Positions 1 to 33,850 of a DNA stretch of 33,850 bases are shown piece after piece; position 1 is the stretch's first letter; each line of letters begins with the position of its first letter. The stretch is taken from positions 1 through 33,850 of the forward strand of contig JAUREI010000022.1 of NCBI GenBank assembly GCA_030827515.1. The letters run 5' to 3'. Made by a program: the position numbers and the translations under genes. A model generated the notes under the pieces. It had not been told where the DNA came from. It worked only from the letters and a program-made list of their open reading frames with translations, and ran no database searches. This stretch comes from Prosthecobacter sp. GTDB lineage: Bacteria > Verrucomicrobiota > Verrucomicrobiia > Verrucomicrobiales > Verrucomicrobiaceae.

Positions 1-488
1 AAGTGCGTGATCTAGCCGAGCTTAATGAGCGGCTGCGAGCACGTTGCGAGGAGGACCGGCAGCGCCGAGTGAGAGGCAAGGATGCCACCAAGGCACAGCG
101 GCTGGAGAACTGGCGCACCTCCACCTACTACCGTTACTGGATGCACCTCATGCACCACGACAACCCGGCGCATTTCGGCATCCGCACCGCCGACTACAAA
201 CTCATCTTCTACTACGGCCAGACCGAGGACCCATCATCGATTGGAAAACTCACCATGCCGTGGAAGAAAGGCGATTCCTACAGGATTGAGCCCACTCCGC
301 CCGCCTGGGAGTTCTACGACCTTCGCTCTGATCCCATGGAGATGCGCAACGAATACGCCAACCCGAAACATGCGGAGACAATTCGTGAACTGAAGGCGCA
401 ATTGAAGCAGACACGCACCAACCTCCACGAGACGGATGCCGCTTTTCCTCACATCCAGCGTGTGATTGATGCCCACTGGGAGGATTGA
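1..488 (+). CDS. Sulfatase, C-terminal fragment (cut by window start)
   Basis: This is the last ~161 codons of an open frame that runs in from upstream, so the true start is outside the window. The segment GIRTADYKLIFYYGQ followed by WEFYDLRSDPMEMRNEYAN is the typical C-terminal end of type I sulfatases that act on sulfated glycans: a 'told to leave/reduced pay' region of beta strands ending in the conserved 'W-E-[FL]-Y-D-L-x-x-D-P-x-E' motif. The catalytic formylglycine Cys/Ser motif and metal ligands would lie in the missing part. It is followed after 155 bases by a PSCyt1/DUF1549 gene and a DUF1501 gene, the usual neighbours of sulfatases in Planctomycetes and Verrucomicrobia. Family membership is well supported by this tail; the substrate cannot be judged. 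Confidence 0.85.
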   Translation, partial: VRDLAELNERLRARCEEDRQRRVRGKDATKAQRLENWRTSTYYRYWMHLMHHDNPAHFGIRTADYKLIFYYGQTEDPSSIGKLTMPWKKGDSYRIEPTPPAWEFYDLRSDPMEMRNEYANPKHAETIRELKAQLKQTRTNLHETDAAFPHIQRVIDAHWED

Positions 489-628
489 ATGTCGGGGTGT
501 TGCACTCTCACGCTTCTGCGAAGGGGGATCCAGGGGATCTTGGCTGATTCCTGAGTCGGGCCATCCATCAAGGGGCAACCTGGCAAACCTTTCGGTGGAT
601 TCCGCGAAACCAAGAAGCGAAGGCCGGG

Positions 629-649
629 TTTCATCCATCGTGGATGAAA
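629..649 (+). promoter_or_regulatory. Perfect hairpin enclosing the start codon of the PSCyt1/DUF1549 gene
   Basis: TTTCATCCA (629-637), a three-base TCG loop and TGGATGAAA (641-649) form a perfect 9 bp inverted repeat. The ATG start codon (644-646) lies in the 3' arm, so in the mRNA it would be base-paired. No purine-rich ribosome binding site is visible in front of it. It could limit initiation or be a DNA operator; the function is inferred only. Confidence 0.45.
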
Positions 650-3040
650 ACGATCCTTCTGCTCATTGCCGGACTTAGCGCGGATCAAGCCACCTTCTTT
701 GAAGCTCGGATCCGTCCGGTGCTGGCGGAGAAATGCTATGGCTGCCATTCGCAGCAAGCCGGGAAGGTGAAGGGCGGTCTGCTGCTCGACACTCGTGCCG
801 CCACGCTGCAAGGCGGTGACAACGGACCCGCCATCGTTCCCGGCGACGCGGAGGCAAGCCTGCTCATCCAGGCTTTGCGGTGGCAGGATGCCGACACCGG
901 CATGCCGCCGAAGAACAAGGGCGGAAAACTCCCGGACTCCGTGCTGGCCGACTTCGAGCAGTGGGTGAACATGGGGGCCCCAGACCCTCGCGACGGCGAT
1001 TCACCGATCGTGAAAACGGATGCTCCGGAGACTGCGAAATCCTGGTGGGCCTACCAACCGGTGAAACGTCCCGAGGTGCCCAGTCCAAAAAACAGCACCT
1101 GGGCCTTCAACGACATCGACCGCTTCCTGCTGGCCGCCCTGGAGCAGGACGGAAGCGAGCCCGCTGCCGATGTCGATGCCGCCACACTGACGCGCCGCCT
1201 GTATCTTGACCTCACCGGCCTGCCGCCACCTGCCGACGTCGACACTTCCAACCCCGACCGCCTGATCGGCCAGCTTCTCGAGACGCGCCAGTTTGCCGAA
1301 CGCTGGGCGCGGCACTGGCTTGATGTCTCGCGATACGCGGAGACAACCGGGCGGGACGTCAACGTGACCCAGCCGGAGGCCTGGCGGTATCGGGATTACG
1401 TCATCGACGCTTTTGCCAGGGACATGCCCTTCGATCAGTTCATCCGGGAGCAGATCGCCGGTGATCTGCTCCCGGACAGCGGTGATCCCGATCGTGCCAG
1501 CAAACTCATCGCCACCGGCTTCCTCGCCATCGGCCCAAAGGGCTTGAACAACACGGACCCGAGGCAGTTCGCCGTCGATCTGGCCGACGAACAGATCGAC
1601 GCTGTCTCGCAGGCCTTCCTCGGCCTGACGATTTCCTGCGCCCGCTGCCATGATCACAAGTTCGATCCGATCACCCAGCGCGATTACACCGCCCTGGCCG
1701 GCATCTTCCTGAGTTCGGAAACCCGCTTCGGCACGGTGGGCGGTGTGCAGGGCAGAAATGCATCGGCCCTCATCGAGGTGCCGGACTCCGCGGGGTTGCC
1801 CATCCTGAACCGCCGCATGGACCCCTCCGAGTGGTCACGCAAGAAGGCGGAGTTTGATTCGCTCACCGCAAGGCGCGACGCCGCCCTCGCATCACTCCGG
1901 CGCAACCCGGGTGCGGAGGGTCAAATGAGCGGCTTTGAAATGGTCCGCCTGATCACGCGAACCGGCCAGGTCGGCGCGGAGATCGACCGCTTCCACCCGG
2001 ACGGGACCCTCAGGACACGGGTGATGGGCGTGCTGGACAAGCCGGTCACGGCACCGGAACGCGTCGGGAGAAACACGAGTCTCGGCGGGCCGAACAGTCG
2101 TGGAAGGCGGTCGAGCGGCTTCGAGAGCATCGCCGACAGCCCGTTCTTTGTCCGTGGCAGCATCGACAAGGAAAACGGCACGATCCCACGCGGGCTGCCG
2201 GAATTTCTCTCCCGGGGGCAGTCAGCCCCCATGCCGTCGGACAGCAGCGGCCGGCTCGAACTTGCCGAATGGATTGCCTCGCCGGACAACACGCTCACCG
2301 CCCGCGTGATCGTCAACCGAGTCTGGCACTGGATCTGGGGTCGCGGCCTCGTGGAAAGTGTGGACAATTTTGGCGCAAGCGGCTCGACACCTTCCAATCC
2401 GGATCTGCTCGACCACCTCGCCACCGAGTTCGTCACCCACGGCTGGAGCCTGAAAAAGCTCATCCAAACCATTGTCGGCAGCCATGCCTACCGCATGCAG
2501 CGCGAGCCGCGCCGACTCGATGCGGAGACGATTCGCGACGCCATGCTGGCGGCAAGCGGCGCCCTGGACCCGTCGCCCCAGGCCGGCTCCCTGATCGCCA
2601 TGGCGGGTGACGGACCCATCGGCGGCGACCGCTTTCAGGTCATGCCCGAAGAGGCCGTGGCAACGGCAAACGGGCGTTACCGGAGCCTTTACCTGCCGAT
2701 CGCCCGCAGCGTGCAGCCGGAGGTTCTCTCCGTCTTTGACTTTACGGATCCCAACACCGTGATGGGGGCGCGTGAAACAACCCTCGTCGCCCCACAGGCC
2801 CTGTACCTGATGAACAGCGACTTCGTCGCGGAACAGGCCTCCCTCTTGGCGCGGCGCGTCATGGCGGCGGGAGAGGACTTTGAAACACGCTTCCGTCACG
2901 CCACCCAGCTCGTTTTCAGCCGTGCCCCGCGTGCCGACGAACTGGCGGCAGCGCGACGACTCGACCGGGGAGATTCCGCCTCCTGGACCAGCATCTGCCG
3001 CGCCCTGTTCTGCAGTGCCGACTTCCTCTTCCTGCCATGA
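644..3040 (+). CDS. PSCyt1 / DUF1549 / DUF1553 cytochrome-type protein
   Basis: 798 aa. A short hydrophobic start (KTILLLIAGLSA) looks like an export signal. Residues ~20-100 match the Planctomycete cytochrome C domain (PSCyt1) with one haem motif CYGCH at 31-35. DUF1549 spans roughly 150-360 and contains the family's conserved second CxxCH, CARCHDHKFDPI, from residue 332. DUF1553 follows at ~530-780 (RLELAEWIASPDNTLTARV). Such proteins are encoded beside DUF1501 proteins and sulfatases in PVC bacteria; a periplasmic redox or binding role in polymer breakdown is assumed but not proven. No extra carbohydrate-binding domain is visible between DUF1549 and DUF1553, where larger relatives often carry one. 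The stop codon overlaps the next ATG (ATGA), so the two are probably co-translated. The start at 644 is the first Met giving a signal-like N-terminus. Confidence 0.9.
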   Translation: MKTILLLIAGLSADQATFFEARIRPVLAEKCYGCHSQQAGKVKGGLLLDTRAATLQGGDNGPAIVPGDAEASLLIQALRWQDADTGMPPKNKGGKLPDSVLADFEQWVNMGAPDPRDGDSPIVKTDAPETAKSWWAYQPVKRPEVPSPKNSTWAFNDIDRFLLAALEQDGSEPAADVDAATLTRRLYLDLTGLPPPADVDTSNPDRLIGQLLETRQFAERWARHWLDVSRYAETTGRDVNVTQPEAWRYRDYVIDAFARDMPFDQFIREQIAGDLLPDSGDPDRASKLIATGFLAIGPKGLNNTDPRQFAVDLADEQIDAVSQAFLGLTISCARCHDHKFDPITQRDYTALAGIFLSSETRFGTVGGVQGRNASALIEVPDSAGLPILNRRMDPSEWSRKKAEFDSLTARRDAALASLRRNPGAEGQMSGFEMVRLITRTGQVGAEIDRFHPDGTLRTRVMGVLDKPVTAPERVGRNTSLGGPNSRGRRSSGFESIADSPFFVRGSIDKENGTIPRGLPEFLSRGQSAPMPSDSSGRLELAEWIASPDNTLTARVIVNRVWHWIWGRGLVESVDNFGASGSTPSNPDLLDHLATEFVTHGWSLKKLIQTIVGSHAYRMQREPRRLDAETIRDAMLAASGALDPSPQAGSLIAMAGDGPIGGDRFQVMPEEAVATANGRYRSLYLPIARSVQPEVLSVFDFTDPNTVMGARETTLVAPQALYLMNSDFVAEQASLLARRVMAAGEDFETRFRHATQLVFSRAPRADELAAARRLDRGDSASWTSICRALFCSADFLFLP

Positions 3041-4344
3041 ACCGGCGGCATCTTCTACAATCGACACCGCTCGCCTTCGGCTGGCTTGGCCTGTCCGCTC
3101 TGGCGGCCCAGACGGGACCGGCAAAATCCGCTAAACGGGTCATCTTCCTGTGCATGCGCGGTGCCCCCTCGCACGTGGACACCTTCGATTACAAGCCGAG
3201 GCTGGAGACCGATTCCGGCAAGCCTGGCGCCCGCCCCGGCACCCAGTTGCTTGGCTCACGCTGGAAGTTCAGGCGCCACGGTCAAAGCGGGCACTGGATA
3301 TCGGAGTTGTTCCCGCAGTTGGCGACCTGCGCCGATGATCTTTGTGTTCTGAATGGCATGCAGACCGACCTGCCCGCCCATCCGCAGGCCTACCTGAAAA
3401 TGCACACCGGCAGCTCCCAGTTTGTGCGCCCCTCGCTCGGGGCCTGGACCCACTACGGGCTGGGCTCGCTGAATGACAACCTGCCGGGATTCATCACCAT
3501 CACACCCGCGAGTGGCTTCGGCGGAGCGCAAAACTACGGCAGCGCGTTCCTTCCCGCACAGCATCAGGGAACGCGCATCGGCGCGGACAAACGCCCCATC
3601 ACCGGCGCCGAAGTGGCCAACCTGCGTCCCAAGATCGACCCTGCCGGGCAACGCGCGGAACTCGATCTGGTGCAGTCGCTCAACCGCTCGCACCTGACCC
3701 TGCACGCGGATCCTCAGGTCGAGGGGCTCATTGAATCCTACGAACTCGCTTACCGCATGCAGAGTGAAATGCCCGCGGTAATGGATCTGACCCGGGAAAC
3801 CGAGGCCACCCGGCAGCTCTATGGCATTGGCGAGACGGTGACGGATGATTTTGGCCGCAAATGCCTTCTGGCCAGACGCCTGGTGGAAGCCGGCGTCCGC
3901 TTCGTCGAAATCACTCATGGCGACTGGGATCACCACAGTGATCTCGGCGAAAAACTGCCCGCGAGCTGCGCGGGTGTCGACAAACCGCTGTGCGGCCTGC
4001 TGACCGACCTCAAGGCACGCGGCCTGCTCAAGGACACGCTTGTCATCTGGGGAGGTGAATTTGGCCGCACACCGCATGTCGAGGGCAATGACGGCCGGGA
4101 CCACAATGTCAAGGCCTTCACCCTCTGGATGGCCGGTGGCGGCGTGAAGGCCGGCGTCTCCCACGGGGCGAGCGACGACCACGGCTACGAAGCGGTGTCC
4201 GGCATCGTGACGATCCCGGACTGGCATGCGACGATCCTGCATCTCCTGGGACTCGACCATGAAAAGCTCACCTACCGGCACGCGGGCCGGAACTTTCGGC
4301 TGACCGACATCCACGGCAGCGTGGTGCATGACATTGTGGGCTGA
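3037..4344 (+). CDS. DUF1501 family protein (Tat-exported)
   Basis: 435 aa. The N-terminus MNRRHLLQSTPLAFGWLGL has a twin-arginine followed by a hydrophobic stretch ending near ALAAQ, pointing to Tat export. The family hallmarks MRGAPSHVDTFDYKP (residues ~41-55), a central VRFVEITHGDWDHH and a late WGGEFGRTPHVEGNDGRDHN are all present. DUF1501 belongs to the alkaline phosphatase/sulfatase-like superfamily; no member activity is firmly assigned as far as I know. It starts inside the stop of the PSCyt1 gene and pairs with it functionally, as is usual for this pair in Planctomycetes and Verrucomicrobia. Length and ends look complete. Confidence 0.92.
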   Translation: MNRRHLLQSTPLAFGWLGLSALAAQTGPAKSAKRVIFLCMRGAPSHVDTFDYKPRLETDSGKPGARPGTQLLGSRWKFRRHGQSGHWISELFPQLATCADDLCVLNGMQTDLPAHPQAYLKMHTGSSQFVRPSLGAWTHYGLGSLNDNLPGFITITPASGFGGAQNYGSAFLPAQHQGTRIGADKRPITGAEVANLRPKIDPAGQRAELDLVQSLNRSHLTLHADPQVEGLIESYELAYRMQSEMPAVMDLTRETEATRQLYGIGETVTDDFGRKCLLARRLVEAGVRFVEITHGDWDHHSDLGEKLPASCAGVDKPLCGLLTDLKARGLLKDTLVIWGGEFGRTPHVEGNDGRDHNVKAFTLWMAGGGVKAGVSHGASDDHGYEAVSGIVTIPDWHATILHLLGLDHEKLTYRHAGRNFRLTDIHGSVVHDIVG

Positions 4345-4404
4345 CAAGGCCCCCCGGCCATTGCCGATTGCCACCCCGGGCAACACGTGCTCTGCTGTTC
4401 CGCC

Positions 4405-6270
4405 ATGAACACCCGCAGGCGCTTTCTTCGCACCTCCTCGGTTCTCGCCTTTCCCCTGATCACCGCCCGCGCCGCCCCTGAAACCGGGAGTGTTCCCCGC
4501 GACGTTGACGAGTTGTGGGCCGACTTTGATCCGCGCCGAGACCCGATCGAGGTCGAAGTGATCCGCGAATGGCGGGAGGAGGGAGGCGTGTTCCGGCTTG
4601 TGCGGTATTTGATCGGTCACTTCAAAGGCAAGCCCGCACGCATGGCGGCGATTTATGGCTTCCCGGAGGGGGCGACCGAACGGCTGCCAGCGGTGATGCA
4701 CATCCATGGCGGCGGCCAGAGGGCGTTTCTCCACGAAGTGAAATTTCTGGTGGGCCGCGGTTATGCCGCCCTGTCGGTGAACTGGGGCGGCAACGGTGAC
4801 GGCGAGCCGCCTTTCAATTCACCCGACGGCGCTCAACCCGGGGACCCGAACACGGACTGGGGCGCAGTCGATCCCTCCCAGCTGAACGTGCAGGGCTATT
4901 CCTCTCTCCTGCCCGGTCCCGGGCAGTTTTTTGAGGACCGCGAGCACCCGAAAAACAACAACTGGTACCTGCTCACGCTCGGCTGCCGGCGGGGGCTGAC
5001 CTTTCTCGAACAACAGCCGGAGGTCGACGCCTCGCGTCTGGGCGTGCACGGTTATTCGATGGGCGGCAACCTGACGATGTATGTCGCCGGCTGCGATGAC
5101 CGCGTGAAGGCCGCCGTGCCGGCGGTCGGCGGCTCGGGCTGGCGCTGGCAGCCGCACGAATTCCTCGGCGGCGCCACGCAGCAGGACAGGATCCGGGGCG
5201 ACACCGGACTGTTTGCGCGGACGCTCAGCTTCGAGAGCTATGCGCCGCGGATTTCGTGCCCGGTGCTGCATCGCAGCGCCACGAACGACTTTCACGGCTG
5301 GATGGACGACGTGTATCGGACCAACGCGCTCATCAAGGGTCAGCCAACCCGGTTCAGCTGGGCCCCGCATTTGAATCATCGCCTCCTTCCCGAGGTTGCG
5401 GTCACCCTGCCGCTCTGGTTTGACCAGCACCTCAAGGGCGGCATGCCCCTGCCGGAAACGCCGGTGAGCCAGCTTCAGCTCAACTCCCGGGATGGCGTCC
5501 CGTTGATGCGCGTCATTCCGGATGCGTCAAGGCTGCCCGTCGCGCGCGTTGAAATCTACTACAGCGTCGATCCCGATCCGCGCGCCCGCTTCTGGCGCAG
5601 TGCCGAGGTGGTGAAAGAAGCCGACGGCTACAGCGCCCAGCTGCCCCTCCACAGCCACGACCTTCCGCTGTTTGCCTTCGCGAACGTGCATCACACGCTT
5701 CCCGAACCCGTCTCCATGGCCAAATTGCCGGGGCTACCCGCCCAGGTGCGCGAAGTCTGCATCAGCAGCCTTCTGCAATCCTGCACCGCCGATGAGGTCC
5801 GGCAAGCCAGCCCCACCCTTACCGCCAGGGTGTCCACGCTCATCGATGACTTCACGCACGGCCAGCGCGACTGGTATGCGCTCAACGCCGGCAATCTCAC
5901 CCATCAACAACTCTGGACACGCAAGGTCACCGATCCGCTCCATCGCGCCCCTGAAGGTGCCAAACTCTCGCTCACCCTCAGGATGCCGCAGACTCACCGA
6001 TTCAGCGTCGTGCTTCAGCAAAACGAGTGGCGCAGCTACCGCGGAACAAGGCAGACCTTCGTCTGCACCCGCGAGTTTGCCGGTTCCGACGCCCCGCAAA
6101 CCCTCACGCTCGAACTTGGCGACTTCACCTCACCCGACGGCCCACCCAAAACCTGGGACGGGATGGATCAACTCGGCCTGTGCGCCCACTTCCCCCACAA
6201 GGGGGACACCGGCCAGGCTCCGTTGTGGAAGGGCCCCGCGCCGGAGTTCCTGCGGGTGGCGTGGGTGTGA
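4405..6270 (+). CDS. Tat-exported alpha/beta hydrolase (acetyl xylan esterase / dienelactone hydrolase type)
   Basis: 621 aa from the ATG at 4405, which gives the Tat-like start MNTRRRFLRTSSVLAFPL; an upstream in-frame GTG at 4387 is less likely. The alpha/beta-hydrolase core shows VMHIHGGGQ (oxyanion region) and the nucleophile elbow GYSMGG with Ser218; NDFHGWMDD and a later His in WAPHLNHRLLP are candidates for the acid and base. After the hydrolase domain (to ~residue 360) there is an additional ~260-residue C-terminal region rich in beta strands, perhaps a binding or accessory domain. It lies 60 bases after the DUF1501 gene and before a sugar isomerase-like gene, so deacylation of a polysaccharide is a reasonable guess. 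The substrate is unknown. Confidence 0.85.
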   Translation: MNTRRRFLRTSSVLAFPLITARAAPETGSVPRDVDELWADFDPRRDPIEVEVIREWREEGGVFRLVRYLIGHFKGKPARMAAIYGFPEGATERLPAVMHIHGGGQRAFLHEVKFLVGRGYAALSVNWGGNGDGEPPFNSPDGAQPGDPNTDWGAVDPSQLNVQGYSSLLPGPGQFFEDREHPKNNNWYLLTLGCRRGLTFLEQQPEVDASRLGVHGYSMGGNLTMYVAGCDDRVKAAVPAVGGSGWRWQPHEFLGGATQQDRIRGDTGLFARTLSFESYAPRISCPVLHRSATNDFHGWMDDVYRTNALIKGQPTRFSWAPHLNHRLLPEVAVTLPLWFDQHLKGGMPLPETPVSQLQLNSRDGVPLMRVIPDASRLPVARVEIYYSVDPDPRARFWRSAEVVKEADGYSAQLPLHSHDLPLFAFANVHHTLPEPVSMAKLPGLPAQVREVCISSLLQSCTADEVRQASPTLTARVSTLIDDFTHGQRDWYALNAGNLTHQQLWTRKVTDPLHRAPEGAKLSLTLRMPQTHRFSVVLQQNEWRSYRGTRQTFVCTREFAGSDAPQTLTLELGDFTSPDGPPKTWDGMDQLGLCAHFPHKGDTGQAPLWKGPAPEFLRVAWV

Positions 6271-6369
6271 AGGACTCCTTGGCAATGAGATTCCTGGGGC
6301 CTCCAAGCGCAGCTCCCACCGCGCCGTTTGCAGTGGCCCGCCATCCGTCCTCGTGATAAAAGCTTCGTC

Positions 6370-7323
6370 ATGATGAATCGCCGGGATCTTTTGTCCCTTT
6401 CCGCCATGGCTGCGGGTGCCCTGACCCTGCCCGTCGCAACCTTGCCCGGCCTCACAACCGCCCCCGGCAGAAAGCGGCACCGACTCGGACTGGCGAGCTA
6501 CTCCTACTGGCACTTTCGTGAACCCAGGGTGTCGATCGAGACCGTCATCGAAAAAGCCGGGGCCCTGGGGTTTGACGGCGTGGACATCCTGCACCGGCAG
6601 ATGGATCTCACTGAGAAAGCGCCGCTGGACACCGCCGGGCGCACCTACCTGCGCAGGCTCAAGCGGCATGCGTTTTTGCACGGCGTCGAGGTCTGCTGCC
6701 TGTCGACCCACCAGAGCTTTGTGAAGCCGAAGGCCGAGGATCTCACCGCAAACGTCGAGCACACGAAGAAGTGCATCGAGATCGCCGCCGAACTGGGGTG
6801 CCCGTGCATTCGCATCAACACCGGCAGCTGGGGCACCTCCAGGGACTTCAACGAACTGATGAAGAACCGTGGCATCGAGCCTGTCCTGCCGGGTTTCACC
6901 GAGGACGACGGCTTCAAGTGGTGCATTGACGGCATCTCCCGCTGCCTGGCGCGGGCGGAAGAACTGGGTGTGGTGCTCGCACTGGAGAATCACTGGGGCC
7001 TGGCCCGGACCCCGGAAGGTCTGCTGCGCATCCTCGACGCCATCCCGTCCCCCTGGCTCGGTGGCCTGATGGACACGGGTAACTTCCTCGAGGATCCTTA
7101 TGAGAAGCTCCGGCAAATCGCCCCGCGCACGGTGTATGTGCAGGCCAAGACCTACTTCGGCGGTGGTGAGTGGTACACCCTGGACCTGGATTACGCACGC
7201 ATCGCCCGCCTGCTCGCGGAGGCGAATTACACGGGTTATGTGACGCTGGAGATGGAGGGTCGGGAGCCTGCCGACAGCGCCGTGCCCAAGAGCCTTGCCC
7301 TTCTCCGCCAGGCCTTCCAGTGA
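6370..7323 (+). CDS. Sugar phosphate isomerase/epimerase family TIM barrel (Tat-exported)
   Basis: 317 aa starting at the tandem ATGs at 6370/6373. The N-terminus MMNRRDLLSLSAMAAGALTL is a twin-arginine signal, after which GLASYSYWHF starts the xylose isomerase-like (AP endonuclease 2 family) barrel. The metal-ligand type motifs are visible: LGFDGVDILHRQ, CIRINTGSW, VLALENHWG (Glu, His), GGLMDTGNF (Asp) and YVTLEMEG (final Glu). Barrels of this family isomerise or epimerise sugars; exported versions are common in PVC bacteria next to sulfatases and oxidoreductases. It is probably the last gene of the catabolic cluster. The exact reaction cannot be told from sequence. Confidence 0.87.
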   Translation: MMNRRDLLSLSAMAAGALTLPVATLPGLTTAPGRKRHRLGLASYSYWHFREPRVSIETVIEKAGALGFDGVDILHRQMDLTEKAPLDTAGRTYLRRLKRHAFLHGVEVCCLSTHQSFVKPKAEDLTANVEHTKKCIEIAAELGCPCIRINTGSWGTSRDFNELMKNRGIEPVLPGFTEDDGFKWCIDGISRCLARAEELGVVLALENHWGLARTPEGLLRILDAIPSPWLGGLMDTGNFLEDPYEKLRQIAPRTVYVQAKTYFGGGEWYTLDLDYARIARLLAEANYTGYVTLEMEGREPADSAVPKSLALLRQAFQ

Positions 7324-7365
7324 GGCGGAGCGAAGGAATGCCCCTCCAGCCTCGTTGAAAGACTC

Positions 7366-8025
7366 ATGGCGAACGATCGCTGGGTGAAGGGACTCGGCTG
7401 GCTCTTCCTGCTGATCTGGGGAGTGCTGGCACTGCGTCCCCTGCACCGCCAGGACTGGGTCCTGGAAAATGTCCTGGTTCTCGCCGCCATTCCGGTCGCC
7501 CGCGCCGCCTGGCGCAAGCAGGTGTTTTCGTCGCTGGGATGGACGCTGCTGTTTCTCTTCATGGTCCTGCATCAGATCGGCGCCCACTACACCTACTCGG
7601 AGGTACCCTACGATCGCTGGTGGCGCTGGCTCACCGGCGATTCCTTCAACGCGATCTTCGGTTGGCAGCGCAACCATTTCGACCGCTTGGCCCACTTCCT
7701 CTACGGCCTCCTGCTGGCCCTGCCCTTTCGCGAGACGAGCCTGCGTGCCATCGGCGCACGCGGCTTCTGGAGTTACCTGCTGCCGCTCGACCTCGTCATG
7801 TCGTCCTCGCTCTTTTACGAACTGGTTGAATGGCTGGCGGCGACCGTGCTTGGCGGCGACGCCGGCATGGCCTATCTTGGCACCCAGGGCGACATCTGGG
7901 ATGCTCACAAGGACATGGCACTGGCCACGTTTGGCGCGCTGCTGACCCTGGGGGTGATTGGCCTGACGGACTTCAGGCAACGGCCGCCATCTCACGTGAC
8001 TGCACAAACCAGGTCTGCCACCTGA
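7366..8025 (+). CDS. YjdF-like inner membrane protein (DUF2238)
   Basis: 219 aa with about five to six hydrophobic segments, starting with WLFLLIWGVLALRPL. Conserved DUF2238 motifs are present: VLHQIGAHYTYSEVPY, RNHFDRLAHFLYGLL, YELVEWLAA and TQGDIWDAHKDM. The length matches E. coli YjdF (about 210 aa). The many His, Asp and Glu residues at membrane borders suggest a metal or proton site, but the function of the family is not known to me. It follows the isomerase gene by 42 bases on the same strand and converges with the unknown gene ending at 8031. Confidence 0.88.
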   Translation: MANDRWVKGLGWLFLLIWGVLALRPLHRQDWVLENVLVLAAIPVARAAWRKQVFSSLGWTLLFLFMVLHQIGAHYTYSEVPYDRWWRWLTGDSFNAIFGWQRNHFDRLAHFLYGLLLALPFRETSLRAIGARGFWSYLLPLDLVMSSSLFYELVEWLAATVLGGDAGMAYLGTQGDIWDAHKDMALATFGALLTLGVIGLTDFRQRPPSHVTAQTRSAT

Positions 8026-8030
8026 GAAGT

Positions 8031-8672
8031 TCAGGCGTCCCGGCGCCAGGCCTGATCCAAGACGATCCGGCCATCCTCACGCCGCCGATAGCGGGCGCTG
8101 AAGACCTCGGCGTCGGGCGGTGGCTCGCGGCTCAGAACGAAGTCCGGGCCGACGGGGACTTCTGTCAGGCGTTCGCCACGGTCGCGCAGCCTGGGCAGTT
8201 CCGCCCAGGCGTTGATGCCCAAACCGGCAATGACGCTGCCTGGCGGCAGCGGGGTGGGATCGAGGCACCAGGCCGGGGCCACGCACTGCTGGAGGTGTTG
8301 CGCGTGACCGGCACGCAGACTGGCAATCCAGAAAGTGCGCAGGGCGGGCAAATGCAGCAGGGCCTGCCAGCGCGGGTCCAGCAGCGAGGGCAGAAGCGCT
8401 GCATTGAGCCAACCACCCTGGAGACCGAGTACGAAGGACTCCGGCAATGGGCCGACGGGATCGCGGGGCAACCATCGCTCAAGATAGACCTGCAGGGTTG
8501 CGTCAAAAGCCTGCTTGCGCGCCCGCGTTTGCAGCAGCGTCATAGCGTCCAACCAGCGCGCCACCTCGTAGCCCAGCGGTGCGAGGTCGCGGCGCGAGGG
8601 ATGATCCTGAGGCAGGGGGGCGTCTGGCATGAGCGCGTCACCATGGCGGAACGCCTCGGGGGTGCCAGCCAA
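8031..8672 (-). CDS. Unrecognised soluble protein, last gene of a three-gene operon
   Basis: 213 aa with no signal peptide or membrane segment; rich in Leu, Trp, Pro and Arg. I do not recognise the family. Notable stretches are LGYEVARWLDAMTLLQTRAR near the N-terminus and PPGSVIAGLGINAWAELPRL in the middle. The start is chosen as TTG at 8672, six bases after the previous gene's stop, because AAGGA (8683-8687) lies 10 bases before it; the first in-frame ATG, at 8630, would remove 14 residues and has no such site. Tight spacing to the HEAT-like membrane gene suggests coupled translation and a shared role. Confidence 0.7.
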   Translation of the reverse strand: MAGTPEAFRHGDALMPDAPLPQDHPSRRDLAPLGYEVARWLDAMTLLQTRARKQAFDATLQVYLERWLPRDPVGPLPESFVLGLQGGWLNAALLPSLLDPRWQALLHLPALRTFWIASLRAGHAQHLQQCVAPAWCLDPTPLPPGSVIAGLGINAWAELPRLRDRGERLTEVPVGPDFVLSREPPPDAEVFSARYRRREDGRIVLDQAWRRDA

Positions 8673-8678
8673 AAAAGC

Positions 8679-9269
8679 TCAGTCCTTCTTGCTGCGGAAG
8701 GGGATGCGGGGGGAGGGCTCGCCCTTCGACGGTGTGCCCGCCTTGGACGTGGAGCCCGACTTCTTCTTTTTGCCGGCCAGCAGCGAACCGCTGGGCAGTT
8801 CCAGGTAGTCGGCTGCCTCCAGATATTTGACCGCCTCGCGCGGATCCTTGAGCGTGCTTGCCGCCTGCCGCAGCAGGGGCGATCCGGCGGCGGCGCCGAG
8901 CGTAAGCACCCCCTCGAGGGCCGCTGTGCGCACTTCCCTATCGGGATGGATCAGGTAGGGCTGAATCTTCGGCAGCTCCTTGGCATCATAGGAAATGGAT
9001 GCCTCGTGAATGGCTTCGAGGATCTGTGGCACGGCCTGTCCGCCCGGCGCGGGAGGAGTCGTCACCAGGGTCACAGCGGCGGTCACCTCAGTGGCATTCG
9101 CCGTACCGGTTGTGGTGAGTGAAGGGGGGAGTTCTTCCCGCAATTTCTTGGCACCTGACTTGATCGGGGTGCGTTCAGGCCCCCCAGCACGAAACGCAAT
9201 AAAAACAAAAATTAAGCAGCAAAACAGCACTGCCCCTGCCAAGATCGGACGGGTGATTGCCATAGCCAT
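8679..9269 (-). CDS. Membrane-anchored HEAT-repeat-like protein
   Basis: 196 aa from the ATG at 9269 (a second ATG at 9263 is possible). Residues ~5-25 (RPILAGAVLFCCLIFVFIAF) form one transmembrane segment. A Thr/Ala/Pro-rich linker follows, then a helical region with LPKIQPYLIHPDREVRTAAL, which has the look of a HEAT repeat (alternating helices with a D-x-x-V-R turn). The C-terminus is Lys/Ser-rich (GKKKKSGS). It probably displays a protein-binding helical module on the inner membrane. A TACGAT -10-like box ends 7 bases before the ATG. It lies 28 bases after the secreted orphan gene and 6 bases before the next gene. The function is unknown. Confidence 0.7.
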   Translation of the reverse strand: MAMAITRPILAGAVLFCCLIFVFIAFRAGGPERTPIKSGAKKLREELPPSLTTTGTANATEVTAAVTLVTTPPAPGGQAVPQILEAIHEASISYDAKELPKIQPYLIHPDREVRTAALEGVLTLGAAAGSPLLRQAASTLKDPREAVKYLEAADYLELPSGSLLAGKKKKSGSTSKAGTPSKGEPSPRIPFRSKKD

Positions 9270-9297
9270 ACGGCAAATCGTAGCCGTTAAAGTCGAT

Positions 9298-10245
9298 TCA
9301 AAGAGCCGGGTCTTGCGCAGCTTCAGGGAAAAGTTGCGATATGTCGCTGAAAAGCTTCCCTGCACTGGTTGTCCACTGACCTCCGATCAGCGATCGATCC
9401 TCCTCCAAGTCACCATAAAGCGGGCCAGAGCCGGTAACATTCTCGATCTTTCCCGGGCCACACTGGAACACTGGTATTTTGGATTTATCAGGGGCCACCA
9501 CGGTGGTCAATTTTTCTTGTCGCGAATATCGTCCCTGAAACTGTGCCATGCTGCCCGACTCATCGCCAGCGTCGAGCACACCCTGAAAATCCATGAGCAG
9601 TCGGACGAGGTTCTGAGTTGTTCCCGTGCTTGTGAAGGTAACAGACTCGGTTTCCTTCAGAAAATCGTTTTTCCGAGTGTATCGCTCCGTCCAATTTTCT
9701 GCATAACCACTTCGAACCAAGTCATCGATGGAAAGTATCGTTCCACTCAGGAGAACAACCTCACCCGACGCCGCATGATAAGCATAAAAAACGGGCACCC
9801 TCACCAAACTCGGCACACCTTCCATGTCTTCAACTGTTCCGCTCACTTCAACGATTGCCCAGCCCGCAATACTCGGTTCACCGTCACCGATGGCCGGCAG
9901 CAATCCCGCGTCCAGCAGGTCCATCAACAACTCCTTGTTGCCGTACTTCTCCGTTCGGATTTTGGAGACATACTCGCTCACGTACAACTCGGATAGGGGA
10001 GCGCCTTCGCTGTTGTTTTTGGTAATGGTCCATTCATTGCTGAAAGCAGGACCTCCAAGGGGGGCGCCAAAATCGTCTTTGCCGGTAATCGGCTTGCCAG
10101 TTTCTGGGTCTTTCTGAACTGTTCCTTCGACAGACTGGCTGGTCGTCAAACTGATCACGAGATTTGATACCGAGCCAGGAACCTGAGCCAAGGTGGAGGA
10201 CGCAGAGCTGAGCAGGATTGCAGCGAGCAGGGATGTCGGTTTCAT
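9298..10245 (-). CDS. Unrecognised secreted protein, AT-richer than its surroundings
   Basis: 315 aa from the ATG at 10245, chosen because it gives a clean Sec signal peptide ([21 protein letters not shown]); further upstream codons lack coding character. The mature part is rich in beta-prone residues: [17 protein letters not shown], a paired phrase [15 protein letters not shown], and [19 protein letters not shown]. It has one Cys, near the C-terminus (VFQCGPGK). I recognise no domain. Base composition is unlike the neighbours: two 60-base samples (9481-9540 and 9661-9720) count 29/60 and 25/60 G+C against 42/60 in mdh (10501-10560). It may be an acquired or fast-evolving gene. It heads a minus-strand operon of three unknowns and is divergent from mdh. 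Confidence 0.75.
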
Positions 10246-10405
10246 GGAAGGATTAGGTGCAAAAATTCGGACCGGATTCAACCCGAATATTTTACGCAAA
10301 AGGGTGGCCAGTGTTGCACTTTTTACGAACGCCACGTCGATTTTGGCGGGTCCTCGCCATTTCCCTTGCCGGCCGGGGCCGCTTCTCCATGGTGAGTGCC
10401 CCGTC

Positions 10406-11401
10406 ATGAGCAAAGCCCCCATCACTGTTGCAGTCACCGGCGCCGCCGGCCAGATTGGTTATTCCCTCCTCTTCCGCATCGCCTCCGGCGCCCTCTTCGG
10501 CCCGGACCAGCCGGTCAACCTGCGCCTCATCGAGCGCAACGACGAGAAGGCGCTGAGCGCGCTCAACGGCGTCTGCATGGAACTCGACGACTGCGCCTTC
10601 CCGCTGCTGCACGGTGTCACCCCGACCGCTGACCTCGACGAGGGCTTCAAGGGCGTCAACTGGGCCATCCTGGTCGGCTCGGTGCCGCGCGGCCCCGGCA
10701 TGGAGCGCAAGGACCTGCTGAAGATCAACGGCGGCATCTTCACCGGACAGGGCAAGGCGATCGAGAAAAACGCCGCCGGAGACGTGCGCGTGCTGGTCGT
10801 GGGCAACCCCTGCAACACGAACTGCCTGATCGCCATGAACAATGCCAAGGGCGTGCCGGCCGACCGCTGGTTCGCCATGACCCGCCTCGACGAGAACCGC
10901 GCCAAGAGCCAGCTGGCCGCCAAGTCCGGCGCCCATCACAGCACGGTGACGAACATGACGATCTGGGGCAACCACAGCGCGACCCAGTATCCCGACTTCT
11001 TCAATGCCCAGATCGGCGGCAAGCCGGCCACCGAAGTCATCGCTGACCACGACTGGCTCAAGGGCGAGTTCATCAGCACGGTCCAGCAGCGCGGCGCCGC
11101 CATCATCAAGGCGCGCGGCCTCTCCTCCGCCGCCTCGGCCGCCAACGCCGCCTGCGACACGGTGTTCAGCCTGACGCATCCGACGCCGGCCGGTGACTGG
11201 ACCAGCGTCGCGGTCTGCAGCGACGGCAGCTATGGCATTGCCGAGGGCCTCATGTTCTCCTTCCCGATCCGCACCGACGGTGCCAAGTGGGAGATCGTCC
11301 AAGGCGTGCCGGTCAACGACTTCAGCCAGGCGAAGATCAAGGCCACGGAAGACGAGCTCAAGGAGGAGCGCGCCGCCGTTCAGGAACTCGGTCTCATCTG
11401 A
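10406..11401 (+). CDS. mdh: Malate dehydrogenase
   Basis: 331 aa, full length for the family-2 (cytosolic/Thermus-type) malate dehydrogenases. It converts malate and NAD+ to oxaloacetate in the TCA cycle. The Rossmann loop is GAAGQIG (12-18); LIER with Glu43 sits where the acidic residue that favours NAD over NADP is found in Thermus enzyme. Substrate arginines lie in [13 protein letters not shown] (Arg95, Arg101), with LDENRA (Asp162) and catalytic His190 in [12 protein letters not shown]. The start at 10406 matches the usual N-terminus. It is a single-gene unit: divergent from the secreted orphan, with a strong terminator 13 bases downstream. Confidence 0.97.
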
Positions 11402-11414
11402 TGGGGTTTCCCCC

Positions 11415-11450
11415 AGCCCGTGCCGCGCCCCTCGCGGCACGGGCTTTTTT
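11415..11450 (+). terminator. Intrinsic terminator after mdh
   Basis: AGCCCGTGCCGCG (11415-11427) and CGCGGCACGGGCT (11433-11445) form a perfect 13 bp stem with a five-base loop, followed by a run of six T (11445-11450). It starts 13 bases after the mdh stop codon. Confidence 0.95.
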
Positions 11451-11487
11451 GTACCAACCCGCGCTATCGGCGCCACGTTTCCCCTGC

Positions 11488-11847
11488 ATGCCCTCCAACG
11501 TCCTCGGCACGCCCCTGCAGGGCTGCTGTCAAAATCCCCTCACCGGCTTCTACCGCGACGGCTACTGCCGCACCGGTCCCGAAGACCGCGGCCTGCACAC
11601 GGTCTGCGCGGTCATGACCGCCGACTTTCTCCGCTTCAGTCGCGACCGCGGCAATGACCTCAGCACACCGGCGCCGGAGTATGATTTTCCCGGCCTGCAG
11701 CCCGGCGATCGCTGGTGTCTCTGCGTCACCCGCTGGGCCGAGGCGTTGGAGGCAGGGTTCGCCCCCGCCGTCGTGTTGGAAGCCACCCATGTGCACGCCT
11801 TGGAATTCGTCTCTCTCGAGGATCTGCGCGCCCACGCGGCGGCCTGA
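11488..11847 (+). CDS. DUF2237 family protein
   Basis: 119 aa from the ATG at 11488. It matches the whole DUF2237 pattern: NVLGTPLQGCCQNPLTGFYR, then CRTGPEDRGLHTVCAVM, FLRFSRDRGNDLSTP, PGLQPGDRWCLCVTRWAEA and PAVVLEATHVHALEFV. The six cysteines, several in conserved positions, suggest a metal site or disulphides. The family is small and widespread but uncharacterised as far as I know. It lies just after the mdh terminator, so it needs its own promoter, and it converges with the RNase H-like gene (44-base gap). Confidence 0.93.
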   Translation: MPSNVLGTPLQGCCQNPLTGFYRDGYCRTGPEDRGLHTVCAVMTADFLRFSRDRGNDLSTPAPEYDFPGLQPGDRWCLCVTRWAEALEAGFAPAVVLEATHVHALEFVSLEDLRAHAAA

Positions 11848-11890
11848 ATCGCGCACCCCTGACACCGCCGACGGGCAAGCCCAAAGGGGT

Positions 11891-12658
11891 TCAAACCAAG
11901 CCCAGAATCCAGCCTTCCGTCTGGGCCTGCGCGCGTTCCTCGGATGCCAGGGCAGGCTCAAACCAGGCCTCAAGGTGACCCTCCGTATCGGCTTGTGCCA
12001 AAACCTGCGCCAGGGTCCAGGCATCGTGCTGGTCAGGGGTTCGGCCGTTGCGCGGCCAAGCCTGGTTCCACAGCGAGGGATAGCCCTCCGCCAGCACACT
12101 GACACCGGCGGGCGGTTGCCATCCGTCAAAGGGCCAGACATGCAGCCCTGGCCCCAGTGCCTGCCGCAGGTGACTCAGCCATGGAAGACCGGCATGGGTC
12201 GAACTGGCGACGCTGCCGGGCACACCGAAATGGAAGGGCGACTTCGCCCGCGCACGCCGATCGCAAAGCCGACGCCAGCGCGCCTCGCCCCCGCGTTGGC
12301 GACCGCCTTCGCCCTGCCGCAGCTCGGCGACCCGTGCACCCGTTTGATCGGTCGGCCAGTGCCGGGTAAAATCGTCGAGCAGCACCCGCCAGTCGGGCAG
12401 CAAACCGTGTGCGTCAACATAGGCCTGCGGCAGGGAGAAAGCGTGGTCGATGGCGACCAGGGTCGGCGGTCCGCTGCGCAGTTCCGCCTCCAGCCAGTCC
12501 GCCAGCCCGCGCCGGCTCCAGTGGCGCCCGTCCGCGGGTCGCCTCTCGATGGGCGCACCCCCGGGCAAAGCTTCATAGACCCGAAGTCCAGAGAGCGGCG
12601 TCTCCGGTGTGGCGGCCCCCGAGTAATCGATGCCGAAATGGCGGACGAAGCGGGACAT
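11891..12658 (-). CDS. Predicted RNase H-fold protein (DUF429-like)
   Basis: 255 aa. The order of acidic motifs fits an RNase H-like nuclease fold of the DUF429 kind: HFGIDYSGA at the N-terminus (first strand with Asp), TLVAIDHAFSLP in the middle and PDQHDAWTLAQVLAQ near the C-terminus, preceded by YPSLWNQAWP. The assignment is by motif pattern, not close similarity, so the activity is uncertain. It is the last gene of a four-gene operon, starting 3 bases after the renalase-like gene stops. No signal peptide or membrane segment. Confidence 0.68.
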   Translation of the reverse strand: MSRFVRHFGIDYSGAATPETPLSGLRVYEALPGGAPIERRPADGRHWSRRGLADWLEAELRSGPPTLVAIDHAFSLPQAYVDAHGLLPDWRVLLDDFTRHWPTDQTGARVAELRQGEGGRQRGGEARWRRLCDRRARAKSPFHFGVPGSVASSTHAGLPWLSHLRQALGPGLHVWPFDGWQPPAGVSVLAEGYPSLWNQAWPRNGRTPDQHDAWTLAQVLAQADTEGHLEAWFEPALASEERAQAQTEGWILGLV

Positions 12659-12661
12659 GGG

Positions 12662-13594
12662 TCAGGCCGGCTGCCAGGTCTGCGCCAACTCATGACCCGC
12701 CAGCCAGGCATCCTCGACCCGCGAGCGGCGCAGGGCGTCGCCGACGTAGAACAGACCGGGCGGCAGGAGCGGCGTTTGCAGGCCTCCCTCACTGCGGGCG
12801 AAGCACCAGCGGTGACCGAGCGCTTCCACGAAGGCGGCGGCGGGCATTCCCCAGGCCGCCTCGACCGCACCGCGCAGCAGCCCCGGGATCTCGGTAGCGG
12901 GGCGTTCGAGATGGGCGCGACTGAAGGCCTCACCGGCATGGGCGACGAGGACCGTGCAACCGGCCGCGGCACGACCACACTTGTGATTTTCGCAGGCACT
13001 CCAGGCCAGCTCCGCCGCAGGGTCACGCAGCGCGTAGGCATCGCGGGTGAGGCCGAGCCATTCGCCGCGATAGACCAGCACGGCGGCCAGGCAGGGAATG
13101 TCGTCGACCTCCGTTTGCAGGCCGAACAGCTTCGCCGTCTGCGGCCAGGGCGCGGTACTGATCACCGCATCAAACTCGCCACCCTCGGCCCTCAGCAGGG
13201 CGCGTGCATCGCTTACGGGGGTCTCCGTGCGAATCAGCAGGCCTTCGCCAAGGGCGCGCACGAGCCGGCTGTTGCCCTCGCGATGGAACCAGCGGCCGTC
13301 ATCCGGCAGGGCCGTCCCCGTCCCGTCGAGCACCGGCGCTTGGAGCCGCTGCAGGGCGTCGCCGCAAGCCGTGCGCGCCGCTGCCGCGAAACGCGGGTCG
13401 CGCAGGGTAAAATACTGGGCGCCGTGATCAACGACATGGCCCTGCCAGCGCTTGCTGGCGCAGCGGCCACCGAAACCGCGCGACTTCTCCAAAATCGTGA
13501 CCCGGGCACCGCGGTCGGCAAGACCGCGCGCGGCGGCAACACCGGAAAGACCGGCGCCGATGACAGCGAGGCGGAGGCGGGAGAGGTCTTTCAC
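12662..13594 (-). CDS. Renalase-like FAD-dependent oxidoreductase
   Basis: 310 aa, the usual size of the predicted NAD/FAD-dependent oxidoreductases related to renalase (COG3380). The N-terminus LRLAVIGAGLSGVAAARGLA carries the GxGxxG dinucleotide motif, followed by ILEKSRGFGGRCASKR and VVDHGAQYFTLRDPRF, all hallmarks of this group. The C-terminal FAD-contact motif is YVGDALRRSRVEDAWLAG. Bacterial relatives of renalase oxidise dihydro isomers of NAD(P)H; whether this one does is unknown. Its ATG overlaps the stop of the upstream membrane protein gene (ATGA), and the RNase H-like gene follows by 3 bases. Confidence 0.88.
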   Translation of the reverse strand: MKDLSRLRLAVIGAGLSGVAAARGLADRGARVTILEKSRGFGGRCASKRWQGHVVDHGAQYFTLRDPRFAAAARTACGDALQRLQAPVLDGTGTALPDDGRWFHREGNSRLVRALGEGLLIRTETPVSDARALLRAEGGEFDAVISTAPWPQTAKLFGLQTEVDDIPCLAAVLVYRGEWLGLTRDAYALRDPAAELAWSACENHKCGRAAAGCTVLVAHAGEAFSRAHLERPATEIPGLLRGAVEAAWGMPAAAFVEALGHRWCFARSEGGLQTPLLPPGLFYVGDALRRSRVEDAWLAGHELAQTWQPA

Positions 13595-13995
13595 GGCAGG
13601 AGGATGAAGAGGAGCAGGGCGCGCAGGGACCAGGCCATCGTCCGCACCCAGTTGGAACGCACCAGTCGGCGCTGCACGGCGGGATCCAGTCCGCGTGCCA
13701 GCCGGTTGTGCAACGGGACCTGCACGAACACCGTTGAAATCCAGACCAGGGCAAGCAGCGCCAGGCTGACAAGGAAGGCCGGCTCACGCCGGCCCAACAG
13801 CGCGAACAGCCAGAGGGCACCCGCCACTTCGATGAGCATCAGCGGCGCAACCACGCGCGTGATGGCCCTCGTGTAGGCCGCGTGCCAAGCCGGGAAAGCC
13901 TCTGGCCCGACGCGGGCAAACAGGGGGTATTGCACGACCTGAATGGTCCAGATCAGGCCGACGAGGGCACAGGTGACGGCAAAGTGTGCTGGCAT
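13591..13995 (-). CDS. Small integral membrane protein
   Basis: 134 aa from the ATG at 13995, giving MPAHFAVTCALVGLIWTIQV, a natural first membrane helix. Four hydrophobic helices are visible: ~4-24, ~47-70, ~74-95 and ~112-133. Conserved-looking residues at the borders are QVVQYPLF and VQVPLHNRLARG, reminiscent of DUF1772-type membrane proteins, but I am not sure of the family. An in-frame ATG at 14049 overlaps the TatD stop (ATGA) and would add 18 basic residues; that alternative fits the coupling seen elsewhere in this operon. The 3' end overlaps the renalase-like start. Confidence 0.78.
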   Translation of the reverse strand: MPAHFAVTCALVGLIWTIQVVQYPLFARVGPEAFPAWHAAYTRAITRVVAPLMLIEVAGALWLFALLGRREPAFLVSLALLALVWISTVFVQVPLHNRLARGLDPAVQRRLVRSNWVRTMAWSLRALLLFILLP

Positions 13996-14045
13996 GCAGG
14001 ATTTACGCCATGCGCGGCGTGCCGGACTCTTCCGATGGATTGCCC

Positions 14046-14858
14046 TCATGCCGAAGCAAACGATTCCGGGATGAGTCCCGTCCCGAACAACCGCCGGTGG
14101 TTCGCCGCCAGGCTTGCCTCGAGCTCGTCCGAAGACTCCGGGCGCACCCGGCTGAGCAACTCCAGGCTGAGCCGCAGGTTGCCCAAGGCATTGAGCCCCC
14201 CTGGCAGGAGTTCGCCACCCGCTTCCTTCGGCGGCGCCATGTCCGGTGCATCCGTCTCGATCAACAGACGCTCCAGAGGCACGTGCTGAAACACCGCCAA
14301 CTTGCCGGCCTTGGCCGAATGAGCAAACCAGGGCGAAATCGAGAAGTAAGCCCCAAGACGCGCGAACACCGGCACCATTTCGGCGGGTCCGCCATAGGAG
14401 TGCAGCAGGAACCCGCGCGCCGGACGCGTGGCGTCGCGCAGAAGTTCCTCGAGCATTCCCCAGGCACGCAGGCAATGGATCGTCGCCGGCCGATCCAGCC
14501 GGACGGCAAGGGCAAGCTGGGCGAGGAAACATTCCCGCTGGGCTGGCACATCCGGGGCCTGCATCCAGCGATCCAAGCCGAATTCACCGACTCCTGCAGA
14601 GGGGAATTCGACCAGCGCGTCCTCCAGCCGCGCCAGCCAGTCCGCGCTGCGACCGGCCAGATGCCAGGGGTGCAGACCGAAGGACGGCTGCACGCATGCT
14701 TCGTCCCGTGCCAGCGCGGCAACGGCAGGCCAGTCCGCTTCGCAAGTGCCGTTGACGACCAGGCCGGCGATGTTGTGGCGCTGCAGCGAGGCGAGAAGGG
14801 CATTGCGCCAGGGGTCGAGACGCGGGTCCTGCAGATGGTTGTGGGCGTCGAAGAGCAC
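14046..14858 (-). CDS. TatD family metal-dependent hydrolase
   Basis: 270 aa. The amidohydrolase-type metal motifs of the TatD family are in order: FDAHNHLQ (His6, His8), SFGLHPWHL, VGEFGLDR (bridging Glu), ATIHCLRAWG (His), a GFLLHSYGG region and the C-terminal LIETDAPD. TatD proteins are 3'-5' exonucleases or phosphodiesterases on nucleic acids; despite the name they are not needed for Tat export. It is the first gene of the four-gene minus-strand operon and is divergent from the NamZ fusion (71-base gap). The start at 14858 places the first metal motif at the usual position. Confidence 0.93.
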   Translation of the reverse strand: MLFDAHNHLQDPRLDPWRNALLASLQRHNIAGLVVNGTCEADWPAVAALARDEACVQPSFGLHPWHLAGRSADWLARLEDALVEFPSAGVGEFGLDRWMQAPDVPAQRECFLAQLALAVRLDRPATIHCLRAWGMLEELLRDATRPARGFLLHSYGGPAEMVPVFARLGAYFSISPWFAHSAKAGKLAVFQHVPLERLLIETDAPDMAPPKEAGGELLPGGLNALGNLRLSLELLSRVRPESSDELEASLAANHRRLFGTGLIPESFASA

Positions 14859-14929
14859 GTTCCACGATGCCCGCCAAGCCGTCGGCCTGCAAGATTGACT
14901 CGCTGGCGGCGCTCGGGTTGACTGACGGC

Positions 14930-17206
14930 ATGCGTCCGCTGCTCCTCGCCGCTCTGCTCACCTGCCCCGTCGCAGCCGAGGTTTTCGACCCGCCTGCCCT
15001 TCAGGCGCTGGACGGTCTGCTCAAAACCGCCGTGGCAGACCGCACACCGCCCGGGACCGTGCTCTGGCTGGAACGAAGCGGTCAGACCCACACCTTCGTC
15101 GCAGGTGCGCGCGCCTTGGTGCCAGAGCGCGAGCCCATGACCCTCGACACCGTCTTCGATGCCGCCTCGCTCACCAAGGTCGTTGCCACCCTGCCCTGCG
15201 TGCTCGCGCTCCAGGAGGAGGGACGGTTGCGGATTGACGACCCCGTCACCCGCCACCTGCCGGAATTCACCGGTGGCGACGAGGTTCTCCTCCACCACCT
15301 GCTGACCCACACTTCAGGGATGCCGGCCGGCGTCCCCCGGGAACCCCCATGGAGTGGCCATGCGGAGGGCGTGCGCCGGGCCCTGGCCCTGCGTCCAGAG
15401 ATGCCCCCGGACACCTTGTTTCGCTACAGCGACGTCAATTTCATCCTGCTTGGCGAGATCGTTCGGCGCGCCAGCGGCAGACCGCTTGATGCCTTTGCGA
15501 GCCAGCGCATTTTCGCGCCGCTGGGCATGGATTCGACCCGGTTCAATCCTCCCACCGACTGGCAATCCCGCATTGCACCGACCGAAAGGGATGAGAATGG
15601 CGTTCTTCTGCGGGGTGTCGTCCATGACCCCACCGCCCGGCGCATGGGCGGTGTCGCCGGCCATGCCGGTCTGTTCACCTCGGCGGCCGACCTCGCCCGC
15701 TACGCCAGGATGATCCTCGGGGGCGGCGAACTGGACGGCGTGCGCGTGCTGCAAGCCGCCAGCCTGCGGGCAACACAATCGGTGCAGACACCGCCCACCC
15801 TCGTCGAACGCCGCGGCTACGGCTGGGATCTCGACAGTCCGTTCAGCCGGCCACGCGGCCGGCTTTTCCCGCCCGGCTCCTTCGGCCACACCGGCTTCAC
15901 CGGCACCAGCCTGTGGCTCGATCCCTACTCGCAAAGCTTCGCGATCTTCCTGAGCTCGCGCCTGCATCCCCAGGGTGGCGGCAGCGTGCGCGACCTCTAC
16001 GAGGCGGTCGGAACGGCGGCCGCGCAAGCCCTCAGGGACGTGGACTGGTCCCGTGCGCCGGCGACACCAAGACCACGCCAGGCCAACGAACGTCCCTCCG
16101 TGCTCAACGGCATCGATGTGCTGGAGCGCGAGGGCTTCAAACCGCTGGCCGGGTTGAGCATCGGTCTGATCACCAACCAAACCGGCATCACCGCGCAGCG
16201 GGACAGCACGATCGACCGGCTCGCCAGGGCGTCAGGCGTGAAACTGCGCGCCCTGTTCAGCCCCGAACACGGCATCCGCGGCGAACTCGATCAGGAACAC
16301 ATCCGCGACGGCAAGGACGCGAAAACCGGGCTTCCCATCTACAGTCTCTACGGCGAGCACAGGGCGCCCACGGCGCAGCAACTGGCTGGCATCGATGCCC
16401 TGGTCTTTGACATCCAGGACATTGGCTGTCGCTTCTACACCTACATTTCCACCCTGCGCCTCTGCTTGGAGGCGGCGGCCGCGCGCGGCCTGCCGTTCTT
16501 TGTGCTCGACCGCGTCAATCCGGTCGGTGGCGTGGCAGTCGAGGGACCGGTCCTGCTCGACAAGGAGGCTTTCACCGCCACCCACGCCATCGCCATCCGC
16601 CATGGCATGACCGCCGGTGAACTGGCCCGGATGATGAACGCCGAACGGCGCATCGGCGCCGACCTGCGCGTCATCCCCGTCGAAGGCTGGCGGCGCGAAC
16701 TGCTCTTTGATGCAACCGGCCTGCCCTGGCTCAATCCCTCGCCCAACATGCGCACCCTGACCGCGGCCCTGCTCTACCCGGGGATCGGACTGTTGGAATT
16801 CTCCATCAGCGTCGGCCGCGGCACCGACACCCCCTTCGAAATCCTCGGGGCCCCCTACATCGACGACCTGCGCCTGGCCCATGAACTGAACCACCTCGGG
16901 CTGCCCGGACTGCGCTTCCTGCCGGTCCGCTTCAAACCGACCGCCAGCGTCTTCAAGGATCAGGCCTGCGCGGGCGTGCGCATGATTGTCACCGACCGCG
17001 AGCGGCTCGAACCGGTGTGCACGGGCCTGGCCATCGCCGCCACCCTGCAGCGCCTCCATCCCGGCCAGTTCGACGTCGCCAAGGTTGGCACCCTGCTCAA
17101 CCATGCCGGCCTGCTGGAGGCCTTGCGGAAAGGCAGACCCCTGCACTGGCAGGACGAAACGTCCGCCTTCCGCGCCCGGCGCGCCGCCTTCCTGCTCTAC
17201 GATTGA
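14930..17206 (+). CDS. Fusion of beta-lactamase-like serine hydrolase and NamZ (DUF1343)
   Basis: 758 aa from the ATG at 14930, which gives a short signal peptide (MRPLLLAALLTCPVAAE). Residues ~20-375 are a class C beta-lactamase/serine hydrolase domain: SxxK in DAASLTKVV (Ser80, Lys83), the second motif YSDVN (Tyr167) and FGHTGFTGTS near 319 as third motif. From ~390 to the end is DUF1343, the exo-beta-N-acetylmuramidase NamZ family: GLSIGLITNQTGIT, FSPEHGIRGELD, VFDIQDIGCRFYTY, FVLDRVNPVGG, WLNPSPNMRT and EFSISVGRGTDTPFE. In Bacillus subtilis the separate neighbours AmiE (beta-lactamase-like amidase) and NamZ both act on peptidoglycan fragments. This protein therefore probably strips and trims muropeptides outside the cytoplasm. 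The uracil salvage gene follows 45 bases later. Confidence 0.92.
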   Translation: MRPLLLAALLTCPVAAEVFDPPALQALDGLLKTAVADRTPPGTVLWLERSGQTHTFVAGARALVPEREPMTLDTVFDAASLTKVVATLPCVLALQEEGRLRIDDPVTRHLPEFTGGDEVLLHHLLTHTSGMPAGVPREPPWSGHAEGVRRALALRPEMPPDTLFRYSDVNFILLGEIVRRASGRPLDAFASQRIFAPLGMDSTRFNPPTDWQSRIAPTERDENGVLLRGVVHDPTARRMGGVAGHAGLFTSAADLARYARMILGGGELDGVRVLQAASLRATQSVQTPPTLVERRGYGWDLDSPFSRPRGRLFPPGSFGHTGFTGTSLWLDPYSQSFAIFLSSRLHPQGGGSVRDLYEAVGTAAAQALRDVDWSRAPATPRPRQANERPSVLNGIDVLEREGFKPLAGLSIGLITNQTGITAQRDSTIDRLARASGVKLRALFSPEHGIRGELDQEHIRDGKDAKTGLPIYSLYGEHRAPTAQQLAGIDALVFDIQDIGCRFYTYISTLRLCLEAAAARGLPFFVLDRVNPVGGVAVEGPVLLDKEAFTATHAIAIRHGMTAGELARMMNAERRIGADLRVIPVEGWRRELLFDATGLPWLNPSPNMRTLTAALLYPGIGLLEFSISVGRGTDTPFEILGAPYIDDLRLAHELNHLGLPGLRFLPVRFKPTASVFKDQACAGVRMIVTDRERLEPVCTGLAIAATLQRLHPGQFDVAKVGTLLNHAGLLEALRKGRPLHWQDETSAFRARRAAFLLYD

Positions 17207-17251
17207 TCAGGTCGGCCTTGCTTTCCGGCCGACCGGCGGGAGTCTGAGCGC

Positions 17252-17872
17252 ATGGACCCCGTGCTCGTCTCCCACCCCCTGGCCCGGATTCACCTGAGCG
17301 CCCTGCGGGATGCCAAAGCGCCGCCGGCACGCTTTCGCTGGCACCTCCACCGGCTGGCCGAGTTGCTGTTTTGGGAAGCCACCCGCGATCTCGACACCAC
17401 GGCCCGGCGCGTGCAGACGCCACTGGCAGAAACGAACGGCTCGACCTTTGCGCGACCGCTGGTGCTGGCGCCCATCCTGCGGGCCGGACTCGGTCTGGAG
17501 GAAGCGATCCTGCCGCTCGTGCCGGACGCGGTGGTGGCCCACATTGGCATCGCCCGCGATGAAACCACCGCCCGACCGGTCTCCTACTACGCCAAATTGC
17601 CGCCGGTGCTGGCCGAGGCCGATGTCTTCCTGCTGGATCCGATGCTCGCCACCGGCGGCAGTGCCTGCGCGGCGGCCGACAAGCTGAAGGCGGCCGGAGC
17701 CCGCCGGCTGCGCCTGCTCTGCGTCGTGAGCTCACCCGCCGGCCTGGAGGCCGTGGCGACCGCCCACCCGGACCTGCCGGTCTTCACGGCCGCCGTGGAT
17801 GAAGGACTGAATGAGCATTTTTACATTGTCCCCGGCCTGGGCGATGCTGGGGATCGCTGTTTCGGGACCTGA
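17252..17872 (+). CDS. upp: Uracil phosphoribosyltransferase
   Basis: 206 aa, normal length. It makes UMP from uracil and PRPP in pyrimidine salvage. The PRPP-binding loop is FLLDPMLATGGSA (Asp129 to Ser137), preceded by LVLAPILRAGLGL and HIGIARDETT; the C-terminal uracil-binding segment YIVPGLGDAGDRCFGT is intact. A GGGAG ribosome binding site lies about 9 bases before the ATG, one of the clearest in the window. It follows the NamZ fusion on the same strand and may share its transcript. Confidence 0.97.
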   Translation: MDPVLVSHPLARIHLSALRDAKAPPARFRWHLHRLAELLFWEATRDLDTTARRVQTPLAETNGSTFARPLVLAPILRAGLGLEEAILPLVPDAVVAHIGIARDETTARPVSYYAKLPPVLAEADVFLLDPMLATGGSACAAADKLKAAGARRLRLLCVVSSPAGLEAVATAHPDLPVFTAAVDEGLNEHFYIVPGLGDAGDRCFGT

Positions 17873-17934
17873 TCCGAAAAAAAAGCGTGCCCAGACCGGG
17901 ATTGCCCTGTTCATCGGCGACCCGGCGTGGAATA

Positions 17935-18528
17935 ATGCCGACAATTGTCATGAAAGAATATGCCTACATCCATGAGGAGGGGCTCCTGCCCGCACCGCTG
18001 ACTTCGGTGCCCTTTCTCAACAGTTTCAGTGAGGATCAGCTCGACGAGGTCCTGAACTCCTCCAGCCTGCTCCAGTGCGATGCGGGCGACACCATCATTC
18101 GCGAAGGCAGCATCGATTCACGAATCTACATCCTCCTCAGCGGTGAGCTGGAGGTGCGTGTCGGCGGCAAAAAGGTGGCCGCCATTTCCCGCGTCGGCGA
18201 CGTCTTTGGCGAACTGGCCCTGGTCAACCACGACAAGCGCGCCGCCTCGGTGATCGCCGGCGGCCGTGCCCTGTGCCTGGCGGTCGACCAAAAATTCCTC
18301 CAGGACATGCACCCGCGCGAGCAGGATCCGGCCTTCCACGCCGCGCTCTTTGAGTTCGTCGCCCGTCTCGTGGCCAAAAAACTCGACGCCACCTCGCGTC
18401 GCCTCGCCGAGGTCGAGAAAGAATTGCGCGCCCTCAAGGAAAGCCAGGCCACCGAAGCTCCCGCCTCACCCCGCCGCCGCCCCGCCGCCAAAAAGCCGGT
18501 TCGCGGCAAGCGCCGGGCCCTGGCCTGA
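17935..18528 (+). CDS. Cyclic-nucleotide-binding-domain protein with basic tail
   Basis: 197 aa from the ATG at 17935; a second ATG at 17950 is possible. Residues ~22-135 form a cNMP-binding domain: FSEDQLDEVLNSSSLLQCDA, IIREGSIDSRIYILLSGELEV, and the phosphate-binding cassette VFGELALVNHDKRAASV, where Gly-Glu and Arg-Ala-Ala-Ser resemble the ligand-contact residues of CRP. There is no helix-turn-helix; instead a helix that looks coiled-coil (KLDATSRRLAEVEKELRAL) leads into a Pro/Ala/Lys/Arg tail of ~25 residues (PRRRPAAKKPVRGKRR). This resembles histone-H1-like tails and may bind nucleic acid or a membrane surface. The partner is unknown. It lies 62 bases after upp. Confidence 0.85.
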   Translation: MPTIVMKEYAYIHEEGLLPAPLTSVPFLNSFSEDQLDEVLNSSSLLQCDAGDTIIREGSIDSRIYILLSGELEVRVGGKKVAAISRVGDVFGELALVNHDKRAASVIAGGRALCLAVDQKFLQDMHPREQDPAFHAALFEFVARLVAKKLDATSRRLAEVEKELRALKESQATEAPASPRRRPAAKKPVRGKRRALA

Positions 18529-18543
18529 GCGAAGATGCGACCG

Positions 18544-18561
18544 GGCCAACTCACGTTGGCC
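18544..18561. terminator. Short hairpin between convergent genes
   Basis: GGCCAAC (18544-18550), TCAC, GTTGGCC (18555-18561) is a perfect 7 bp inverted repeat in the 44-base gap between the convergent cNMP-domain and FG-GAP genes. There is no T run on either side, so termination is only suggested by position. Confidence 0.35.
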
Positions 18562-18572
18562 GCTGTGCGGGC

Positions 18573-20594
18573 TCACTTCGCCTTCGGATTGCGCATGTAG
18601 TAGAGGTGCCCGTCCTCCGCGCCGCCCACAAAGTCCGGCAGGCCGTCGCCATTGAAGTCAACCGTGGTGGGGCTGACGTCATGACCCTCGATGTTGACCT
18701 CGGCCAGCAGGCCCAGATCGGCGAAGAACCACTTGCCATCGGCCGAACCCGTCTGGCGCAGAAAATTGGCATTGGCGGAATTGAGCAGGATGTCGAGCCT
18801 GCCATCGCCGTCCCAGTCCATGATGCAAAGCTTCCGTCGCCCGCTCTTTCCGGCAATGCCGGCATTGAGACGGAGCGGCTGGCCCGGGGTCATGGCCACC
18901 GGGTTGCGCACCGCCAGCTTACCGAGTGCCTTGGCCAGGGCGCCGGCCTTGGGCGCCTCCGGATCGGCGCAAAGCTGTCGCTGCGGATGTTTCAACACAA
19001 GACGCCCGTCCTGCTTGGCGCGCTCAAAAAAGGCAAGATACCCCTCCTGGTCGAGCATGACCAAGTCCATCAGACCATCCCCGTTCCAGTCGACGGCGAC
19101 GGGTGTGGTGCGCCACTGCGTCAGCAGGGCCTTGCCCTCGGGCTGCATCCACCCGTAGGCCAGGCGCGGCTGGCCACCCCGCCACTCCACCTCAACCGCC
19201 TGGGCGGCAGCCAACCGGGGCGCGGCGCGCGTGCCGACGTTTTTGTACCAAACCACCTTGCCGAGGATGGAATTGAGCAGCAGATCAGGCAGGCCGTCCC
19301 CGTCCCAGTCAGCCACCGTCTGGGTGGTGTACCCCCACTTGGCTTCACAGGGCCCCTGGATCGAGCCGTTCGGGCCGGCCATCGGACGGATCACCCGGCC
19401 GTCAGCCTCCAAATACTTCGGCGCCGACCATTTCGGCTGCTCGACACCCGGGCCGCTGAGGTTTTCCAGGAAAGCCACATAGCCGGCGGTGTTGCCGCAA
19501 AGGATGTCGGTGTCGCCGTCGCCATCCCAGTCAAAGCCGACCGGCGTCGCCAGGGCGCCGAACTTCACGAGATCGGCCTCCTGCTGGAAGTAGCGCGGCT
19601 CGCGAAACACGGGCGTGCCGGCCTCGTCCGGTTTGCCGGTGTTCTCGACGAAGGCGACCCGGCCGTCCTCATCCCCGACGATCAGGTCCATGTCCCCGTC
19701 CCTGTCCCAGTCGATGGCCGTCGGGGTGATCATCTCGAGGTCCATCGTGAGGAACGAGCCGCTGTCGCTGTGCACCCGCTTCATCAGGGCATACTTCGGC
19801 TGGGTACGGCTGCCGGTGTTCTTGAAGTAGGTGAAGCCGTCGAGAAACTCGCCGCAGAGCAGGTCGAGATCGCCGTCGCCGTCGAAGTCCGCGAAGTTCG
19901 GACAGGGCCAGCCATAGGTTTCCACCGGACGATCTCCACCGGCCATCACCTTTTCCGGCTTGGCATAGGCGGGTTTCCCGGCGCTGCCGGTGTTGCGCAA
20001 CACATAGACGTAGCCGCGCAGGGGGCCGTGCATCCAGCGGCCGTTGGCGTCGTAGGCGTTGTCCCAGCCATACTCGGTCCAGTCGCCAACCCCGACCACG
20101 AGATCCTGCAGGCCGTCGCCGTCGTAATCGACGCTGTGCCACATGTTGGCGCGCACCTTGTTGGGGTGGATGTTGGTGGCGAGCCCAAGCTTGACCTCCT
20201 GCTCAATCCCCGTCTTGAGAAAGTCGGGGTGAATGGCATTCGGAGTCATCACCACCGGCTTGCCGTCGACCTGGCTGACACGGACATTCTGCGCACCCTT
20301 GCTGATGCGCACGCCGGGCTTGAACACCGGCATGGGGTTTTGGGCCGTGTCGCCGGCGGCATTCTCGAAAAAGTAGATGCCATTGTAGGGCTTGTCCGGG
20401 CAGTTGACGACCAGGTCGAGGTCACCGTCACCATCATAATCCATCGGCAGCGGCCAGGCCCACAGGCCGACTCCCAGATCGACGACCAGTCCGGGATGAT
20501 TGTACTTCAACGGCTCCAGGGTGGCTTCGGCGGCCGGGGCAGTGGCGCCCAGGCAGGCAAGGAGGAGGGGGAGGCTGGTCCGGAGCAGATTCAT
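18573..20594 (-). CDS. Secreted FG-GAP/VCBS repeat protein
   Basis: 673 aa with a Sec signal (MNLLRTSLPLLLACLGATAPAAEA). Nine calcium-type loops of the pattern D-x-[DN]-x-D-G-x-x-D are visible, from MDYDGDGDLDLVV (about residue 51) through VDYDGDGLQD, ADFDGDGDLD, IDWDRDGDMD, FDWDGDGDTD, ADWDGDGLPD, VDWNGDGLMD and MDWDGDGRLD to VDFNGDGLPD near the C-terminus. FG-GAP/VCBS repeats fold as integrin-like beta-propeller blades that bind Ca2+ and often mediate surface or polysaccharide contacts. Nine repeats spaced over ~600 residues suggest one or two propellers. No catalytic domain or sorting tail is seen. It is divergent from the desaturase, with the shared control region in 20595-20821. Confidence 0.93.
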   Translation of the reverse strand: MNLLRTSLPLLLACLGATAPAAEATLEPLKYNHPGLVVDLGVGLWAWPLPMDYDGDGDLDLVVNCPDKPYNGIYFFENAAGDTAQNPMPVFKPGVRISKGAQNVRVSQVDGKPVVMTPNAIHPDFLKTGIEQEVKLGLATNIHPNKVRANMWHSVDYDGDGLQDLVVGVGDWTEYGWDNAYDANGRWMHGPLRGYVYVLRNTGSAGKPAYAKPEKVMAGGDRPVETYGWPCPNFADFDGDGDLDLLCGEFLDGFTYFKNTGSRTQPKYALMKRVHSDSGSFLTMDLEMITPTAIDWDRDGDMDLIVGDEDGRVAFVENTGKPDEAGTPVFREPRYFQQEADLVKFGALATPVGFDWDGDGDTDILCGNTAGYVAFLENLSGPGVEQPKWSAPKYLEADGRVIRPMAGPNGSIQGPCEAKWGYTTQTVADWDGDGLPDLLLNSILGKVVWYKNVGTRAAPRLAAAQAVEVEWRGGQPRLAYGWMQPEGKALLTQWRTTPVAVDWNGDGLMDLVMLDQEGYLAFFERAKQDGRLVLKHPQRQLCADPEAPKAGALAKALGKLAVRNPVAMTPGQPLRLNAGIAGKSGRRKLCIMDWDGDGRLDILLNSANANFLRQTGSADGKWFFADLGLLAEVNIEGHDVSPTTVDFNGDGLPDFVGGAEDGHLYYMRNPKAK

Positions 20595-20821
20595 GGCAAA
20601 TGGGTTGGAAACGGCAGCATGGCGCGCCCGGGCTCGGGCGCAAATCCGTCACGCTGCCGATTCTTGGCGGGCGTTTGATGATGCTTGACTTGGAGGAAAA
20701 GGACTCCGGAGGGAAAGTGTGCCATTCCCGTACCTTTTGCAGGCGGAGGTTGATTTTTTTCGATTTTGCAGTCTCGTGGCCGCCCGCCTCCGTACCACCG
20801 ACCCCCCCGCCGACCGCTTCT
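20595..20821. promoter_or_regulatory. Divergent control region between the FG-GAP and desaturase genes
   Basis: A 227-base stretch between divergent genes, locally AT-rich around 20740-20775. For the plus strand, TTGCAG (20739-20744), a 17-base gap and CGATTT form a weak promoter-like pair pointing at the desaturase. A polypurine GGAGGAAAAGG lies near 20691. No clear operator palindrome was found. The lower part could instead be coding if the desaturase starts further upstream. Confidence 0.35.
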
Positions 20822-21655
20822 GTGACTCATCCTGCCTACAAACCGACCCCTGGATCCCTGCTGTTCTTCGGCATCCACGTTCTCGCGATCCTCGCCTTCT
20901 TCGTCAAACCCGACCCGCTCGCGCTCATCCTCTGCGCCGGCCTGTTCCTGGTCCGCAAGTTTGGCATCACCGGTGGTTATCACCGGTATTTCTCGCACCG
21001 CTCGTTCAAGACCTCGCGCTGGTTTCAGTTCGTGCTCGCTTGGCTGGGCGGCATGGCGGCCCAGAAGGGGGCACTCTGGTGGGCGGCCCATCATCGGCAC
21101 CACCACCAGCATTCCGACCAGCCTGACGACATCCACTCGGTCAAGCAGCAGGGCTTCTACTGGGCGCATGTCGGCTGGATCCTGGCACCGGACTACGAGG
21201 ATTATGACTCCAAGCGGGTCAAGGACCTGACGAAGTATCCCGAGCTGGTGTGGATCAACAAGTATCACTTCATCCCGCCGATGGTACTGGCGCTGACCTG
21301 CTACCTGGTCGCCGGTCTGCCGGGTTTCCTCTGGGGCTTCTGCCTGAGCACGGTGATCCTCTACCACACCACCTTCGCCATCAATTCCTTCTGCCACCTG
21401 CTCGGCAAGCGCCGCTACGAGACCGGCGAATCGAGCCGCAACTCCTTCATCCTCGCCATCCTGACCCTCGGCGAGGGCTGGCACAACAACCACCACTACT
21501 ACCCGCACTGCGCGCGCCAGGGCTTCTTCTGGTGGGAGTTCGACCCCACCTACTACGTCCTGCGCCTGCTTCGACTTGTCGGCATCGTCCACTCCATCAA
21601 GGAGCCGTCGAAGCGCGTGCTTGAGGGCAAGGAAGCGACCGCCGCGCTCGGCTGA
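20822..21655 (+). CDS. Membrane fatty acid desaturase (acyl-CoA delta-9 type)
   Basis: 277 aa from the GTG at 20822. It contains the three histidine boxes of stearoyl-CoA-type desaturases: GGYHRYFSHRSF (His54-His59), HHRHHHQHSD (90-97) and EGWHNNHHYYPH (221-225). Two pairs of hydrophobic helices flank them, beginning with LLFFGIHVLAILAFF. It introduces a double bond into saturated acyl chains, using O2 and electrons from a carrier not encoded here. The start is uncertain: the frame is open further upstream, with a GTG at 20717 and ATGs at 20681/20678, but the extra N-terminus looks non-coding (Phe/Cys/Pro-rich) and a possible promoter (TTGCAG, 17 bases, CGATTT) sits inside it. Confidence 0.9.
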   Translation: MTHPAYKPTPGSLLFFGIHVLAILAFFVKPDPLALILCAGLFLVRKFGITGGYHRYFSHRSFKTSRWFQFVLAWLGGMAAQKGALWWAAHHRHHHQHSDQPDDIHSVKQQGFYWAHVGWILAPDYEDYDSKRVKDLTKYPELVWINKYHFIPPMVLALTCYLVAGLPGFLWGFCLSTVILYHTTFAINSFCHLLGKRRYETGESSRNSFILAILTLGEGWHNNHHYYPHCARQGFFWWEFDPTYYVLRLLRLVGIVHSIKEPSKRVLEGKEATAALG

Positions 21656-21668
21656 GCGCCACCCCGTC

Positions 21669-22667
21669 TCAGCGCCGCGGACCGCGCAGCGACACCGGCG
21701 TGCCGCGGAATCCCCGCGGGATGACCGGCCATTCGGCGGTCAGGAAGTAAGCGTAGGTGCCTTGGGGAAACTCCGGCGTGACGCAAAAACGTCCGTTGCA
21801 TTCGTCAAGGTCACCGCTACCCGCCACGAACGCATAGTCCTGGATGAAGGCACCGTCATGCCGGCCTCCGGGTCCCCTGGGCGATGAAGGCCGCTCGCCG
21901 GGCTTGAGTTCATAGCTCGAACGCAGCGTTTTCATGCCGGACGCCGGGTCATTGGGGTCCTTGTAGCCTCGCAGGGCGTAAATGGGAAATCCGTCGGCGG
22001 CCCAACCGATGAGCGGCGAATGCTGGTCTGGAGCCAGGCCGAGTTGATCCAGCAAAAGGGTTGGCAGGCCATGATAGTGGTAGACTCCGCCGGGCTGAAC
22101 GTGGGCGTGACTGGCGTCGAGCCCGAGCGACACGGCACCTCCGAGCGCCTCGTAATTCCAGTCCAGTTCACGGTCGCCCCGCCAGAACTCCGCCGTGCCG
22201 GGATCAAAGAGCACGCCATTGAGGGCGATGCCGAAGGGCATGTTGGGCGGGGTCCGGTCCCCGTTCTTCGCAGACTGGTGCAGCCAGGTGATCTGCGGAG
22301 CAGGCCGGGGATTCCCCGGCAGCCGAAAATCATAATCCTGGGCGGCAATCTCATGGGGGTTTCCGCGATTCGGGAAGCGGCCAACCGCGTGCTCCGGCAA
22401 GGCGTTGGCACGCACTTCCAAGTCCGCGCCCTTGCGGTCAATGGTGACTTCATTGCGTCCCGGCGGCTTTTCGATCGCGGGTTCAAGTTCCAGTGGCCGG
22501 GCTTCGGTGGCCCGATGCTGGCGCATGGGAGGCCCTCCCCGCCCGCCACCCGGCGGTCCTCCAGGTCCACGTCCTCCGGGTCCACGCGGTGGCGGTCCCC
22601 CGGGAAACTGGGCGTTGACCACCAGGGCGATGAGGAAGGCGGTGAGGACGTAGAACCGGGTGCTCAT
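21669..22667 (-). CDS. Secreted YHYH-domain protein
   Basis: 332 aa from the ATG at 22667, which gives the signal MSTRFYVLTAFLIALVVNAQ. Residues ~21-47 are almost only Gly, Pro and Arg (for example PPRGPGGRGPGGPPGGGRGG), a disordered linker. The rest is the YHYH domain: IALNGVLFDPGTAEFW, LDASHAHVQPGGVYHYHGLP, SPLIGWAADGFPIYAL and DECNGRFCVTPEFPQGTYAYF. The His-rich core suggests metal binding; the function of the family is not established. It converges with the desaturase (13-base gap) and follows the acyltransferase gene. An upstream in-frame ATG at 22727 is less likely because it removes the signal peptide from the N-terminus. Confidence 0.9.
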   Translation of the reverse strand: MSTRFYVLTAFLIALVVNAQFPGGPPPRGPGGRGPGGPPGGGRGGPPMRQHRATEARPLELEPAIEKPPGRNEVTIDRKGADLEVRANALPEHAVGRFPNRGNPHEIAAQDYDFRLPGNPRPAPQITWLHQSAKNGDRTPPNMPFGIALNGVLFDPGTAEFWRGDRELDWNYEALGGAVSLGLDASHAHVQPGGVYHYHGLPTLLLDQLGLAPDQHSPLIGWAADGFPIYALRGYKDPNDPASGMKTLRSSYELKPGERPSSPRGPGGRHDGAFIQDYAFVAGSGDLDECNGRFCVTPEFPQGTYAYFLTAEWPVIPRGFRGTPVSLRGPRR

Positions 22668-22726
22668 GGCGACATGCTTGCCACGGTCAATCTTGAGGGA
22701 AGATGAAGGACCGCGTTTTTTCGCCA

Positions 22727-24667
22727 TCAGGGGGTGAATACCGGTGCGAAAAGGGGTTTCAGAAGCAGGGATCCGGCTTGGGTGAGGTGATCGCCATCGG
22801 CATACAGCGGCTCGCCGTCAACGGCCAGCCGCGCCCGACCCTCCTCATCAAAGAGCAGGCTTGCCGGATCAAGCAGGTGTGCACCCGCAGCCTCAATCTG
22901 GGCACGCAGGGCCTCCATCACCGCGTTGCGCTCGCGATGCGCCGCCGGCGTGGCCGCCAAATCACGGGGATCGCGAAACAGTCCCGGGTGCAGGGCATGG
23001 TAGCCGAGCGCGCGCGGTGGCGCGAAATCATGCACCGGCACGTCAAGAACGATCCAAACGCGTGTGCCCGCAGCGCGGAGAAGGCGCACCGATTCGATCA
23101 GGGCCCGTCCAAAGGTGTCCGCCTCACGCCCATGGCACTTGCTCCAGTAGGCGGCCAGCACGGTGTCGGGCACCCGCTTACGGCGCACCGTCTCCAGCAC
23201 CGCCTCAGCCCAGGCACGGCTTGCCACCTCATCCAGTCCGTGCCGGCTGCGCCGATGGAATCCGACCACCGGTGCGGTGGCGGAGTGGGCGACCAGCAGG
23301 CCGGCGGCTCCCTGCTGCGCACACCCGTCGGCCAGCACAGGCACCAGGCTCTTGGCGTGGCTGTCGCCCCACAGCAGGACCCGCACCGGCGTTCCGGCTT
23401 GCGGATGACCGAATCGCGGCGCAGAGCCATCCAGAACCGCCTCAAGGGCGTCAGGCCAAGCCGCGGCCGCCGCCGTGGCGGTTGCCAGTCGGACCGCGCT
23501 GGCGGGCAGCCTTTCCGGCAAACCCCGGCTGACACTCAGACCCGCCCCGGCAGCAAACAGCAGGGCCAGCACGAGGCCCGAGGCGGTGAAGAGCGCGGCG
23601 CGACTCTTCAAGACGACCCGGGCCCTCACCGGGTTCTCGATCCAGCGCCAGGACAGCACGGCCAGGCCCCAGGCGGCCAGCACCAGTCCAACGCGCACCC
23701 CACGGGAATCGGCATCGACCAGGACCGGACTGAGGGCGGCCGCCAGGGCAAGCAGCGGCCAGTGCCAGAGATAGAGCGAATAGGAAATGCGACCAAAATG
23801 CAGCAGCGGTCGCGACTCCAGCAGGCGCGCGGCCGGCCCGCTGCGCCCGGCCCAGATAAGGGCGGCCGCACCCAGGCAGGGCGGCAGGGCAGCTAGACCC
23901 GGAAAGGGCGTGCCGGCATCGTAAAGCAGACCCGGAAGCAGGATGGCCCCCAGCCCCGCAATGCCCACCCAGGCCCTCTGACGCGGTTCCGTCGTTGCGA
24001 GCGGCATGCAGGCAAGCAGGGAGCCGAGCAGGAGTTCCCAGGCGCGGGTCGGCAGCCAGTAAAAGGCACTGTGGGCATCGTGCCTGACCAGCCAGACGGA
24101 AACGCACAGACTGATCAGGGCCAGGGCTCCGAACACGCGACGACCGAGCGCCGCCAAGCCTTCGGACGTGCGCGCCGCACGACGCGCCAGCAACAGGCAG
24201 AGCGGCGGCATGAGCAGATAAAATTGTTCCTCGACCGCCAGCGACCACAAATGCAGCAGAGGCATTTGCTCAGCGGAACCGGCGAAGTAACCGCCGCCCT
24301 CGCGCCAGAAGTACAGGTTGGCGACGAAGAGCGACTGGGCCATGGCCGATTCCCCGAGCCGCTCCAGATCTTCCGGCAACAGCAGCCAGGCCCCCGCAAG
24401 GAGCGTGAGCAGGGCCATGACTGCCAGGGCCGGCAGGATGCGGCGCGCCCGGCGCTCCCAAAAATCGCCCAGCCTGAACCCTCCGGCCTCCAGATCGCGG
24501 CGCATCAGTCCGGTGATGAGGTAACCGGAGATGACAAAGAAAACGTCGACACCGATGAAACCACCGCGAAACGAAATGTGCGCATGGAACAGCACCACCA
24601 GCAGCACGGCGACCCCGCGCAGGCCGTCGATGTCGGGTCGGTAGGCAAAGGACGCGGGCGAGCTCAT
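22727..24667 (-). CDS. Acyltransferase family 3 / SGNH hydrolase fusion (OafA-like)
   Basis: 646 aa from the ATG at 24667. Residues ~8-350 are the ten-helix acyltransferase-3 domain: YRPDIDGLRGVAVLLVVLFH (catalytic-type Arg and His), GGFIGVDVFFVISGYLIT, FWERRARRILPAL, LLHLWSLAVEEQFYLL and YSLYLWHWPLL. The C-terminal part is an SGNH esterase-like domain with LLWGDSHAKSLVPVL (Ser about residue 431) and YADGDHLTQAGSLLL (Asp and His about 624-627). Such fusions acetylate cell-surface polysaccharides, for example O-antigen, taking acyl groups across the inner membrane. It is divergent from the two-component system genes (111-base gap), which may control it. Confidence 0.95.
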   Translation of the reverse strand: MSSPASFAYRPDIDGLRGVAVLLVVLFHAHISFRGGFIGVDVFFVISGYLITGLMRRDLEAGGFRLGDFWERRARRILPALAVMALLTLLAGAWLLLPEDLERLGESAMAQSLFVANLYFWREGGGYFAGSAEQMPLLHLWSLAVEEQFYLLMPPLCLLLARRAARTSEGLAALGRRVFGALALISLCVSVWLVRHDAHSAFYWLPTRAWELLLGSLLACMPLATTEPRQRAWVGIAGLGAILLPGLLYDAGTPFPGLAALPPCLGAAALIWAGRSGPAARLLESRPLLHFGRISYSLYLWHWPLLALAAALSPVLVDADSRGVRVGLVLAAWGLAVLSWRWIENPVRARVVLKSRAALFTASGLVLALLFAAGAGLSVSRGLPERLPASAVRLATATAAAAAWPDALEAVLDGSAPRFGHPQAGTPVRVLLWGDSHAKSLVPVLADGCAQQGAAGLLVAHSATAPVVGFHRRSRHGLDEVASRAWAEAVLETVRRKRVPDTVLAAYWSKCHGREADTFGRALIESVRLLRAAGTRVWIVLDVPVHDFAPPRALGYHALHPGLFRDPRDLAATPAAHRERNAVMEALRAQIEAAGAHLLDPASLLFDEEGRARLAVDGEPLYADGDHLTQAGSLLLKPLFAPVFTP

Positions 24668-24778
24668 CGAAGGTGCGAGCCAACCACCGCCGCCGGCACG
24701 GTGCAAGCGCGACTTCCCGCGCGCAGCGCCGGTGTCTTCATGCTTGCTTAAGGCGGCCCGCGGCATTCTCATCGCCTC

Positions 24779-25432
24779 ATGAGGCTGCTCATTGTCGAGG
24801 ATGAATCGGACCTGCTTCGCACGCTGGCACAAGCGCTGCGCGAGGAGGGGCATGCCGTGGACGAGGCGGCCGATGGCGAGGAGGGGCTCTTCAAGGCCCT
24901 CGAAACCGACTACGACGCCGTCGTGCTCGATCTCATGCTGCCCGTCCTAGATGGCTTCGAGGTGCTGCGCCGGCTGCGCGAGAAGCGGCGCACCCCCGTG
25001 CTGGTCCTGACCGCGCGCGGCCGGGTCAGCGACAAGGTGCGCGGTCTGGATCTTGGTGCCGACGACTACCTGCCGAAACCCTTCGACCTGCGCGAACTGG
25101 CCGCGCGCCTGCGCGCCCTGCAGCGGCGCATGGCCGGTGAGACGCGCAGCGAGATCCTGCTTGGCCCGGTCCGTCTCGACATGCGCTCGCGGAACGTCAG
25201 CCGCGACGGCGAACTGGTGCCCCTGACCGCCCGGGAATACGCCCTGGTCGAACACCTCGCCCTGCACCACGGCAGGGTGGTGTCGCGCACCGAATTGTAC
25301 GAACACCTCTTCGATGAAAACGAAAGCAGCCTGAGCAACCTGCTCGATGTTCACGTCTCGAACATCCGCAAGAAACTCGGCCATGACTTCATCACCACCC
25401 GCCGGGGCCACGGCTACTGCATTGAGGCATGA
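24779..25432 (+). CDS. OmpR/PhoB-type response regulator
   Basis: 217 aa. The receiver domain starts MRLLIVEDESDLLRTL, with phosphoacceptor Asp51 in VVLDLMLPVLDGFEV, a conserved Thr in VLVLTARG and Lys100 in YLPKPFDL. The C-terminal winged helix (~128-217) shows VPLTAREYALVEHLALH and SNLLDVHVSNIRKKLG. It binds DNA when phosphorylated by the kinase encoded directly downstream, whose ATG overlaps this stop codon. The target genes are unknown; the divergent acyltransferase is a candidate. Confidence 0.96.
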   Translation: MRLLIVEDESDLLRTLAQALREEGHAVDEAADGEEGLFKALETDYDAVVLDLMLPVLDGFEVLRRLREKRRTPVLVLTARGRVSDKVRGLDLGADDYLPKPFDLRELAARLRALQRRMAGETRSEILLGPVRLDMRSRNVSRDGELVPLTAREYALVEHLALHHGRVVSRTELYEHLFDENESSLSNLLDVHVSNIRKKLGHDFITTRRGHGYCIEA

Positions 25433-26871
25433 CCCTGTTCCCGAGTTCCATTCGCTGGCGACTGCAGCTCTGGCACGGCCTGATGCTGCTGGGGGTGCTG
25501 TGCGGGTTCGCCTACACGGCCCAGCGCCTGCAGTGGGCACAGGAAATACGGCGGGTCGACGCGGAACTGCAGCAGCGCGTCAATGAACTGCTGGGACTGA
25601 TCAGTCGCCCTCCCGGACCACCGCGGGGCGAGCCCGCTCTCGAGGAATTCTTCCCCCTCCCGGAGGATGCCTGGAACGCCTCCGGCCCCCGTGCCCAGCA
25701 GGAGAAGCCCCTGCGCGAATGGAGCGCATCTGCAGGCGGCTGGTTTGTCGTCTGGGAGCGCAGCGGCGCCGTCCTGCGCGCGAGCGACGCCGCGGCAGCT
25801 GGTCGCCCACGGCTGGAACTGGAGGCGGGCAGGCCGCTGACCCCGCACGGAGCGACCGTCGCCCTGGCCGATGGCCAGCCTGGACGCGAACTGGCGGCGG
25901 CGACACCGCGCGGCGAGATTGTTCTGGCCGGCAGGCCGCTCACTGCGGAGGCGGCGGTCAGCCGGCGCACCGCCTGGCGCCTGGCCGCCCTGGTCGGAGG
26001 TGTCTGGCTGGTCGGCGTGCTTGGCGGCGGATGGCTGACTGGCAGGGCCCTGCGTCCCATCCGAACCATCAGCGACACCGCCGCCGGGATTTCCGCCGGC
26101 CACCTCGACAACCGCATTGAAGTCGAAGCGAAGGAAACCGAGCTCGGCCACCTGGCCGCCGTACTCAACGCCACCTTTGCCCGCCTGCGCCGCGCCTTCG
26201 ATCAGCAGGCGCGGTTCACCGCCGACGCCGCCCATGAACTGCGAACCCCGGTCAGCGTCATGCTCTCGCAGACCCAGCTCGCCCTCCAGCGCGAGCGCAC
26301 GCCGGAACAATACCGCGACACCCTGGCCACCTGCCGCCGCGCCGCGGATCGCATGAACGGGCTGATCGAATCGCTGCTCGAACTCGCGCAACTCGACGCC
26401 GATGCGTCCGGACTGAACAAACAGCCCGTCAACCTCGCCGACGTGGCTGGGGAAAACGCCACCCTCGTCGAAGGCCTGGCGGTCGAGCGCGGCATCACGC
26501 TGGCGCGGCAGCTTGAAGCGGCGCCCTGCGTGGGCGACGCCGGCCGGCTCGGCCAGATCGTCACCAATTTCCTTGGCAACGCCATCCGCCATGCGCCGGA
26601 GGGCGGCACCGTCTCTGTGGCGACCGGAGTGACGGCCGAGCGCGCCTGGGTGAGGGTCGCCGACCCGGGCCCGGGCATCGCCGAGGAACACCTGCCCCAC
26701 CTGTTTGAGCGCTTCTACCGGGCCGATCCCTCGCGCCAGCGCGGCAGTGGCGGCGCGGGGCTCGGTCTGGCCATCTGCAAGGCGATTGCGGAAGCCCACG
26801 GCGGATCGATCCAGGTGGAGAGCCAGCCCGGCGCGGGCAGCACTTTCACACTGTTCCTTCCCGCTGCCTGA
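25429..26871 (+). CDS. Sensor histidine kinase
   Basis: 480 aa. Two membrane segments (about 11-30 and 184-203) enclose a ~150-residue periplasmic sensor region without a recognised domain. A HAMP linker follows (GRALRPIRTISDTAAGISAG), then the HisKA motif FTADAAHELRTPVSVMLSQ with His269, and the ATPase with N-box IVTNFLGNAIRHAP, G1 VADPGPGIAEEHLPHLFERF and G2 GSGGAGLGLAICKA. All catalytic motifs are intact. It starts within the stop of the response regulator gene (ATGA). The stimulus cannot be read from the sequence. Confidence 0.95.
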   Translation: MTLFPSSIRWRLQLWHGLMLLGVLCGFAYTAQRLQWAQEIRRVDAELQQRVNELLGLISRPPGPPRGEPALEEFFPLPEDAWNASGPRAQQEKPLREWSASAGGWFVVWERSGAVLRASDAAAAGRPRLELEAGRPLTPHGATVALADGQPGRELAAATPRGEIVLAGRPLTAEAAVSRRTAWRLAALVGGVWLVGVLGGGWLTGRALRPIRTISDTAAGISAGHLDNRIEVEAKETELGHLAAVLNATFARLRRAFDQQARFTADAAHELRTPVSVMLSQTQLALQRERTPEQYRDTLATCRRAADRMNGLIESLLELAQLDADASGLNKQPVNLADVAGENATLVEGLAVERGITLARQLEAAPCVGDAGRLGQIVTNFLGNAIRHAPEGGTVSVATGVTAERAWVRVADPGPGIAEEHLPHLFERFYRADPSRQRGSGGAGLGLAICKAIAEAHGGSIQVESQPGAGSTFTLFLPAA

Positions 26872-26880
26872 GGCCGCAAC

Positions 26881-27489
26881 TCAGGAACCGCTGAAACTGC
26901 CCACCACCTTCGGTGCCTCGCCCTGTTTGAGCGTGAAAATTTCCGGGCTGGCGGCATGGGCGTCGGCACGATAGCGCTCGGCCAGGTCGGTGCTGTATTC
27001 CTGCAGGGCGTCGGGGTTGGCGGGAAACACGAACAGCGAATGACGATCCGGCAACGCCACCCAGATTTCGGGACCAAACAGCTTTTCGAAGGTGGCAGGG
27101 AGGGAGGGCGCGGTCACCAGACAGGCCATGATCGGCAGGTCGCTGCGATACACCGCGTAGCGAACCTTCCCCTCGGCATCCTTGATCAGATCCGGCTGAA
27201 TGGAGGCCAGAAGGCGGTCGGCAGCGGAACGGGCGCGCTCAGCGAAGGTGTCGACACTGACGCCGAGCTTCTGGAATTCCTCCTTGGTGTAAGCCTGGAT
27301 GCCCGGGACCTCGGCAATTTCGCGGGCCGGAGAAAACACCGTGTGCCGGGCTCCCTCGGGACGGACCGAGAGCTCGGTGCCCAGCACGCGCGGCTCGGGC
27401 AGGAGGAGCAGCAATTCCGGGCGCCGGACCACCTCCTGTGCGGGTAGCACGGTGGCGCAGAGCAGGAAAAGGAGGTGACGGGAATTCAT
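26881..27489 (-). CDS. Unrecognised secreted protein
   Basis: 202 aa from the ATG at 27489, giving a short Sec signal (MNSRHLLFLLCATVLPAQ). The mature protein has a Leu/Pro-rich start (RRPELLLLLPEPRVLG), a helical EEFQKLGVSVDTFAERAR and strands ending VALPDRHSLFVFPAN, which recalls DUF1444-type phage-shock-like proteins, though too weakly to assign. No catalytic motif is seen. It converges with the histidine kinase gene; the two stop codons lie in a short inverted repeat (26867-26885). It is divergent from ruvA. Confidence 0.75.
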   Translation of the reverse strand: MNSRHLLFLLCATVLPAQEVVRRPELLLLLPEPRVLGTELSVRPEGARHTVFSPAREIAEVPGIQAYTKEEFQKLGVSVDTFAERARSAADRLLASIQPDLIKDAEGKVRYAVYRSDLPIMACLVTAPSLPATFEKLFGPEIWVALPDRHSLFVFPANPDALQEYSTDLAERYRADAHAASPEIFTLKQGEAPKVVGSFSGS

Positions 27490-27603
27490 GCCTGGAACAG
27501 TTCCGCAAAAACGGCCTGCAACCGCCTGGCCCGTCGCGAGAACGCGGGCCGGCCGGTCCATCAAACCTCTTGCACTTACCATGCCTCCGGCCTTCATCAA
27601 GGC

Positions 27604-28218
27604 ATGATCGCGTTTCTGCGTGGAAAAATCGCCGCCGCCATGCCACACCAGGCCGTGCTGGATGTCGGCGGCGTCGGCTACGCCGTGAACATCCCACTGT
27701 CGACCTTCGACCGGCTGCCCCAGAAGGGGGCGGAGGTGACGCTGCTCACGCATCACCATGTGACGGAGCACGAGCATCTCTTGTTCGGATTTTTCGACGC
27801 CGACGAACGCGATCTCTTCCGCCTGCTCATGGACCGCGTCTCCGGCATCGGGCCGAAGATGGCGCTGTCGGTGCTCAGCGGCCTGCCGGTGCCCGCCTTC
27901 AAGGATGCGGTCATCCGCAATGACACCGCCGCCCTGGCGCGCATCAAGGGGGTTGGCAAAAAGACCGCCGAGCGCATCGTCCTCGAGCTCAAGGACAAGG
28001 TCGGAGTCGTCGACGCCTGGCAGGCCGCCGAGGCCGCGCGCGGCACCCACGACCCGCGCCAGGAGGCGGTTTCCGACGCCGTGCTCGGACTCATTGCCCT
28101 CGGCTTCAAACAGGCCGAGGCCCAGAAGGCGGTGACCGAATTGCTGCGCCAGCCCGGCTTCGATCCGTCGGCTTCCGCCGACCGGCTGATCCGCGAGGCC
28201 CTGCGCCGGTTGCAGTGA
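27604..28218 (+). CDS. ruvA: Holliday junction branch migration protein RuvA
   Basis: 204 aa, normal length. The N-terminal OB domain begins MIAFLRGKIAAAMPHQAVLD and includes VGGVGYAVNIPLSTFDRL. Two helix-hairpin-helix motifs follow, RVSGIGPKMALSVLSGLP and RIKGVGKKTAERIVLELKDK, then the flexible linker and C-terminal RuvB-binding domain (DAVLGLIALGFKQAEAQKAV). RuvA tetramers hold Holliday junctions for the RuvB motor. ruvB and ruvC are not adjacent here. The start at 27604 matches the family; upstream in-frame codons are not coding. A TACCAT box lies 26 bases before the start. Confidence 0.97.
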   Translation: MIAFLRGKIAAAMPHQAVLDVGGVGYAVNIPLSTFDRLPQKGAEVTLLTHHHVTEHEHLLFGFFDADERDLFRLLMDRVSGIGPKMALSVLSGLPVPAFKDAVIRNDTAALARIKGVGKKTAERIVLELKDKVGVVDAWQAAEAARGTHDPRQEAVSDAVLGLIALGFKQAEAQKAVTELLRQPGFDPSASADRLIREALRRLQ

Positions 28219-28262
28219 TCGTCACAAAAGCACCCTTTTTCGACACCCCCCGCCAAGAAAGG

Positions 28263-28292
28263 TTGCCCTGGATGTGGCGTTTTTGCTAGGCT
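28263..28292 (+). promoter_or_regulatory. Predicted sigma70-type promoter of the Gfo/Idh/MocA gene
   Basis: TTGCCC (28263-28268), an 18-base spacer and TAGGCT (28287-28292), with TGC just before the -10 box (extended -10). Transcription would start near 28299, leaving a leader of about 58 bases. It resembles the boxes before leuD and the RelE-like gene. Confidence 0.5.
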
Positions 28293-28356
28293 GGGCTTCA
28301 ACCGCGACGTGCGGCCTCCCCCCCCCGCACCTGCAAACCCTGAACCTCTCTCTCCT

Positions 28357-29901
28357 ATGAACACCACCCCAACCAGCCGCCGCACCTTCCTGCGCGGCAC
28401 GCTCGCCGGCGCCGCCGGTTTCGCCACCCTGCCCGCCTGGGCCAAGCCCATCGGTGCCAACGGCGATGTCCGCGTCGCGGTCATCGGCTTCAAATCCCGC
28501 GGCTCCGGCCACATCAGCAGCCTGCTGAAAATCCCCGGTGTCCGCCTCGTCGCCCTCTGTGACGTCGACAGCGCCGTGCTCGAAAAGCATGTGGCCGATC
28601 TCGCCAAGAAGGACATCAAGGTGAAGGCCTACAAAGACTTCCGCGAGTGCTGCGCCGATCCGGACATCGACGCCATCACCATCGCCACGCCCAACCACAC
28701 CCACACGCTGATTGCCATGACCGGCATCGCCAACGGCAAGCATGTCTATGTGGAAAAGCCGGTGTCCCACAACATCTGGGAAGGCCGCAAGCTTGTCGAA
28801 GCCTCCCTCGTCGCCGCCAAAAAAGGCCTCGTCGTCCAGCACGGCATGCAGCGCCGCTCCGATCTCGGCTGGGCCGCCGCCATGGAGTACGTCAAGAGCG
28901 GCAAGCTTGGCAAGGTCACCCTCAGCCGCGGCATCAACTACAAGGCCCGCAAGAGCATCGGCAAAATCGCCGCTCCTCTCTCCCCGGACGCCGACGGCCT
29001 GTTCAAGCCCGGCACCGTCACCGACGCCAGCGGCAAGGGACTCTCCGGCACCATCGACTACAAGCTCTGGAGCGGCCCCCGTGGCATCCTGCCCGTTCAT
29101 CGCACGCAGTTCCACTATGACTGGCACTGGCAGTGGGCCTACGGCAACGGTGACATCGGCAACCAGGGCCCGCACCAGCTCGACGTCGCCCGCTGGGCGC
29201 TCGGCAACCCGGACCTGCTGCCCAAGCGCGTCATGAGCTTCGGCGGCCGCTGGGGCTACGACGACGACGGCGAGACCGCCAACAACCAGATGGCCTTCTA
29301 CGAATTCAACGAGGGCGCGCCGCTGCTGTTCGACAACCGCGGCCTGCCGATGAAGGACATGAACTGGACCAAGGGCTACGAACCCGTGTACCGCATCAAC
29401 GGCAAGGTCTCCGCGCCGCGCATCGGCAACGTCGTGCACTGCGAGGGCGGTTTCATCGCCGAGTCCAAGGCCTATGACAACGACGGCAAGGCCATCGAGA
29501 AGTTCGACAACTTCCAAGATGGCCCGGACCACATGAAAAACTTCATCGACTCCGTCCGTGCCGGCAAGATCACCAAGGACGTGCTGAACGTCGCCCACGG
29601 CCATCACGCCGCCGCGCTGGCCCACATGGCGAACGTCAGCTATCGCCTCGGCAAGAAAATCAGCAACGGAGAGATCAAGGAACGCCTCAGCGGCAACAAG
29701 GCCGCCCTGGAAACCTTCGATCACTTCGTGCAGAACCTTGAGGACAACAAGATCGACACCAGTGTGGACATTGCCGCCTGCGGCCCCATGCTCGAATTCG
29801 ATCCCGTCACCGAGAAGTTCATTGGCGAATTCGCCGACGAGGCCAACAAGATGGCCTCCGAGGTCTATGTCGCCGGCTTCGAGCTGCCGACGATCTCCTG
29901 A
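28357..29901 (+). CDS. Gfo/Idh/MocA family oxidoreductase (Tat-exported)
   Basis: 514 aa from the ATG at 28357. The N-terminus TSRRTFLRGTLAGAAGFATL is a classic Tat signal. The Rossmann domain starts VRVAVIGFKSRGSGHI and leads to AITIATPNHTHTLIAM and the hallmark HVYVEKPVSHN; the C-terminal alpha/beta domain has GNQGPHQLDVARWALG. Relatives are NAD(P)-dependent sugar or inositol dehydrogenases, some with tightly bound cofactor; exported members are abundant in PVC bacteria. The protein is longer than cytoplasmic relatives (~350 aa). It has its own promoter and a strong terminator, so it is probably a single transcription unit. The substrate is unknown. Confidence 0.93.
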   Translation: MNTTPTSRRTFLRGTLAGAAGFATLPAWAKPIGANGDVRVAVIGFKSRGSGHISSLLKIPGVRLVALCDVDSAVLEKHVADLAKKDIKVKAYKDFRECCADPDIDAITIATPNHTHTLIAMTGIANGKHVYVEKPVSHNIWEGRKLVEASLVAAKKGLVVQHGMQRRSDLGWAAAMEYVKSGKLGKVTLSRGINYKARKSIGKIAAPLSPDADGLFKPGTVTDASGKGLSGTIDYKLWSGPRGILPVHRTQFHYDWHWQWAYGNGDIGNQGPHQLDVARWALGNPDLLPKRVMSFGGRWGYDDDGETANNQMAFYEFNEGAPLLFDNRGLPMKDMNWTKGYEPVYRINGKVSAPRIGNVVHCEGGFIAESKAYDNDGKAIEKFDNFQDGPDHMKNFIDSVRAGKITKDVLNVAHGHHAAALAHMANVSYRLGKKISNGEIKERLSGNKAALETFDHFVQNLEDNKIDTSVDIAACGPMLEFDPVTEKFIGEFADEANKMASEVYVAGFELPTIS

Positions 29902-29921
29902 TCGGTCCGACTGCCGGATTC

Positions 29922-29956
29922 CCCGCGTCGCCCCTCCGGCGGCGCGGGTTTTTTTT
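29922..29956 (+). terminator. Intrinsic terminator after the Gfo/Idh/MocA gene
   Basis: CCCGCGTCGCC (29922-29932) pairs with GGCGGCGCGGG (29938-29948), 11 bp with one G-U pair and a five-base loop, followed by eight T (29949-29956). It begins 20 bases after the stop codon. Confidence 0.93.
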
Positions 29957-30017
29957 GCCCGGGGGCCTGCCCGGGCGGCCGCAATTTGCGCATCCTCCCT
30001 TCGTTGCCGTCTCTGCC

Positions 30018-30959
30018 ATGATCCGCCTTCGTTTCCTGCTGCCCGTCGCCTTCCTGCTCGCCCACACCGCTCTCGCCCAGCCGGCCAAATCGAAACCCTC
30101 CAGGCCGAAGCCCGGCAATGACGACGCCATGTGGGTGGCCCAGCCGCCGTATGAGCTGCCTGCAGGTGTTAGCCATCACACCCTGCACAGTCCCTCCATG
30201 GGGCGCGAGGTCGGCTTTTGCGTGTATCTGCCGCCCGGCTATGACCGCCACCCGGAGCGCCGCTACCCGGTCATTTACCATCTGCACGGCGCCGGCGGCA
30301 ACGAGACGCGCACCCTGTTCACCGCGACCGTGCTGCACGAGGGCATCCTCGCCGGCCGGCTGCCGGAAATCATCGTCGTCTTCCCGAATGGCGGCCGGGC
30401 CACGATGTATCAGGACAGCGGCGACGGTCGTTTCCGCGCCGAAACCTGGATGATTCGGGAACTGATTCCTTACATCGACGCCACCTACCGGACGATCGCC
30501 GACCGCAAGGCGCGCTGCATTGAGGGCTTCAGCATGGGGGGGCGCGGTTCCACCCATCTGGCCATGAAATACCCCGAACTCTTCGGTTCGCTCTTCAACC
30601 AGAGTGGCAATGTCTACCACGTCTCCGCCCCTGAGCAGTTGCCCAACGCCTACCTCGGCGACGACCCGGACCGCCTGCGCGCCAACGATCCCTACCTGAA
30701 CCTTGCGAAGAACCTCGAGTTCATCCGTGCCAACCTTCGCATCCAGCTCGCCTGCGGCACCGCCGATCCCGATCACCTGACCACCGTGCGGGAATTTCAT
30801 GCCGCCCTGGACGCGGCGGGGGTGAAGCACGACTACTTCGAAGTTGAGGGTCTCGGCCACAACCAGAAGCAGATGATCGAGGGCCGGCGCGCCACATGGT
30901 TTGACTTCCATCTCGAATCCCTTCGCCGGCACGGCGTGCCCCTGCACCTGCACCGTTGA
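30018..30959 (+). CDS. Secreted esterase (esterase D / feruloyl esterase type)
   Basis: 313 aa from the ATG at 30018, with a Sec signal (MIRLRFLLPVAFLLAHTALA, cleavage about residue 20). The alpha/beta-hydrolase fold of the putative esterase family shows YLPPGYDRHPERRYPVIYHL, the nucleophile elbow EGFSMGGRG (Ser172), an acid in ACGTADPDH (Asp250 or Asp252) and catalytic His281 in VEGLGHNQ. Relatives release hydroxycinnamic or acetyl groups from plant polysaccharides or hydrolyse S-formylglutathione; the signal peptide favours the polysaccharide role. It stands alone after the terminator. Confidence 0.9.
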   Translation: MIRLRFLLPVAFLLAHTALAQPAKSKPSRPKPGNDDAMWVAQPPYELPAGVSHHTLHSPSMGREVGFCVYLPPGYDRHPERRYPVIYHLHGAGGNETRTLFTATVLHEGILAGRLPEIIVVFPNGGRATMYQDSGDGRFRAETWMIRELIPYIDATYRTIADRKARCIEGFSMGGRGSTHLAMKYPELFGSLFNQSGNVYHVSAPEQLPNAYLGDDPDRLRANDPYLNLAKNLEFIRANLRIQLACGTADPDHLTTVREFHAALDAAGVKHDYFEVEGLGHNQKQMIEGRRATWFDFHLESLRRHGVPLHLHR

Positions 30960-30974
30960 CCCCGCAGGCCGCCC

Positions 30975-31002
30975 TTGCTCCGCGCCAAACCCGGCCTAGC
31001 AT
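30975..31002 (+). promoter_or_regulatory. Predicted promoter of the RelE-like gene (near-leaderless)
   Basis: TTGCTC (30975-30980), a 16-base spacer and TAGCAT (30997-31002). The -10 box ends 5 bases before the GTG start at 31008, so transcription would begin at or next to the start codon. Confidence 0.5.
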
Positions 31003-31007
31003 GCGGG

Positions 31008-31379
31008 GTGATCCAGATCGTCTTCAACGAAATCAGCGCGGCCGAGCTGTCGCGGCTGCCCACGCAGATTCAGTTCCAGCTGCTTGAAGCCCTGAACATC
31101 CAGCCGGGCGACCTGGAACCGGAGTTGCTCGCCAAACGCTTTGGCGTTCTGGACCGTGTCGGTAAAAAGCTGTACCGCTGCCGCGCCGGCGACCACCGCA
31201 TCTACTTCGCGCTCGCCGAGGGCCATGTGCGCGTGCACCGCGTCCTTCACAAAAACACCCTCGCCGACTTCCTCTACCGCAGCAACCTGCCCGGCGGCGG
31301 CGAGGACGACGCCCTCAGCCAATCGAAGCAGTTCTGGCACCTCATCGACGAGGGCGCGAACACGCTCAAGCAGGGCTGA
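31008..31379 (+). CDS. Solitary RelE/ParE-like protein
   Basis: 123 aa from the GTG at 31008, giving MIQIVFNEISAAELSRLPTQ; an in-frame TTG at 30975 overlaps the predicted promoter and is less likely. The segment GKKLYRCRAGDHRIYFALAE followed by VHRVLHKNTLADFLYRSNL resembles the central beta sheet of RelE-family mRNA interferases (x-x-Y-R-x-R-x-G-D-x-R-I-x-F). No antitoxin gene lies directly beside it, and the C-terminus is extended (DALSQSKQFWHLIDEG). It may be a domesticated, chromosomally fixed member rather than an active toxin. Family assignment is moderate, activity unknown. Confidence 0.75.
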   Translation: MIQIVFNEISAAELSRLPTQIQFQLLEALNIQPGDLEPELLAKRFGVLDRVGKKLYRCRAGDHRIYFALAEGHVRVHRVLHKNTLADFLYRSNLPGGGEDDALSQSKQFWHLIDEGANTLKQG

Positions 31380-31698
31380 GACCGAGCGATCCCGGCTCGC
31401 TCGCACCGAAGTCCCCCGGTGAATCTCCCGCGATGGCCGCCTTGCCGCGACGACTGACCCAGAGATCTATTGTCATAGTCAGGCCTCCGGAAACCTTCTG
31501 TTCCTGGCATGCTGTTGCGCAGGAAAGAGTCAGGAGTCGATTTTGAAAGCCCTTGCCTGCACCTCCTGGGTCATTTCTGTTTTCCGGTCCTCAAGCAATC
31601 AATCTGTTGGCGAACGTTTCATCGTGCCTGACACCACCGCCCCAGCATGATTGTCCCATGAGGCGTCATGAGAGGAAACTTCAAGATGTGACCCAGCC
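31380..31698. other. 319-base intergenic region without a convincing gene
   Basis: No open frame here has coding character. A 60-base sample (31561-31620) has 29/60 G+C, clearly below the genes around it. A hairpin CGAGCGA / TCGCTCG (31383-31403, 7-base loop) follows the RelE-like stop and may help termination, but no T run follows. TTCCTG / CAGGAA arms occur near 31510-31535. A small RNA or transcription end region is possible but unproven. Confidence 0.5.
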
Positions 31699-32646
31699 CT
31701 ACTTCTTCTGCGGGAACAGCATCTTCGACATCTCCATGCCGGACTTGGCCATGCCGGTGGCCTGTTCCTGGTAGGCTTTCAGGGTCGCGATCTGGGCCGG
31801 ACTGAGAAATGCGGCGGCGCGCTCCTCAATGATGCGCGCGTTGACCTCAAGCTGCTGAATCTGGCGCTTGATCAAATCCTCGGTCAGCAGCGTGGGGTCG
31901 AGGTTGGTCTTCCCCGCCAGGTTGCCGCCGGTGCCTGGTCGCGTGCGCACCTCCGTCATCAGGTCGATGAGCTGCTGTTCCTGCTGCGCGTTGAGGGGCT
32001 CGGCCGACGAGGCAAACAGGCTCTTGCCGAGCATTTCATATTGGGTGCGGTCCGGAAGGGACTTTTCCCAACCCTGAAAGGTCTGCCAATCCTCCTCATG
32101 GTTGAGGAACTTGCGGATCGTGTCATCGAAGGCCGTGCGCTGCCGGTCGATCTCCCGGCCGATCTCCTGTCGCTGCTCGGAGCTCAGATTGCCGTCGAGA
32201 AGCTTCAGGCCCAGATCGGTCTGCGTCTTCTGTCGCTCCACCAGCAGTTTCTTGAAGTGCTCACGCTCCTGCGGACTGAGCTGCAGCTGATCGAAGAGAC
32301 GTCCATAGGCGACGTCGATCTGCAGGGCCTGCTGGCGCTCCATCACCTCGCGCATGCCGGGGTTGTTGAGCATCGCGCGCAAGTCCGTCTTGCCCGCCGG
32401 TGCCCCGGTGGCTGCGGGTGCCTCCGCGATGGCTGGCGGCGGGGCCGGTGCCGGTGCCGGGACCGACTCGGCACGCCGCTCCACCTCGCGCTTGAGGCTG
32501 GCGATGGTGCGCCTGGCCTCCTTGAGTTCTGTCTCGAGAAGCGCCAGTCGCGGATCCGGCTCGGGCGAACGACCAAGGATCCAGGCAAGAGCCAGAAGGG
32601 ATCCCGCGGAGGTCAGTCCGAGCAGGACAAGGGCGACGTGTTTCAT
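31699..32646 (-). CDS. Membrane-anchored coiled-coil protein with Spy-like LSxxQ motifs
   Basis: 315 aa. One N-terminal membrane helix (HVALVLLGLTSAGSLLALAWI) is followed by a predicted coiled coil (LALLETELKEARRTIASLKR), a Pro/Ala linker (SVPAPAPAPPPAIAE) and a long helical domain. That domain repeats short motifs LSPQERE, LSSEQRQE, LNAQQEQQ and LSPAQIATL, like the LTxxQ motifs of the periplasmic chaperones Spy and CpxP. A periplasmic helical protein sensing or binding other proteins is a guess. The start at 32646 lies 5 bases after an extended -10 box. It is probably transcribed alone. Confidence 0.78.
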   Translation of the reverse strand: MKHVALVLLGLTSAGSLLALAWILGRSPEPDPRLALLETELKEARRTIASLKREVERRAESVPAPAPAPPPAIAEAPAATGAPAGKTDLRAMLNNPGMREVMERQQALQIDVAYGRLFDQLQLSPQEREHFKKLLVERQKTQTDLGLKLLDGNLSSEQRQEIGREIDRQRTAFDDTIRKFLNHEEDWQTFQGWEKSLPDRTQYEMLGKSLFASSAEPLNAQQEQQLIDLMTEVRTRPGTGGNLAGKTNLDPTLLTEDLIKRQIQQLEVNARIIEERAAAFLSPAQIATLKAYQEQATGMAKSGMEMSKMLFPQKK

Positions 32647-32651
32647 GGGTC

Positions 32652-32660
32652 AACCTAGCA
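32652..32660 (-). promoter_or_regulatory. Extended -10 box before the coiled-coil gene
   Basis: On the minus strand TGC-TAGGTT ends 5 bases before the ATG at 32646. No good -35 box is found at 17-18 bases, which fits an extended -10 promoter. The mRNA would start at or next to the start codon. Confidence 0.42.
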
Positions 32661-32696
32661 TGAACCACCGGGCGGGACCAGCCGCAAAGCCGGGTG

Positions 32697-33071
32697 TCAG
32701 CCGAGACGCGCGGCGTAAGCCGAGGCGTCCATGAGGGCATCGGCCGAACCGGGAGTCGCCCGAATCTTGAAGATCCAGCCGGCCCCATAGGGATCGCTGT
32801 TGATCAGGCCCGGTTCACCGGATAGCGCGGCGTTGACCTCGACAATCTCGCCGGCGACCGGGGAGTAAATGTCGCTGGCCGCCTTGACCGATTCGATCAC
32901 GCACACCTGCTGCCCCGCGGCAACGGGGCCCAGCTTGGGGGGATCGACGAAGACAACGTCGGTTAGCTCGGCCTGGGCGTGGTCGGTGATGCCGACGGGG
33001 GAGACTTCCAGACTCGGATCGACCCACTCGTGGGTGTCGCGGTAACGCAGGTGCTCGGGGATGAGGCTCAT
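32697..33071 (-). CDS. gcvH: Glycine cleavage system H protein
   Basis: 124 aa, normal length. It carries the lipoyl arm that shuttles the aminomethyl group between the P, T and L proteins of glycine cleavage. The lipoylation site is Lys63 in VCVIESVKAASDIYSP; the fold hallmarks RYRDTHEWV, VGITDHAQAELTDVVFVDPP, VEVNAALSGEPGLINSDPYG and GWIFKI are intact. gcvT and gcvP are not in the window. It appears to be a single gene with its own promoter region containing a 12 bp palindrome. Confidence 0.97.
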   Translation of the reverse strand: MSLIPEHLRYRDTHEWVDPSLEVSPVGITDHAQAELTDVVFVDPPKLGPVAAGQQVCVIESVKAASDIYSPVAGEIVEVNAALSGEPGLINSDPYGAGWIFKIRATPGSADALMDASAYAARLG

Positions 33072-33074
33072 GGC

Positions 33075-33087
33075 AGGCTGCAGCCTA
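33075..33087 (-). promoter_or_regulatory. -10 box and overlapping 12 bp palindrome upstream of gcvH
   Basis: On the minus strand TAGGCT (33082-33087) ends 10 bases before the gcvH ATG and could serve as the -10 box; a -35 at 17 bases would be TTTCCG, which is weak. AGGCTGCAGCCT (33075-33086) is a perfect palindrome that overlaps it, a possible operator or mRNA hairpin just before the start codon. Confidence 0.4.
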
Positions 33088-33122
33088 GTGCGAAATGCGC
33101 GGGGCGGAAACCGAAAACTCGG

Positions 33123-33719
33123 TCAGACCCAGCCCATGGCCTGCATGCGGCCGTGGATGGCGTCCTTGGCTTCCAGCAATTCGCCGATCGGGTCCCAGCG
33201 ACCGCTGGTGAGAGCGTCGTGGGCGGTCGACGGCAGGCTGACCTTGATGGTCTGGTCGCCAAACCGAACTTCCTGGTTGGCGACATCGACGGTGACCTCC
33301 AGCTTCGGGTTCGCCTCGACGGCGGCGGCGATGCGGGCGATGTCCTCGGCCGAGGCGCACACGCAGGGGATGCCGAGGGTGGTGCAGTTGCCAAAGAAGA
33401 TCTCGGCGAAGCTCTGGGCGATGACCGCGCGGAAGCCGAAGCGGTAGAGGGCCTGGGGAGCGTGCTCGCGCGAGCTGCCGCAGCCGAAATTCGTGCCCGA
33501 GAGCAGGATCGAGGCACCCTGGAAGCGCGGGTTGTCGAGCGGGTGGCCGGTCGGCTTGCCGTCCTTGTCGAAGCGCACGTCGTAAAAGGCGAACTCACCC
33601 AGTCCGTCAAAGGTGACGCACTTCATGAAGCGGGCAGGGATGATGCGGTCCGTGTCGATGTCGGAGCCGGGGACGTGGACGGCGGTGCCGGAAACCTGGG
33701 TGATCTTTGCGAGGGCCAT
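33123..33719 (-). CDS. leuD: 3-isopropylmalate dehydratase small subunit
   Basis: 198 aa, normal length. With LeuC it isomerises 2- to 3-isopropylmalate in leucine synthesis. The swivel domain shows GSDIDTDRIIPARFMKCVTF, the substrate loop SGTNFGCGSSREHAPQAL and AVIAQSFAEIFFGNC; the C-terminus DPIGELLEAKDAIHGRM is complete. leuC is not in the window, so it is either further downstream on the minus strand or elsewhere. It has its own promoter, and gcvH follows after 51 bases on the same strand with a separate -10 box. Confidence 0.97.
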   Translation of the reverse strand: MALAKITQVSGTAVHVPGSDIDTDRIIPARFMKCVTFDGLGEFAFYDVRFDKDGKPTGHPLDNPRFQGASILLSGTNFGCGSSREHAPQALYRFGFRAVIAQSFAEIFFGNCTTLGIPCVCASAEDIARIAAAVEANPKLEVTVDVANQEVRFGDQTIKVSLPSTAHDALTSGRWDPIGELLEAKDAIHGRMQAMGWV

Positions 33720-33728
33720 GGAACGGGC

Positions 33729-33757
33729 AACCTAGGCGCGAATTCGGCCGGGAGCAA
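33729..33757 (-). promoter_or_regulatory. Predicted leuD promoter (near-leaderless)
   Basis: On the minus strand TTGCTC (33752-33757), a 17-base spacer and TAGGTT (33729-33734). The -10 box ends 9 bases before the leuD ATG at 33719, so the transcript would begin within about 3 bases of the start codon. No ribosome binding site is visible. Confidence 0.55.
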
Positions 33758-33762
33758 CTGTT

Positions 33763-33850
33763 TCAGAGAGGCCGCCGGGCGCGGTGAAACAGCCAGCCCA
33801 GGCCGGCGCCAAACCCCAGGCCGTAGCAAAGCCCCCAGGAAAGCTTGGCC
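33763..33850 (-). CDS. C-terminal end of a small membrane protein (cut by window end)
   Basis: A frame entering from the right edge reads 28 codons to a TGA at 33763-33765. It contains WGLCYGLGFGAGLGWLF, a hydrophobic helix with regularly spaced glycines (glycine-zipper type), and ends in the basic tail HRARRPL. This is typical of a C-terminal membrane helix with the tail in the cytoplasm. It lies 43 bases upstream of leuD on the same strand. The family cannot be judged from so little. Confidence 0.6.
   Translation of the reverse strand, partial: AKLSWGLCYGLGFGAGLGWLFHRARRPL

Follow-up and report, generated by a model that had tools for sequence, protein, structure and literature searches.

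A serine hydrolase joined to a NamZ domain in Prosthecobacter and its probable role in murein fragment salvage

The window, a stretch of 33,850 nucleotides from Prosthecobacter sp. (contig JAUREI010000022.1), encodes a serine hydrolase domain and a NamZ domain in a single polypeptide, and the question that it raises is what such a protein does. The same two domain types make up AmiE and NamZ of Bacillus subtilis (YbbE and YbbC), but these are products of separate genes in one cluster, whereas in the window there is one polypeptide and no cluster. In its founding paper NamZ is reportedly an exo-muramidase (GH171) that requires peptide-free MurNAc, and its family is said to occur mainly in Bacteroidetes. 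The accessible text of PMC5061867 gives the B. subtilis cluster as murQ-murR-murP-amiE-nagZ-ybbC, gives the E. coli cluster as well, and has AmiE and NagZ acting in sequence in extracellular muropeptide breakdown.

The fusion gene (14930-17206, plus strand) is an open frame without internal stop that encodes 758 amino acids, and its GC content by codon position is coding-like. A chance ORF is excluded because a near-full-length copy is found in 31 of the 35 genomes of the genus, its own included. The exceptions are G017 and G028, which have broken or cut copies, and G027 and G032, which are without a close copy. In G028 two overlapping frames take the place of the single one (L046:5052-7294), through either a frameshift or an assembly error. 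An in-frame ATG upstream, at 14867, would add 21 residues, although the hydrophobic leader begins at 14930. This leader, judged by eye, resembles a signal peptide of residues 1-17 (MRPLLLAALLTCPVAA/E; 14930-14980) and has low pLDDT in block 1-10 of the structural model described below. The serine hydrolase domain, PF00144, spans residues 28-357 (15011-16000; 221.8 bits against a cut-off of 27) and has the S12 catalytic residues (SxxK, Y and H/K-T-G) of an AmiE- or YfeW-like hydrolase, namely the nucleophile and base motif S80-L-T-K83 (15167-15178), Y166-S-D168 (15425-15433) and, at the KTG position, H320-T-G322 (15887-15895). A linker of residues 376-390 (16055-16099), with the lowest internal pLDDT (59, block 381-390), leads to NamZ_N, PF07075 (residues 411-610, 16160-16759; 267.3 bits, cut-off 26.9), which contains P445-E446-H447-G448, and to NamZ_C, PF20732 (residues 614-757, 16769-17200; 123.3 bits, cut-off 25). 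With both Pfam domains above their curated cut-offs, the conserved PEHG and the fold, the C-terminal half belongs to NamZ (GH171), an exo-beta-N-acetylmuramidase family. S80, K83, Y166, D168, H320, G322 and E446-H447-G448 are invariant across 56 aligned fusion sequences (the window and 55 of 80 named loci), and in other fusions 6-61 residues lie between the BLAST-aligned domain ends.

An AlphaFold2 model of the fusion shows high confidence inside the domains and a weak linker around 381-390. The earlier note had proposed a structure prediction of the domain interface; the model gives confident folds for both domains (mean pLDDT 92.1) but not the interface, since a pTM of 0.70 leaves their mutual placement loose. 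Residues 387-758 match the DUF1343 structure 4k05 with a Z of 48.3 (VIA-align) and the NamZ half matches 4jja with a Z of 38.3; both structures, from Bacteroides fragilis, share the fold of the NamZ half but are unfused and have proline at the position of R608. Residues 15-375 match S12-fold esterases, acyltransferases and class C enzymes with Z values of about 33-41 (Foldseek, VIA-align). Pfam, invariant motifs and confident folds agree with the earlier description of an intact SxxK/YSD/HTG hydrolase and a complete DUF1343 domain in one protein.

The substrate of the N-terminal domain is the less direct part of the argument. Its kinship to the amidase family was gauged by E. coli YfeW, standing in for B. 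subtilis AmiE. Among E. coli K-12 proteins the domain scores 134 bits against YfeW (33% identity, 310 columns), 69.7 against AmpC and 68.2 against AmpH. D77, VHD, GHAGLF and GHTGxTGT are common to YfeW and most fusions, and are absent from AmpC, from AmpH and from the eight generic S12 proteins used for comparison. YfeW is a single-domain protein, unlike the fusion, but its gene lies directly after murQ-murP in E. coli and so forms part of a MurNAc operon. In the S12 tree the fusions, YfeW and MurQ-linked acidobacterial and haloarchaeal hydrolases fall on one side of a branch with SH-aLRT 93, several of these lineages, including YfeW and the haloarchaeal proteins, having long branches; all tree support values given here are from quick searches. 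By analogy, we infer that the domain would be a MurNAc-L-Ala amidase.

Three other activities were weighed for this domain. Class C beta-lactamases have the motifs YxN and KTG. Both the name of PF00144 and the class C fold would suit a beta-lactamase fused with a glycosidase, in which the N-terminal domain gives protection against beta-lactams. However, the class C model NF033085 gives 55 bits against a cut-off of 415, and the domain has YSD and H320TG where AmpC has a YAN-type motif and KTG. On these grounds class C membership was rejected, and a protective role is highly improbable. A second reading makes the domain a DD-carboxypeptidase or endopeptidase of PBP4B or AmpH type that trims stem peptides or cross-links, so that the fusion loosens muropeptides without taking off the entire peptide. 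The PBP4B equivalog NF002968 is the best NCBIfam match, at 105.6 bits against a cut-off of 385, and the nearest named relative, YfeW, is annotated as penicillin-binding protein 4B, not as an amidase, which counts against the amidase reading. Partial trimming would leave MurNAc substituted, a state that reportedly blocks NamZ. Moreover, the domain does not have the motifs of AmpH and AmpC in common. The accessible text of PMC5061867 cites a DD-carboxypeptidase title for YfeW, but also places the amidase gene amiE beside nagZ and ybbC in B. subtilis. Overall we regard the trimming activity as fairly unlikely. The third candidate is an esterase that prepares muramic acid, or a different glycan, for NamZ, for instance by removing its O-acetyl or other acyl substituents. 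The closest solved relatives of the domain are esterases of family VIII type or acyltransferases (EstG, 6kjp), which again counts against an amidase, but the S12 fold is silent on substrate, and the YfeW-type motifs together with nearby MurQ, kinase and NagZ genes favour MurNAc release. An esterase is therefore improbable in our estimation.

Gene neighbours were searched with phmmer (E<1e-12) within about 5 kb of the fusion at 80 named loci, the best 80 of 585. An SSS symporter lies near the fusion at 16 of these best 80, MurQ at 9, GH3/NagZ at 5 and a BadF-type kinase at 3. Linkage to MurNAc catabolism, taken as the presence nearby of MurQ, kinase or NagZ, is seen at 14 of the best 80 of 585 other loci (13 of the 55 that have more than 3 kb on both sides) and not in the window itself. 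None of the three is nearby at the remaining 66 of these best 80, which counts against the salvage reading. At 15 control loci, set around S12 paralogues, the same queries found neither MurQ nor kinase nor NagZ, the only matches being one SDR and one amino-acid permease. At L104 the gene order on one strand is symporter (SSS)-murQ-fusion-NagZ, and at L142 kinase, MurQ and symporter genes accompany the fusion and a second NamZ; the identity of MurQ was confirmed by NCBIfam at L104, L117 and L142. Among 387 Verrucomicrobiota genomes, 18 have the fusion or its N-terminal domain, and 11 of these also have a MurQ match (E<=1e-30), as do 43 of the 369 others (Fisher p 2e-6, kinship ignored). The MurQ match is missing in the other 7 of the 18, which also counts against salvage. 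At five acidobacterial loci (L115, L117, L123, L143 and L151; about 2.3-4.9 kb) murQ is accompanied by another S12 hydrolase gene, this one unfused and divergent from the fusion.

Two Halorussus plasmids have the corresponding genes as separate neighbours. The clusters in L065:7263-15254 (NZ_CP044525.1) and L066:6633-15198 (NZ_CP100402.1) comprise AnmK, an S12 hydrolase, an unknown protein, NamZ and NagZ, with ABC transporter genes nearby and, in L066, a PGRP-type amidase. Since haloarchaea are not known to have murein, the cluster looks like one for the consumption of bacterial cell walls. A literature search on it gave nothing to the point among the matches listed. GH171 is mentioned for one haloarchaeal genome in a 2025 paper, whose accessible text does not speak of a murein cluster (PMC12343721). 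Neighbours in other phyla, the YfeW-type motifs and these separate haloarchaeal genes lend support to the link with muropeptide and MurNAc salvage that the earlier note had drawn.

We propose that the fusion is probably a secreted AmiE-type MurNAc-L-Ala amidase combined with an exo-N-acetylmuramidase for the salvage of murein fragments; its amidase specificity, secretion, cleavage order and uptake route are what we infer. The N-terminal S12-type domain (Ser80/Lys83/Tyr166) would cut the MurNAc-L-Ala bond of peptide-bearing MurNAc, as B. subtilis AmiE does, and the C-terminal NamZ domain would then release the bared MurNAc from the non-reducing chain end. MurNAc would be taken up, in some lineages by a sodium symporter, then phosphorylated by a BadF-type kinase and the product opened by MurQ, two steps that may be carried out by one fused protein in this genome. 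The same chemistry could also serve the turnover of the cell's own wall, by recycling or remodelling, in place of scavenging foreign murein, a reading that overlaps with the one proposed here. The fusion stands alone among unrelated genes in the window and has been retained by 31 of the genus's 35 genomes, which would suit such a use, but the symporter, MurQ and kinase genes adjacent to it in other phyla favour a catabolic one, and we consider own-wall turnover possible though doubtful.

In the window the fusion gene is flanked by a TatD-type gene on the opposite strand and by upp and a gene for a cNMP-binding protein. Further genes include a DUF1549/DUF1553-DUF1501 pair, a sugar-isomerase-like protein and a two-component pair, among others. 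No MurNAc genes lie beside the fusion in the window, which counts against salvage. Scans for promoters and terminators found no more than chance would give (no promoter-like site; 2 terminator-like sites against a mean of 2.4), and a local operon with upp or tatD was rejected on these scans and for want of any murein link. The DUF1549/DUF1553 and DUF1501 genes (644-4344) form a pair of planctomycete or verrucomicrobial type with a cytochrome-like PSCyt1 domain.

The fusion is not confined to this group. In Verrucomicrobiota, 18 of 387 genomes have a match (E<=1e-100), which is nearly full-length in 13 and confined to the N-terminal domain in 5. The best 80 of 585 all have the fusion, a few clipped by contig ends, and because the scan design favoured full-length fusions their counts are not prevalences. 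They comprise 45 loci from Acidobacteriota, 26 from Verrucomicrobiota, 4 from Planctomycetota, 2 from Pseudomonadota and one each from Armatimonadota, Nitrospirota and Thermodesulfobacteriota, numbers that are approximate because the phylum labels of some MAGs are doubtful: L080 and L090, labelled Acidobacteria, and L083, labelled Gammaproteobacteria, group with Verrucomicrobiota in both trees. One-piece copies with 40-44% identity occur in four plasmid records from Burkholderia and Cupriavidus. The plasmid copies of these genera at L068:5850-7878 and L069:5881-7954 follow genes for a polysaccharide deacetylase and a putative glycosidase, the latter with DUF4015 in L068. A NamZ domain-containing protein of Burkholderia savannae with the same two domains, about 43% identical, likewise adjoins DUF4015 and polysaccharide-deacetylase genes. 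A lineage-specific fusion was therefore rejected, the architecture being present in Verrucomicrobiota, Acidobacteriota and Planctomycetota and sparsely in other phyla, and the phrase 'in this lineage' used of it in the earlier note proved too narrow.

Nor does the architecture stand as the new Rosetta-stone case that it had been taken for, since it was already tabulated in 2008 and occurs in several phyla. In the accessible part of that survey the same two domains in one protein, DDPept-DUF1343, are listed for 1 of 254 S12 proteins (YP_439122.1; PMC2605481 Table 3), a table row without a function test that section 31, as accessible, does not discuss. This row is what the literature searched, with most subscription journals outside its coverage, holds on the fusion, and it comes with no activity data. 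The architecture is real, intact, widespread and previously tabulated; it is not new. RmNag3 of Rhodothermus marinus resembles the fusion in joining an exo-glycosidase for amino-sugar glycans to an S12-type domain, but it has GH3 instead of NamZ and the reverse domain order, with the beta-lactamase domain at the C terminus; in the accessible text its authors suggest a link to peptidoglycan turnover (PMC6987092). The fusion and its neighbours offer a testable function for a type of protein found in many soil and freshwater genomes, where its annotation goes no further than serine hydrolase or NamZ-domain protein. On this evidence murein salvage of the exo-lytic kind would be widespread in Acidobacteriota, Verrucomicrobiota and Planctomycetota, and E. 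coli YfeW, encoded in the MurNAc operon, becomes a candidate amidase.

Of 59 NamZ domains placed in a tree, the 41 from fusions group in a single clade (SH-aLRT 95) that also encloses two unfused domains, and the N-domain tree shows a similar nesting of unfused copies among the fusions. This fits one old fusion followed by later fissions. Four single-domain genes nested inside the fusion clades (L042:4861-6087, L060:1471-2610, L061:1462-2598 and L062:1468-2658) are apparent fissions in which a single domain, either NamZ or the hydrolase, is left at that locus. Evolutionary distances of the two halves correlate over the 41 fusions, with a Mantel r of 0.66 that none of 2000 permutations reached. 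At position 608 (16751-16753 in the window) arginine is found in 43 of 43 members of this clade, the two nested domains included, compared with 14 prolines and no arginine in 16 other unfused NamZ, a small comparison set of which 8 are haloarchaeal; 4k05 and 4jja also align with proline there. Position 628 is valine in 41 of the 43, and among the same 16 it is glutamate in 12 and valine in 1. The R608 change specific to the clade was not found in the literature searched. It is tempting to suppose, with rather more doubt than belief, that the fused NamZ is a distinct co-adapted subfamily, in which after one ancient fusion the glycosidase half changed (R608 for P, V628 for E) to take the substrate left by the amidase domain. 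One secreted protein would then work its way along glycan ends that still bear peptide, its two cuts being coupled, and in this genome the fusion of the cytosolic kinase to MurQ would make the pathway more compact still. Another contig of the same genome carries a second, unfused NamZ.

The genome itself (4.05 Mb, 315 contigs) encodes candidates for the later steps. Its best MurQ match is a 624-residue protein (L152:1459-3333, minus strand; G000 contig C224) with a BcrAD_BadFG kinase domain at 14-279 and the MurQ model NF003915 at 336-607, that is, a kinase-MurQ fusion. The MurQ part scores 335.6 bits with this subfamily model (cut-off 168) and 284.6 with the stricter TIGR00274, just under the cut-off of 302. 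Open frames of ~620-640 aa at the MurQ match suggest, from their length, that several relatives may have the same fusion, its domain content being established in this genome only. AnmK had no match in any of 19 genomes of the genus, this one included (0 of 19). The AnmK route was rejected for the genus, and phosphorylation by the BadF-type kinase is preferred for that reason. A literature search on a kinase-MurQ fusion gave nothing to the point among the matches listed. Six other species of the genus have a weak MurQ match only. In two of these species (L186:4244-5890 and L187:4476-6122) there is a 548-residue GKRP-like protein, related to MurQ but below the MurQ cut-offs, whose gene adjoins those for a TPP enzyme and a chorismate-binding protein.
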